A stretch of DNA of 51,954 nt from positions 1-51,954 of the forward strand of contig DAIDEE010000027.1 in assembly GCA_027308685.1 (NCBI GenBank), written 5' to 3'. Numbering within the stretch: the first letter of the stretch is position 1; every line of letters begins with the position of its first letter. This DNA is from Acidocella sp. (GTDB lineage: Bacteria > Pseudomonadota > Alphaproteobacteria > Acetobacterales > Acetobacteraceae). Below are positions 1 through 51,954 of the stretch, piece after piece. The notes under the pieces were generated by a model, which had not been told where the DNA came from, searched no databases, and saw nothing but the letters and a program-made list of their open reading frames with translations. A program made the position numbers and the translations under genes.

Positions 1-2
1 GC

Positions 3-857
3 GGGTTTCGCAACCAGCAGAACGGAATCCCGCTGAATCGGAACCATGTTTTCGATAGCTCCGGCCCGGAAATGCGGGTTCGCGGCACTGCCCAGCAGCT
101 TTTCGAGAAATACCAGCAGTTGGCGCGCGATGCTTCAAGCAACGGCGACCGGGTGCTGGGGGAGGCGTATTACCAGCACGCCGAGCATTATTTCCGGATT
201 ATCAGTGCGATCAATCAGGCCCAAGGCCAGCCTAACGGGCAACCGAATGGCCAGCCCAACCCGCAGCAAGCCGGCCAGGAGCGCAACGGCAATCAAAATA
301 GCGGCGACTATAACCGCCGCCCCGAGACGAATACTGGTGATGTGAGCACCGAGCCACAAAGCGAGGCTCGTTATGAGCAACGTTCGCAGGACCAGCGCCC
401 GCAGGACAACCGCCAGGAGCCACGCCGCTTTGAGCAGCGCCCCTACGAGCAGCGCAATAAGCCCGAGTATCAACCGCGCCAGGAACGTAATGATCGTAAT
501 GATCGCAATGATCGTAATGATCGGAACGATCGGAACGAGCGCCAGGACCGTACTGAGCGTTACCGGCCGGAAGCACTGGTTGCCGACCCGCGCATCGATA
601 TTAGTTTAGCCCTTGAAGCCGAACTCGCGGCAACTGTTGGTGCCATGGCTGAACCGGCAGGATTTGGCGAACAGCCAATGATCACCCAGGCCGCACCGGT
701 TGAGGCTCGTGCCATCCCGATCATTCCCGACGCACCGCCGCCGGCAATTTTTGTGGCCGAGACAGTGGCTGAAGCGACACCGGCTAAAGTGGCACGACCA
801 CGCGGCCGCCCGCGAGTCGTTAAGCCGAGCGCGGCAGAATTGAAATTAGAAGATTGA
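3..857 (+). CDS. DUF4167 domain protein, 5' end outside window
   Basis: The reading frame is already open at the left edge and reads through RNHVFDSSGPEMRVRG before the first internal ATG at position 72, so the gene starts upstream and is 5'-partial here. The first ~70 residues (RNHVFDS, the AQQLFEKYQQLARDA helix, YYQHAEHYFRII) match the DUF4167 domain, which is widespread in alphaproteobacteria and has no assigned reaction. The middle is disordered and rich in Q, N, R and E, with five tandem Asn-Asp-Arg repeats. The end is Ala/Pro-rich with a basic RPRGRPRVVK stretch resembling an AT-hook, which suggests nucleic-acid binding (inference only). The gene stops just before a hairpin terminator and converges with the amidase gene. 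Confidence 0.85.
   Translation, partial: GFRNQQNGIPLNRNHVFDSSGPEMRVRGTAQQLFEKYQQLARDASSNGDRVLGEAYYQHAEHYFRIISAINQAQGQPNGQPNGQPNPQQAGQERNGNQNSGDYNRRPETNTGDVSTEPQSEARYEQRSQDQRPQDNRQEPRRFEQRPYEQRNKPEYQPRQERNDRNDRNDRNDRNDRNERQDRTERYRPEALVADPRIDISLALEAELAATVGAMAEPAGFGEQPMITQAAPVEARAIPIIPDAPPPAIFVAETVAEATPAKVARPRGRPRVVKPSAAELKLED
489..533 (+). repeat. 9-bp tandem repeat encoding (Asn-Asp-Arg)5
   Basis: Five consecutive copies of a 9-base unit close to AATGATCGT encode Asn-Asp-Arg five times inside the disordered part of the DUF4167 protein. The copies differ at the third bases of the Arg and Asn codons. Slippage here would change length in frame. Confidence 0.85.
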
Positions 858-861
858 TCTC

Positions 862-889
862 AAAAAGGCCCGGGCAATCGGGCCTTTTT
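862..889. terminator. Bidirectional rho-independent terminator
   Basis: A perfect 11-bp stem (AAAAAGGCCCG with CGGGCCTTTTT) surrounds a 6-base loop. It carries a T-run on the plus strand and an A-run on the other side, so it can act in both directions. It lies between the stop of the DUF4167 gene and the stop of the convergent amidase gene. Confidence 0.9.
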
Positions 890-2180
890 ATTTGGCCTCG
901 CCGGGCACCCAGTTAAGGCAGGCTTCGGCCCAGGCCGCCACCTGCAGTAATTGCTTGTCCGCGCCGGAAGCGCCGGCAATTTGCAGACCAAGCGGCAGCA
1001 TATTGGCGGACCAGCCCGATGGGATGGAGATTGCCGGAACCCCCATCAAACTCCATGCGGCGCAGAACGTCGCATCGCCGGTGAAAGCCAGACCCGCAGG
1101 TGCCTCCCCAAAAGCCGGGAGCGTTAACACCGCATGATAAGGCGCCACCAATTCGGCAAATTGCCCACTCAGGTGTTTTTGAAACGCCAAGGCTGCATGA
1201 TAATCTGACTGCGTAATGGCTAACCCGTCAGCTACCAGTTTTTTAAGGACATCGCTGGCTTGATGAGGATGGTCCGAGATCATTTGTTGATGTATCCGGG
1301 CCGCTTCATATTGCAGGATCACCAACGTGGCGTCGAATATGGCATCACTTGTTGCCGGGAGCTCCAGCTCGGTTAGCGTGGCGCCAGCTTTGCGAAGTGC
1401 CGCCAGCGAAAGTTCAAAATTTGCCTGTTGCTCGGCATCGGCCCGGCGCCAGGCGTCGGTGCGGATCACCGCCAGTTGCGGTGGTTCAATAAGCGGGAAA
1501 TAATCTTGCCAGCTTGTTTGAGTTTCTACCGCCTCAGGGGTTTGCTCGATGAATAACGCCAAGGCTGCCGCTGCATCTGCCACATTGCGGGTGAAATATC
1601 CCAAATGGTCAAGCGACCCTGCCAGCGGATGCACCCCATCTAGGGGCATCGAGTCGAAACTGGGCTTGAATCCCACAACGCCATTGAACGCGGCAGGGCG
1701 AATAATTGAACCCAGCGTCTGCGACCCAAACGCCAGCGGCACAATACCAGCGGCAACGCAAGCTGCCGAACCGCTGGATGAGCCACCTGGTGTGTGCAAG
1801 CGACTCCAGGCATTGACGGTGGGGCCAGGGTGGCGCCAGGCAAATTCGGTGGTTACGGTTTTACCAAAAATCGTCCCGCCGTAACTTTTGATTTTCGCGG
1901 CAATCCAGGCGTCGGTTGCTGGAACATTGCCGGCATAAAACGGTGAGCCATTGCAAGTTGGCATGCCCTCGGTTGCAATGATGTCCTTCAGGGCGATCGG
2001 GATACCAGCGAGAATACCGCTTAAAGGCGGATAAGTGGCTGGCCGGTAGGTGAACGCGCGCAGCCAGGGCTCCTGATTATCGGCGCACTCGCGGGCTGCC
2101 GCGATCACGGCACTCCGGGGGATCGCGCCCGTTTGAAGTCCCCAGATGGCTCCAAGCAAAGTTTGTCTGCTGAACTCCAT
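888..2180 (-). CDS. Amidase (amidase-signature family)
   Basis: This 430-residue protein is an amidase-signature hydrolase, which cleaves C-N amide bonds using a Ser-cisSer-Lys triad. Visible residues are Lys65 in PIALKDII, the GGSSSGSAA loop at 132-140 (cis-Ser) and Ser158 in the GSQTLGSIIRPA segment. The substrate cannot be read from sequence. Relatives include indoleacetamide hydrolase, nicotinamidase-like enzymes and GatA, and the absence of GatB/GatC neighbours argues against the tRNA-dependent role. A GAGGA motif sits 6-7 bases before the ATG. It is the last gene of the leftward thrS-infC run, but a terminator lies between it and infC, so its expression depends on read-through or a promoter of its own. 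Confidence 0.88.
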   Translation of the reverse strand: MEFSRQTLLGAIWGLQTGAIPRSAVIAAARECADNQEPWLRAFTYRPATYPPLSGILAGIPIALKDIIATEGMPTCNGSPFYAGNVPATDAWIAAKIKSYGGTIFGKTVTTEFAWRHPGPTVNAWSRLHTPGGSSSGSAACVAAGIVPLAFGSQTLGSIIRPAAFNGVVGFKPSFDSMPLDGVHPLAGSLDHLGYFTRNVADAAAALALFIEQTPEAVETQTSWQDYFPLIEPPQLAVIRTDAWRRADAEQQANFELSLAALRKAGATLTELELPATSDAIFDATLVILQYEAARIHQQMISDHPHQASDVLKKLVADGLAITQSDYHAALAFQKHLSGQFAELVAPYHAVLTLPAFGEAPAGLAFTGDATFCAAWSLMGVPAISIPSGWSANMLPLGLQIAGASGADKQLLQVAAWAEACLNWVPGEAK

Positions 2181-2213
2181 AACGTGTCCTCGGTTATTTT
2201 TATCCTACCACTC

Positions 2214-2247
2214 AAAAAACTGGCTCAACCAAGGTGGTTGAACCAGC
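2214..2247 (-). terminator. Rho-independent terminator after infC
   Basis: On the minus strand an 11-bp stem (CTGGTTCAACC with GGTTGAGCCAG, one G-U pair) with a 6-base loop is followed by six T residues. It lies 13 bases past the infC stop and before the amidase start. Its arm sequence resembles the terminator after ilvD at 47785-47822. Confidence 0.85.
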
Positions 2248-2260
2248 TATTATCAGTCAG

Positions 2261-2800
2261 TTATTTTGGCGACAGCACCATCACCATCTGGCGATTTTCC
2301 ATCTTTGGCATCTGCTCGACCTTGGTTTCAACATCCATGTCGCCTCGGATTCGCTCCAAAACTTTCACACCAAGCTCTTGGTGGGCCATTTCACGGCCAC
2401 GAAACCGCAGAGTGACTTTCACCTTGTCTCCCTCGCCGATGAAGTTTTTCATCGCCCGTAGTTTCACCTGATAATCGTTCTCATCAATATTCGGGCGAAC
2501 CTTCACTTCCTTGATTTCAACGATTTTCTGCTTCTTACGAGCTTCATTTTTCTTTTTCTGCTGCTCGTATTTGAACTTGCCGTAATCGAGGATTTTGGCG
2601 ACGGGCGGCTCGGCATTCGGGCTGATTTCCACTAGATCAAGACCAACAGCGAATGCACGGGCAATAGCCTCACGGGTGCTGAGCACCCCCTGCATTTCAC
2701 CATTCTGGTCGATTAAGCGTACCTGTGGGATGCGAATCTCGTCATTAACCCGGGGCCCCTCGCGGGAGGGTGGCGTGGGTGGCGCTGGCGGTCTGGCTAT
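2261..2800 (-). CDS. infC: Translation initiation factor IF-3 (ATA start)
   Basis: IF-3 binds the 30S subunit, prevents premature 50S joining and proofreads the start codon and initiator tRNA. The N-domain ([18 protein letters not shown]), the lysine-rich linker ([16 protein letters not shown]) and the C-domain ([27 protein letters not shown]) are all present. The first ATG is at 2695, inside the N-domain, and would remove conserved sequence. In frame upstream, a TAG stop lies just before GGAG, six bases, then ATA at 2800. No ATG, GTG or TTG occurs between, so ATA is the most plausible start and gives 179 residues. Non-canonical AUU-type starts are the known basis of infC autoregulation in E. 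coli. The gene follows thrS, the usual order. Confidence 0.92.
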
Positions 2801-2806
2801 GGAAGT

Positions 2807-2810
2807 CTCC
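2807..2810 (-). promoter_or_regulatory. Shine-Dalgarno GGAG that sets the infC start
   Basis: GGAG on the minus strand lies six bases before ATA at 2800 and overlaps an in-frame TAG stop (TAG-GAG). This rules out any start further upstream and supports ATA as initiator. Confidence 0.75.
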
Positions 2811-2920
2811 TATAAAGGTTTCGAGAATGACGGCTTAGAGCAAGTTAGTGGCGCAATGCAATCATGGTGGCCAGCCCCTAAGAGACCTAGCCACCCGGAT
2901 GAGCATGGAAACCGGCTGTT

Positions 2921-4843
2921 TTATGCCTGATCGGGCGGCGTGGCCTCGCGTTTTAACATTGCCACCGCATCATCCAGCCCCAAAACCTCCTGCGCGGCAC
3001 CACCCAGGCGGCGGATGGCCACGGTGCGTTCCTCGGCCTCCTTGCGGCCTACTACGATGATGTTGGGAACATGGTGCAAGCTATGGTCACGGATTTTGGC
3101 GTTGATTTTCTGGTTGGATAAATCCGCCTCAACCGCCAGCCCGGCAGCCTGCAAGGCCGCCACCACTTCCATGGCATAGTCATCGGCATCCGAGACAATG
3201 GTGGCAACTACCGCCTGGGTTGGTGCCAGCCAAAGCGGGAAGCGGCCGGCATATTGCTCGATGAGGATGCCAAGGAACCGCTCAAAGCTGCCTAAAATAG
3301 CCCGATGCAGCATCACTGGGCGGGCGCGGGAAGAATCAGTAGTGACATATTCGGCATCCAGCCGTTCGGGGAGCACGAAATCCACCTGCAAGGTGCCGCA
3401 TTGCCAGTCACGGCCAATGGCGTCGCGCAGCACGAATTCCAGTTTCGGGCCGTAGAATGCCCCCTCACCCGGGTTCAGCACATAGTCCACCCTGGCGGTT
3501 TCGCAGGCCGATTTCAACGCGGCCTCGGCGCGGTCCCATACTTCATCGGAGCCGGCCCGTACCTCTGGGCGGTCGGAGAATTTGATGGCGAAACTCTCGA
3601 ACCCAAAATCCTGGTAAACCAGCGAGAGAAGCTCCACGAACTTCACCGTCTCCGAGGCAATTTGCTCCTCGGTGCAAAAAATATGCGCGTCATCCTGGGT
3701 GAAGGCCCGCACCCGCATGATGCCGTGCAAAGCGCCGGAGGGCTCGTAGCGGTGACAAGCCCCAAACTCCGCCATCCGCAACGGCAACTGCCGGTAGCTG
3801 CGCAAACCCTGTTTGAAAATCTGCACATGGCAAGGGCAGTTCATCGGTTTCAGCGCAAGGGTGGATTCCTCATCCACCACCTCAGCGATGAACATGTTCT
3901 TGCGGAATTTTTCCCAATGGCCGGATTTTTCCCACAGCTTGCGGTCGACCAGTTGCGGCGTCCGCACCTCCTCATAGCCGGCGGCTTCCAGGCGGCGGCG
4001 CATATAGGCTTCCACCGTGCGGTATAATTTCCAGCCTTTCTGGTGCCAGAATACCGAACCGACAGCTTCTTCCTGGATGTGGAACAAATCCATATCCTTC
4101 CCGATCCGCCGATGATCCCGCCGCTCGGCTTCTTCAAGCTGCAGCAAATAAGCATCCAGCTCCTTCTGGTCGCGCCAGGCAGTGCCGTAGATGCGGCTCA
4201 GCATCGGGTTGCGGTGATCGCCGCGCCAATAGGCGCCGGCGGTTTTCAAAAGTTTGAAGGCAACGCCAATGTCGCCGGTAGAGCGCATATGCGGGCCACG
4301 GCAAAGGTCGGACCATTCGCCTTGATGATAAATGGTAATATCCTGATCCGCGGGCAGATCGCGGATCAACTGAACCTTGAATTCCTCGCCCTTCAATTGG
4401 AAATAGGCAATCGCATCATCGCGCGGCACGACTTTGCGCGTGAATGGCGCATTGGCCGCAATGATCTCGCGCATCTTCGCTTCGATGGCCTCGAAATCCG
4501 CCGGGGTGAACGGCTCATTGCGAAAGAAATCGTAATAAAATCCGTTCTCGATCGAGGGGCCGATGGTAACTTGCGTACCAGGGTAGAGCGCCTGCACGGC
4601 CTCGGCCAGCACATGGGCCGCATCATGGCGGATAAACTCCAACGCCGCCTCGTCCTTGCGGGTAAAGAATTTCACCTTGGCATCGGCGGTGATCTCGCGT
4701 GAGATATCCTGCTGCACCCCATCGACCTCCATCGCCAAAGCCGCTTTGGCAAGGCCCGGGCCAATGGCGGCCGCGATGGCGGTGCCTGTTACGGCACCAT
4801 CAAACTGGCGAACGGAACCATCGGGCAGGGTAATCGCAACCAT
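2921..4843 (-). CDS. thrS: Threonine--tRNA ligase
   Basis: ThrRS charges tRNA-Thr and edits mischarged Ser. The 640-residue length is normal. The order is the TGS domain ([13 protein letters not shown], residues 1-62), the editing domain with HDAAH, the class II catalytic core with the zinc-site MNCPCH segment, motif 2 ([11 protein letters not shown]) and a C-terminal anticodon-binding domain ([18 protein letters not shown]). A TTG nine bases upstream at 4852 is in frame, but its spacing to GGAG is only about one base. The ATG at 4843 lies ten bases after GGAG and begins directly with the TGS domain, so I prefer it. infC follows 120 bases downstream. Confidence 0.97.
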
Positions 4844-4873
4844 CTCAATCAAACTCCAATAATCGTGCGGGGG

Positions 4874-5770
4874 TTATGGCAGGGCTGCGACAATTTGCGC
4901 AACTGATAGCCCGGCCAGATGCGGAGCCTGCAGGATAATCGGCCAACTGCCATCGGGGTAACGCGGCGCAGTCAGCTTGGGGTCGCTGGCCGAGGAGAAC
5001 ATCACCAGCGACGTTACGCCCAGAGCAGCGGCCATGTGCATCGGCCCGGTGTCATTGCCCACCGCCAAGCTGGCACGGCTGATAACGGACATCAGTTCAA
5101 GCAGGCTGGTCTGGCCGGTGAGGTCAATGGCTTGTGCGGCGAACGAGCGGATGGCCGCAGCCAGGGGGGCTTCAAAACGGCTGCCCACCACCGCCACGGG
5201 CATCGGCAATTGTTGGGCCAAAGCCCCGAAATTAGCTTCAGGCCAGCGTTTTTCGGGCCGGTGCTGAGCCGCACCCGGCACGAGCACGGCAAACTGAGAC
5301 GGCAGTGCGAAGCGCGAAATATCCGCCTTGACCCAGGAGAAATCTGGCGGCGAGAGTTTATCAATCCCGGCTGCAGCCAATTGTCCTGCTAACCGTTCGC
5401 GTGTGTGGATAAAATTGCGTTGCGGGTCGGCATCCGGCAGAGCGCAACCGGGTGCTATGCCGCTCCAGCGCGGTTTGCCAGCCAACTCAAAATAGCGAGC
5501 CGAGCGCGAGGAGGTTTGTAAATCATATACCATGGCGAATCCGCGCAGCTGGCGGCGCAGCTTGATCACACCCGGAATATTCCAAAAATCCGGCCGAGCA
5601 TCGGTAATGACATGGTCAAACCATGGGCTGACAGATAAAAACCCGGCAAAGGGCGGCGTGGTCATCAAGGTGATATCATCAGCCGCATGAGCCGCCCGAA
5701 TGGCCGCAAAGGCCGAAGCGGCGAGGATGATATCCCCCAAGGCGCCGTGCTTGATGACAAGAATTTTCAA
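4874..5770 (-). CDS. Glycosyltransferase family 9 (heptosyltransferase-like)
   Basis: This 298-residue GT-B protein resembles ADP-heptose:LPS heptosyltransferases. It starts with the typical ILVIKHGALGDIILAASAF segment and contains LVPGAAQHRPEKRWP plus the nucleotide-sugar site VGNDTGPMHMAAALG near residues 235-250. Family members add heptose or related sugars to the LPS inner core at the cytoplasmic membrane; the sugar and acceptor here are not determined. Its start overlaps the end of the upstream glycosyltransferase by four bases (ATGA), indicating translational coupling. Both probably belong to LPS core or another surface glycan. Confidence 0.88.
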   Translation of the reverse strand: MKILVIKHGALGDIILAASAFAAIRAAHAADDITLMTTPPFAGFLSVSPWFDHVITDARPDFWNIPGVIKLRRQLRGFAMVYDLQTSSRSARYFELAGKPRWSGIAPGCALPDADPQRNFIHTRERLAGQLAAAGIDKLSPPDFSWVKADISRFALPSQFAVLVPGAAQHRPEKRWPEANFGALAQQLPMPVAVVGSRFEAPLAAAIRSFAAQAIDLTGQTSLLELMSVISRASLAVGNDTGPMHMAAALGVTSLVMFSSASDPKLTAPRYPDGSWPIILQAPHLAGLSVAQIVAALP

Positions 5771-6903
5771 TCCAGTAACTCGCCGTACACCCGCAGCACA
5801 GCATATTGCATGGCCCGCACCGAGAAATTTTCGCTCACCGCGACCCTGGTGTTTTCCCCCCAGACGAGCCGCTGATCGGTAGAAAAATCCAAGGCATGAT
5901 CAAGGGCGTTAGCAAGCGCCTTAGGGTCACCCGGCGGCACCAGAAAACCGGTCTCGCCATCGATAATCGTGTCACCTACACCGCCGTGGTCGGTCGCAAT
6001 CACCACCCGACCCATTGCCTGAGCTTCCACCACTGTACGGCCGAAACCTTCTGGGTCGGTTGACGCATTCACCACAATATCAGCCAGCATCAGGGCCGCG
6101 GGCATATCCTCGGTATGGCCTACCATCCGCAGGCGGCGTGAAATGCCAAGGGATTCGGCCTGGCTGACAAGGCTTTGGGCATAGGTTTCGCGGCCTTGGT
6201 CACTTCCCACCAAAACTGCCACCGCGTTTGAATGACGCATTAGCGCCAGCGCCGAGATCAGGACACGTTGACCTTTCCATTCAGTGAGCCGTCCTGCCAG
6301 CATGATGATGGGGGCATCAACGTCCAGCCGCCAGTCACGCGCCAGTTTGGCCATCCGGTCGCCCTGCACCAGGGCCGGGTCGAATTTATCGGCGTCCACA
6401 CCACCCGGGATAATCCGCAACCGGTCTTCGCCCACCTTATGCCGCTCACGCACGAGGCTGCCGATGAAAGCGCTGACAGCAATCACCCGGTCACCAGAGG
6501 CCATGACGGCGTTGTAGCGGCGCTTGAAGGGAGCTTTTTCGTTATAGGTGCCATGATAACTGGTCACATAAGGTATTTTGGTGCGCCGTGCCGCCCAAAG
6601 GGCCGACCATGCCGGCGCGCGCGAATGCGCGTGAATAAGGTCGATATTTTCGCTTTTGATCAATTTTACAAGCTGGGCGGCATTCCGGCGCATGGTGAAT
6701 GGCGATTTTGACGCCAGCGGCAAATTGACAATCTTGGCGCCAGCCCGGGTTGCGGCTGGGGTGAGGACCCCGCCATCGCAGGCAATGATGGTATTATGGC
6801 CAAGCTGGCTCAACGCCTCGGTGATCTCAATCACCACACGTTCAGCGCCGCCGGTATCCAAGCGAGGCAAGACTTGTAATATCGTCCGCGACTGGTCAGT
6901 CAT
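5767..6903 (-). CDS. Glycosyltransferase family 4
   Basis: This is a 378-residue GT-B glycosyltransferase. The N-terminal acceptor domain opens with QVLPRLDTGGAERVVIEI, a classic GT4 start. The donor domain has the IIMLAGRLTEWKGQRVLI strand-loop and the EGFGRTVVEAQAMG nucleotide-sugar motif with the conserved glutamates. It lacks a signal peptide and should act at the cytoplasmic face of the inner membrane on a lipid-linked glycan or LPS core. It is translationally coupled to the following family 9 enzyme. Donor and acceptor are unknown. Confidence 0.88.
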   Translation of the reverse strand: MTDQSRTILQVLPRLDTGGAERVVIEITEALSQLGHNTIIACDGGVLTPAATRAGAKIVNLPLASKSPFTMRRNAAQLVKLIKSENIDLIHAHSRAPAWSALWAARRTKIPYVTSYHGTYNEKAPFKRRYNAVMASGDRVIAVSAFIGSLVRERHKVGEDRLRIIPGGVDADKFDPALVQGDRMAKLARDWRLDVDAPIIMLAGRLTEWKGQRVLISALALMRHSNAVAVLVGSDQGRETYAQSLVSQAESLGISRRLRMVGHTEDMPAALMLADIVVNASTDPEGFGRTVVEAQAMGRVVIATDHGGVGDTIIDGETGFLVPPGDPKALANALDHALDFSTDQRLVWGENTRVAVSENFSVRAMQYAVLRVYGELLD

Positions 6904-6927
6904 TGTGGAAATTTAATCAAGGCGTTC

Positions 6928-7731
6928 ATGTGCGCCGCGCTAACACGCTTTGCAACGGTTGGGGAGATGAGAGACTTGGTGTTCGCAACAATCAAGCGGG
7001 ACGATGGCGTGAAACTGGCATATAATCTGCTGCCCGGTACATCACCCGTCGTGGTATTTCTGCCCGGTTTTGCCTCCGATATGGGCGGCACCAAGGCGAT
7101 GGCGCTGCACGGCCTGTGCGAAGCGCGTGGCCAGGCCATGCTGAGGCTGGATTATTCGGGGCATGGTGCCAGCGAAGGGCCTTTTGCCGAGGGCACCATT
7201 GGCACATGGACCGCCGATGCCGCATTGGTGATCGCGCATGTTTGCGGCGATGAACCGCTTATATTGGTGGGCTCCTCAATGGGTGGCTGGATCGCCCTGC
7301 TGCTGGCTTGTGAACGCCGGGCGCGCGTATCCGCAATGCTGCTGGTGGCTCCGGCACCAGATTTTACCGCCGTGCTCATCGAGCCCAGCCTGAATGAAGC
7401 CCAGCGGGAAGCCTTGGCCCGGGACGGTTTTTTTGCCCCGCCCAGTGAATACGGCCCGCCAGTGCCCATTACGGCGCAACTTCTGGCCGACGGACGCAAC
7501 CATTTATTGCTAGGCAGCCCCATTCCCATCACATCGCCGGTGCGGATCCTGCACGGCATGTCAGACCCGGATGTGCCGTGGCGGCAAAGCCTGAAACTAA
7601 TTGAACGGCTGAATAGCCTGGATGTGCAGGTGAATTTCATCAAGGATGGAGACCACCGGCTCTCGCGCGACTCAGACTTACAATTGTTACGCCGAACCCT
7701 TGCCACGCTCCTCGATGAGGATCGCGCGTAA
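6928..7731 (+). CDS. Alpha/beta hydrolase
   Basis: This 267-residue serine hydrolase has an oxyanion segment VFLPGFASDMGG, LDYSGHGASEG, and the nucleophile elbow VGSSMGGWIALLLA (Ser in GSSMGG). A late Asp lies in ILHGMSDPDVPW and the likely catalytic His is in DGDHRLSRD. This is the carboxylesterase or thioesterase-like branch; the substrate is not inferable. The ATG at 6928 has AAGG five bases upstream. A second ATG at 6967 begins closer to the conserved core, so the start is uncertain. It is divergent from the GT4 gene, and its 3' end overlaps the convergent epimerase-like gene by 45 bases. Confidence 0.82.
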   Translation: MCAALTRFATVGEMRDLVFATIKRDDGVKLAYNLLPGTSPVVVFLPGFASDMGGTKAMALHGLCEARGQAMLRLDYSGHGASEGPFAEGTIGTWTADAALVIAHVCGDEPLILVGSSMGGWIALLLACERRARVSAMLLVAPAPDFTAVLIEPSLNEAQREALARDGFFAPPSEYGPPVPITAQLLADGRNHLLLGSPIPITSPVRILHGMSDPDVPWRQSLKLIERLNSLDVQVNFIKDGDHRLSRDSDLQLLRRTLATLLDEDRA

Positions 7732-8550
7732 GCCTTCGCGGTAGGTTGGGTATTTCCAATTTATCCCCAGCGCTGCTTTGGTTTTTTGATTCGCAACTCT
7801 GCGGTTTTCAGCCCAGAATGAGCGCGCCATCGGGCTCATCATCGGCTGAGCATCAGTAAACGCCACCGGCAAAGGCGGAGCAACGCCCAACAGAGCAGCG
7901 GCTTCAATCACAACATCGGCGCTGGCGGCTGGTTCATCGTCTGAAAAGTTGAAAATACTAACACCATGCGGCGCGGCCCGGTGCATGGCAGCCAGCACGC
8001 CCTGCGAAATGTCATCGCGATGAATGCGGCCAAACAAATGCCCAGGTTTGACCACGCGCCGCGCGGTGCCCTCCCGTAAATCATCGAACATTGAACGCCC
8101 GGGGCCATAAATACCGGCGAGGCGAAAAATATCGATCGTCCGGTTTGGAATTTCCGACCAGGCCACCTCGGCTGCCACCCGGCGCTCAGCGCGCGGCGAT
8201 TGCGGCGCGGGCGGCGTATCCTCATCCACCCAGCCGCCGTTGCGGTTGCCATATACACCGGTGGTGGAGAGATAGCCGACCCACGCAAGATTTTTGGCGT
8301 TGGTAATTTGCGATGCGTAAAGTGCCAGCACAGGGTCGCCATGGTCATCTGGCGCGGCGGTGGCGACGATATGTGTGGCCGATGCTATGGCGTTTGCCGC
8401 GGCATCAAAGGCGATGATGGTCACGCCAGGAACCTGTGCATGTGTAGCAGGACGACGGGATGTGGCAGTAACCTGGAACCCGGCATCACGGGCAGCGAGG
8501 GCAATGGCGCGACCAGAATATCCGAAACCGAATACGAGCAGGTTAGGCAT
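7687..8550 (-). CDS. NAD(P)-binding epimerase-like protein (SDR superfamily)
   Basis: This 287-residue Rossmann protein starts with LLVFGFGYSGRAIALAARD, a GxGxxG-type dinucleotide site, and contains the WVGYLSTTGVYGNRNGG segment and the LAGIYGPGRS motif typical of atypical extended SDRs (YeeZ-like). A canonical YxxxK pair is not evident, so catalysis as an epimerase or dehydratase is uncertain. Its last 45 bases overlap the convergent hydrolase gene. It lies just downstream of fzlA on the same strand with a 21-base gap, so they may be co-transcribed. Confidence 0.8.
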   Translation of the reverse strand: MPNLLVFGFGYSGRAIALAARDAGFQVTATSRRPATHAQVPGVTIIAFDAAANAIASATHIVATAAPDDHGDPVLALYASQITNAKNLAWVGYLSTTGVYGNRNGGWVDEDTPPAPQSPRAERRVAAEVAWSEIPNRTIDIFRLAGIYGPGRSMFDDLREGTARRVVKPGHLFGRIHRDDISQGVLAAMHRAAPHGVSIFNFSDDEPAASADVVIEAAALLGVAPPLPVAFTDAQPMMSPMARSFWAENRRVANQKTKAALGINWKYPTYREGLRAILIEERGKGSA

Positions 8551-8571
8551 GAAAAACTCCTGACCTCGCCA

Positions 8572-9240
8572 TTAAAAATCCAAGTCAGAATAATGCGGAG
8601 GCGGAGCAAGACCCGTCATGCGATCGGCCAAAATGGCACGAAAGGACGGACGTGATTTCATTCGCGCGTACCAATCCTTGCACGCGGCCGAGAGTGTCCA
8701 ATCAACGTCACCCAAAAAATCCAGCGAGGACAAGAAAGCCGCCGCTGAGAAATCGGCGATTGAGAGGTTCGCTCCCGCCAACCATTTACGGTTCTCAGCC
8801 AACCAACCAATGTAATTGAGATGGTTTTTAATATTGGCATACCCGGCCCGCAGCGCTCCTGCCTCAGGCGCCCCCAGGCCTAGAGCCTGCTTCATGGATT
8901 TTTCCCATAAAAGATTACGCGCCACCTCGTCGGCAAATTTATGGTCGAACCATGTAGCCAACCGGCGCACTTCAACCCGCTCGGCAATGGTACGGCCCAG
9001 CAGGGGAGTCTCAGGGTAGGCATCCTCGAGATACTCGCAAATCACAGCGGAATCCGGAATGACTAACCCATTATCCTCAACGAGCGTGGGGACTGTGGCT
9101 GCTGGATTGAGCGCCAGATACTCTGGGCGGCGCTGCCATGATTTCTCGACCCGCAGTTCGAATGGTAAGCGCTTTTCAGCGAGCACCAGACGAACTTTGC
9201 GGGAATAAGGAGACAGCGGCAGATGATAGAGGACTCGCAT
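8572..9240 (-). CDS. fzlA: FtsZ-localized GST-fold protein FzlA
   Basis: This 222-residue GST-fold protein has an N-terminal thioredoxin-like half (LYHLPLSPYSRKVRLVLAEK, NPAATVPTLVED, DSAVICEYLED) and an all-helical C-terminal half (ATWFDHKFADEV, LADRMTGLAPPPHYSDLDF). The WFD-KF-EV helix and the terminal APxxHYxDLDF tail match my recollection of Caulobacter FzlA, which binds FtsZ, curves protofilaments and is needed for constriction. It probably has no glutathione-transferase activity. A generic GST is the alternative, but the tail makes FzlA likelier. A 17-base palindrome lies just upstream of the start codon. Confidence 0.78.
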   Translation of the reverse strand: MRVLYHLPLSPYSRKVRLVLAEKRLPFELRVEKSWQRRPEYLALNPAATVPTLVEDNGLVIPDSAVICEYLEDAYPETPLLGRTIAERVEVRRLATWFDHKFADEVARNLLWEKSMKQALGLGAPEAGALRAGYANIKNHLNYIGWLAENRKWLAGANLSIADFSAAAFLSSLDFLGDVDWTLSAACKDWYARMKSRPSFRAILADRMTGLAPPPHYSDLDF

Positions 9241-9254
9241 GGTAGAGTTATGCC

Positions 9255-9271
9255 ATCAGATTAAGTCTGAT
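9255..9271. repeat. 17-base palindrome upstream of fzlA
   Basis: ATCAGA-TTAAG-TCTGAT is a perfect 6-bp inverted repeat with a 5-base centre, between the gltB stop and the fzlA start. No T-run follows on the minus strand, so it is not an obvious gltB terminator. It may be an operator or a leader hairpin. Confidence 0.5.
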
Positions 9272-9284
9272 AAAAGTCCGGTCA

Positions 9285-12200
9285 TCAGGCGCGCACAGCA
9301 GTAACCTCCTCATTCAGCGGGTTGGCCAGATATTTCACGTATTCCTTTGGAACAATCTGCCAGAAGCACGGTAACACCCGGTCCCAGTCATTCAACAACG
9401 TTGCAGCATAGGGGCTTTGGGTCTCAACGGCATGGCGGCTAATAAGGTTTTTCAAAACGTCTTCCCAATAGTTTGTGCTCACCCGTTGCCAGTGCAGCGA
9501 CTCGGCATTCACCCGCTTCTCGAACTTGGTCTCAGGGTCGTAGACAAACGCATGGCCACCGGTAAAACCTGCACCAAAATTCTCGCCTATGTCGCCGAGT
9601 ATCACCACTGTACCACCGGTCATGTACTCACAACCGTTGGAGCCAATACCTTCAACAACGGCAATGGCGCCGGAATTTCGTACCGCAAACCGCTCACCCG
9701 CCTTGCCGGCTGCATAAAGTTCACCACCGGTAGCGCCGTAAAGTACGGTGTTGCCGATGATGGTGTTCTCGTTACTGACCAGTTTGGATGACGGCGCGGG
9801 GCGAACGACGATGGTAGCGCCGGAGAGCCCCTTACCCACGTAGTCATTCGAGTCGCCGAATACCTCCAGTTTCAGGCCGGCCACTGCGAACGCTCCAAGC
9901 GATTGCCCGGCTGAACCGCGCAACCGCACCGTGACATGGTTCGGCTGCAACTTCACGCCCTTGAACTTGCGCACGATCTGCGAGGAAAATTTGGTGCCGA
10001 TGGCGCGATGCGTATTGCGAATATTATATTGCAACTGCATTTTGTCGCCGTGCTCAAAAAAGGCACTAGCATCCTTGATCATCTGCGCATCAAGGGTTTC
10101 AGGCACTTCATTGCGTCCAACGCGGGTGCAGTAACGCGCATGACCGCCAGGGTCAGCCTGTGCCAGAATCGGGTTCAGATCGAGGTCATCGAGAATATCC
10201 GCACCGCGGCTGACCTGATGCAATAAATCGGTACGCCCGATGATGTCCTGGATACGCTTGAAGCCGAGCGAGGCCAGAATTCCACGCACATCTTCGGCGA
10301 TGAACGAGAATAGGTTGATAACCTTCTCTGGCGAGCCTTCAAATTTTGCACGCAGCGCTTCATCCTGCGTACAAACGCCAACCGGGCAGGTATTGGAATG
10401 GCACTGGCGCACCATGATGCACCCCATGGCGACCAGCGAAGCCGTGCCGATACCGAATTCCTCGGCGCCCAGCATGGCGGCGATCACCACATCGCGGCCA
10501 GTTTTGATCCCACCGTCGGTGCGCAACGTTACAGTGTGGCGCAGCCGATTCAGGGTAAGCACCTGATGCGCTTCTGAGAGCCCCATCTCCCACGGCATAC
10601 CAGCATATTTCACAGAAGATTGTGGCGATGCCCCCGTGCCACCGACATGACCAGAGATGAGAATGGCATCAGCCTTCGCTTTGGCCACACCAGCCGCAAT
10701 CGTCCCGATACCCGAACGCGATACCAGCTTCACGCAAACAGTTGCATCCGGATTGATTTGCTTCAGGTCGTAGATAAGCTGAGCCAAATCCTCGATCGAA
10801 TAAATATCGTGATGCGGCGGCGGCGATATCAGCATCACACCAGGCGTGGCATGGCGCAGCTTGGCGATAAGCTCGGTGACCTTGAAACCAGGGAGCTGCC
10901 CGCCCTCGCCGGGCTTGGCACCCTGGGCGATTTTAATCTCGATTTCCTTACAGTTATTGAGATATTCGGCGGTAACCCCAAACCGACCGGAGGCGATCTG
11001 TTTAATCGCCGATGAGGCATTGTCGCCGTTGGCGCGCGGCTCCGAACGCGCGGGGTCTTCGCCACCCTCGCCGGAGTCAGAACGAGCACCTATGCGGTTC
11101 ATTGCAATCGAGAGAGTCTCGTGCGCTTCCGGGCTTAGTGCACCGAGTGAAATGCCGGGAGCCAGCAGACGCTTGCGGATTTCAGTGACACTTTCTACAT
11201 CATCCACCGGGATGGGCGACACATTATCGATGCGGAAATCGAGTAAATCGCGCAACGCCACCGGGGCTTGACGGCGCACCGCGTCAGCGTAGCGCCGATA
11301 CAACTGATATGAATCCGAGCCAACCGCTGTCTGCAACAAATGGATCGCATTATTGTCGAAGGCATGCGTTTCACCCGAGCGGCGCAAACGATACGCACCA
11401 CCGATTTCCAGCGGCACCACATTGCCGTGCGAGGCTGCCTTATGCAGTTCCAACACCTTATGGGCGATACCCGGCAAACCAATACCCGAAATTCGTGAGG
11501 CCATGCCTGGGAAAAATTCACCCACTAATGCACGAGACAATCCAATCGCTTCAAAATTATAGCCGCCGCGATAAGAGGCGATCATCGAAATACCCAGCTT
11601 GCTCATCACCTTCAGCAAACCTTTGTCGACAGCTTTTTTGTAACGACCAATAGCATCCTTCAGCGAGAGCTTACCGAACAAGCCACGCGCATGGCGATCT
11701 GCGATGCTTTCCTGTGCCAAATAGGCATTCACCGTGGTCGCGCCAACGCCGATCAATACTGCAAAATAATGCACATCCAGACATTCAGCACAGCGTACGT
11801 TCAAGCTGGTGAAGGTACGCAATGACTGCCGCACCAGATGCGTATGCACAGCCCCCGTGGCCAGAATCATCGGGATCGGCGCACGCTCCTGGCTCATCGC
11901 CTCATCGGTCAGAATGACATGCGTGCAGCCGGCACGAACACCCTCCTCAGCCTCGCGGCGGATGCGTTCAATAGCGCGGCGTAAACCGCCTTCGCCGTTG
12001 ATCACCTTGAAGGTACAATCAACCACACATGCAGCATCACCCATGGTTTTGCGCATCGCATCGAACTCGGCGGTTGATAAAACCGGCGTGTCGAGTTGCA
12101 GAAGATTGCATTGTTCAGCATCTTCATCGAGCACATTGCCAAGGTTCCCAAGCCGGGTCTTCAGGCTCATCACACGTGTTTCACGCAGACTATCAATCGC

Positions 12201-13823
12201 CGGATTGGTAACCTGGCTAAAACTCTGACGGAAATAATGATGCAGACCACGGTATTTTTCAGACAACACCGCGATTGGTGTGTCATCACCCATCGAGCCA
12301 ACTGCTTCCGAGGCGTCATCCACCATCGGCTGCAACAGTAGCTCAAGTTCTTCCAGCGTGTAACCTACCGCCAACTGGCGACGCCGCAAAGCCTCAGCAT
12401 CGTAACGTACCGGCTCAGGCGCATCGGTCTTCACAATATGGTCTATGACTGTGATACCTTTGGTCCAGGCACCAAAGTTTTGGCGCGCCGCCAGCATGTC
12501 TTTCATTTCAGTATCGTGGTAGAATTTCGATGCGTTCAAATCCACACCAATCGTCTGACCCGGGCCAACATGGCCTTTCTCGACGATATGCTCTTCATCA
12601 AACTTCACCATGCCAGTCTCGGAGCCAACCACCAGCATGTGATTGGTAGTTACGCAATAACGCAGCGGGCGCAGGCCGTTACGATCAAGCCCGGCAATAA
12701 CAAAACGGCCATCAGTGGCGGTGATCGCAGCAGGGCCATCCCATGGTTCCATAACCACGTTACAGTATAAAAACAAATCACGATGCGCTTTCGGCATCGA
12801 GGAGTCATTACCAATGGATGGAGGAATCATCAGAGCTTTTGCCATCGGCGCATCTCGCCCGGCCCGCACCAGCAATTCAAACACGTTATCAAGTGATGCG
12901 GTGTCAGACCCACCTGCCTGCACCACCGGCTTCACTGCATCGAGGAACTCGTTCAACCCTTCCGCGGCCAACCGCGTCTCATGGCTTTTCATCCAGTTGA
13001 TGTTACCCGCAACTGTATTGATCTCACCATTATGAGCCAACATGCGAAACGGTTGCGCCAGGCGCCATGTTGGGAACGTGTTGGTGGAATAACGCTGATG
13101 GTAGATGGCAAAGCGCGAGACAAAGCGCTCGTCCAGCAAATCAGGATAAAAATCTGTCAGGCTCGCAGCCAGGAACATACCTTTGTAAATAATCGACCGG
13201 CAGGATAGCGAACATAAATAAAGCTCAGGTATCTGTGCCGCGATTGCCGCTTTTTCGATTTTGCGACGGATGATGTAAAGCTCACGCTCGAACACCTCTT
13301 CCGAGACATCGCGCGCATTCCACAGCATGATCTGTTCAATTTCAGGCCGCGTAGCATTGGCTTTTTCGCCGATACACTCAACATTTATCGGCACCTGCCG
13401 CCAGCCGTAGATACGATAGCCGAAGTTCAGGATTTCGGTCTCGACGATCTGCCTGCAAATTTCCTGCGCCGCCAGATCGGTTTTGGGCAAAAACACCTGC
13501 CCCACCGCAATCGGGCCTTCACGCAACCTATCACCGCCGCGTTTTACTTCAGCAGCGAAAAAATCCTGCGGAATTTCAATATGAATTCCCGCTCCATCTC
13601 CCGTTTTACCATCGGCATCGACGGCGCCACGATGCCAGACCGCCTTCAGCGCATCGATGCCTGCCTGCACAATATCACGGCGCTTTTTACCATCCAGGGC
13701 GGCAATCATCCCAACGCCACAGGCATCGTGCTCTTGCTCACGGTTATAGGTGTGTTCAAGAGTTTTTTCGTTGGCGGCCCACGCAGCCAAAAATTCAGAA
13801 CCAGATTCCATCGACATATTCAA
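9285..13823 (-). CDS. gltB: Glutamate synthase (NADPH) large subunit
   Basis: This 1512-residue protein converts glutamine and 2-oxoglutarate to two glutamates with electrons from GltD. Catalytic Cys35 (EHDACGVG, exposed after removal of a propeptide) heads the class II glutamine amidotransferase domain. The central linker and FMN-binding synthase barrel follow (residues ~850-1200), with the 3Fe-4S cysteines CIMVRQCHSNTCPVGVC around 1130-1150. The C-terminal GXGXG beta-helix domain (GLSGATIVVRP, GATGGELYAAGKAGERF, GGTVVILGDIGENFGAGFTGG) completes it. It lies 14 bases downstream of gltD, so gltD-gltB is an operon with the small subunit first. Confidence 0.97.
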   Translation of the reverse strand: MNMSMESGSEFLAAWAANEKTLEHTYNREQEHDACGVGMIAALDGKKRRDIVQAGIDALKAVWHRGAVDADGKTGDGAGIHIEIPQDFFAAEVKRGGDRLREGPIAVGQVFLPKTDLAAQEICRQIVETEILNFGYRIYGWRQVPINVECIGEKANATRPEIEQIMLWNARDVSEEVFERELYIIRRKIEKAAIAAQIPELYLCSLSCRSIIYKGMFLAASLTDFYPDLLDERFVSRFAIYHQRYSTNTFPTWRLAQPFRMLAHNGEINTVAGNINWMKSHETRLAAEGLNEFLDAVKPVVQAGGSDTASLDNVFELLVRAGRDAPMAKALMIPPSIGNDSSMPKAHRDLFLYCNVVMEPWDGPAAITATDGRFVIAGLDRNGLRPLRYCVTTNHMLVVGSETGMVKFDEEHIVEKGHVGPGQTIGVDLNASKFYHDTEMKDMLAARQNFGAWTKGITVIDHIVKTDAPEPVRYDAEALRRRQLAVGYTLEELELLLQPMVDDASEAVGSMGDDTPIAVLSEKYRGLHHYFRQSFSQVTNPAIDSLRETRVMSLKTRLGNLGNVLDEDAEQCNLLQLDTPVLSTAEFDAMRKTMGDAACVVDCTFKVINGEGGLRRAIERIRREAEEGVRAGCTHVILTDEAMSQERAPIPMILATGAVHTHLVRQSLRTFTSLNVRCAECLDVHYFAVLIGVGATTVNAYLAQESIADRHARGLFGKLSLKDAIGRYKKAVDKGLLKVMSKLGISMIASYRGGYNFEAIGLSRALVGEFFPGMASRISGIGLPGIAHKVLELHKAASHGNVVPLEIGGAYRLRRSGETHAFDNNAIHLLQTAVGSDSYQLYRRYADAVRRQAPVALRDLLDFRIDNVSPIPVDDVESVTEIRKRLLAPGISLGALSPEAHETLSIAMNRIGARSDSGEGGEDPARSEPRANGDNASSAIKQIASGRFGVTAEYLNNCKEIEIKIAQGAKPGEGGQLPGFKVTELIAKLRHATPGVMLISPPPHHDIYSIEDLAQLIYDLKQINPDATVCVKLVSRSGIGTIAAGVAKAKADAILISGHVGGTGASPQSSVKYAGMPWEMGLSEAHQVLTLNRLRHTVTLRTDGGIKTGRDVVIAAMLGAEEFGIGTASLVAMGCIMVRQCHSNTCPVGVCTQDEALRAKFEGSPEKVINLFSFIAEDVRGILASLGFKRIQDIIGRTDLLHQVSRGADILDDLDLNPILAQADPGGHARYCTRVGRNEVPETLDAQMIKDASAFFEHGDKMQLQYNIRNTHRAIGTKFSSQIVRKFKGVKLQPNHVTVRLRGSAGQSLGAFAVAGLKLEVFGDSNDYVGKGLSGATIVVRPAPSSKLVSNENTIIGNTVLYGATGGELYAAGKAGERFAVRNSGAIAVVEGIGSNGCEYMTGGTVVILGDIGENFGAGFTGGHAFVYDPETKFEKRVNAESLHWQRVSTNYWEDVLKNLISRHAVETQSPYAATLLNDWDRVLPCFWQIVPKEYVKYLANPLNEEVTAVRA

Positions 13824-13837
13824 AGCTCCGAAAAAAA

Positions 13838-15274
13838 TTATTCAGCGGCTTGGGCAAAGCCCTGGCTGACCTGGATATATTCATTGATCTGGGCCGCCGC
13901 ATCGCGACCATCGCGAATCGCCCACACAACCAGGCTGGCACCGCGCACGATATCGCCGGCAGCAAAAACCCCTGGTAAATTTGTCATGAAGCTGCGTGGA
14001 TCGGTTTTCAAAGTGCCCCAGCGCGTCACTTTAAGATCTTTCTCACCGAAGGCCAAAGGTAAGTCCTCTGGATCAAATCCCAGCGCCTTGATGACGAGAT
14101 CAGCCTCCACATTGAACGAGCTACCGGCGATCGCATCAACCGATTGCCGCCCCGACGCATCTGGCAGCCCGAGGTGCATACGCGTGGCGCGCACCGCGGT
14201 GACTTTATCATCACCCAGAAACGCTTCTGGTGCTGCCAGCCACTCAAAGGTCACTCCCTCATCCTCGGCATTTCCAACTTCGCGCAGGCTTCCCGGCATG
14301 TTGGCACGATCGCGCCGATACAGACACGTAACGGATGACGCCCCTTGACGGACTGCCGTACGAACGCAATCCATCGCGGTATCGCCACCACCAATGACCA
14401 CAACTTTTTTGCCTTGGGCATTCAGCAGACCAGAGTCAAAATCGGGAACGCTGTCGCCAAGACCCTGGCGGTTTGAGGTGATGAGATAGTCGAGCGCCGG
14501 AACAATGCCCGGTAAACCAGCCCCCGGCCCACCAATTTCACGCGGCTTATAAACGCCGGTGGCAATCAGAACAGCGTCGTGTTTGGCCCGCAATTCTGCA
14601 AACGGTATCTTGCCGCCGATATCGGCATTCAACTCAAACTTAACACCACCATCGCTCAGCCAGTCCGCGCGGCGGATAACAATGTCTTTCTCCAGCTTGA
14701 AGCCCGGAATGCCGTAAATCAACAGCCCGCCCACGCGGTCATACCGGTCATAGACGGTCACCTGATACCCCTGCCGGCGCAGTGCCTCAGCCGCCGCCAG
14801 GCCGGCCGGACCGGCCCCGATGATGCCGACCGAAAAGGCCAGTTCCTGCACGCAGGTGATCGGCTTGACCCAACCTTTTTCAAAAGCGGTGTCGGTGATG
14901 TAGCGCTCAACCGCACCGATGGTGACGCTCTCGAAGCCTTTTTCGATCACGCAGTTACCTTCACACAGCCGGTCCTGAGGACAGATCCGGCCACAAATTT
15001 CGGGGAAGGTGTTGGTGGCGGAAGATATCTCGTACGCCTCCTCCAAACGCCCCTCCGCGGTTAGCTTCAACCAATCGGGAATATTATTGGAGAGCGGGCA
15101 ATGAATTGAGCAGAATGGGATTCCGCACTGGCTGCAACGGCTTGATTGCGCCTTGGCCGACTGCACATCGAATTTTTTATAAATCTCATCGAAATCAGCC
15201 GCGCGTTCGCTGATCGACCGCTTCTCCGGCGTTTTTTGCGCCAGATGAGTAAATTGCAGCATTTTTTCAGCCAT
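13838..15274 (-). CDS. gltD: Glutamate synthase (NADPH) small subunit
   Basis: This 478-residue FAD/Fe-S protein oxidises NADPH and passes electrons to GltB. The N-terminal cluster cysteines are C47/C50/C55/C59 (CSQCGIPFCSIHC) and C94/C98/C104/C108 (CGRICPQDRLCEGNC). The FAD site IIGAGPAGLAAAEALR is near residue 150 and the NADPH site VVVIGGGDTAMDC near residue 290. The C-terminal AAGDIVRGASLVVWAI flavin segment is intact. It is the promoter-proximal gene of gltDB. I searched its 200-base upstream region for a sigma-54 -24/-12 element and found no convincing match. Confidence 0.96.
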   Translation of the reverse strand: MAEKMLQFTHLAQKTPEKRSISERAADFDEIYKKFDVQSAKAQSSRCSQCGIPFCSIHCPLSNNIPDWLKLTAEGRLEEAYEISSATNTFPEICGRICPQDRLCEGNCVIEKGFESVTIGAVERYITDTAFEKGWVKPITCVQELAFSVGIIGAGPAGLAAAEALRRQGYQVTVYDRYDRVGGLLIYGIPGFKLEKDIVIRRADWLSDGGVKFELNADIGGKIPFAELRAKHDAVLIATGVYKPREIGGPGAGLPGIVPALDYLITSNRQGLGDSVPDFDSGLLNAQGKKVVVIGGGDTAMDCVRTAVRQGASSVTCLYRRDRANMPGSLREVGNAEDEGVTFEWLAAPEAFLGDDKVTAVRATRMHLGLPDASGRQSVDAIAGSSFNVEADLVIKALGFDPEDLPLAFGEKDLKVTRWGTLKTDPRSFMTNLPGVFAAGDIVRGASLVVWAIRDGRDAAAQINEYIQVSQGFAQAAE

Positions 15275-15473
15275 AGCGTGTCTTCCCTTCGGCGCATTTA
15301 CGCTGCGCGATTGTGCGCTGCGAAATTTAGACCTGCCTCATAACGCGCATTTTCCCGGATTACCAGTGTTTTTTACACATTAAGACAATATAGCTGCCAT
15401 ATAAAAGCCGAATCACCCCCAACAAGTGACAATTACAAGCTGAACACCCTTAAAAAAAGGGCCGGATTGTTAC

Positions 15474-16436
15474 CTATACCTGATATTGCGGCTGATCACC
15501 TCCGCCTTGGCGGTATCGGGCCAGATAGCGCGGCACGATCATTTCCATCGGTGTGGCCACAATATTCAATGCAGACAAACCCAGAGCCCCTTGTTCCACC
15601 ACGTTGTCGCTCTGCAACAGTTTTATTTGGTCTCGGGTCAGTAGCTTGCCCGGCAGGCGCTCCAAAACCGCTGCCTGCAAGCGCGCAAGGCCAAGCGGCA
15701 GGTTGATAATCTGCCGGGATTTGCCGATTAACTGCAACATATATTCAATTAATTCGCGGAAGGTTTTCACCTGAGGCCCTCCCAGTTCAAACATACAGCC
15801 GGCTGCATCGGCCTGATGAACCCCGGCCATCACCGCATCTGCCACGTCCCCCACATACACCGGCTGAAATTTCGAGCCGCCCGAGACGATCGGGATCACT
15901 GGGGACACCCCCGCCATAGCGGCAAAACGGTTAAAGAATGCGTCCTCGGGTCCAAAAACGATCGAAGGGCGCAAAATAACCGCTGACGGAAATGCCGCCC
16001 GCACCGCGTCTTCGCCCAACCCTTTGCTACGCGCATAGTCGCTGGCGCTCGTGGTATTGGCGCCGATGGCGGATACGTGAACCAGATGCTGCGCAATTGA
16101 GCTGGACGCCAGCCGTGCAATCCGCCCTGCACCCTCGGCGTGAACTTTGTAAAAATCACCTGGTTTGGATTCGGCCAATATGCCGGTCAGGTTAACCACC
16201 ACATCGGCGCCGTCGGTGGCGCGAGCCACCAAGGCTTCCCGGTTGAGTGGCGCAAACAGTGGCACGATCTGACCGACACCCCCCATGGGCTTGAGCACCA
16301 AGGCGGACTCCGGGTCTCGAACAGCAACGCGCACAATATAACCCTGGTCAGCAAAGCGCTTGACCACATAGCGGCCGATAAAGCCGGAGCCGCCGAAAAC
16401 CGTCGCAACTCTGCGCTTACCCATATCAATTGCCAT
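15474..16436 (-). CDS. Complex I NDUFA9-like NAD(P)H-binding protein
   Basis: This Rossmann protein has the N-terminal dinucleotide motif TVFGGSGFIGRYVVKRFADQ and a NmrA/SDR-like body (VVVNLTGIL, LVHVSAIGA, ILRPSIVFGPEDAFFNRFA, FQPVYVGDVADAV). This is the pattern of alphaproteobacterial homologues of the mitochondrial complex I accessory subunit NDUFA9. A longer frame opens at 16481, but the ATG at 16436 follows GGAAGGG by about ten bases and begins right before the Rossmann strand, so I chose it (320 residues). It is divergent from tRNA-Leu. No complex I genes are in the window, so the role is inferred by homology only. Confidence 0.85.
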   Translation of the reverse strand: MAIDMGKRRVATVFGGSGFIGRYVVKRFADQGYIVRVAVRDPESALVLKPMGGVGQIVPLFAPLNREALVARATDGADVVVNLTGILAESKPGDFYKVHAEGAGRIARLASSSIAQHLVHVSAIGANTTSASDYARSKGLGEDAVRAAFPSAVILRPSIVFGPEDAFFNRFAAMAGVSPVIPIVSGGSKFQPVYVGDVADAVMAGVHQADAAGCMFELGGPQVKTFRELIEYMLQLIGKSRQIINLPLGLARLQAAVLERLPGKLLTRDQIKLLQSDNVVEQGALGLSALNIVATPMEMIVPRYLARYRQGGGDQPQYQV

Positions 16437-16569
16437 ACTAAATAACCCTTCCTGACATGCCTGCCGTTGTAGGATGACCATCCTCCCGCCTCAAGGCACA
16501 GTTGACGGTGGGCGTGCCCCTCGCTACATCGCGCTCTCGCACGCCACTTGTGGTTTGCGAAAATACGGT

Positions 16570-16656
16570 GCCCTGGTGGCGGAATTGGTAGACGCACTAG
16601 CTTCAGGTGCTAGCGATCGCAAGGTCGTGGAAGTTCGAGTCTTCTCCAGGGCACCA
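16570..16656 (+). tRNA. tRNA-Leu (anticodon CAG)
   Basis: This 87-base tRNA has an acceptor stem GCCCTGG/CCAGGGC, an anticodon stem CTAGC/GCTAG around loop TTCAGGT (anticodon CAG, reads CUG), a long variable arm as expected for a class II tRNA, a TTCGAGT T-loop and an encoded CCA end. Confidence 0.97.
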
Positions 16657-16682
16657 AAATTTTCTGAAATTCAAAAATCGAT

Positions 16683-17336
16683 ATGGTGAGCATCATCTTT
16701 ATGAGCGGCAGCACAATTCACCTGCACCAGCACGACCTTCCAGATCATATCGACTTCGGGCCAATCGTGGCGGTTGATACCGAGACCATGGGGCTTGACC
16801 CGCGCCGTGACCGGCTTTGTCTGGTGCAGCTATCGTCCGGCGATGGCACTGCCCATCTCGTACAAATTATCCCGCCGGCCCTGGGCGGCAAGGGCGCCGA
16901 TTGCCCGAACCTCAAAGCGCTGTTGAGCAACCCCAAAGTCGCTAAATTATTCCACTTCGCCCGCTTTGATGTAGCAGCGCTGTACAATGGCCTTGGCGTG
17001 CTGACTTCGCCCATCATCTGCACCAAAATCGCCTCAAAACTGGTGCGTACCTACACTGATCGCCATGGTTTGAAGGACCTGGCGCGCGATCTCGCAGGAG
17101 TTGATCTCTCAAAGCAGCAACAAACCAGTGACTGGGGCAGCCTGGAACTTAGTCCTGAGCAACTCACCTACGCAGCAACAGATGTGCTATATTTGCACAG
17201 CATCTGGCGGAAGCTGGAAACGCTGCTCGTGCGTGAAAATCGTCGCCATATCGCACAAGCGGCCTATGAATTTCTGCCGACCCTGAGCCAACTGGACCTG
17301 CTTGGTTACGGCGACCCAGACCTATTTCATCATTAA
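16683..17336 (+). CDS. Short ribonuclease D-like 3'-5' exonuclease
   Basis: This 217-residue DEDDy-type exonuclease shows the three motifs: VAVDTETMGLDP (Asp and Glu), LFHFARFDVAALY (second Asp) and YAATDVLYLHSIW (Tyr and last Asp). It contains only the DnaQ-like catalytic domain. The C-terminal HRDC domains of E. coli RNase D (~375 residues) are absent, as is common in alphaproteobacteria. Family members trim tRNA and small RNA 3' ends, and its position right behind a tRNA gene is suggestive. The start is uncertain: 16683 or the ATG at 16701, neither with a strong Shine-Dalgarno. Confidence 0.9.
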   Translation: MVSIIFMSGSTIHLHQHDLPDHIDFGPIVAVDTETMGLDPRRDRLCLVQLSSGDGTAHLVQIIPPALGGKGADCPNLKALLSNPKVAKLFHFARFDVAALYNGLGVLTSPIICTKIASKLVRTYTDRHGLKDLARDLAGVDLSKQQQTSDWGSLELSPEQLTYAATDVLYLHSIWRKLETLLVRENRRHIAQAAYEFLPTLSQLDLLGYGDPDLFHH

Positions 17337-17405
17337 AATACCCAGTTACAATGGGTTTCTATCAACTCAGTTGACCCGGCGTGGCGGGCTGTTCATACAA
17401 CTCTC

Positions 17406-18440
17406 ATGATGATGAGCGACCCTAAACGACGCAATTCGGATTCGGGCTCTGCGGGCATCTCTGGTAGCGCGGATTTGTACACAGCCGATTTATCAATCGC
17501 CCGGGATGTATTGCTGACGGAAGCGGCAGCCCTGAATGCGCTGGCGGATAGTCTGGGTGCGCCTTTTTACATGGCGTTGAACAGCCTGTTTGAAATTTCT
17601 GGCCGGGTGATTGTGACTGGCATGGGTAAATCGGGCCACGTAGCCCGCAAAATTGCCGCCACTTTGGCTTCCACCGGCACGCCAGCAATGTTTGTCCACC
17701 CCGCCGAGGCCGCACACGGCGATCTTGGTATGATTATTCCAGGTGACGCCGTAATTGCGCTGTCGAATTCCGGCGAGGCTTCGGAATTGTCGGTTATTAT
17801 AGCCCATACCCATCGCATCGGGGTCCCACTGATCGCTATCACGGCTGGTGCTGCCAGCACTTTGGGTACGGCAGCTGATATCGCGCTGATTTTGCCGGAC
17901 GCCCCGGAAGCGGGGCCGATTGGCCTGGCGCCGACCACCAGTACCACTATGCAAATGGCGCTGGGGGATGCGTTAGCGGTAGCTCTGCTGGCCCGCAAAG
18001 GGTTTTCGGCGAGAGACTTCCGCGACATTCATCCGGGTGGAAAACTAGGCGCGCTGCTCAAACGGGTGCGTGATTTAATGCATACCGGCGATGAATTGCC
18101 CCTGGTTGCTCCCGGCACGACGATGGACCGCGCCTTAATTACAATGACCGCCAAGCGCTTTGGTTCACTGGCCGTGGTTGATCATGACGGTAAACTGCTC
18201 GGCATCGTGACAGACGGTGATTTACGGCGCAACATGGGTCCAGATTTGTTGGGCAAAACGGTCGATGAGATTATGAATATCTCGCCACGGACAATTCGAC
18301 CTGAGGCCTTAGCTGAAGACGCGTTGCGTGAAATGAACATGGCTTCCCGCCCTTTTACCGCCTTATTCGTGGTGGATGACGAGCAAATGGTGAACGGAAT
18401 ATTGCATATCCACGATCTTTTAAGGTCTGGCCTCGCATGA
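17406..18440 (+). CDS. kdsD: D-arabinose 5-phosphate isomerase (KpsF/GutQ family)
   Basis: This enzyme isomerises ribulose 5-phosphate to arabinose 5-phosphate, the first step toward the LPS sugar Kdo. The 344-residue protein has an N-terminal SIS domain (VTGMGKSGHVARKIAATL, LALSNSGEASEL) and two CBS domains from ~residue 215 (RDLMHTGDELPLV, LAVVDHDGKLLGIVTDGDL). An APTTSTTMQMALGDALAVAL helix matches the family. It opens the envelope operon and overlaps lptC by four bases. Alternative downstream ATGs exist (17409, 17412), but the product is unaffected. Confidence 0.94.
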   Translation: MMMSDPKRRNSDSGSAGISGSADLYTADLSIARDVLLTEAAALNALADSLGAPFYMALNSLFEISGRVIVTGMGKSGHVARKIAATLASTGTPAMFVHPAEAAHGDLGMIIPGDAVIALSNSGEASELSVIIAHTHRIGVPLIAITAGAASTLGTAADIALILPDAPEAGPIGLAPTTSTTMQMALGDALAVALLARKGFSARDFRDIHPGGKLGALLKRVRDLMHTGDELPLVAPGTTMDRALITMTAKRFGSLAVVDHDGKLLGIVTDGDLRRNMGPDLLGKTVDEIMNISPRTIRPEALAEDALREMNMASRPFTALFVVDDEQMVNGILHIHDLLRSGLA

Positions 18441-19111
18441 GCCCCGCGCAGCAATCTGCCCGCGAGCGCATGTTGGAAAGTTTTCGTCAACGCAATCCTG
18501 ATGCGATTGCCCATATGGCGAGACGCACCCGGACGGTGACTATTTTCAAAGCGGTTTTGCCGATTGCAGCCGCATTGCTCCTCATTGCTTTAGCGATTGC
18601 GCCAAGCCTCAAGACCGGTCCCGGCGCAGACCGGGTTACTTATAAAGTCCAACAAACCTCGCAAGCCTCGGGGTCGGATATGTCGGACCCGAAATATCAC
18701 GGCCTTGACCAGCATGGCCAGCCTTTCACGGTGACGGCCGATGCCGCGCATGACCAAGGTACCGACGATGTGGCGCTAGCCAAGCCGCAAGGCGATATAA
18801 CGCTAACATCCGGAGCCTGGCTGATGTTGAAGTCGGATACCGGTTTATTCAATCAAAAGCTTCAGACCCTAGGGCTGAAAGGGAATGTGACCTTGTATCG
18901 TAACGACGGCACCACGATGACAGCCCCAGATGCCAATATAAATCTCAAGCGTGGCGACGCCAGCAGCACATCGCCCGTACAGGCTCAGGGCCCGTTCGGC
19001 ACCTTGAATGCCGCCGGCGGCTTTAGTCTGACCGAACGCGGCGCGGATGTGATGTTCAACGGCCCTTCTGAGCTTGATTTAAACGCGGCCAGCGGTACGC
19101 CTGGCCCATGA
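18437..19111 (+). CDS. lptC: LPS export ABC transporter periplasmic protein LptC
   Basis: LptC is the bitopic inner-membrane protein that passes LPS from LptB2FG to LptA. This 224-residue protein has a cytoplasmic basic start, one transmembrane helix at about residues 34-56 (IFKAVLPIAAALLLIALAIAP) and a periplasmic beta-jellyroll domain. Sequence conservation is low in this family, so the call leans on position: start overlapping kdsD (ATGA) and stop overlapping the LptA gene (ATGA), with lptB following. Confidence 0.85.
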   Translation: MSPAQQSARERMLESFRQRNPDAIAHMARRTRTVTIFKAVLPIAAALLLIALAIAPSLKTGPGADRVTYKVQQTSQASGSDMSDPKYHGLDQHGQPFTVTADAAHDQGTDDVALAKPQGDITLTSGAWLMLKSDTGLFNQKLQTLGLKGNVTLYRNDGTTMTAPDANINLKRGDASSTSPVQAQGPFGTLNAAGGFSLTERGADVMFNGPSELDLNAASGTPGP

Positions 19112-20055
19112 AGTTTTGGTTGATAGGTTTTTCGTTGCTGGCGATCGCCGCGGCGCATGCTCAGGGTCAAGCCACGAATTCTGCGACCTCTGGTACGCCA
19201 GCGCCCATCCAGATTACCGCCAAACAAGGTATTGAATGGCGCCAGAGCGACCAGGAAGTGATTGCAACCGGGAGCGCACAGGCGGTGCGCGGGGATGTTA
19301 CGGTACGTGCGGACCGGTTGATCGCGCATTATCGGAAAAAAGCCTCGCCGAACGGGACAACGGCTGACCCAAGCGCAAAGCCTGCGTCACCGGCTGCTGC
19401 CATCGACCCTGAATCGGTTTTGAATAATGGTAACTCCGAGATTTATGAGATCGAAGCGGTGGGCAACGTTCATATCTCCACCCCGACCGACAATGCCTAT
19501 GGCGACCATGCCGTTTATAACATGGATGACGCCGTGCTGGTGCTGACTGGCCAGCATTTGAAGCTCACCACCCAACATGACGTTATAACAGCGCAGGATT
19601 CAATCGAATATTATTCGGTCAAGCGGCAAGCGATTGCACGGGGTCATGCGCTGATCGTGGCGGACGATGGCCGCACGATTGCCGCTGATACCATCATAGG
19701 CTACCTCGCGCCGCCGCCCTCTTCAGGCAAAGCCTCAGCGGTATCGGCCACCAAACCAGCGAGCAGCCCCGACATGCTGGGGCAGGCCGGCAAATTGCAA
19801 AAGGTTGATGCGATCGGCCATGTTGTCATCCACACGCCCAACCAAACTGCCACCGGCAATTCTGGCGTTTATCTGCCCGGCCCCGATGTGGCGCGCCTCG
19901 GCGGCAATGTGCATATCATTAGCGGACCTAACCAGTTAAATGGCAGCGACGCACTGGTGAATATGCGAACCGGCGTGGCAACGTTATTGGCAGCTCCAGG
20001 TGGTCAGGTAGCCGGCACCGTAACACCTAACAGCGCACCGCTGGCACCCAAGTGA
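19108..20055 (+). CDS. lptA: LptA/OstA-family LPS transport protein
   Basis: LptA forms the periplasmic bridge that carries LPS to LptD. A signal peptide is visible (MKFWLIGFSLLAIAAAHAQG, cleavage near AHA-QG). The body has the OstA beta-strand pattern (ITAKQGIEWRQSDQEVIATG, AVRGDVTVRADRLIAHY, EAVGNVHISTP). At 315 residues it is much longer than E. coli LptA (185). Part of the excess is a Pro/Ala/Ser-rich insert near residues 205-230 that precedes a second strand block. It is coupled to lptC and lptB by overlapping stop and start codons. Confidence 0.87.
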   Translation: MKFWLIGFSLLAIAAAHAQGQATNSATSGTPAPIQITAKQGIEWRQSDQEVIATGSAQAVRGDVTVRADRLIAHYRKKASPNGTTADPSAKPASPAAAIDPESVLNNGNSEIYEIEAVGNVHISTPTDNAYGDHAVYNMDDAVLVLTGQHLKLTTQHDVITAQDSIEYYSVKRQAIARGHALIVADDGRTIAADTIIGYLAPPPSSGKASAVSATKPASSPDMLGQAGKLQKVDAIGHVVIHTPNQTATGNSGVYLPGPDVARLGGNVHIISGPNQLNGSDALVNMRTGVATLLAAPGGQVAGTVTPNSAPLAPK

Positions 20056-20804
20056 GCGAAGCTTTCAAAATTATCCATTCACAAGGTGGTCTGGTTGCCC
20101 GCGGGCTTGGTAAGCAATTCAAAAAACGGCCGGTTGTCCGCAATGTTTCCATTTCGGTAAGGCGGGGCGAGGCGGTGGGGCTGTTGGGGCCAAATGGCGC
20201 CGGCAAAACCACAACATTTTACATGATCGTTGGGCTGATTCAACCCGATAGCGGCACCATCACGTTGGACGGGGCGGAAATATCTGGTCTGCCCATGTAT
20301 CGCCGGGCCAGATTAGGCATAGGCTATTTACCACAGGAAGCGAGCGTGTTCCGTGGTTTAACGGTTGAGCAGAACATCATGGCGGCGCTCGATGTCGTAG
20401 AGTCCGACCGGGACCGGCGCGAGGCGATGCTGGACGCGCTGCTGGCTGAGTTTGGCATCTCCCATTTGCGCCGCACACCGGCGCTGGCACTTTCTGGTGG
20501 TGAGCGTCGGCGGGTGGAGATTGCCAGAGCACTGGCGACCGGCCCGAACTATATCCTGCTGGACGAACCCTTGGCCGGCATCGACCCGATTGCCGTTGGT
20601 GAAATCCGCGATCTGGTATCGCATTTGAAGCACCGTGGCCTGGGGGTTCTCATCACCGACCATAACGTGCGTGAGACACTGGAAATTATCGACAGGGCTT
20701 ACATCATGAACGATGGACAGGTGCTGATGGAGGGCGCTCCGGACGAGGTCGTTGCCCACAAAGACGTCCGTCGGGTTTATCTTGGTGAAAAATTCAGCCT
20801 CTGA
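20052..20804 (+). CDS. lptB: LPS export ABC transporter ATP-binding protein
   Basis: This 250-residue ABC ATPase powers LPS extraction by LptB2FGC. Walker A is GPNGAGKTT (residues 46-54), the Q-loop region is GYLPQEASVFRGL, the signature is LSGGERRRVEIARAL, Walker B is ILLDEPLAGIDP, and the switch His is in VLITDHNVRETLEI. The start is GTG, overlapping the LptA stop (GTGA). The LptF/LptG permease genes are not in the window, as is normal. Confidence 0.96.
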   Translation: MSEAFKIIHSQGGLVARGLGKQFKKRPVVRNVSISVRRGEAVGLLGPNGAGKTTTFYMIVGLIQPDSGTITLDGAEISGLPMYRRARLGIGYLPQEASVFRGLTVEQNIMAALDVVESDRDRREAMLDALLAEFGISHLRRTPALALSGGERRRVEIARALATGPNYILLDEPLAGIDPIAVGEIRDLVSHLKHRGLGVLITDHNVRETLEIIDRAYIMNDGQVLMEGAPDEVVAHKDVRRVYLGEKFSL

Positions 20805-20955
20805 TATTATATAGATAACGATAATATACAAAAACATACTGATATTAAAGCATTTTTTGCAAGAGCCTGCACCACTCATAAAATTTCTCTATTGACATGC
20901 ATGATTCGGGCCAAAAAACGTTGGTCATCCTGTAAAATTGCGTTACCAATGCGCC

Positions 20956-22449
20956 ATGTCTATTGGCCCCCGTCTCGATCTGCGGCAATCGCAGTCCTTG
21001 GTGATGACGCCGCAGTTGCGGCAAGCCATTCAACTTTTGCAATATTCCAATATTGAAGCCAGCCAGTTCATTGAAGACGAACTGCTAAAAAACCCCCTGC
21101 TGGCCCATGCCGATGTCAGTATCGACCCAGGCCCCACGCTGGAGCCTTCGGCAGCAATGACCCCGGCCCCTGAAACCACTGATACCGCCAGCTTTGCCGC
21201 CTCAGGTATGTTGCCGGGCGCTGGTGAGGCACCGCTCGATATCGACACTACCAACAGCTACGATGCCGGCACCAACTCAGACGGCGGTGGTATGTATAGT
21301 GGCGGCGGTGAGGATGATGACGGCTGGAGCCTGATCGACAGCCTCTCCGAGCGTAAACCTAATTTACGTGAGCAGCTTGAGCAGCAGGCGAGGCTGGCCT
21401 TCGGCACGCTGATGGAAAGGGTTATCGCCACCGCGCTGATCGCCCGGCTCGACGAGGCTGGCCGGTTGGCCGAACCGCCTGAGGCAATTGCTGTAACCCT
21501 GGGGGTTGAATTTGACCGCCTGGAAGCCGTCCGCGCCAAAATGCTGCGCTTTGAACCCACAGGCATATTTGCGAGAGATTTACGCGAATGTCTGGCGGTG
21601 CAGTTGCAGGAAAAAAACCGCTTTGACCCCGCCATGTCTGCCCTGCTCGAGCACCTGGAGTTGCTGGCGCGGCGCGATATGCGAGGGCTGATGGAACGCT
21701 GCGGCGTGGACGCGGCCGACCTGGCGGATATGATCGCCGAGCTGAAACGGCTCGACCCTAAGCCCGGCGCACAATACGACATCGAGCCCATCCGCCCGTT
21801 GATCCCTGACGTCCTCATGCGGCCGATGCCCGTGACTGCCAACGGAACAAGTGACTGGATGCTCGAGATCAACCCCGAAACCATGCCCCGCTTGCTGATC
21901 CGCCGCGGATTTCATGCTAAAATGGCAGCCTCGGCTTCACGCGAGACCAAGAACTTCCTCTCCGAGCAATTGCAGGGTGCCACCTGGCTGGTGAAGGCAT
22001 TAGAGTCTCGCGCCCAGACGATTTTAAGGGTCTCCGGTGAGATCGTGCGCCGCCAGGAGGGGTTTTTCCGGCATGGTATCAGCCACCTGCGTCCGCTAAC
22101 CCTGCGCGACATAGCAGCCGAGGTGGAGTTGCATGAGAGCACAGTCAGCCGGGTGACTTCAAACAAGTCGATCGCCACACCGCGCGGTATTTTCGAGATG
22201 AAATTTTTCTTTACCACCGCCATTGCCGGCGCCAATGGCGAAACCCATAGCGCGGAGACTGTCCGCCACCGGGTTCAGGCTCTGATTGCCGCCGAGGAAA
22301 CTCGGCTCATTCTGTCGGATGACGCGGTCGCGCAGATATTACAAAAAGAAGGCATAGACATAGCACGGCGTACCGTGGCCAAATACCGGGAGGCGCTACG
22401 CATTCCCGGTTCGGCGCAGCGCAAACGGGAAAAATTGTCGGCAGCGTAA
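20956..22449 (+). CDS. rpoN: RNA polymerase sigma-54 factor
   Basis: Sigma-54 directs RNA polymerase to -24/-12 promoters and needs AAA+ enhancer-binding activators. The 497-residue protein has region I (LRQSQSLVMTPQLRQAIQLL), an acidic, glycine-rich region II (about residues 60-120), the core-binding domain, the helix-turn-helix (LHESTVSRVTSNKSI) and the RpoN box ARRTVAKYRE near the C-terminus. A TTG at 20938 is in frame, but the ATG at 20956 begins right at MSIGPRLDLRQSQ, as in homologues. About 150 AT-rich bases separate it from lptB, so it may have its own promoter. Confidence 0.97.
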   Translation: MSIGPRLDLRQSQSLVMTPQLRQAIQLLQYSNIEASQFIEDELLKNPLLAHADVSIDPGPTLEPSAAMTPAPETTDTASFAASGMLPGAGEAPLDIDTTNSYDAGTNSDGGGMYSGGGEDDDGWSLIDSLSERKPNLREQLEQQARLAFGTLMERVIATALIARLDEAGRLAEPPEAIAVTLGVEFDRLEAVRAKMLRFEPTGIFARDLRECLAVQLQEKNRFDPAMSALLEHLELLARRDMRGLMERCGVDAADLADMIAELKRLDPKPGAQYDIEPIRPLIPDVLMRPMPVTANGTSDWMLEINPETMPRLLIRRGFHAKMAASASRETKNFLSEQLQGATWLVKALESRAQTILRVSGEIVRRQEGFFRHGISHLRPLTLRDIAAEVELHESTVSRVTSNKSIATPRGIFEMKFFFTTAIAGANGETHSAETVRHRVQALIAAEETRLILSDDAVAQILQKEGIDIARRTVAKYREALRIPGSAQRKREKLSAA

Positions 22450-22557
22450 TTCACGCCGGCTTTACCCCGGGCTGTCAGGCTTAAACCTCGCAAGGGGTGT
22501 TAAAACCAAAACGGCATAATTTAGCCGGAACTTGCAGACCAAAAGGAGTAAGAAAAA

Positions 22558-23154
22558 ATGCAGCTCACGGTTTCTGGTAAACAAGTGGAATTGTCCGACG
22601 CCCTACGGGTTCATGTTTCGGACCATTTGGATGTCATCACCAACAAATATTTTGACCACGCGCTGCAAGCCAACGTCACCTTCAGCAAGGCCCGAAGCTT
22701 TTTCACCTGCGATATAAACGTGCACGCCGGTCGCGGCGTGACGGTGCGCGGTGAAGGTGAGGCCGGTGATGCGCGGGCGGCATTCGACGATGCGGCGGAA
22801 CATATAGCCAAACGGTTGCGGCGTTACCGCCGACGGGTGAATGACCATGCCCGTGATGTGTCGCCGCCGGTGCGGCAGGAGCCCGGTAAACAATATATTC
22901 TCCGCGATGAAGAACCCGATATTGAACCGGTGAAAACGGCAAACGGCCATGCGGCAGAGCCTGACATGCTACATGCCACGATCATCGCGGAGTCCGATAC
23001 CTTGATTGAAACGCTCACCGTGCGCGATGCCGTGATGCGGCTGGATTTGGCGTTTCAACAGGTGATGATGTTCCGCAATGAAAAGAACAACCAATTAAAC
23101 GTCATCTATCGCCGTCCTGATGGTCATATCGGCTGGATCGATCCGGTTTCTTAA
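22558..23154 (+). CDS. hpf: Ribosome hibernation-promoting factor, long form
   Basis: Long HPF dimerises 70S ribosomes into inactive 100S particles in stationary phase. The N-terminal S30AE domain (residues 1-~105) starts MQLTVSGKQVELSDALRVHV, and a linker leads to the C-terminal dimerisation domain (DAVMRLDLAFQQVMMFRNE, YRRPDGHIGWIDP; residues ~145-198). A strong AAGGAG lies about eight bases before the ATG. rpoN-hpf order is conserved in proteobacteria; ptsN normally follows but is absent here. The TAA stop shares TTAA with the stop of the convergent next gene. Confidence 0.95.
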   Translation: MQLTVSGKQVELSDALRVHVSDHLDVITNKYFDHALQANVTFSKARSFFTCDINVHAGRGVTVRGEGEAGDARAAFDDAAEHIAKRLRRYRRRVNDHARDVSPPVRQEPGKQYILRDEEPDIEPVKTANGHAAEPDMLHATIIAESDTLIETLTVRDAVMRLDLAFQQVMMFRNEKNNQLNVIYRRPDGHIGWIDPVS

Positions 23155-26039
23155 ACCAGGCGTGAGAGCCTCACTGTTGAAGCGAGCTTCTGACGTGCAC
23201 GGGCGCGTTCACGCAGTGAGGCGACCACCGGGCCGGTTTCGGCAAAAGTCCCGCAGGAATTTTGTTCCCGGAGGGCTTGGGCAAAATCGGGGTGCAATTG
23301 CAAAGCACCTCCGCCATTCTCGAAGCAATCACGATTGCCGGTGTCGAGATAACTTTCAGCCGGCAGATGCTCCGCAAATAGTACGGCGTGCTGATCAAGC
23401 TCGACATGGTAATAGGTGACGTGGCTTCGATGAAGTTGGACTATATTCGAACCATTCACCAAGGCCTTGGCCGGGATTAAAAAACCACCGTGATAAATGG
23501 CGTGGTCGGGCGAGAGCCATAAATCCCGGCACGGAATACCATCTGCCAGCGCCCCCGCGTGAATGCAGATAGGATTTACTTTGTCCGGGCAGGCATGGCG
23601 AGACATATCCAAACGCCGGTAGCCAATCCAGCGGACCGGCAGAGCGTCGCCGTTCAGGGTAATCACCTCATCACCGATATTTAAATTTTCAACGGCAATC
23701 TCGCCACGCACCGTGAGAATGCGGGTGCCCGCGCAGAAACAGGCGTTGCTGGTGAGTACGGTGCCACCCCCGCTCCCAGGAGCAAAACTAAGCGAGGTCA
23801 GGCTCTGGCCAGTGATATCTAATTTTGCCAGCGTGCTGCCAGAGGCATTTTCGAGCAAAACAGTGGCACCCGAAACATGGATGGAACTGACCGCGCTGGC
23901 AGCCAGCCCGGTGAGATCGATGGTGTCGCCGGACAGGAAATTACTGATGGTCGCATTCAACCCTGATTGCAGCGTCGCGCTCGCCGTGGTGCTCAGGATC
24001 AATGTACTGCTGGTACCACCGAAATCGATAATGTCAGATGCCAGCGAACCAGCCACTAAAAATTCGCTCTGCGGCCCGATCATCACCGTGCCAGCCGCAC
24101 TGCCGCTCATCAAAGCGCCGAAATCCAGCAAAGTACCAAGCACATCGATACTGGCGTTACCGACTCCAACAGTACCTGTGGCGAGCGTATCGGCGGATTG
24201 AATGGTGAGCGCGGGGACCGCGCCGGTGAAAGTGCCACCATCGACAATAAGTGAGGCGATCGTATCAGTGACGATATTATCGATCACCGCATAAGTGCCG
24301 GTGAACAGGCCTAGACCATCGGTGATCTGCACCGCACTGGTGCTGCCAGGTAACGCATTATCCGACCAGTTCGCTGCCAATGACCATAGGTCCGTGCCGC
24401 CCTGCGCGGTCCAGATCGGCGTACTAGCGGCGGTAATGGCCACTGCCACAGCCGTATTCGCCTGAATCAGCCCGGCCCCACCATTGATGGTACTGGCAGT
24501 GGAAATGGCCGAGCGTTCCAGCACGTAGGTCATTTGGGTAGTTAGCAACCGGGGGTCAGCTTGCAGCACCAATAATGAGACGGCTGCGGCGTTGGGTGCT
24601 GCGGCTGAGGTGCCAAAGAAATTTGTGAACACAGTCGTGGCCGAGCCATCAGGGGCAGCAAACGCCGGCGCATGATCAACCACCGGTGTCGCCAGCAACG
24701 TGCCCCCCGCATTCAGGTAGGTCTGGCCGGTCCCATAGCTGCTGAAGGTTTGCACCACTGGCGTCGTGACCCCTTGGGAGGGTGTTTGACCTACGGCCAC
24801 CGCTGCTACCGCATTGGCTCCAACCGCCAATGCATGACCAAAGACCGCACCGGAGCCAACCCCAGCTCCCGAGCCAGTGAAAGTCGCTGTGCTATCCTGC
24901 AAAAAAATAAACTTGAACTCGCCCGGTGTAATTGCAGCACCGCCTACAAGCTGCGAATTTGTTTCATAGAATGCCAGATAATAGGTGCCAGCACTCAACG
25001 TTTCAGTGGTCTGCACACTCAGCACCGGGTCGGATGTGAGGCCGCCGGTGGTGAAATTATCCACCAAAGTGTAGCCCGTAGAGGCACTATAGCTGAACAG
25101 TCCTGCGCCCAGGTCGTACCCGTTGGAGCCAAAAGGCTGGGTCCATTCCATCGTAAAGTCGAGCTTGGCATTGGTTTTCAACGACACCGCCTCGTAAGGT
25201 GAGCCGTTCTGGACATTATTAGTCATCACCGTGCCGATACCGGGCAGGTTGAACCCGCCGGTGATGGGACTGAATGCAGCTTCATAGTAATTATTCGACC
25301 CGTTACCGGCGGCAGTGAAATAATTCACACCACTGGCGACGACATTCTCAATGGCCTGCGTGATCGTACCGGTATTCTGATAAAATGGCTCGTTGCTCCA
25401 CGAGACGTCATCAACGATAACGTTGCAGCCGAGTGAGCCGAGCGTGGTGATGCCGTTGGCGAAATCGCTCGGGCTATTCGTCGCGGTATAAAAATAAATC
25501 TGCGCGGCGGGAGCAATGGCGTGAACCAACTCCGCCATCGCCATCCCCTCATCCCGGCCGGTGGCACCCTCGGAAATGATATGGATCATACTGGCGGCCG
25601 GCAGATAACCGCCGTTGATCGCAGCCTGTTCACCGCCCAGCAAGTTGAAACTATCGGATAAAATACCGATCTTCAGGCCAGCGCCGTTGAGTGCGCCGCC
25701 AGTTGCAGCCGAAAATTCACTCACCGCCGCAGGAACCTCCAGCGCTGTGGCTGACGATTGATAGCCGTAGCCGTAATAGGCGCTTACTGCCCCGGCCACG
25801 AGCGCGTGGGCGCCATGCGGCGGAAGTGGCGACAAAACCTGCGGCAAGACAACACCGAGGTCCAGTGCGGCAGCGTGATTGAAGTTCGCGCTTGTGTCGA
25901 ACCCAACGTGCAACGAGCCTGATATTGACAGAGTTTGCCTGATTTCGCTGTGTGTCAGATTTTCAAACACCGCGTTAATAGCCGAAACTTGCCCGGCCTG
26001 CCCTGCAGGTGTGATCGTTTTTATTTTAGGTGGCCGCAT
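23151..26039 (-). CDS. Subtilase-like protein with C-terminal Hint domain
   Basis: This 962-residue protein lacks an obvious N-terminal signal. Residues ~120-500 look like an S8/S53-type serine-protease fold: GLKIGILSDS (Asp129), a DEGMAMAELVHAIAP helix (163-177) where HGTH would be expected, VIVDDVSW (~207-214), the oxyanion-type AAGN (243-246), and FFGTSAAAPN with candidate nucleophile Ser478. Residues ~540-765 form a beta-rich, Ala/Ser/Thr-rich repeat region like secreted adhesins. Residues 767-~910 are a Hint_2 domain starting CFCAGTRI and including LWLSPDHAIYHGGFLIPA; such domains can self-cleave. Secretion, perhaps by a type I system, is inferred. GGAG lies six bases before the ATG. Confidence 0.8.
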   Translation of the reverse strand: MRPPKIKTITPAGQAGQVSAINAVFENLTHSEIRQTLSISGSLHVGFDTSANFNHAAALDLGVVLPQVLSPLPPHGAHALVAGAVSAYYGYGYQSSATALEVPAAVSEFSAATGGALNGAGLKIGILSDSFNLLGGEQAAINGGYLPAASMIHIISEGATGRDEGMAMAELVHAIAPAAQIYFYTATNSPSDFANGITTLGSLGCNVIVDDVSWSNEPFYQNTGTITQAIENVVASGVNYFTAAGNGSNNYYEAAFSPITGGFNLPGIGTVMTNNVQNGSPYEAVSLKTNAKLDFTMEWTQPFGSNGYDLGAGLFSYSASTGYTLVDNFTTGGLTSDPVLSVQTTETLSAGTYYLAFYETNSQLVGGAAITPGEFKFIFLQDSTATFTGSGAGVGSGAVFGHALAVGANAVAAVAVGQTPSQGVTTPVVQTFSSYGTGQTYLNAGGTLLATPVVDHAPAFAAPDGSATTVFTNFFGTSAAAPNAAAVSLLVLQADPRLLTTQMTYVLERSAISTASTINGGAGLIQANTAVAVAITAASTPIWTAQGGTDLWSLAANWSDNALPGSTSAVQITDGLGLFTGTYAVIDNIVTDTIASLIVDGGTFTGAVPALTIQSADTLATGTVGVGNASIDVLGTLLDFGALMSGSAAGTVMIGPQSEFLVAGSLASDIIDFGGTSSTLILSTTASATLQSGLNATISNFLSGDTIDLTGLAASAVSSIHVSGATVLLENASGSTLAKLDITGQSLTSLSFAPGSGGGTVLTSNACFCAGTRILTVRGEIAVENLNIGDEVITLNGDALPVRWIGYRRLDMSRHACPDKVNPICIHAGALADGIPCRDLWLSPDHAIYHGGFLIPAKALVNGSNIVQLHRSHVTYYHVELDQHAVLFAEHLPAESYLDTGNRDCFENGGGALQLHPDFAQALREQNSCGTFAETGPVVASLRERARARQKLASTVRLSRLV

Positions 26040-26048
26040 TCAGGTCTC

Positions 26049-26073
26049 CACGTGTAAAAATTTGTAACACGTG
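26049..26073 (-). promoter_or_regulatory. Inverted repeat with CACGTG arms in the 5' leader
   Basis: Two 7-base arms (CACGTGT and ACACGTG) flank an 11-base AT-rich centre. On the coding strand the second arm touches the GGAG ribosome binding site of the subtilase-Hint gene (CACGTGGAG). It could be a transcription-factor operator or an mRNA hairpin that occludes the site. Confidence 0.55.
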
Positions 26074-26165
26074 AAAACACCCCTATGAAAGTCAAACCTA
26101 ATTCGTTTGCGTTGCCAAGACCGTGATTTTTATTTAAAAAATTTTAATTTTATTATTACAGTATC

Positions 26166-27119
26166 TTATTTGCAGAGCGATTCTTTCGCCGCTGCATATT
26201 CACGCGTCAGTTTAGCCACAAATTCGGCAGTGCTCATGACAGATTTAATCGCGCCGATGCCTTGGCCCGAACCCCAAATATCTTTCCAGGCTTTGGTGCT
26301 GCCTTCATGGAAGTTCATCGTGGAAAGGTCGCCCTCTGGTAGATGATCCGGGTCCAGACCGGCGGCCCGGATGCTGGGTTTGAGGTAGTTGCCGTGGACC
26401 CCGGTGAAAAGGTTAGAATAGACAATATCGTTGGCGTAGCCATCAACGATGGCTTGCTTATAGGCCGCTGAAGCATTGGCTTCCTCGGTCGCAATGAAAG
26501 CCGAGCCGATATACGCGAGGTCAGCGCCGCACGCCTGGGCAGCCAGCACCGCCCCGCCATTGGCGATTGCGCCCGAGAGCGCGATCGGGCCGTCGAACCA
26601 TTCACGGATTTCCTGCACCAGAGCGAAAGGCGAAATTACGCCGGCGTGCCCCCCTGCCCCAGCCGCCACGGCAATCAGACCATCAGCGCCTTTCTCGATA
26701 GCCTTTTTGGCGAATTCGTTACTGATAATGTCGTGCAGCACGATGCCGCCGTAGGAGTGCACGGCATCGTAAACATCCGAGCGAGCACCCAGCGACGTAA
26801 TCACGATCGGAGCCTTGTATTTCACACAAAGTTCAACATCGTGTTGTAGTCGTGCATTCGAGCGATGCACGATCTGGTTGACCGCATAAGGCGCCGCCGG
26901 CTGACCTGGGTGAACGGCATCCCAGGCGGCAAGAGTTTCAGTGATTTTGATGAACCAGTCCTCCAGTTTCTCCTGCGGACGGGCATTCAGAGCCGGGAAC
27001 GACCCCACCACCCCGGCGGTGCATTGGGCGACCACAAGTTCGGGGTTGGAAATAATGAACAGAGGCGAGCCGATGACCGGCACGCTAAGACGGCCATTAA
27101 GCACTTGGGGGAGAGACAT
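26166..27119 (-). CDS. Nitronate monooxygenase
   Basis: This 317-residue FMN-dependent TIM-barrel enzyme oxidises alkyl nitronates such as propionate 3-nitronate to the carbonyl compound and nitrite. The start MSLPQVLNGRLSVPVIGSPL, the AGAGGHAG phosphate/FMN loop (~residues 150-160), SGAIANGGAVLAAQACGADLAYIGSAF and the FMN-binding C-terminal strands match the NMO/2-nitropropane dioxygenase family. It is on the same strand as mbfA with a 30-base gap, so the two may form a transcription unit. The physiological substrate is unknown; detoxification is the usual view. Confidence 0.9.
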   Translation of the reverse strand: MSLPQVLNGRLSVPVIGSPLFIISNPELVVAQCTAGVVGSFPALNARPQEKLEDWFIKITETLAAWDAVHPGQPAAPYAVNQIVHRSNARLQHDVELCVKYKAPIVITSLGARSDVYDAVHSYGGIVLHDIISNEFAKKAIEKGADGLIAVAAGAGGHAGVISPFALVQEIREWFDGPIALSGAIANGGAVLAAQACGADLAYIGSAFIATEEANASAAYKQAIVDGYANDIVYSNLFTGVHGNYLKPSIRAAGLDPDHLPEGDLSTMNFHEGSTKAWKDIWGSGQGIGAIKSVMSTAEFVAKLTREYAAAKESLCK

Positions 27120-27149
27120 GATTGTTCCTTGGTTAACGTTACCTATACG

Positions 27150-28106
27150 TCAACCATTGCCGATAATCACGCCGGTAGCAAATACCAGAGCACCGCCCAG
27201 TGCCACCTGCAGGGTCGCGCGGATCGGCGAGGTATCCATGTATTTCCAGCGGATCCATGAAATCACCGAAAGTTCCACCACCACCACACAAAAAGCCACA
27301 ATCAGGGCGGTCCAGAGGTTGGGTATCAGGAATGGCAGTGTGTGCCCTAAACCACCGAGAGTGGTCATAGCCCCGGTGATGATGCCTCGGTAAATCGGGG
27401 TACCGCGGCCAGTGAGGCTGCCGTCATCCGACAAAGCTTCGGCAAAACCCATAGAAATGCCCGCCCCCAGCGAGGCAGCCAGCCCCACCACGAAGGCGGC
27501 CATCGGGTGGCCGGTTGAGAAGGCGGCTGCGAAAATGGGCGCCAATGTGGACACCGAGCCATCCATCAGCCCGACCAGGCCAGGTTGAACATATTGTAGC
27601 ACAAATAACCGCTCGGCGGTTTCATCCTCGGTCTTCAGCGCGTTATCGGTCAGGTTCTTGGCCTGCAATTCATCGGCCCGATGTTCGTGCGCCTGCTCGG
27701 CTTCAGCCAAATCGCCTAACAACTTACGAATCGAGGGGTCGGTGGAGCGCGAGGCGGCCAAACGGTAAAAATTCTGAGTTTCCCGCTCCATGCTCTCAGC
27801 CAACTGCCGGACATCAGCGATGCTGGGTTTTGGCAACTGCCACACAGCTTTGCGGGTGAGGAAGCCGCGCACATCCTGGCGGCGGATCAGCGGGATATGA
27901 TTGCCAAACTTGTTCTTATAAAGGTCGAGCAATTTATGCCGGTGCTCGCTCTCTTCGGCAGCCATTTCACTGAACACTGTTGACGATGCCGGGTACTCTT
28001 CGCGCAACCGCTCGGCGATGTCGTTATAAATACGACCGTCTTCTTCTTCGGAGCCTATGGCGAGCGCCAGCACCTCGCGCTCGGATAATTCTGAAAAATC
28101 TCGCAT
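27150..28106 (-). CDS. mbfA: Membrane-bound ferritin / iron exporter MbfA
   Basis: This 318-residue fusion has an N-terminal rubrerythrin/ferritin-like four-helix domain (residues 1-~155) with Glu/His ligand patterns in [34 protein letters not shown] and [14 protein letters not shown]. The C-terminal VIT1/CCC1-type domain (~165-318) has about five hydrophobic helices. This architecture defines MbfA of Rhizobiales, an iron(II) exporter that protects against iron and peroxide stress and is repressed by Irr or Fur-type regulators. AGGAG lies eight bases before the ATG. A Fur-like palindrome is at 28176-28194. Confidence 0.92.
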
Positions 28107-28175
28107 GAAACATACTCCTGTCGATCGCCCATGTGGCGGTGCTCAGCAGTTTGGTCAACCCAACAATCTATCGCT

Positions 28176-28194
28176 GAGAATGATTTGCGTTAAC
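28176..28194 (-). promoter_or_regulatory. Fur-like iron box upstream of mbfA
   Basis: GAGAATGATTTGCGTTAAC matches the classic 19-base Fur consensus at 13 positions by direct comparison. It sits 70 bases upstream of the mbfA start codon, in the divergent gap shared with the TPR-sulfotransferase gene. Binding by Fur/Mur or Irr is inferred. Confidence 0.45.
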
Positions 28195-28288
28195 AAAACC
28201 CTAGAATTTCCAAGCGTTTCCCATGCGTTGTGGCGGGCCGCAAAGCAAGCCATACTCGTAACATTCATATGCGAGACTACGATTATAC

Positions 28289-30133
28289 ATGTTGAACACC
28301 GAACTTTGCGGCTGCGGTAGTGGCCTGCGCCGGGTCCGCTGTTGTGAGGCGGACTTAACCGCCCTGCCGGACGCTGCCGCGCTGGAACTACTTACGCCAA
28401 AGGCAGTAGAGGCCACCACCTTATTCAATGAGAAGAAGTTTCGTGACGCCGAGGCGCTCGCGTTAAAAATCCTCGATATGGCACCCAACCAACGGGCGGC
28501 ACTGCGGGTATTGTTTGAGGTGAGGCGGGCGGAAAACAAGTTGGGTCCGGCAGAAACACTGGCCCGGCGGCTGGCATCCATTCCGGCGGAAAACAGCGCT
28601 CTCTCGACTGCGGCACAGCTACAGCTGGCGCAGTTGCTGGTCGGCCAGGGTCGCCATCAGGATGCGGCACCATCTGCACGGGCAGCCGTTAAGCTCAGCC
28701 CGCGCGATGCCAATACGCATCATGTTATGGGCGTTGTGCTCACCGAAACCGGGCATGTGCACGCCGGCGAGCGGCATTACCGAATCGCGATCAAACTGCT
28801 TGGACGTGACGACGGCACGGTGCTGGCAAATTTGGCTTGGAATTTGAAGCTGCAAGGCCGGTTGGATGAAGCCGCTGAGATCTACCAGCAGGCGTTGGCA
28901 ATCCGCCCCGATAATACCCGGGGCATCGGCGGCTTTGCCCAGGTGGAAGCAGGCCGGGCCAGGTTACCGCAGGCGATTGCGTTGCTGGACAAAGCCGTGA
29001 GTCAATGGCCGGATGACCGCACTTTACGGCTGTTGCGGGCCTTGATGGATTTGCAGGACGAGCAGTTTGAAGCGGTGATTACGCGGCTAAGCGGCCCGCT
29101 TGAAGCGCTGTTGCCCCCCGAATTGGCGGCACGCGGCCAGGCCGTGCAACGGTTGGGGCAGATTACCGAGGCGGTAACCATATTTGCCACTGCTAAACAA
29201 ATGCAGCGCGAGCGCTACGGCCAAAGATATGAGCCCGCCGAATTTCTGCGAAAAGCGGAATCTTACAAGGCATTCTTCACCGCTGACCAGATGCTCAACC
29301 TGCCCCGCGCCTCGCCAGCGGAAGGCGTGCAGCCGGTATTTTTGCTGGGTTTCCCGCGGTCAGGATCATCATTGCTGGAACAATTACTGGCCAAAATTCC
29401 CGGCTTTGCGGCATCGGATGGCTTCATGCCGGTAGCGGGGCTTACCGACCTGGCCAACCGGCTTAACGACCTTGAGGCTGGCACAAATTACCCACAGACA
29501 TTGGCTAATATGGCGATCGGTGACGGCCAGAATATTCCAACCCGGTTGCGCAACCAGCATCTTGAAAATTTACGGACCGCCGGGTTGGTTCAACCCGAAA
29601 CTAAATTTATCACGGACCGCGCCGCTGATAATCACTGGCATTTGGGGTTGATCAAACTGCTGTTCCCGGAGGCGCCGATCATTCATGTTTTGCGCCATCC
29701 GCTCGATATCGTGCTCTCCAACCTGGGTCAGGACAAACGACTTGAAGCCAACTGCGGAGTGTCAATGATCGCGACGGCGCGTCACTATGATTTAACAATG
29801 TCGATGATCAAACATTATCGCGGCCAGTTGGCTCTCAGGTATTTGCCGGTACGCTACGAAGCACTGGTGAGCGATCCCCTAACAGTGTTGCAAGGCATTG
29901 TTAAATTTATCGGCGTGACAGCAGCGAAACTACCAAGCAAACCGATACTGCGGGTCAACGCATTTCAGCCAGTGCCACGGGTTCCGGCGCATGTAGTGAC
30001 GCAACAGCCGCTACATGATCGCAGCGCATACCGGTATCGCGCGTATGAGGCGGCGCTGCCACAGTTATTCAGCGAGGTGCGGCCGATTTTGAATGGGTGG
30101 ATCGCCGAATTGGGTTATCAGGATACGCCATGA
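28289..30133 (+). CDS. TPR-repeat sulfotransferase with SEC-C-like N-terminus
   Basis: This 614-residue cytoplasmic protein has three parts. Residues 1-20 carry a CGCGSGxxxxxCC zinc-knuckle-like motif resembling SEC-C. Residues ~45-330 are TPR repeats (e.g. AEIYQQALAIRPDNTRGIGG). Residues ~345-610 are a PAPS-dependent sulfotransferase domain with the 5'-phosphosulfate loop LLGFPRSGSSLLEQLL near 350 and the 3'-phosphate segment HVLRHPLDIVLSN near 470. The acceptor could be a carbohydrate, lipid or protein tyrosine. Its stop overlaps the start of the next TPR-glycosyltransferase gene (ATGA), implying a joint pathway. The start was chosen as the ATG beginning the Cys motif. Confidence 0.87.
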   Translation: MLNTELCGCGSGLRRVRCCEADLTALPDAAALELLTPKAVEATTLFNEKKFRDAEALALKILDMAPNQRAALRVLFEVRRAENKLGPAETLARRLASIPAENSALSTAAQLQLAQLLVGQGRHQDAAPSARAAVKLSPRDANTHHVMGVVLTETGHVHAGERHYRIAIKLLGRDDGTVLANLAWNLKLQGRLDEAAEIYQQALAIRPDNTRGIGGFAQVEAGRARLPQAIALLDKAVSQWPDDRTLRLLRALMDLQDEQFEAVITRLSGPLEALLPPELAARGQAVQRLGQITEAVTIFATAKQMQRERYGQRYEPAEFLRKAESYKAFFTADQMLNLPRASPAEGVQPVFLLGFPRSGSSLLEQLLAKIPGFAASDGFMPVAGLTDLANRLNDLEAGTNYPQTLANMAIGDGQNIPTRLRNQHLENLRTAGLVQPETKFITDRAADNHWHLGLIKLLFPEAPIIHVLRHPLDIVLSNLGQDKRLEANCGVSMIATARHYDLTMSMIKHYRGQLALRYLPVRYEALVSDPLTVLQGIVKFIGVTAAKLPSKPILRVNAFQPVPRVPAHVVTQQPLHDRSAYRYRAYEAALPQLFSEVRPILNGWIAELGYQDTP

Positions 30134-31533
30134 GCGGACAGGCTATTTTGAGCAGCGAGGAACCGTTGAAGCCGGGCCAGCAACGGGTGGCGCTGTCGGA
30201 TGTGATTTCACAAATCTCCGCCCTGGAACAGCAAAACCGGCTGGATGAGGCAGACAATCTGGCCGAGCGCGTGCTGGCGGCCGTGCCGCAGCACCCGCAC
30301 GTACTACATCTTTCGGGGATTATTTTGTATCGCCAAGGCAAAATCGATGAGGCCATCGCACGGATGGAAAAATCCATCGCGCTGGCACCAACTGTGGCGC
30401 TTTACCCACGCAATATGTGCGAAATTTACCGCGGTGCCGGGCGGTTGGATGATGCGGTGGCTTCAGGCAAGCGGGCCATTGAGCTGGCACCCGAGGACAG
30501 CCGCGCCTATTTCAATCTGGCACTCATTCATTATGAGCGTTTGGAGCTTGAGGAGTCGGTTCGCATTTGCGACCGCGCCCTGGCGTTGGACCCGAACTTT
30601 GCCGAAGCGCATTTTGAGCGCGCTGAGGCACTGCTGCTGGGCGGCAATATGGCCGAAGGCTGGAAGAGCTATGAATGGCGCTTCAAGCTGAAGCAGGCTG
30701 AAGGCATGCTGCCCAAAACCGACAAGCCACAATGGGATGGCAAGCCATTGCCTCCCGGCAAGTTGCTGCTGGTGGCAGACCAGGGGTTTGGTGATTGCAT
30801 TCAGTTTGGCCGTTTGATCCCGTGGGCCGCACAAATTGCACCTGCCCCGGTGTTGGCCTGCAGCGGCGATTTAACCCCGATTCTGCGGCAAATTCCGGGC
30901 ATCGGCCGCATGGTGACGCGCTGGGAACTGACCGGCGACTTCGACGCCTATATTCCGCTTTCTGGCTTACCACGTCTGGCCGGTATCGATTCTGGTAATG
31001 TGCCGTTGAGCGAGGGCTACATCACCCCAAACCCGGAATTAGTTGCGCATTGGGGGGCGCAGTTGGACCGCTTGCTGCCAAAGGGTAAACGCCGCATCGC
31101 GCTCGTTTGGGCAGGCCGACCTACCCATAAAAACGATAAAAAACGCACCCTGAAGCTGGCACAGTTTGCCCCATTGCTGGCGCGGGACGATATTGTGGTG
31201 GTGACGGTACAAAAAGGCGAGCAGATTGCTCAGGTCGGGGGTTATTTCGGCAACGCCCCGTTGGTAAATCTGGGTCCTGATATTGCTGATTTTGCCGACA
31301 CCATGGCCATTTTGAATAACGTTGAACGGTTAATCACCATTGATACCTCAGTGGCACATGTGGCGGGAGCCTGCGGTATTCCTGCCTCGATCGTGCTGCC
31401 TTACGCGCCGGACTGGCGCTGGCTACTCGGGCGCGATGATACCCCCTGGTATAAATCAGTCCGGCTATTTCGCCAGCAGCGCCCCTATGAATGGGGAGAC
31501 GTCATGGAGCGGGTGGCGCGGTCACTCGATTAG
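30130..31533 (+). CDS. TPR-repeat protein with glycosyltransferase family 9-like domain
   Basis: This 467-residue protein has N-terminal TPRs (residues ~20-190; DEADNLAERVLAAVPQHP, DEAIARMEKSIALAP, ESVRICDRALALDPNFAEAH). A GT-B-like domain follows: LLLVADQGFGDCIQFGRLIP, IALVWAGRPTHKNDKKR and ITIDTSVAHVAGACGIPASIVLPYAPDWRW. The last two regions match the donor site of GT9/GT41-like enzymes. Such TPR-GT fusions are common in Rhodospirillales and often modify surface glycans or proteins. It overlaps the sulfotransferase gene by four bases. The frame opens at 30097, but the coupled ATG at 30130 is the better start. Confidence 0.83.
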   Translation: MSGQAILSSEEPLKPGQQRVALSDVISQISALEQQNRLDEADNLAERVLAAVPQHPHVLHLSGIILYRQGKIDEAIARMEKSIALAPTVALYPRNMCEIYRGAGRLDDAVASGKRAIELAPEDSRAYFNLALIHYERLELEESVRICDRALALDPNFAEAHFERAEALLLGGNMAEGWKSYEWRFKLKQAEGMLPKTDKPQWDGKPLPPGKLLLVADQGFGDCIQFGRLIPWAAQIAPAPVLACSGDLTPILRQIPGIGRMVTRWELTGDFDAYIPLSGLPRLAGIDSGNVPLSEGYITPNPELVAHWGAQLDRLLPKGKRRIALVWAGRPTHKNDKKRTLKLAQFAPLLARDDIVVVTVQKGEQIAQVGGYFGNAPLVNLGPDIADFADTMAILNNVERLITIDTSVAHVAGACGIPASIVLPYAPDWRWLLGRDDTPWYKSVRLFRQQRPYEWGDVMERVARSLD

Positions 31534-31556
31534 GGCATCACGAAAAATTTTACCGC

Positions 31557-31576
31557 GACAGTGAAATTTTACTGTC
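31557..31576. repeat. 20-base near-perfect palindrome
   Basis: GACAGT-GAAATTTT-ACTGTC is symmetric across all but one position pair. It lies between the TPR-glycosyltransferase stop and a small ORF. No T-run follows, so an operator is likelier than a terminator. Confidence 0.5.
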
Positions 31577-31634
31577 ACAATTCATTAAAATGCGGCAACC
31601 TTATTTCCTAACGAGCGAAAAAGGGCATAGGCGC

Positions 31635-31781
31635 GTGAACCAATCGGAATACACCTCCAAACTTGATGAGTTCGACTACCTGATGAACGACCCGGAAGCC
31701 GACCCGGCACCTGAACGGGTATGGGAGGTGCTCGCCGCGCTATCGTTCCACGATCTGAGCCACGGCACTGCAGCTGAATAG
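31635..31781 (+). CDS. Small acidic protein of unknown function
   Basis: This 48-residue ORF begins with GTG (VNQSEYTSKLDEFDYLMNDP), with an AAGGG-type Shine-Dalgarno about nine bases upstream. It is acidic and predicted helical, and ends at WEVLAALSFHDLS plus a short tail. The frame is open further upstream (ATG at 31590, no ribosome site). I do not recognise a function, though the LDEFDYLMNDP...VWEVLAALS pattern looks like a conserved short protein rather than chance. It is convergent with the FkbM methyltransferase gene, four bases away. Confidence 0.55.
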   Translation: MNQSEYTSKLDEFDYLMNDPEADPAPERVWEVLAALSFHDLSHGTAAE

Positions 31782-31785
31782 CCCT

Positions 31786-32520
31786 TCAAGCCGGCGGTGT
31801 TGTCCGCATGGCGTGCAGGTCAAACCAGCCGGGCGGGCGGTTGTTCCAGGCTGTTAAAACCTCGTCTCGCTTGAGCCAAGCGCCAGGAATATCCTCGCCA
31901 AAGGGGCCCGATGAATGTTCCTTAAATGAATAAATCGCTTCGCCGCCGTCAAGTGTCATAATTTTACAATCAGCAAATACCTCCGCGACCGTGCGACCGG
32001 CAGTAAGTTTAAACGCCGCATATTGCATCGCTTCAAAATAGCTAAAAACACCCACCGTGTGTGCCTCGGCAGACAGATAAGGCGGCGCGATCTGATTGGC
32101 GGCAAGGTCTGCGAGGCACTGCAAATCATAGCCTTCGATATCGATTTTTATATACTCAGGCTGGCCATATTGCCGGATGATATCAGACAAACGCTGCACG
32201 GGCGCGGCAATGACTTCAAACTGATCATCGGGCAGCGTGGCGGTGTAGCCCACACGTTCACCCGCCGGTTGAAAGGTGCTGAGGACGGAATTACTGCGGT
32301 GCATATAAAATGGTAGTTGCCCGGGCTCGCCTGCAATGCCGGTATTGAGAACGACCAGACGCTGAGCTGCAATTTCAGCGTTAAATCGCATACGGACATA
32401 ATCGCACAGGATAGGATTGGCCTCGATGGCTACCACCCGGTAGCCTTTAGCAAGATAATAGGCGCAATCATCGCCATTATTCATTCCTACATCATAAACA
32501 AGCGGCAGTTGATTGGTCAT
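31786..32520 (-). CDS. FkbM-family methyltransferase
   Basis: This 244-residue SAM-dependent methyltransferase has the SAM-binding strand VYDVGMNNGDDCAYYLAKG at its start, VVAIEANPILC, and the FkbM-family motif IKIDIEGYDLQCLADL near residue 125. FkbM-type enzymes usually O-methylate sugars or hydroxyl groups of polyketides and glycans. Given the TPR-sulfotransferase and TPR-glycosyltransferase next door, a surface-glycan methylation role is plausible, though it is on the opposite strand. GGGAG lies eight bases before the ATG. Confidence 0.85.
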   Translation of the reverse strand: MTNQLPLVYDVGMNNGDDCAYYLAKGYRVVAIEANPILCDYVRMRFNAEIAAQRLVVLNTGIAGEPGQLPFYMHRSNSVLSTFQPAGERVGYTATLPDDQFEVIAAPVQRLSDIIRQYGQPEYIKIDIEGYDLQCLADLAANQIAPPYLSAEAHTVGVFSYFEAMQYAAFKLTAGRTVAEVFADCKIMTLDGGEAIYSFKEHSSGPFGEDIPGAWLKRDEVLTAWNNRPPGWFDLHAMRTTPPA

Positions 32521-32583
32521 GGTGATATCTCCCTGCCCTTTTATACCATTACGCGCAAAACCAGGTACAGATGTGCTGCGCCT

Positions 32584-33939
32584 TTAAATAAGCCGCAGCA
32601 GACTGAGCACAGCGGATACGCCCGCACATCCGGCACCAACATCCAACGAAATAACCGCGCCATGCCGACCGAGCTTGGCCAACATCACGGCTGCCAATGC
32701 CGCACCCGTCGCCTGCCCTAGTAAGCGAGAGGTAGCGATAACGCCGCTAGCAGCGCCGCTACGGGGCTTGGGTGCCGACATCATGATAATCCGATTATTC
32801 GGGGGCTGAAAAAACCCAAAGCCAAAACCACACAGCATCATGCGCCATATGACATTAATATAGCCCGTGTGCAGAGGAAGCAGGCTTAGCAAAATCAAAC
32901 CCGATGCCAGAAGGGTTAAACCTACAAAGTTCAAAATGGCCGCTGGATAAGCATCTGCCAGACGACCAGAAAAATTTGTAATGGCGGCAATGGTGAGTGG
33001 CCACGCCATAATCAACAAGCCAGTTTCGGTGACATTAAAGCCCAGTGTTGACTCAAAATAAAACGGTAACGCAACAAATGCCAGCATCTGTGCGGTAAAG
33101 CATGAGATGGACGTCGCAACGGATAACGCGAATATCGGCCGTTGCAATAAGTCAACCGGCATCATGGGGAACGGATTCGGCAGTTGCCTGAGCACTGACC
33201 AAGTAATGGCAGATAAAGAAGTTAGTAATTCAAGCAAAGAAACCCAAAGGGGTGTGGGATGGCTGAAACTCTGGATCGATGTAATTAGCATCGCAAATGC
33301 AATTGCGGTTAGGAATGCACTTAAAATATCAAAATGGCGCTTCATGAGATCGCTAGCCGGCAACGTACGATAGCCCATAATTAAGGAGACAATTCCCAGC
33401 GGCACATTTACCGTGAACAGCCACTGCCAGGAGGCAAAACTCAGGACAATGCCGGCAAAGCTGGGACCCATGGTGGAGCCGACCGCCACCACCATGGAAT
33501 TGATACCGATACCTCGGCCCAGCATATTATGTGGGAAAATATACCTGATAAGCGCGGTATTCACACTCATAATCCCGGCAGCACCAAAACCTTGCACAAT
33601 CCTCGCCATTGTGAGGGTGGTGATGGAGTTAGCCATCACGCAACCCACCGACGCCAAGGTAAAAACGGCAATGCCCGTTAAATAAACCTTTCGGTAGCCA
33701 TAGATTTCTGCAAGGGCCGCAAGTGGCAAAAGCAGCATTACGATCGCCAGTTGATAGGCGCTAACGATCGCCACGGAGTCGGTGGGGGTCGAATGAAAGT
33801 CGGTGGCGATGGTAGGCAAAGCAACGTTGGCAACCGTCTGGTCCATCACCGTTAAAATAACGGTAATAAGAACAGCAGCGAACGCAAGAGTCCGTTGTGG
33901 TTTGGGCAAACCATCAGCGTGGATTAAGCGGTCTGCCAA
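32584..33939 (-). CDS. MFS transporter, DHA2 (EmrB/QacA-like) drug exporter
   Basis: This 451-residue polytopic protein has ~12-14 hydrophobic helices. The first helix carries the DHA motif LTVMDQTVANVALPTI and the second half contains FFQPPNNRIIMMSAPKPRSGAASGV, typical of the EmrB/QacA group of proton-driven exporters. The start is probably TTG at 33939, with GGAAGGG 11 bases upstream; no ATG or GTG is in frame nearby. It lies 81 bases downstream of the aromatic-acid permease on the same strand and could export products or toxic intermediates of that cluster (inference). Confidence 0.87.
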   Translation of the reverse strand: MADRLIHADGLPKPQRTLAFAAVLITVILTVMDQTVANVALPTIATDFHSTPTDSVAIVSAYQLAIVMLLLPLAALAEIYGYRKVYLTGIAVFTLASVGCVMANSITTLTMARIVQGFGAAGIMSVNTALIRYIFPHNMLGRGIGINSMVVAVGSTMGPSFAGIVLSFASWQWLFTVNVPLGIVSLIMGYRTLPASDLMKRHFDILSAFLTAIAFAMLITSIQSFSHPTPLWVSLLELLTSLSAITWSVLRQLPNPFPMMPVDLLQRPIFALSVATSISCFTAQMLAFVALPFYFESTLGFNVTETGLLIMAWPLTIAAITNFSGRLADAYPAAILNFVGLTLLASGLILLSLLPLHTGYINVIWRMMLCGFGFGFFQPPNNRIIMMSAPKPRSGAASGVIATSRLLGQATGAALAAVMLAKLGRHGAVISLDVGAGCAGVSAVLSLLRLI

Positions 33940-34020
33940 GAATGCATCATCCCTTCCACTAAATCGTCAGACTGATGCACCCAAAGCATATGAGACTATT
34001 ACCAAGCCCAAGGGGGTGCC

Positions 34021-35376
34021 TTATTGAAACACCCGCAATCTCGCAAAGCCAACGCCGAGGGCTTTACCTGTCCAGATAAAGGTAATGGCGGCAAACCCGA
34101 TGGCGGCAATTGACAGCGGAATGACCGGCACCAGAAACAGGATAAATACGGAAGCATGATGCGCGATCAACTGTCCTGCCAGCAATGGGCCTCCAATAGC
34201 CCCGATGCGGCCTATGGAATGGGCAAAGCCTGCGCCTCGAGACCGGATAGCGGTGGGATATAGAATGCCAGCCGTTGAACTCATACCAACCTGCGCGCCG
34301 AGTACACTAAATCCGATCATGAAAACCAAAAAGTGAATCATCGCGGGTGACGTATCAGGTACCCCGATCAGTGTGGTGATGACGCACCCGATCGCCGCGT
34401 ATAGCGCCAATACCACCGGCCCTATAATGTCCAGCGCCGGGCCAATCAGCAGGCCACCTATCACACCCCCGACATAATAAAGAGACACTGTTTCAGCAGC
34501 CTGAGCCGGAGAAAAACCAATATCGCGCAGAACGATTGTCAGCCAGCTATTGATAAAGAAATTTACCAACATGATGGAAATAAACACCAGCCACAAAAAT
34601 GGCGTAACGAACTTCAGTTTCTCAACAAATAGAAATTTTATGGTAAATTTCTCAGCCTTGGCTTCGTTCAAAACAAAGGTGACGCCAGCAGGAATGAAAT
34701 GCTCTGGTGCAAGTTTACCTAGCCACTTGCGAATCTGAGCATCATTTTTGAGATCAAGAGCCAGAAATTTCAGAGATTCGGGAAGCATGAAATACACCAA
34801 TGGCAAGACCAGCAGCGGAATCAGCCCACCGACAAAAAATAGCTTATGCCATTCACCTCCGACTAATTTTGCGCTGATTACCCCTGGTAAAATGCCACCA
34901 AATGTAATGCCCATGAAGGCATAGGTGGTGAAGGCAGCGCGAATCTTCTTTGGTAGGAACTCAGCCATCATGGCGGTAACGTTGGGCAGCAAGCCACCCA
35001 AGCCGATGCCGGCCGCAAAGCGCAACCAAAGCAGCGAGGCAAAATCACCGGCCATACCGCAGCCGAAGCTCGCCACGCTAATAATAAAACAAGCGATGAC
35101 GATGCCACGCTTACGGCCGAAACGGTCGCCATATAAGCCACTCGTGAGTGCGCCAACCAGCATCCCCAAAAGTGCGGCGCTAAATACCGGTGCCATAGCC
35201 GATCGAACCATATGAAAGCTGGTAACAATGCCGGGGGCCGCGAGACCGACGACACCAAGGTCGTAACCATCGGACAACATGGCGGCAAAGCAGATGAAAA
35301 AAATAAGCATTGTAAACCGTCGAACCGGCAGATTATCAACCACCGTACCGATATTAAAACTATTCTCAGTATCCAT
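34021..35376 (-). CDS. MFS transporter, aromatic acid:H+ symporter type
   Basis: This 451-residue, 12-helix permease has the AAHS-family first-helix motif LSDGYDLGVVGLAAP (acidic DGYD), the cytoplasmic loop motif GDRFGRKRG between helices 2 and 3, and a second-half GMSSTAGILYPTAIRSRGAGFAHSIGRIGA segment. Relatives such as PcaK, BenK and GenK import 4-hydroxybenzoate, benzoate and gentisate. It lies 17 bases downstream of the EutA-like gene and so belongs to the bicupin/EutA unit. Substrate is inferred from family only. Confidence 0.88.
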   Translation of the reverse strand: MDTENSFNIGTVVDNLPVRRFTMLIFFICFAAMLSDGYDLGVVGLAAPGIVTSFHMVRSAMAPVFSAALLGMLVGALTSGLYGDRFGRKRGIVIACFIISVASFGCGMAGDFASLLWLRFAAGIGLGGLLPNVTAMMAEFLPKKIRAAFTTYAFMGITFGGILPGVISAKLVGGEWHKLFFVGGLIPLLVLPLVYFMLPESLKFLALDLKNDAQIRKWLGKLAPEHFIPAGVTFVLNEAKAEKFTIKFLFVEKLKFVTPFLWLVFISIMLVNFFINSWLTIVLRDIGFSPAQAAETVSLYYVGGVIGGLLIGPALDIIGPVVLALYAAIGCVITTLIGVPDTSPAMIHFLVFMIGFSVLGAQVGMSSTAGILYPTAIRSRGAGFAHSIGRIGAIGGPLLAGQLIAHHASVFILFLVPVIPLSIAAIGFAAITFIWTGKALGVGFARLRVFQ

Positions 35377-35393
35377 TTTTGGCCCCTATTATA

Positions 35394-36920
35394 TTATTGG
35401 TGATTTACGCTTTCCAGCTCGCTTCGCCCGACCGCGTTCGAAACTGGGAAGATCAATGATTTTATGACAACTGGAACCGAACCTGACCCTTCAAGCATTT
35501 TTCCAATATCAATAAAATCGAATTTTTTCGAAATAATACCATCGATCGAAACGACCCTACCTGGCAAGTGCAATTCCTCAGCAAAATGCAAACCAATCAA
35601 TCCACCGATATCGCAATCGCCTACCAGGATAATTGGCTGACCATCTGTGATCTGGCCAGCAAACCCGGCGGCGACACCGCGGCAAAATGCATCGAGGCGC
35701 GGGAATGTGGCAGAGCCTTGCCATGAATAGCCGAGCGCGATGGCCTGCGTGGCATCGATGACGCCTGAGCTTGCGATGGCGCGGTGGATGTCGGCGGCAA
35801 TTGCCTGTGCGTCGATATGTTCGGTTAACAGGCTTGACGTCAGCATGATGGTAGGCACGTTGCGAAGCGGCAGAAAATTCAGGTCGGAGACAAAAATCGT
35901 CGAACCGCTAACCTGCACAGTGTATTGCGATGCCCCGATCACCGTGGCGCGAATGCCATGAGCAACTGGCACCACTTCAGGCCCCCACGCTTTGACGTTT
36001 CGGAGGATATTTTGTGCCAGCCGCTGGCCGAGATCTCCGTGGCCGGCATCGGCGCGCTCATAGATATATTCTGAGACACCACCCGAAAAAGTAATGAATA
36101 CCGGAGGGGCCGAAGGTGTCAGCGCTGCAAGACGCAGCAGATCAGAAGTAGCCTGCCTCAAGGCGCCAGCTTTGATCACTTCCATCAAGGAATCGGTCAT
36201 AACGTTGGCCAGTACGTCAAGGTCGGCGTGACTGACAATAGCACCCAAAGTTAGCATGACCCCGCAAGCTTCGGCGATTTTACGCCCCGCCGGTTCCAGG
36301 CGTGTCAGGCGGCCAGCCTCATCCATCGCGATCAACCGCGCTCCAATATCGATTGCGGTAAATTCGCGTACCTCACCACGATAGCAGCGGGCCAGTTTGG
36401 TGGTGCCGCCGCCGATATCAATGTTCAACACGTCATGGGCTGCATCGATCGATAAGGCGACAGCGCCTGCGCCATGTGCCGCAAGAATGGCTTCCATACC
36501 ATCACCGGCGCTGACCGAGACAAATTTACCGGCCGCCTTTGCAAATATGTCAGCAATGGCACGCGCATTATTGCGCCTTACCGCCGTGCCGGTGAGAATC
36601 AGCGCCCCCGTGTCGATGGTATCAAAATCAATACCGGCGTGCCGGTACTGTGCCTCGAAGAAAAATTTCAACGCCGCCGTATCAATCTCATTGTCTCTTG
36701 TATAAGGGGTCAGCAGAATTTCGGATTCAAATAAAACGTCCCGATGAGCGACGATGTAATGCGAGTCTACTCTCTCCAGCGTGATGCGCGATAAAGCCAA
36801 ATGAGTGGTGGAAGACCCAATATCGATGCCAATGCTGATGATCTGAATTTCGTCTTCATCAACAATGCTACGCCGAGCATTGGTGAAAAACAGCCTACCG
36901 CCGACGGGATTATCCATCAT
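35394..36920 (-). CDS. EutA-like reactivating-factor ATPase (ASKHA fold)
   Basis: This ~508-residue protein is full-length for the EutA family, which reactivates B12-dependent ethanolamine ammonia-lyase by ATP-driven cofactor exchange. The ASKHA nucleotide motifs are present: IGIDIGSSTTHLAL (phosphate 1), VLNIDIGGGTTKLARC (phosphate 2) and ITFSGGVSEYIYERA (adenosine region). No eutB, eutC or other eut gene is nearby; instead it sits 31-44 bases after a bicupin gene and 17 before an aromatic-acid permease. It may serve another enzyme. A TTG at 36932 also opens the frame; the ATG at 36920 is the choice here, without a clear ribosome site. Confidence 0.84.
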   Translation of the reverse strand: MMDNPVGGRLFFTNARRSIVDEDEIQIISIGIDIGSSTTHLALSRITLERVDSHYIVAHRDVLFESEILLTPYTRDNEIDTAALKFFFEAQYRHAGIDFDTIDTGALILTGTAVRRNNARAIADIFAKAAGKFVSVSAGDGMEAILAAHGAGAVALSIDAAHDVLNIDIGGGTTKLARCYRGEVREFTAIDIGARLIAMDEAGRLTRLEPAGRKIAEACGVMLTLGAIVSHADLDVLANVMTDSLMEVIKAGALRQATSDLLRLAALTPSAPPVFITFSGGVSEYIYERADAGHGDLGQRLAQNILRNVKAWGPEVVPVAHGIRATVIGASQYTVQVSGSTIFVSDLNFLPLRNVPTIMLTSSLLTEHIDAQAIAADIHRAIASSGVIDATQAIALGYSWQGSATFPRLDAFCRGVAAGFAGQITDGQPIILVGDCDIGGLIGLHFAEELHLPGRVVSIDGIISKKFDFIDIGKMLEGSGSVPVVIKSLIFPVSNAVGRSELESVNHQ

Positions 36921-36963
36921 CGTGCCAAGCAAATATACGAAAATGAGCCTTCACGCTTACAGC

Positions 36964-38166
36964 CTAGACGGGCTTTTCATAAAGTTTCGGGTCCATGCGG
37001 CAGACCACACCTTCCTCCCTCAACCGGGCCTCATATTCCTGGCGGATGAAAGGGTCTTCCTGCCAATAGGGAATTGCGGAGCCGCCGTCTTGCAACTCCA
37101 TAGCCGTATAGTCAGTGTGCGGCGCACCTGGCGGGCCTGGGTCACGGCCTGGCGAGTGCGGGCCGAACCAGGCCGTGAGACGGAAGGGTTCCTTTGAAAC
37201 GCTAAAATGCTGATGGTACCAGCGGGCGCCACCGGGCGCAGCCGTCACCATACCGCCCGCTTCATAATCGAGCCGGCGTACCTCCGAGGCATTGCCGTCT
37301 TTCCAAGGATTCGGGCCAAGCCGCTCAGGCCAGGTGTAGGTATAGCCTTTACCTTTCACACAAATGAGCACCGCCGCCGAGGTGTGCGCATGGGCTTTCG
37401 AATAACGGCCATTTTCATGCTGCCCGATCCATAAATAAAAACTATTGTTGGTCATAAACGGCTCAACCCGGCGATAGCCTGGTGAGCGGCGGTTATCGAG
37501 CGGCAGATCACAATTCACAGCATCGGGTACCAAATTTGTACGGCGCATGGCGAGGCCACGCACCGGGTCTGGTTCAATATCATCACGCGGCTTGTAGAAA
37601 TCGTCAGCCTCGCTAAAGCGATCTTTGAAAACATAAGGGTTGTTGAAAATAGCTTCAACGTTATTGAGTGCGTTCATCACCACTGGCGCAGTGGTACCGC
37701 CGAGCAGTAAGGCCGGCGCGGAGGAACCATTAACGATCCGGTGCATGGCATTCATTGGGATGGAAAACAACGAACCAGTTTGCCATTCGAAAATATGCCG
37801 CTTTGACTCATTTTCCAGCCAGACCTCCGTGGTGCCACGGCCTTCCAGCACTAAATAAATTTCCTCGTACATGTGCTTTTCCGGATGCAGCGCACCAGAA
37901 CCTGGCACCTCCACCACATGACAGCCCCATTTACCTTCAGTACCAAAAAGTTGAACGTAGGTTCCCCGCCCGCCGGTGCGCTTCCACGGCGCTAAAGGGA
38001 GGTTGTGGGCTTTGTTGATACCAAGATCACGGAATACCGGGATACCCTCACTCGCCATAAATTCATCGTAAGGGGTGGCAAGTTTTTTAAATGTACCAAA
38101 CCCCGCCTTGGCAACTTCGCCCGTCGGTTCGTGCCAATGCTGTTGGCCTGTGACATCATGCGGCAT
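36964..38166 (-). CDS. Bicupin dioxygenase-like protein (gentisate 1,2-dioxygenase relative)
   Basis: This 400-residue protein has two cupin domains. In the first, His94, His98, Glu102 and His142 (HPEKHMYEE ... NAMHRIVN) could hold a metal. In the second, His259, His261 and His318 or His320 (AHAHTSAAV ... WYHQHFS) form a three-His pattern like gentisate dioxygenases. That family cleaves the aromatic ring next to a carboxyl group with Fe(II) and O2. Similarity to true gentisate dioxygenase is only partial, so the substrate is open. It leads a leftward unit with the EutA-like ATPase and an aromatic-acid permease. No downstream ring-fission hydrolase or isomerase is in the window. Confidence 0.75.
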   Translation of the reverse strand: MPHDVTGQQHWHEPTGEVAKAGFGTFKKLATPYDEFMASEGIPVFRDLGINKAHNLPLAPWKRTGGRGTYVQLFGTEGKWGCHVVEVPGSGALHPEKHMYEEIYLVLEGRGTTEVWLENESKRHIFEWQTGSLFSIPMNAMHRIVNGSSAPALLLGGTTAPVVMNALNNVEAIFNNPYVFKDRFSEADDFYKPRDDIEPDPVRGLAMRRTNLVPDAVNCDLPLDNRRSPGYRRVEPFMTNNSFYLWIGQHENGRYSKAHAHTSAAVLICVKGKGYTYTWPERLGPNPWKDGNASEVRRLDYEAGGMVTAAPGGARWYHQHFSVSKEPFRLTAWFGPHSPGRDPGPPGAPHTDYTAMELQDGGSAIPYWQEDPFIRQEYEARLREEGVVCRMDPKLYEKPV

Positions 38167-38340
38167 TTTTTATCCTTTTCCCATTATCCCGGGCTTTTAA
38201 GAGCCCCTCATCCCGTTTGTCCGATAAAGCCAAAAAAGCTGAAACGTATGGAGGTAACTCCGCGGTTCACAAATTTTGCAATTTTTACGGTAAATCGGGT
38301 TAATTTCTAAACTTGGCAGGTTTTTCCCAGTAACAATAAG

Positions 38341-38366
38341 TTCATTATACGAACATTTGTTATGAA
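38341..38366 (-). promoter_or_regulatory. Possible promoter/operator of the bicupin operon
   Basis: On the minus strand a perfect TATAAT (38349-38344) lies inside an imperfect inverted repeat with TTCAT/ATGAA arms. A TTGACA at 38395-38390 upstream has a weak GATAGT partner at 16-base spacing. The 38167-38453 gap between the bicupin start and tRNA-Cys is AT-rich and holds nothing else I can support. Confidence 0.35.
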
Positions 38367-38453
38367 AAACTATCAAACAGACAAAACCATGTCAAGCCTC
38401 GCCGCATCGCGAGCGATGTGATCAATGATAAAGCGATGTATTTACATGAATTT

Positions 38454-38527
38454 TGGAGGTCCGGGCCGGAATCGAACCGGCATACGCGGATTTGCAGTCC
38501 GCTACATCACCACTCTGCCACCGGACC
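38454..38527 (-). tRNA. tRNA-Cys (anticodon GCA)
   Basis: This 74-base tRNA has an acceptor stem GGTCCGG/CCGGACC, an anticodon stem GCGGA/TCCGC with loop CTGCAAA (anticodon GCA), the T-arm GCCGGTTCGATTCCGGC, a U discriminator and an encoded CCA. Confidence 0.97.
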
Positions 38528-38659
38528 GGTGATTGGGTTTCAGAAGGCGTATATCCCCGCCGCGACGTTGCGGGTCAAGTGTTATCGCCGGGGCGGTTGA
38601 GTTTCTGGCTAACGGTTCGCTATAAGGTGACAAGTGGCTCACCCCAGCAAAGGTTTCAG

Positions 38660-39322
38660 ATGACCGAATATTCCACCGATATGGCGACTGCCCGCGCCCA
38701 CATGGTAGATAGCCAGGTTCGCCCTAACCGGGTGAATGACCCAAGGGTGATCGCTGCTATGCGCAATTTGCCGCGTGAGGCCTTTGCACCGGCCGGGTGC
38801 AAACCCTATGCGGATGCCGATATTGCCTTGGACGGCGGACGGGTGATGCTGGCCCCCCTGACCATAGCGCGGCTGACACAGTTAGTTCTGGAGAGCAGTC
38901 CGGCGCATGTTTTGGTAATTGGAGCTGGCAGCGGCTACAGCGCCGCTATTTTGGCCAGCAGCGGCGCCGCAGTCACCGCGCTAGACGTCCCCGCGGCCGG
39001 CAACGCTGGCCCCGTGCCGGCCAATGTCGCGATGGTCACTGGCCCGCTGACCGCCGGATGGCCTGCAGCCGGACCCTATGAAGCCATTTTAATTGAGGGC
39101 GCCATACCGGAAATACCGGCCAATCTCATCACGCAACTTACCGCCGATGGTAAGGTGATCGCAATTTTGGCAGATAAATCAGATAGTGGCGGAAACCTTG
39201 CGTCGCTGGGGCGGGTTGTCGTGGCGCAGCCAAGCGGTGGCGGTTTTGCCCTAACCAGGAGGTTCGACTGCATGGCACCTAGCCTGCCAGCCTTCCAGCC
39301 TGCCCCCGCTTTTGTTTTTTGA
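38660..39322 (+). CDS. Protein-L-isoaspartate O-methyltransferase family
   Basis: This 220-residue SAM methyltransferase of the PCMT family methylates isoaspartyl residues in aged proteins. It shows MVDSQVRPNRVNDPRVIAAM, LPREAFAP, a shortened APLTIARLTQLVL region and the SAM loop VLVIGAGSGYSAAIL. The GAIPEIPANLI segment matches the family post-motif. The frame extends upstream across tRNA-Cys to 38453, but that is spurious; ATG 38660 follows AAAGG by seven bases. The gene precedes tolC, a layout common in alphaproteobacteria, where this diverged paralogue may differ in function. Confidence 0.85.
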   Translation: MTEYSTDMATARAHMVDSQVRPNRVNDPRVIAAMRNLPREAFAPAGCKPYADADIALDGGRVMLAPLTIARLTQLVLESSPAHVLVIGAGSGYSAAILASSGAAVTALDVPAAGNAGPVPANVAMVTGPLTAGWPAAGPYEAILIEGAIPEIPANLITQLTADGKVIAILADKSDSGGNLASLGRVVVAQPSGGGFALTRRFDCMAPSLPAFQPAPAFVF

Positions 39323-39446
39323 AACTTCGCGCGGTCACTTCTGCGGATTGCCCGTCTACTGGGGCCGGGTCCAAATTGATCGGTATGAGGTTTTCGCGCA
39401 TGGTTGAGGTCACGTGTGCCTGTGAGCCCTGCCTGAGGAATTGCCA

Positions 39447-40946
39447 ATGACTGGTCGATTGATTTTCCTGTTCGGCATTGCCGTGTCACTGCCTTTGTCC
39501 GCCGGTGCGGCATCACCCCAACCAAGCGCTGAAGGCCCGCCAACCACTTTAACGCAGGCCCTGGCCGAAGCCTATGCCAATAACGCGACGTTACAGGAGC
39601 AACGCGCCAGCCTGCGGGCCACCGATGAGGGGGTGCCCACAGCGATGTCCGGTTGGCGGCCGACAGTGACGCTGAGCGGCAGTTTTGGGCATTCATCGAG
39701 CACCGTGAAGCAGAATACTCAGCAGCTTGTCGGTGTGTTTCCGACGCCGATTTATCAAAAAGGCAAGTCAAGGCTGGTTGAAACCGGCAATCCCGAAACC
39801 GCCCAAATTACCCTGTCGCAGCCAATTTACAGCGGCGGTAGGGTGATCGATGAGACCCGACAGGCTAAAAATTTGGTTTATGCCGCCCGCGCCCAGTTGC
39901 TGGCCACCGAGCAGGCGGTGTTCCTTAATGTGGTGAACGCCTATGTCACGGTGATTACCGACACGCAGGTGTTGGCTCTCGATAGAAACAACCAGACAGT
40001 GCTGGAGCGGCAACTCCAGGCTACCCGTGACCAGTTTAATGTCGGCGAGATCACCCTCACTTCAGTTGCACAAGCCCAGGCTTCTCTGGCACAGGCTGTG
40101 GAGCAGGTGGCCGTGGCCCAGGGCAATCTACAAATCGCCCGAGAGAATTTCCGGCAACTGGTGGGCGACTACCCTGGAAACCTTACACCGCCACAACCGC
40201 TGGCCTTGCCGGTTAGCTCCAAAGATGCCGCTGCCCAGGCCGCACTTGCCAACAACCCCAATGTCGTCGCCGCCAAATTTGCTGAAGCCGCTTCCAGAGA
40301 TGCTGTCGATGTCGCTTTTTCGGCCTTATTGCCAGTGATTTCGCTGCAAGCCTCTGGTTTTACTCAATCCGACCCGACAGGTGCCGGAACCAGCACTCGG
40401 GGTGGCTCGGTGCTCGGCCAGGTGACCGTGCCACTTTATCAGGGTGGAGCGGAATATTCGGCCATTCGGGCGGCCCGCGCCAAGGAACAGCAAAGTTTTG
40501 CCACGGTAATCGACCAGCAGCGCACGGTGTTCGCCCAGGCTACGCAGTCCTGGGAGGCGCTGGTAGCCTCGCGTGCTGCGATCGTAAGCACCAACGCCGA
40601 GATCAAGGCGAACGCGATCGCCCTGGACGGGACCGAGCGCGAGGAAATCGTGGGGACCCGTACAACTCTGGATGTACTGAATGCCCAGCAATTATTATTG
40701 AATTCGCAGGTGCAACAGGTGCAAAACATAGCGACTCTTGTAAATAATTCGTACACAATAGCTTCAGCCATTGGCAGGCTAACCGTGACCGACCTAGGAC
40801 TTCCTGTGAACCAATATGACGATCTGCAGTATTACCGCGCGGTCAAGTATGCCGGATTTGGCACGGGCGAGACCGCGGACAGCGATGCGGGAATTGCGCC
40901 GAACGGCACATTGATGCATGTGAATCAATCTCAAGTGGCACCCTGA
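39447..40946 (+). CDS. tolC: TolC-family outer-membrane channel protein
   Basis: TolC trimers span the periplasm and outer membrane for type I secretion and drug efflux. The ~499-residue protein has a signal peptide (LIFLFGIAVSLPLSAGAAS), then two OEP repeats with TLTQALAEAYANNATLQEQRA, LSQPIYSGGRVIDE, VNAYVTVITDTQVLAL, GEITLTSVAQAQASLAQA and VGTRTTLDVLNAQQLLLNS, which are hallmark segments. The ATG at 39447 has GAGGA about six bases upstream; a TTG at 39441 is less likely. It could serve type I export of proteins such as the Hint protein at 23151-26039, but no evidence links them. Confidence 0.95.
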   Translation: MTGRLIFLFGIAVSLPLSAGAASPQPSAEGPPTTLTQALAEAYANNATLQEQRASLRATDEGVPTAMSGWRPTVTLSGSFGHSSSTVKQNTQQLVGVFPTPIYQKGKSRLVETGNPETAQITLSQPIYSGGRVIDETRQAKNLVYAARAQLLATEQAVFLNVVNAYVTVITDTQVLALDRNNQTVLERQLQATRDQFNVGEITLTSVAQAQASLAQAVEQVAVAQGNLQIARENFRQLVGDYPGNLTPPQPLALPVSSKDAAAQAALANNPNVVAAKFAEAASRDAVDVAFSALLPVISLQASGFTQSDPTGAGTSTRGGSVLGQVTVPLYQGGAEYSAIRAARAKEQQSFATVIDQQRTVFAQATQSWEALVASRAAIVSTNAEIKANAIALDGTEREEIVGTRTTLDVLNAQQLLLNSQVQQVQNIATLVNNSYTIASAIGRLTVTDLGLPVNQYDDLQYYRAVKYAGFGTGETADSDAGIAPNGTLMHVNQSQVAP

Positions 40947-40958
40947 AAGACAGATAGA

Positions 40959-42074
40959 ATGACACCTCCCAACAGCGATCAACCCACTTCTGGCGGCTCA
41001 GGCGAACCCTCGATGGAGGATATTCTTGCATCCATCCGACGTATTTTAAAGGACGAGGCGGTGCCGGCGGTTGCCGAGGAGCCTGAAGCAGAGGACATTC
41101 TGGTGTTGGATTCCAGCATGGTTGCCAGGCAGGTCGATCTATCCTCGGCCACCATGCCACCAATGGCCGAAGCGGCATCCTCCGCATCGGGGCTGGCCCC
41201 CAACCAAGAGCATTTTGCGTCCGAGCTAACGCCATTTGCGGCTTCATTTGAAACGAAGACCGCTTCAGCCGATGAACCGGATGTGGATTTGAACGCCCCT
41301 TTCAAACCGATGCCGCTGCCAGACCCCATTTTTTCAACGTCGCCGACCGAAGCTCCAGCCGCCCCCGCGGCAGGGACCCTGCCAACATGGCCGGCAGCAT
41401 CGGCACCCGGCCTGCCAGACTTGGGTGCTTACAAGCCGGTCGATACCGGTCAGCCCTCAGCATTGCCGGTATTTGGCCACCGGCATATTCCCGATTTCGG
41501 GGCCAGCGCGGGTGGTATGGCCAATCCGCCGTCGGCACTCGGCGCTAAACCGCCCGAGCCAGCCCCTACCCCAGAACCGGCAACCACTTTTGTCCCCTTA
41601 CTATTCCCGGCACGGCCACCGATCAACCCTGGTATTCCTGCAACACCCGTGTTTGGATCAAAGTTCAGCCCGGATTTCTCAAGGCTCAACACGCTGCCGC
41701 CCAGTCTGCAACCCAGCGATGAAACAACACAATCAATTACCCCTGAAAGCACGGTGGCAGCCGCCCCCGAGCCAACGCCAACGCCTGTGGAGACATTTAT
41801 GCCGGAGTCCAACGACAGCAATTTCACGCCGCCTAACAGCCTGATCGATAACCAGGTCTCAGCTGCCGCCGCCAGTGCGATTGGCGCCATGGTGCGAAGC
41901 ATTTCGGCAGAGAAATCCGTGGCAGTCAGCCGGGGCGGTGCCACCATTGAGGATATGGTTCGCGAGGAAATCCGCCCGCTACTCAAAGCGTGGCTGGATA
42001 CCAACTTGCAAAGCCTGGTCGAGCGGGTGGTTCGCTCTGAGATCGAGAAAGTTGTTAACCGCAGTCTGGACTAA
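40959..42074 (+). CDS. popZ: PopZ/DUF2497-family pole-organizing protein
   Basis: PopZ forms a polar matrix that anchors the chromosome via ParB and recruits cell-cycle proteins. The conserved N-terminal helix (MEDILASIRRILKD, residues ~20-33) and C-terminal oligomerisation region (IEDMVREEIRPLLKAWLD, residues ~325-345) are present. The middle (~40-310) is disordered, acidic and proline-rich. At 371 residues it is longer than Caulobacter PopZ (177), all due to the disordered part. The place between tolC and valS is conserved in alphaproteobacteria. Function is inferred from family and position. Confidence 0.82.
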   Translation: MTPPNSDQPTSGGSGEPSMEDILASIRRILKDEAVPAVAEEPEAEDILVLDSSMVARQVDLSSATMPPMAEAASSASGLAPNQEHFASELTPFAASFETKTASADEPDVDLNAPFKPMPLPDPIFSTSPTEAPAAPAAGTLPTWPAASAPGLPDLGAYKPVDTGQPSALPVFGHRHIPDFGASAGGMANPPSALGAKPPEPAPTPEPATTFVPLLFPARPPINPGIPATPVFGSKFSPDFSRLNTLPPSLQPSDETTQSITPESTVAAAPEPTPTPVETFMPESNDSNFTPPNSLIDNQVSAAAASAIGAMVRSISAEKSVAVSRGGATIEDMVREEIRPLLKAWLDTNLQSLVERVVRSEIEKVVNRSLD

Positions 42075-42134
42075 CTAATCTTCAAGGCTGGCCTGCCTCG
42101 CCAAAACGAATTTGGTAGGGTTATAAGGCCAGCC

Positions 42135-44816
42135 ATGAATGATGCTGTAAACGAAGTGACTCTCGACAAACATTTCAACGCCGCCGGGCACGAAGCCCGT
42201 ATTTATGCGGGTTGGGAAAGTTCCGGCGCGTTTGGTGCCAGCCCCAACACGACAACTGGCCCCTTCACCATCATGATCCCCCCGCCAAATGTCACGGGCA
42301 GCCTGCATGTGGGTCATGCGCTGACCATGACATTACAGGATATTCTGGTACGGGTCCGCCGGATGCAGGGCCGCGACGTGCTGTGGCAGCCAGGTACCGA
42401 CCATGCCGGCATTGCCACACAGATGGTGGTGGAGCGCCTGCTGGATGCCGAGAAAACCAGCCGTAAGGAAATCGGCCGGGATAAATTCCTGGAACGCGTT
42501 TGGAAATGGAAGGCCGAATCCGGCGGCACAATCTCGAGCCAGTTACGCCGCCTTGGCGCTTCACCGGACTGGGGGCGCGAGCGCTTCACGATGGATGAAG
42601 GCCTCTCCAAAGCCGTGCGCGAGGTGTTTGTGCGCCTGCACAGCGAGGGGTTGATCTATCGGGACCGCCGGTTGGTGAACTGGGACCCGAAACTGCAGAC
42701 TGCGATTTCCGACCTCGAAGTTGAGACGAAAGAGGTAAAAGGCAGCCTGTGGTATCTGCGCTATCCGGTTGAGGGCGGCGGAGAGATTATCGTGGCGACC
42801 ACCCGGCCGGAGACCATGCTGGGAGACAGCGCGGTTGCGGTGCATCCGCAAAACCCAAAATATAAGGATTTGATCGGCAAATTCGCCATCCTGCCGCTGA
42901 CGGGGCGCAAAATCCCCATCGTCGGGGATGAATATGCTGACCCGGAAAAAGGCACCGGCGCGGTTAAAATCACACCCGCGCATGATTTCAACGATTTCGA
43001 GGTGGGCAAGCGGCATAACCTGCCCTCACCTTCTATCCTGGACCGGCAAGGGCGCATTACGCTGGCGGAAATTGGCGAGGTTCCGGCATTCACGAAGTCG
43101 CTGGAAGGAATGGACCGGTTTGCCGCCCGCAAGGCTATTGTGGCAGAGCTTGAAGCGCAGGAAATTTTGGAGAAGATCGAGCCACACACCAATCAGGTGC
43201 CGCATGGCGATCGTTCCGGCGTGGTAATCGAGCCGCTGCTGACCGTGCAATGGTACTGCAACGCCGGGGTGCTGGCTGGCCCCGCTATTGCCGCTGTGGA
43301 GACCGGCAAGATCGAGTTTGTGCCTAAGCAATGGGAAAATACCTTCTTCGCCTGGATGCGCGATATTCAACCCTGGTGCATCTCCCGCCAGCTTTGGTGG
43401 GGCCACCGGATTCCAGCCTGGTACGGGCCCGATGGCACTGTGTTCGTGGCGCATGATGCTGCGGGCGCTCAGGCCAAGGCCGACGCGCATTACGGTGAAC
43501 ACCGTGAGATCACCCAGGATGAGGACGTGCTGGACACCTGGTTCAGCTCCGCCCTCTGGCCCTTCTCCACCCTCGGTTGGCCGGAGCAAACGGCGGAGCT
43601 GGCAAAATATTACCCGACCGACGTATTGGTGACCGGCTTTGACATCATCTTCTTCTGGGTCGCCCGGATGATGATGATGGGGCTGCATTTCATGGGTGAT
43701 GTGCCATTCAAAACGGTTTATATTCATGGGCTGGTGCGCGATGAGCGCGGCCAGAAAATGTCGAAATCCAAGGGCAATGTCATCGACCCGATCAACCTGA
43801 TCGAGGAATTTGGCACTGATGCATTGCGCTACACCGTGGCGGCTTCCGCCGGGCCGGGGCGTGATGTGAAAATGGGCAAGGCGAAGGTGGAAGCCAATCG
43901 CAGCTTCATCACCAAACTCTGGAACGCGGCGCGCTTCTGTGAAATGAACGGCGTTGTGCCGAACCCTGACTTCAACCCGGCTTCTGCAAAGCTACCGCTG
44001 TCGCGCTGGATTTTGGCAGCCAGCAACAAGACGATTACCGATGCTACGGCAGCGGTGGACGCCTTCCGGGTGGATGATTATGCCTTTGCGGTCTGGCATT
44101 TCGTCTGGGGCGATTTTTGTGACTGGTTTCTGGAGTTTGCCAAACCGGCCTTTGCCGGCGGCGGCGATGACGCTTCAGAAATCCGCGATGTGGCGGGATA
44201 TGTGCTTAGCGTGCTGCTCCGGCTGATGCACCCGATCACCCCGTTTGTGACCGAGGAAATATGGGATCATTTTGGCTATGGCGCGGAATGCTCGCTGATC
44301 AGCGCAAGCTGGCCGCACCCAGCTGAGGTCAGCGATGCGGCGGCGGCGAGTGCCGATGTTGCTTGGGCCATTCAACTGATTTCTGAAATCCGCACAGTGC
44401 GTTCGGAGATGAACGTGCCGCCCAGCCAAAAATCGCCGGTCCTTCTGAAGGATGCTTCTGCAGAAACTCTGGCACGGGCAACCGCGTGGCAGGAAGCAAT
44501 TTTTCGGATGGCGCGGGCAAGTTCCGTCGGTGAATTAGTTGGCGAAGTTCCGCACGGCTCTGCCCAGGCGGTGTTGAATGAGGCCACCATCATTCTGCCA
44601 TTGGCAGAACTCATTGATCTGGACGCCGAGCGGGTTCGCCTCACCGGTCTGCGTGGCAAGGCTGCGACGGAGCTTGAAAAAGTCAATAACAAATTAGCCA
44701 ACGAGGATTTTGTGAAACGCGCCCCGGAAGCAATTATTGCTGAGAATGAAGAGCGCCGCGCGAGCTTTTCTGCCGAGATCATCCGGCTCGATGCAGCCCT
44801 GAGCCGGATCACCTAA
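42135..44816 (+). CDS. valS: Valine--tRNA ligase
   Basis: ValRS charges tRNA-Val and hydrolyses Thr-tRNA. The 893-residue class I enzyme has the HIGH signature PPPNVTGSLHVGHAL, the CP1 editing domain (TTRPETMLGDSAVAVHP), the KMSKS loop GQKMSKSKGNVIDP, the anticodon-binding helical domain, and a C-terminal coiled coil (LDAERVRLTGLRGKAATELEK). It follows popZ in the order typical of alphaproteobacteria. Confidence 0.97.
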   Translation: MNDAVNEVTLDKHFNAAGHEARIYAGWESSGAFGASPNTTTGPFTIMIPPPNVTGSLHVGHALTMTLQDILVRVRRMQGRDVLWQPGTDHAGIATQMVVERLLDAEKTSRKEIGRDKFLERVWKWKAESGGTISSQLRRLGASPDWGRERFTMDEGLSKAVREVFVRLHSEGLIYRDRRLVNWDPKLQTAISDLEVETKEVKGSLWYLRYPVEGGGEIIVATTRPETMLGDSAVAVHPQNPKYKDLIGKFAILPLTGRKIPIVGDEYADPEKGTGAVKITPAHDFNDFEVGKRHNLPSPSILDRQGRITLAEIGEVPAFTKSLEGMDRFAARKAIVAELEAQEILEKIEPHTNQVPHGDRSGVVIEPLLTVQWYCNAGVLAGPAIAAVETGKIEFVPKQWENTFFAWMRDIQPWCISRQLWWGHRIPAWYGPDGTVFVAHDAAGAQAKADAHYGEHREITQDEDVLDTWFSSALWPFSTLGWPEQTAELAKYYPTDVLVTGFDIIFFWVARMMMMGLHFMGDVPFKTVYIHGLVRDERGQKMSKSKGNVIDPINLIEEFGTDALRYTVAASAGPGRDVKMGKAKVEANRSFITKLWNAARFCEMNGVVPNPDFNPASAKLPLSRWILAASNKTITDATAAVDAFRVDDYAFAVWHFVWGDFCDWFLEFAKPAFAGGGDDASEIRDVAGYVLSVLLRLMHPITPFVTEEIWDHFGYGAECSLISASWPHPAEVSDAAAASADVAWAIQLISEIRTVRSEMNVPPSQKSPVLLKDASAETLARATAWQEAIFRMARASSVGELVGEVPHGSAQAVLNEATIILPLAELIDLDAERVRLTGLRGKAATELEKVNNKLANEDFVKRAPEAIIAENEERRASFSAEIIRLDAALSRIT

Positions 44817-44819
44817 GCC

Positions 44820-46031
44820 GTGGATGTCATCCTCTCGCTAAACTGGAACTCAGCCTATAATTCCGTGCGTGGTGTTATGGTGCATCTCGGTGAAGCCTGG
44901 AAGCAGATGGGCCTTGAGATGGTTGAGATCGATCTCGGAGCCCCCGGCTGGAATGATCAACTACGCGGTTTACTTAATAACCGCCGCGTGCGGTTTGTGG
45001 TGAGCACTGCGGGAATTGGGTTGAATATCGGTATGGATGGTGAAAACCTGTGGGCCAAATTACGCCTGCCGGTATATGTGTTGCACATCGACCATCCAAT
45101 TTATTACGGCGCCCATCATCGCACGCAACCAAAAACCGTCGTGATGGGCTACATCTTCCGCGACCACGCACTTTATCAGGCCAGCGACGTGAAGGCTGAT
45201 AATATCGTCACCACCATCGATTATGGGATCCCAGATTTACCCGTACCTTCGATGAAAGACATTATGGCGCAAGGCCGTCCGCGCATCGTGTTTGCAAAAA
45301 CCGGAAATTCTCCTGAAGTTTTGGCAAATATGTGGCGCGGTGCACCGCAGTTGGAGCGTATCCTGCATGACGTGATGGATGAACTGGCGCTGACCACCAA
45401 GGGCAATGTGTTTGTCGCTGATATTCATCCGTTGGTAAAAAAAGTAGCTTCCGCGCACCGAATTGATTTACAGCCGTTTGATCTGCTCTCACGGTTTTTG
45501 ATCGCGCAGATCGATGATTATAGCCGCCGGCTAAAAAGCACCTCAATGGCAAAAGCACTTTTGCCGTTTGAGGTGGATGTGTTCGGTGGGGCCTGGGACC
45601 ATATCGATACCACCAATGCCAAAGCCCGCTTCCACGGGCCGTCGGAATATAGCGTTGTTGAAAACAGCCTCTCCGGCGCCACGGCTAGCCTGACGATGCA
45701 CCCTAATACTGACTTTGGTGCGCACGAGCGTTTTTTCCTTGCCCTTGGTGCCGGCAGTATGCCGGTGACCGACCGCAACGCCTATATCGAACAGGCTTTT
45801 CCTGAGCTTCTGCCTTATACGTTCGACTTCACACCAGGCAGTGTCACGGCCGCCCTTGAAAATGTGGTTAAAAATCCGAAAGCGGCCTTTGAACTCGCCC
45901 GCACCACGCGCGAACGTGCACGGCCCATTTATGGCATGGAGCAGACCGCTGCTAAAATTGTTGAAATTATGCAATCCGCTGCCTTTTTGTTTGCAGCACC
46001 AAAACCTGAACAGAATTTTTTCGTACCCTGA
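44820..46031 (+). CDS. CgeB-like glycosyltransferase
   Basis: This 403-residue protein starts with GTG three bases after the valS stop (MDVILSLNWNSAYNSVRGVM), without a clear ribosome site of its own, so it may be translationally linked to valS. The C-terminal part (FGGAWDHIDT ... MHPNTDFGAHERFFLALGAGSMPVTDRNAYIEQ) matches the glycosyl-transferase 1_2/CgeB domain, in which conserved His/Glu residues sit in the donor site. No signal peptide or membrane helix is seen. Donor and acceptor are unknown; the family often modifies spores, flagellin or surface polymers. Confidence 0.72.
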   Translation: MDVILSLNWNSAYNSVRGVMVHLGEAWKQMGLEMVEIDLGAPGWNDQLRGLLNNRRVRFVVSTAGIGLNIGMDGENLWAKLRLPVYVLHIDHPIYYGAHHRTQPKTVVMGYIFRDHALYQASDVKADNIVTTIDYGIPDLPVPSMKDIMAQGRPRIVFAKTGNSPEVLANMWRGAPQLERILHDVMDELALTTKGNVFVADIHPLVKKVASAHRIDLQPFDLLSRFLIAQIDDYSRRLKSTSMAKALLPFEVDVFGGAWDHIDTTNAKARFHGPSEYSVVENSLSGATASLTMHPNTDFGAHERFFLALGAGSMPVTDRNAYIEQAFPELLPYTFDFTPGSVTAALENVVKNPKAAFELARTTRERARPIYGMEQTAAKIVEIMQSAAFLFAAPKPEQNFFVP

Positions 46032-46055
46032 AGCTTAAAAACAAAGGACGCCATT

Positions 46056-47777
46056 ATGCCAAAAATCTGGGACAAATCCCGCCTGCCATCCCGCCATGTT
46101 ACGGTTGGGCCGGACCGTGCGCCGCATCGTTCATACTATTATGCCATGGGGTTGGGCCAAGAAGAGATCGACCAACCGTTCATTGGCGTTGCTACCTGCT
46201 GGAATGAAGCGGCACCCTGCAACATCGCCCTTTCGCGCCAGGCGCAATCGGTCAAGCGCGGAGTCTCCGAAGCTTTCGGCACGCCGCGTGAATTCACCAC
46301 CATCACGGTAACCGACGGGATTGCGATGGGCCACCAGGGCATGAAATCCTCGTTGGTGTCGCGCGAAGTGATCGCGGACTCCGTTGAACTCACCATGCGC
46401 GGCCATTCCTACGATGGGTTGGTGGGCGTTGCTGGTTGCGACAAATCTTTGCCGGGCATGATGATGTCGATGTTGCGGTTAAACGTACCTTCAGTGTTCA
46501 TGTATGGCGGCAGTATTCTGCCGGGTAAGTTTCAAGGCCGTGATGTGACGGTGGTGGACGTGTTTGAAGCCGTGGGGCAGCACGCCGCTGGCAAAATGTC
46601 GGATGAAGATCTCTACAAGTTAGAATGCGTTGCCTGCCCCTCGGCCGGCGCTTGTGGCGGGCAATTCACCGCCAACACCATGGCGATGGTCTCCGAAGCT
46701 ATCGGCCTTGCATTACCAGGCTCAGCCGGTGCGCCGGCACCGTATGAGGAGCGCGATCGGTTTGCGGTTCTCTCCGGCCACGCCGTGATGAATCTCATCG
46801 AAAAAAATATCCGGCCGCGCGATATTTGCACCCTCAAGGCCTTTGAGAACGCCGCCGTCCTGGTGGGCGCCACTGGCGGTTCCACCAACGCTGCGCTGCA
46901 CCTGCCCGCCATGGCGAGCGAGGCTGGCATCCGCTTCACGCTTGATGACGTGGCCGCCATCATGCGCCGCACCCCGTATATTGCCGATTTGAAGCCCGGC
47001 GGAAAATATGTGGCTCTGGACGTGCATAATGTCGGCGGTATTCCGGTGATTATGAAGTCATTATTCGATGCCGGGTTGCTACATGGCGATTGCATGACCG
47101 TGACCGGCAAGACCCTGGCCGAGAATTTGGAAGGTGTGGTGTTCCCTGAAAATCAGGATGTGATTTATCCGGTATCCCGCGCCATTACCAAAACCGGCGG
47201 CGTGGTGTCTCTTAAAGGTAACCTGGCTCCAGACGGCGCGATTGTGAAGGTGGCAGGCCTGAAGCAACAGGTTTTTGTTGGAACCGCACTCTGCTTCGAC
47301 TGCGAGGAGGATGCTTTCGCCGCCGTGCAAGCGCGGGCCTATAAAAAGGGCGATGTCATCGTGATTCGCTACGAAGGGCCGAAAGGCGGGCCGGGGATGC
47401 GTGAAATGCTTTCCACCACCGCAGCCATTTATGGCCAGGAAATGGGTGAGCATGTGGCGTTGATCACTGATGGCCGTTTCTCAGGGGGCACACGTGGCTT
47501 CTGTATCGGCCATGTCGGGCCGGAAGCCGCCGTCGGTGGGCCGATCGCATTACTCAAAAACGGCGATAAAATCACCCTGGATGCGATCGCAGGAACGATG
47601 AATGTGGATTTGACCGACGAAGAATTCGCTGCCCGACGGGCCGAATGGAAGCCGCGTAAGACCAATTATAATTCGGGAGCCATCTGGCGTTTCGCACAAA
47701 ACGTCGGACCGGCGCATCTGGGAGCGTTGACGCATCCCGGAGCAGCGGCGGAGACACATTGCTACGCTGACATCTAA
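46056..47777 (+). CDS. ilvD: Dihydroxy-acid dehydratase
   Basis: IlvD dehydrates 2,3-dihydroxy-isovalerate and -methylvalerate in valine, isoleucine and leucine synthesis. The 573-residue IlvD/Edd protein has ATCWNEAAPCNIALS (Cys48, Cys55), GCDKSLPGMMM (~130) and ACPSAGACGGQFTANTM (~195-210), which supply the Fe-S ligands, plus SGGTRGFCIGHVGPEAA near 470. The spacing resembles the [2Fe-2S] branch. AAAGGA lies about nine bases before the ATG. A strong terminator follows. Confidence 0.96.
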   Translation: MPKIWDKSRLPSRHVTVGPDRAPHRSYYYAMGLGQEEIDQPFIGVATCWNEAAPCNIALSRQAQSVKRGVSEAFGTPREFTTITVTDGIAMGHQGMKSSLVSREVIADSVELTMRGHSYDGLVGVAGCDKSLPGMMMSMLRLNVPSVFMYGGSILPGKFQGRDVTVVDVFEAVGQHAAGKMSDEDLYKLECVACPSAGACGGQFTANTMAMVSEAIGLALPGSAGAPAPYEERDRFAVLSGHAVMNLIEKNIRPRDICTLKAFENAAVLVGATGGSTNAALHLPAMASEAGIRFTLDDVAAIMRRTPYIADLKPGGKYVALDVHNVGGIPVIMKSLFDAGLLHGDCMTVTGKTLAENLEGVVFPENQDVIYPVSRAITKTGGVVSLKGNLAPDGAIVKVAGLKQQVFVGTALCFDCEEDAFAAVQARAYKKGDVIVIRYEGPKGGPGMREMLSTTAAIYGQEMGEHVALITDGRFSGGTRGFCIGHVGPEAAVGGPIALLKNGDKITLDAIAGTMNVDLTDEEFAARRAEWKPRKTNYNSGAIWRFAQNVGPAHLGALTHPGAAAETHCYADI

Positions 47778-47784
47778 ACGTAAG

Positions 47785-47822
47785 AGGCTGGTTCAAACCG
47801 TAACTTTGAACCAGCCTTTTTT
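47785..47822 (+). terminator. Rho-independent terminator after ilvD
   Basis: A perfect 13-bp stem (AGGCTGGTTCAAA with TTTGAACCAGCCT) with a 7-base loop is followed by TTTTTT. It is located just before the convergent yajC stop. Confidence 0.93.
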
Positions 47823-47823
47823 G

Positions 47824-48162
47824 TCAAACCTTGTCGGCTTTTGCCTGCGAGGTGACCTGGGTAATGGTCGAGCGTACCACGCTGACGGTCACGTTTGGGG
47901 CAATTTCAACGTCGACTTCGGTGGAACCCTCAGTGACCTTTTTCACGACGCCCACAATCCCACCAGCGGTTACAACCTTGTCGCCGCGGGTCAGTGACGC
48001 TTGCTTGAGCTTCAGTTCCTTCGCCTGGGCCTGTTGCGGGCGGATGAGCAGGAAGTAAAATACTACCATAATTAGCAAAATCGGGGCGAATTGAACGAGA
48101 CCTGCTATGCTGCTTGGGGCAGCGGCGGTGGCAGTTTGGGCATAGGCTGATGAAATGAACAT
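47824..48162 (-). CDS. yajC: Preprotein translocase accessory subunit YajC
   Basis: YajC is a small inner-membrane partner of SecDF in the Sec translocon. The 112-residue protein has one transmembrane helix near residues 25-45 (FAPILLIMVVFYFLLIRPQQAQ) and the cytoplasmic motif LTRGDKVVTAGGIVGVVKKV. The ATG at 48162 (MFISSAYAQ) has AGGA about seven bases upstream. The frame opens further to 48231, but that part has no ribosome site. secD/secF are not adjacent; the divergent DUF815 gene beside it is a usual neighbour. Confidence 0.95.
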   Translation of the reverse strand: MFISSAYAQTATAAAPSSIAGLVQFAPILLIMVVFYFLLIRPQQAQAKELKLKQASLTRGDKVVTAGGIVGVVKKVTEGSTEVDVEIAPNVTVSVVRSTITQVTSQAKADKV

Positions 48163-48238
48163 ACTGGTTCCTGGTTGCAGTGATTTGCGCCGGACCATAG
48201 GGTGCGCCGCTCGCCAGTCAACAGGGGACAAAATTTAG

Positions 48239-49087
48239 ATGGATGAGAGTTTGCTACGCCGGATCGCCGAGGCCCTGGAACGCTTGAGCCCCGCAGCAGC
48301 CGGAACGCCCGACTTAACGGCTGCCGATGCCTTTGTCTGGCACCCTGCCCCGCCGTCACTATCGCCGGTGCCGAAGGTTTCGCGTGTTCCGCTGGCTTTG
48401 TTACAGGGGGTTGCGCAACAAAAAGACATTTTGCTGGAAAATACCCAGCGCTTTGCCCGTGGCCTGCCGGCCAACAACGCCATGCTGTGGGGGGCCCGCG
48501 GCATGGGTAAGTCATCACTGGTGAAGGCGGTGCACGCCACCGTTAACGAGACCAGCCCCGGCGCCTTGGCACTGATTGAAATCCACCGGGAAGACATTCG
48601 TACCCTGCCCACTCTGCTGAATATCCTACGCCCACAGCCTCGGCGCTGCCTGATTTTATGCGATGATTTATCGTTTGAGAAAGAAGATGCCGATTACAAG
48701 GCACTGAAGTCGGTGCTGGATGGCGGCATCGAGGGTCGTCCCGACAACGTGCTGTTCTACGCCACCTCAAACCGCCGCCACCTGATGCCGCGTGACATGA
48801 TCGATAACGAGCGCTCCACCGCCATCAACCCTGGCGAGGCGGTGGAGGAGAAGGTTTCCCTCTCCGACCGTTTTGGCCTGTGGCTGGGCTTTCATAATGG
48901 TAACCAGGAGCAGTTTTTTGCGATGGTCGACGGCTATGCCGCGGCCTATAAGCTGCCGATCAGCACCGTGGAGCTGCACGCGGCGGCGGTGGAATGGTCG
49001 GTCACGCGCGGCGGACGCTCGGGGCGCGTGGCTTGGCAGTTTATCCAGGATATCGCCGGGCGCCTGGGGGTGGCGCTCCACGACTAA
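48239..49087 (+). CDS. DUF815-family AAA+ ATPase
   Basis: This 282-residue P-loop ATPase has an N-terminal region (1-50) without known motif, then Walker A GARGMGKSSL near residue 84, Walker B RCLILCDDLSFEKED and the SNRRHLMPRDM sensor-1-like stretch. The family is common beside yajC in proteobacteria, yet has no settled function; a DnaA/DnaC-like AAA+ fold is expected. It is divergent from yajC and the true start is the ATG at 48239. Confidence 0.87.
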   Translation: MDESLLRRIAEALERLSPAAAGTPDLTAADAFVWHPAPPSLSPVPKVSRVPLALLQGVAQQKDILLENTQRFARGLPANNAMLWGARGMGKSSLVKAVHATVNETSPGALALIEIHREDIRTLPTLLNILRPQPRRCLILCDDLSFEKEDADYKALKSVLDGGIEGRPDNVLFYATSNRRHLMPRDMIDNERSTAINPGEAVEEKVSLSDRFGLWLGFHNGNQEQFFAMVDGYAAAYKLPISTVELHAAAVEWSVTRGGRSGRVAWQFIQDIAGRLGVALHD

Positions 49088-49164
49088 GGTCGCGATTTCA
49101 CGCAGTGTTCATGCCCATCGCTTATTCACCATTATAGCCTCGCGACATCCATCGGAGTATCGCC

Positions 49165-51102
49165 ATGACCAGCCGCCGACAAGTTCTGCAAGGTGCCGCG
49201 AGGATGGGCCTAGCTGCGGCAACTTCGGCTGGCGTCTCCGGCCTGGCACTAGCCGGCACCAGTCTAAAATTACGGTTGCTGGAAACCTCGGACATTCATA
49301 CATTCGACGAAGACTATGATTATTTCCGTGACCAGCCTGATGAAACTGTCGGGCTGACCAAGGTGGCAAGCCTCATACGGGCGGCGCGGGCCGAGGTTAA
49401 AAATTCACTATTGTTTGACAACGGTGACATCATCCAAGGCAACCCGCTGGCCGACTATGTAGCCCTGCCTGGCAACTTCCCGCTGGACCATGTGCATCCC
49501 ACCATTCGGGCAATGAACTTGCTGAATTACGACGCGGCGACTGTGGGCAACCATGAATTCAACTACGGCCTGCCGTTTTTCGATGCCGCCATCGCCGGGG
49601 CTAAATTTCCTATGTGCTCGGCAAATTTTCTGCACGCTGATGGCACACCCTATTTGAAGCCGTACCTGATTTTGGAGCGCACCCTGGTTGCCGATGATGG
49701 CCAAGCCCATGCCCTGAAAATCGGCGTTATCGGGTTTGTAACCCCGCAGATCATGGATTGGGACCGTGCGCATTTGGATGGCCGGGTGCAGACCATCGAT
49801 ATTGTAGAGGCAGCGCAACGCTATGTGCCGCAACTGCGCCGCCAGGTGGATATTCTGATCGCGCTCAGTCATTCAGGCATCAATACCAGCCCGCGCCGGG
49901 GCGGCGATGAGAATGCCTCATTCTACCTCGCCAATGTGCCGGGAATCGATGTCATTTTCACCGGCCATTCGCACCGGGTGTTTCCGGGGCCTGATTACGC
50001 CGGTTTGCAAGGGATTGATGCCGTGCGGGGTACTCTGAACGGGGTGCCCGCCGTCATGCCGGGGTTCTGGGGCAGCCATCTCGGCGTGATCGACCTGACA
50101 CTGGCCGCCACCGGCTCCGGTTGGCGCCTGGTAGATTTTACCTGCGAGACCCGCCCGATTGCCAGCCGCGATGGCCGGACGGTTACATCGTTGGTGGCCG
50201 ACGATGCTGCCGTGAACGCCGCGCTCGCACCTGAGCACGCAAAAACCCTGGCCTGGATACGTCAGCCAATTGGGCAATTAAACCACCCTGTAAACAGCTA
50301 TTTTGCATTGATCGGCGATGATGCATCACTCGCTTTGGTGAACGAGGCGCAAATCTGGTACGCACGGCCGTTACTGGCCGGCACACCGGCAGCGGCACTC
50401 CCCCTGCTTTCAGCTGCCGCACCTTTTAAGGAGGGGTATCAGTCACCTGATAATTTCGTCGACCTGCAGGCCGGCACCATCGCCATCAAGGACGTGGCGG
50501 ATTTATATATGTACCCCAACACGGTGTGTTGCGTGCAGGTGAGTGGCGCGCAGTTGCGTGAATGGCTGGAACACTCTGCCGAGGTGTTTGCCCGCATCGA
50601 TATCAACAACCCCGCGCCGCAACCGCTGTTGAACCCGCATGTACCTTCCTACGTCTTCGATGTGATTGCGGGCGTGACCTATCAGATCGATATCTCCGCC
50701 CCGCCCCGCTATGGCGCTCATGGCAAAATGAACCCAAACGCGCGGCGCATCGTGAATTTACGCTATCGGGGGGTGCCGGTAGCCGAGGACCAGAATTTTG
50801 TGGTGGTGACCAATAATTACCGCGCCGACAGCGGCGGCGTGGTGCCCAAAGACCACCCTGAGGCGGTGGTATTGCGCGCCCCTGACCAGATCCGCGACGT
50901 GATCGTGCGCTATATTCTGCAAAACAAAACGCTCGATGTGGCGGTCCCGCCGGTATGGTCGTTCGCACCGTTGGGAGCCCCGGTAAGCGTCACCTTCGAG
51001 AGTTCCCCTGCCGCCGCCAAATATCTGCTGGCCCAGCCGGGCATGACGAGGCTGCAAGACAATGGCGACGGCTATGCGGTATTTGGCCTCACGCTAACCT
51101 AG
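49165..51102 (+). CDS. cpdB: 2',3'-cyclic-nucleotide 2'-phosphodiesterase/3'-nucleotidase
   Basis: This 645-residue periplasmic metallophosphoesterase of the CpdB/5'-nucleotidase family hydrolyses cyclic and 3'-nucleotides to nucleosides for uptake. The N-terminal signal has twin arginines (SRRQVLQGAARMG), suggesting Tat export. Metal sites read LLETSDIHTFDEDYDY, FDNGDIIQGNPLADY, VGNHEFNYGL and FTGHSHRVFPG. The C-terminal nucleotide-binding domain spans ~400-640 (LYMYPNTVCCVQVSG, YVFDVIAGVTYQID, NYRADSGGVVP). GGAGTATCGCC lies upstream of the ATG, about seven bases apart. Confidence 0.93.
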   Translation: MTSRRQVLQGAARMGLAAATSAGVSGLALAGTSLKLRLLETSDIHTFDEDYDYFRDQPDETVGLTKVASLIRAARAEVKNSLLFDNGDIIQGNPLADYVALPGNFPLDHVHPTIRAMNLLNYDAATVGNHEFNYGLPFFDAAIAGAKFPMCSANFLHADGTPYLKPYLILERTLVADDGQAHALKIGVIGFVTPQIMDWDRAHLDGRVQTIDIVEAAQRYVPQLRRQVDILIALSHSGINTSPRRGGDENASFYLANVPGIDVIFTGHSHRVFPGPDYAGLQGIDAVRGTLNGVPAVMPGFWGSHLGVIDLTLAATGSGWRLVDFTCETRPIASRDGRTVTSLVADDAAVNAALAPEHAKTLAWIRQPIGQLNHPVNSYFALIGDDASLALVNEAQIWYARPLLAGTPAAALPLLSAAAPFKEGYQSPDNFVDLQAGTIAIKDVADLYMYPNTVCCVQVSGAQLREWLEHSAEVFARIDINNPAPQPLLNPHVPSYVFDVIAGVTYQIDISAPPRYGAHGKMNPNARRIVNLRYRGVPVAEDQNFVVVTNNYRADSGGVVPKDHPEAVVLRAPDQIRDVIVRYILQNKTLDVAVPPVWSFAPLGAPVSVTFESSPAAAKYLLAQPGMTRLQDNGDGYAVFGLTLT

Positions 51103-51164
51103 TCCCGCTCAACGCAGCATGGCCTTGACCCGGCACGCGGTTTCCGTTGAAAGAGGCACCAACC

Positions 51165-51254
51165 GGAGAGGTGGCCGAGTGGTTTAAGGCAGCGGTCTTG
51201 AAAACCGCCGTGCGTTAACGCGTACCGTGGGTTCGAATCCCACCTTCTCCGCCA
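51165..51254 (+). tRNA. tRNA-Ser (anticodon TGA)
   Basis: This 90-base class II tRNA has an acceptor stem GGAGAGG/CTTCTCC (one G-U pair), anticodon TGA in the loop after GGTCT, a long variable arm (GTGCGTTAACGCGTAC), a T-arm with GGTTCGAATCC and an encoded GCCA end. Its 3' end is the likely attachment site for the element whose integrase starts at 51414. Confidence 0.96.
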
Positions 51255-51413
51255 CAATGGCACTTCCTGAACCGCCTTGAACCGCAAAAAGATCAGCAAA
51301 TCCGCCATTTTCAGCCCCAAAATCTGTTCAACAGTATTCTTTGTATTTCACTGTTTTTCATGCTATTTTGATGGCCAAAGTGTAGGCTAGATTTTAGCGA
51401 CTGAGGATTGGCA

Positions 51414-51954
51414 ATGGCACGGGGTTATCGTTTAAACTCAATGAAAATCAACAAGTTACGAGAACCAGGCCGTTATGGCGATGGTGCCGGTTTGTGGCTT
51501 CAGGTCCGCTCTCCAACCAATCGCTCTTGGATTTTTAGATACATGCTAGACGGCCAAGCACGTTGGATGGGGCTGGGCGATTTAGGTTTAGGAGCTGGCG
51601 ACGGTGTAGGACTCGCTCAAGCAAGGATTTTGGCTGCAGAAGCACGCCGCCTGTTGGCAGCGGGAATCGACCCCATAGATCAAAGGAAGCAAGCCGTTGA
51701 GGCCCGAAAGCGAGAACGCGAGGTAAAATCATTCTCGGAAACCGCCGAATTATTTATCAAGGCCAATGAAGCGGGTTGGCGAAACGCCAAACACGCAGCG
51801 CAGTGGCGGGCGACCCTAGCTACGCATGTGTACTGTGTTTTTGGCAAAAAGCGGGTGAGTCTAGTCGATACCGCAGACGTGCTTGCGGCATTAGAGCCAA
51901 TTTGGAGTACAATGCCAGAAACGGCCTCAAGGGTCCGAGGGCGAATCGAGAATG
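51414..51954 (+). CDS. P4-type tyrosine integrase, 3' end outside window
   Basis: The frame starts with ATG at 51414 (ARGYRLNSMKINKLREPGRY) and stays open to the right edge, so the gene is 3'-partial. The N-terminal part has the DUF4102 arm-binding domain (GRYGDGAGLWLQV, SWIFRYML, LAAGIDPIDQRKQA) followed by the core-binding region (FIKANEAGWRNAKHAAQW). The catalytic R-H-R-Y domain lies beyond the window. Such integrases insert genomic islands into tRNA 3' ends, and tRNA-Ser lies 159 bases upstream in the same direction, the standard arrangement. Translated by me directly from the sequence. Confidence 0.88.
   Translation, partial: MARGYRLNSMKINKLREPGRYGDGAGLWLQVRSPTNRSWIFRYMLDGQARWMGLGDLGLGAGDGVGLAQARILAAEARRLLAAGIDPIDQRKQAVEARKREREVKSFSETAELFIKANEAGWRNAKHAAQWRATLATHVYCVFGKKRVSLVDTADVLAALEPIWSTMPETASRVRGRIEN

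Follow-up and report, generated by a model that had tools for sequence, protein, structure and literature searches.

Genes for a bicupin enzyme and for an ASKHA ATPase of the EutA family form a two-gene unit, one of whose three copies in an Acidocella sp. genome lies in the 51,954 nt stretch of DNA analysed here (the window); the other two EutA-bicupin pairs are on contig C8. In genome comparisons spanning three phyla, the two genes were shown to be linked, co-occurring and apparently co-evolving, and this does not depend on EutB/EutC. The pairing suggests a previously undescribed ATP-driven helper which would load or repair the cupin metal centre, and no description of the EutA-bicupin unit was found in the literature searched.

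Organisation of the locus

The preliminary description of this DNA, made from its letters, gave a minus-strand run of a bicupin, an EutA-like gene, a permease and a second MFS gene, and this layout was confirmed (Table 1). The gaps between successive genes are 43 bp, measured from the ATG at 36920, then 17 bp and 81 bp. Two ATG codons, at 36920 and 36917, are located downstream of the TTG at 36932, and one of them is the probable start of the EutA-like gene. Both permeases match MFS_1 (Pfam). The best NCBIfam model for the first is AAHS TIGR00895 (310 bits, cut-off of 418.55 not reached), and the second has a DHA2-like match of 187.7 bits, below the cut-off of 230.2. The same four genes are present in another Acidocella MAG (locus L011), with identities of 85% for EutA, 93-94% for the bicupin and 87% and 83% for the permeases. 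Scans of positions 31500-38700 gave no excess of promoters (8 candidates vs 7.8 in shuffles) or terminators (10 vs 9.5).

Table 1. Genes of the bicupin-EutA locus in the window.
Feature	Position	Strand	Evidence
Bicupin, first gene of the pair, 400 aa	36964..38166	-	ORF list, Pfam, alignment
EutA-like ASKHA ATPase, bicupin-linked branch, clade S1, 512 aa from TTG	35394..36932	-	ORF list, Pfam, alignment, tree
AAHS-like MFS permease, local operon member	34021..35376	-	ORF list, Pfam, NCBIfam
DHA2-like MFS exporter	32584..33939	-	ORF list, NCBIfam

Pairing of the two genes across genomes

A query made from the three EutA proteins of this genome gave at least 506 confirmed matches, and the loci of the best 80, which are near relatives of the query, were scanned. 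A bicupin on the same strand and within 350 bp of the EutA-like gene was found at 63 of these 80 loci, in three phyla, under an adjacency rule that admits overlapping ORFs. The other 17 of the best 80 comprise four at contig ends, two ORF or frame artefacts, six with a same-strand bicupin 1.3-3 kb away and five with none in the stretch examined. Bicupin neighbours were upstream of the EutA-like gene in 67 cases and downstream in seven, after correction of L043, which has two neighbours equally far away. The neighbourhood survey that had been proposed for this locus shows a pair that recurs without eutBC and is not a peculiarity of one strain. As for the three-gene bicupin-EutA-AAHS arrangement, it is the pair that recurs, whereas protein relatives of the AAHS permease (E 1e-15) were detected at only two of the best 80 of 506 loci.

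Co-occurrence was also examined across the window's class, in 289 genomes, with an EutA search independent of the three-EutA query, a bicupin profile taken from the 80-locus scan and at most six candidates scored per genome; many of the records compared in this work are MAGs, which can be incomplete. Full-length EutA was present in six genomes and a bicupin in all six and in G226, where it adjoins an EutA fragment cut by the contig end (Fisher p 9e-12). Of the 16 EutA genes in this survey, twelve have a bicupin on the same strand no more than 300 bp away, one has just a convergent, contig-cut bicupin, and for three the 6-8 kb searched per side contained none. Pairing is thus not strict at gene level, given these three of 16 and the five without a bicupin among the best 80 of 506 loci.

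The distance matrices of the paired proteins are strongly correlated (Mantel r 0.83, permutation maximum 0.22, 72 pairs, with the L069 and L070 pairs left out), a value that includes any shared species history. At the six loci with both pair types (L017, L026, L029, L038, L045 and L050), and in this genome, each EutA has a bicupin of its own type next to it, S1 with S1 and the second type with the second.

Acetone/acetophenone carboxylase and 5-oxoprolinase combine an ASKHA subunit, which phosphorylates the substrate, with a metal subunit for the chemistry that follows. Genome-level co-occurrence, co-evolution and an intact ASKHA ATP site would also suit a bicupin and EutA-like protein that are subunits of one such ATP-dependent enzyme. 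This is unlikely however, as at six of the best 80 of 506 loci a single EutA accompanies two to four bicupins, an arrangement that suits a helper better than a fixed subunit; 42 of the 115 scored bicupins (41 with L043 corrected) have no adjacent EutA under the adjacency rule, and some EutA genes stand alone. Furthermore, by sequence the EutA-like proteins are nearest to EutA, and at E 0.001 they matched no hydantoinase-type family. No EutA-cupin fusion was seen, the match lists for EutA (105 ORFs) and cupin (140 ORFs) having no ORF in common.

Permeases and other neighbours

AAHS permeases import aromatic acids, and the AAHS gene had been placed in the proposed module, with the DHA2 exporter noted as following it. 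Membership of these permeases is not supported, since DHA2 relatives are as rare as those of the AAHS permease: at E 1e-15 they were detected at two of the best 80 of 506 loci, one at 26% identity, with a close relative in L011 only. Both permeases were rejected as members of the conserved unit on account of this rarity. Two other MFS groups occur at five of the best 80 of 506 loci each. In counts made with no background control, the same 80 loci include relatives of NMT1/dihydroxyphthalate-decarboxylase-like proteins (22), TctA (20), Rieske oxygenases (19) and class II aldolases (16).

A Ni/Co transporter (NixA) and NikR adjoin the pair in two Phyllobacterium loci only, of the best 80 of 506, and the case for nickel or cobalt as the bicupin metal is accordingly weak. 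A metal-type ABC transporter is present in the operons of L018, L021, L023 and L024; the best NCBIfam models for that of L021 are aminoethylphosphonate and polyamine, all below cut-off, and are uninformative on the metal.

The bicupin

The window bicupin matches Pfam Cupin_2 and Cupin_1, both above cut-off, and no NCBIfam model. Two cupin domains are indicated by its AF2 model (pLDDT 92.6), which has two strand groups and for which Foldseek lists bicupins. The C-terminal cupin carries a four-histidine site (H259xH261 ... H318-Q-H320), and no HxH is conserved in the N-terminal cupin across the bicupin alignment. Among the 115 bicupins scoring at least 380 (25 lower matches were dropped), both histidines are present at 259/261 in 110 and at 318/320 in 114, with YxP in place of H259xH261 in five EutA-adjacent bicupins. 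R227, R329, W279 and E127 are invariant in 68 EutA-adjacent bicupins, and the Glu position of the cupin motif is Ala in 49 of 49 S1 bicupins.

The bicupin profile matches gentisate 1,2-dioxygenase 3bu7 (E 1.7e-7), with the C-terminal cupin of 3bu7 aligned to the window-type N-terminal cupin; the C-terminal cupin alone gave a weak match to gentisate dioxygenase (E 0.003), and one bicupin paralogue matches the 5-aminosalicylate dioxygenase MabB (41.7 of 650 bits). We infer that the bicupin depends on a metal, probably Fe(II), and would cleave the ring of aromatic acids as a dioxygenase. Its reaction is not fixed by the weak dioxygenase match and the Foldseek ranking, in which MncA, oxalate decarboxylase, vicilins and quercetinase appear at TM ~0.45. 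It may instead be a cupin enzyme of another kind, such as one that isomerises, decarboxylates or hydrolyses a ring-cleavage product, and the ATPase would then keep its part as metal-centre helper. The presence of oxalate decarboxylase and MncA among the structural neighbours would agree with this, and the dioxygenase assignment is based on gene neighbours together with a profile match that is weak; the four-His site, the replaced Glu position and a spacing like that of the 3bu7 motif nevertheless point the other way, and make a non-dioxygenase rather improbable.

The EutA-like ATPase

The window protein matches Pfam EutA PF06277 over its full length (profile positions 2-474 of 475) at 369 bits (cut-off 27); four NCBIfam EutA models also match, all below cut-off (best 320 of 598 bits). 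The ASKHA phosphate and adenosine motifs are recognisable throughout the branch, although several nucleotide-motif positions differ from ordinary EutA in the alignment, and position 179 is K in 62 of 62 bicupin-linked proteins vs N in seven of seven canonical EutAs. Clade S1 has the N-terminal motif GGRxFFxNxxRSxxxEDEI. Of 104 EutA-like proteins, 37 carry an HxH ahead of the first motif (some starts being over-extended), as against none of seven canonical ones. His-rich C-terminal tails, defined by at least eight His beyond the KSLxF motif and containing 10-29 His, occur in 11 of 104, mainly in one subclade; the window's own protein does not have one.

For the EutA-like model Foldseek ranks 1hux first (TM 0.58 over target, 0.32 over query), a structure of component A of 2-hydroxyglutaryl-CoA dehydratase, and one paralogue has a BcrAD_BadFG match below cut-off. 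These matches would favour an activator comparable to BadF/BadG or to that of 2-hydroxyacyl-CoA dehydratase, which would drive electron transfer or a conformational change and have the bicupin or a neighbouring Rieske oxygenase as its target. However, Ppx/GppA, MreB and PilM match about equally well, and the EutA-like alignment contains no Cys that is invariant or conserved to 90%, which means that the iron-sulphur cluster of the activator is missing. There is only a slight chance that the protein works in this way.

Relation to ethanolamine ammonia-lyase

EutA acts on the B12-dependent ethanolamine ammonia-lyase and its gene normally sits with eutB/eutC. In eight canonical EutA controls eutB was next to eutA in seven, the E. 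coli K-12 pair being split by a cryptic prophage, and none of the eight had a bicupin in the stretches examined. By contrast, eutB/eutC matches were detected at none of the best 80 of 506 EutA-like loci (4-21 kb each), and EutB was absent from 36 of the 44 carriers searched among these 80. In the class survey EutB was present in 24 of 289 genomes, 23 of which are without full-length EutA; the remaining one is the only EutA genome of the six to carry EutB (p 0.41).

The observation that no eut gene is present in the 52 kb holds for the window; eutBC do occur elsewhere in this genome, on contig C8, where EutB lies at 111 kb and no EutA adjoins them. The EutA was described as an orphan, and eutBC elsewhere combined with a place among ordinary EutA proteins was named as evidence against the proposed module. 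The first was found and the second was not: a branch with 97% SH-aLRT separates eight canonical EutA rows from 109 others (quick tree, long branches warned), with the window EutA on the non-canonical side. It is therefore very unlikely to be the ammonia-lyase reactivase, a role rejected here on its separate branch, the loci without eutBC and the general absence of EutB. A different lyase, for an aromatic or amine substrate, had been suggested as partner; one that depends on B12 is unlikely because the recurring partner is the bicupin.

Alternatively, the protein might be a genuine EutA that serves EutBC or some other B12 enzyme in trans and has the bicupin beside it by chance. This would fit its PF06277 membership and this genome's eutBC without adjacent eutA, but is highly improbable and largely refuted for most carriers by the distribution of EutB and the tree; in Acinetobacter baumannii, moreover, EutBC works without EutA (PMC9426561).

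Proposed role

The observed pairing is consistent with repair or activation of a metal-dependent cupin by the EutA-like ATPase. Specifically, we give about an even chance to the proposal that the ATPase loads or reactivates the bicupin metal centre in aromatic-acid catabolism. The ATPase would bind the bicupin and spend ATP to open it, so allowing insertion of the metal, or exchange of one that has been lost or oxidised, much as EutA swaps damaged cobalamin in ethanolamine ammonia-lyase, with bare metal instead of B12. The His-rich tails of the one subclade may be the metal-donating part. A wider proposal, of an ASKHA metallochaperone-reactivase class that maintains the non-haem metal centres of bicupin dioxygenases and underlies humic-type aromatic acid degradation in freshwater, soil and marine bacteria, is more tentative.

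Should the ATPase work by the proposed loading or reactivation mechanism, a cupin metal centre would have a repair system driven by ATP, and this would account for a gene pair that recurs in likely aromatic or humic degraders such as SAR202, Limnohabitans and rhizobia. Database records call bicupin-linked proteins ethanolamine ammonia-lyase reactivases, for example in Phyllobacterium. This name misleads pathway prediction, as all six EutA genomes of the class sample have a bicupin and five are without EutB.

Comparison with known systems

The window branch belongs to the same family as canonical EutA along its whole length, with the ASKHA ATP motifs; of the 44 positions that never vary among 62 bicupin-linked proteins, 35 are likewise constant in seven canonical EutAs. 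It differs in its place in the tree, in its partner (a bicupin rather than EutBC) and in its motifs, which in most rows are IGSS, IGGGTTK and SGGVS instead of IGTT, IGGGTxN and SGGVG. The first motif is preceded by mostly 28-60 residues, compared with 9-22 in canonical EutA, although a few Chloroflexota rows have 14-25.

Gentisate 1,2-dioxygenase is likewise a bicupin and shares, besides the 3bu7 profile match, an HxH ... P..WxHxH-like motif, which in S1 lacks the cupin Glu. Its metal site is in the N-terminal cupin, whereas the conserved site of the window bicupin is in the C-terminal cupin.

The metallochaperone NTPases HypB, UreG and CobW/G3E resemble the EutA-like proteins in their His-rich tails and, by analogy, in NTP-driven metal handling; they are however P-loop GTPases and not ASKHA ATPases, and such tails are limited to the 11 EutA-like genes noted above. 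The 2-hydroxyacyl-CoA dehydratase activator (1hux) shares the ASKHA fold and is an ATP-dependent metalloenzyme helper, but differs in the cysteines for its iron-sulphur cluster, which are not conserved in the EutA-like proteins.

Locus organisation

The bicupin, EutA-like and AAHS-like permease genes are arranged head to tail on the minus strand, and a DHA2-like exporter gene comes 81 bp after the permease gene. The preliminary description of an orphan EutA-like reactivase beside a bicupin was correct, and indeed understated.

Positions of the three genes in the window
Feature	Position	Strand	Basis
Bicupin gene	36964-38166	-	gene call
EutA-like gene	35394-36932	-	gene call
AAHS-like permease	34021-35376	-	gene call

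Full-length similarity to PF06277 (369 bits) was found for the EutA-like protein, which falls below the cut-off of every NCBIfam EutA model matched. Translation probably starts at the ATG at 36917, giving the N-terminus seen in an 85% identical protein of an Acidocella MAG (L011), or at another ATG three bases earlier. All four window genes are also present in this MAG. Elsewhere in the window (27150-28106) is a gene whose product, by eye, resembles rubrerythrin at its N-terminus and VIT1 in its membrane part.

The genome (2.86 Mb, 73 contigs) carries two more EutA-like genes side by side on contig C8, with a bicupin after each. This region looks like one of aromatic-acid catabolism: it encodes an Amidohydro_2 protein, an HpcH/HpaI aldolase, an alpha/beta hydrolase, a Rieske oxygenase, a molybdenum-hydroxylase-like pair, parts of a tripartite tricarboxylate transporter, an IclR regulator (plus a second recognised by eye) and NMT1-like proteins, two by Pfam and a third by clustering, of a kind to which 4,5-dihydroxyphthalate decarboxylase belongs. 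Two adjacent single-cupin genes are also present (L009:7774-8988), and the product of the first has a His-rich N-terminus; relatives of these genes were seen in 7 and 8 loci. The eutBC genes lie ~32 kb farther along C8, and no EutA adjoins them.

Recurrence of the EutA-bicupin pair

The genome's three EutAs were used to scan 84,980 species genomes, and the best 80 loci of at least 506 confirmed relatives were examined. A same-strand bicupin within 350 bp of the EutA-like gene, overlapping ORFs being admitted, was present in 63 of these 80 loci, or for 74 of 104 EutA-like genes when the genome's own three are counted in. By this rule the bicupin is upstream in 66 cases and downstream in 8, one of which (L043) is a tie that belongs upstream. 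Contig ends account for four of the 17 unpaired loci (L019, L025, L027, L047), and ORF or frame artefacts for two more (L064, L066). In six others a bicupin on the same strand lies 1.3-3 kb off (L018, L021, L023, L024, L088, L089), and in the last five the stretch examined contains no bicupin (L032, L055, L076, L083, L090). The first four of the six carry His-tailed EutA-likes of group S2b with the bicupin ~3 kb downstream; an ABC permease gene intervenes in L018 and L021, and an ABC ATPase gene too in L021. In two of the five, the Deltaproteobacterial EutA-like genes (L083:7314-9676, L090:4193-6444) are followed by a gene for a short protein that, by eye, resembles a metallo-beta-lactamase-fold hydrolase.

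Independently of the EutA query, 289 genomes of the window's class, taken to be Alphaproteobacteria, were searched for PF06277, the bicupin profile and EutB, with at most six bicupin candidates scored per genome. PF06277 exceeded 350 bits in six (G000, G104, G113, G122, G210, G216), and the bicupin profile, at E 1e-40, was found in those six and in G226, where an EutA fragment beside the bicupin ends at the contig edge. EutB was detected in 24 genomes, of which G000 was the only one with EutA (Fisher p 9e-12 for EutA with bicupin, 0.41 for EutA with EutB). For twelve of the 16 EutAs, a bicupin on the same strand is no more than 300 bp away. No bicupin was found 6-8 kb either side of EutA on G104:C19, G210:C3 and G216:C3 (loci L142, L143, L144), while on G216:C13 the nearby bicupin is convergent and cut by the contig end; eutB and eutC were absent from the stretches examined around all four. 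Single EutA-likes exist, yet in genomes with bicupins elsewhere.

Partner distance matrices correlate (r 0.83 over 72 pairs, maximum 0.22 in 2000 permutations), a value which still includes shared species history. Where both types are present, in six loci as well as in this genome, S1 EutA goes with S1 bicupin and the other with the other. The pair is very probably a conserved functional unit, our confidence being slightly reduced by the three lone EutAs of the class survey. No description of it was found in the literature searched, whose coverage leaves out most subscription journals; the EutA of the compatible-solute literature is a different protein.

Separation from canonical EutA

The view that this EutA does not serve ethanolamine ammonia-lyase (EutBC) was borne out, such a role being very unlikely. 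Neither eutB nor eutC was found in the best 80 of at least 506 loci (4-21 kb each), and EutB was missing in 36 of the 44 scan genomes tested (44 of the 80). Three scan genomes (G312, G314 and G322; loci L034, L036 and L044) have EutB matches of ~475 bits; the open frames concerned are 787-802 aa long and may encode a divergent fusion of EutB with EutC. A phylum search at E 1e-30 detected EutA in 6 of 398 genomes, namely four canonical (555-590 bits), the window's own and G499 (229 bits). The divergent EutA of G499 adjoins a divergent EutB (39% identity; L129), perhaps a lyase for another substrate.

Eight eutB-linked EutAs served as canonical controls: E. coli K-12, whose eutA and eutB are separated by a cryptic prophage, two haloarchaea and five loci from the phylum search. 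No bicupin was found in the stretches covered around them, which for the five extend only ~1.5 kb a side. A quick tree, which carried a long-branch warning, placed these eight and 109 others on opposite sides of a branch (97% SH-aLRT). The non-canonical side comprises S1 (65 rows, including the window EutA, most with N-terminal GGRxFFxNxxRSxxxEDEI), S2a (23 rows, most with HDLDFDHEH-like N-termini) and S2b (21 rows, support 81, including both C8 paralogues). The ATP motifs of the EutA-likes are intact and 35 of 44 invariant positions are common to seven canonical EutAs; after the second phosphate motif, K179 is present in 62/62 EutA-likes as against N in 7/7 canonical proteins. An AF2 model (pLDDT 82.9) retrieved ASKHA proteins in a structure search, 1hux first. 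EutBC of A. baumannii is reported to work without EutA (PMC9426561).

The bicupin and its putative metal site

The bicupin model (pLDDT 92.6) matched MncA, oxalate decarboxylase, vicilins and quercetinase in Foldseek at TM ~0.45, which sets only the fold class. A profile match was obtained to gentisate 1,2-dioxygenase 3bu7 (E 1.7e-7), aligning its C-terminal cupin with our N-terminal cupin; the C-terminal cupin profile alone gave E 0.003. Nominally 8pjs matched better, but it is a repeat protein that aligned in six weak segments and was discounted. The C-terminal cupin has the conserved site Y.K.HxH ... P..WxHQH, and in S1 the usual cupin Glu is replaced by Ala. Of 140 hits, 115 bicupins reached a score of 380; paired histidines occur at 259/261 in 110 of these and at 318/320 in 114. 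YxP replaces the first pair in five EutA-adjacent bicupins (L054, L060, L062, L068, L074), which keep H318/H320; the first three loci also hold an intact bicupin.

Proposed role

Relatives of Rieske oxygenase (19), class II aldolase (16), NMT1-like (22) and TctA (20) proteins were counted in the best 80 loci (tblastn, E 1e-15), counts which have no background control. In Phyllobacterium, genes for a Rieske oxygenase, ferredoxin, class II aldolase, bicupin and EutA occur together, and a LigK-like aldolase and an amidohydrolase are encoded nearby. SAR202-VII-2, the MAG named in the L041 record, is reported to have numerous dioxygenases of the gentisate type but to lack a complete pathway (PMC6123686). 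The permeases, earlier proposed as part of the module, did not hold up as such.

A Rieske system and decarboxylase may make a dihydroxylated aromatic acid, whose ring would be cleaved by the bicupin; the EutA-like ATPase would, as the least certain step, load or renew the bicupin metal. The recurring partners are a reactivase-family ATPase and a probable metal-site enzyme. The earlier suggestion of the cupin as likely client stands, and we give even chances to the ATPase being a metal-centre helper of the bicupin. One EutA accompanies two to four bicupins in six loci (L072, L075, L077, L079, L084, L087); with the lone EutAs, this makes a shared helper a better fit than a fixed subunit.

An HxH precedes the first motif in 37 of 104 EutA-likes, a few via over-extended starts, and 11 of 104 have C-terminal tails with 10-29 His (threshold 8) after a KSL(L/V/I)F motif. 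Neither feature was seen in the canonical EutA ends compared, and the window's own EutA has no His-rich tail. Such tails are typical of the metallochaperones HypB, UreG and CobW.
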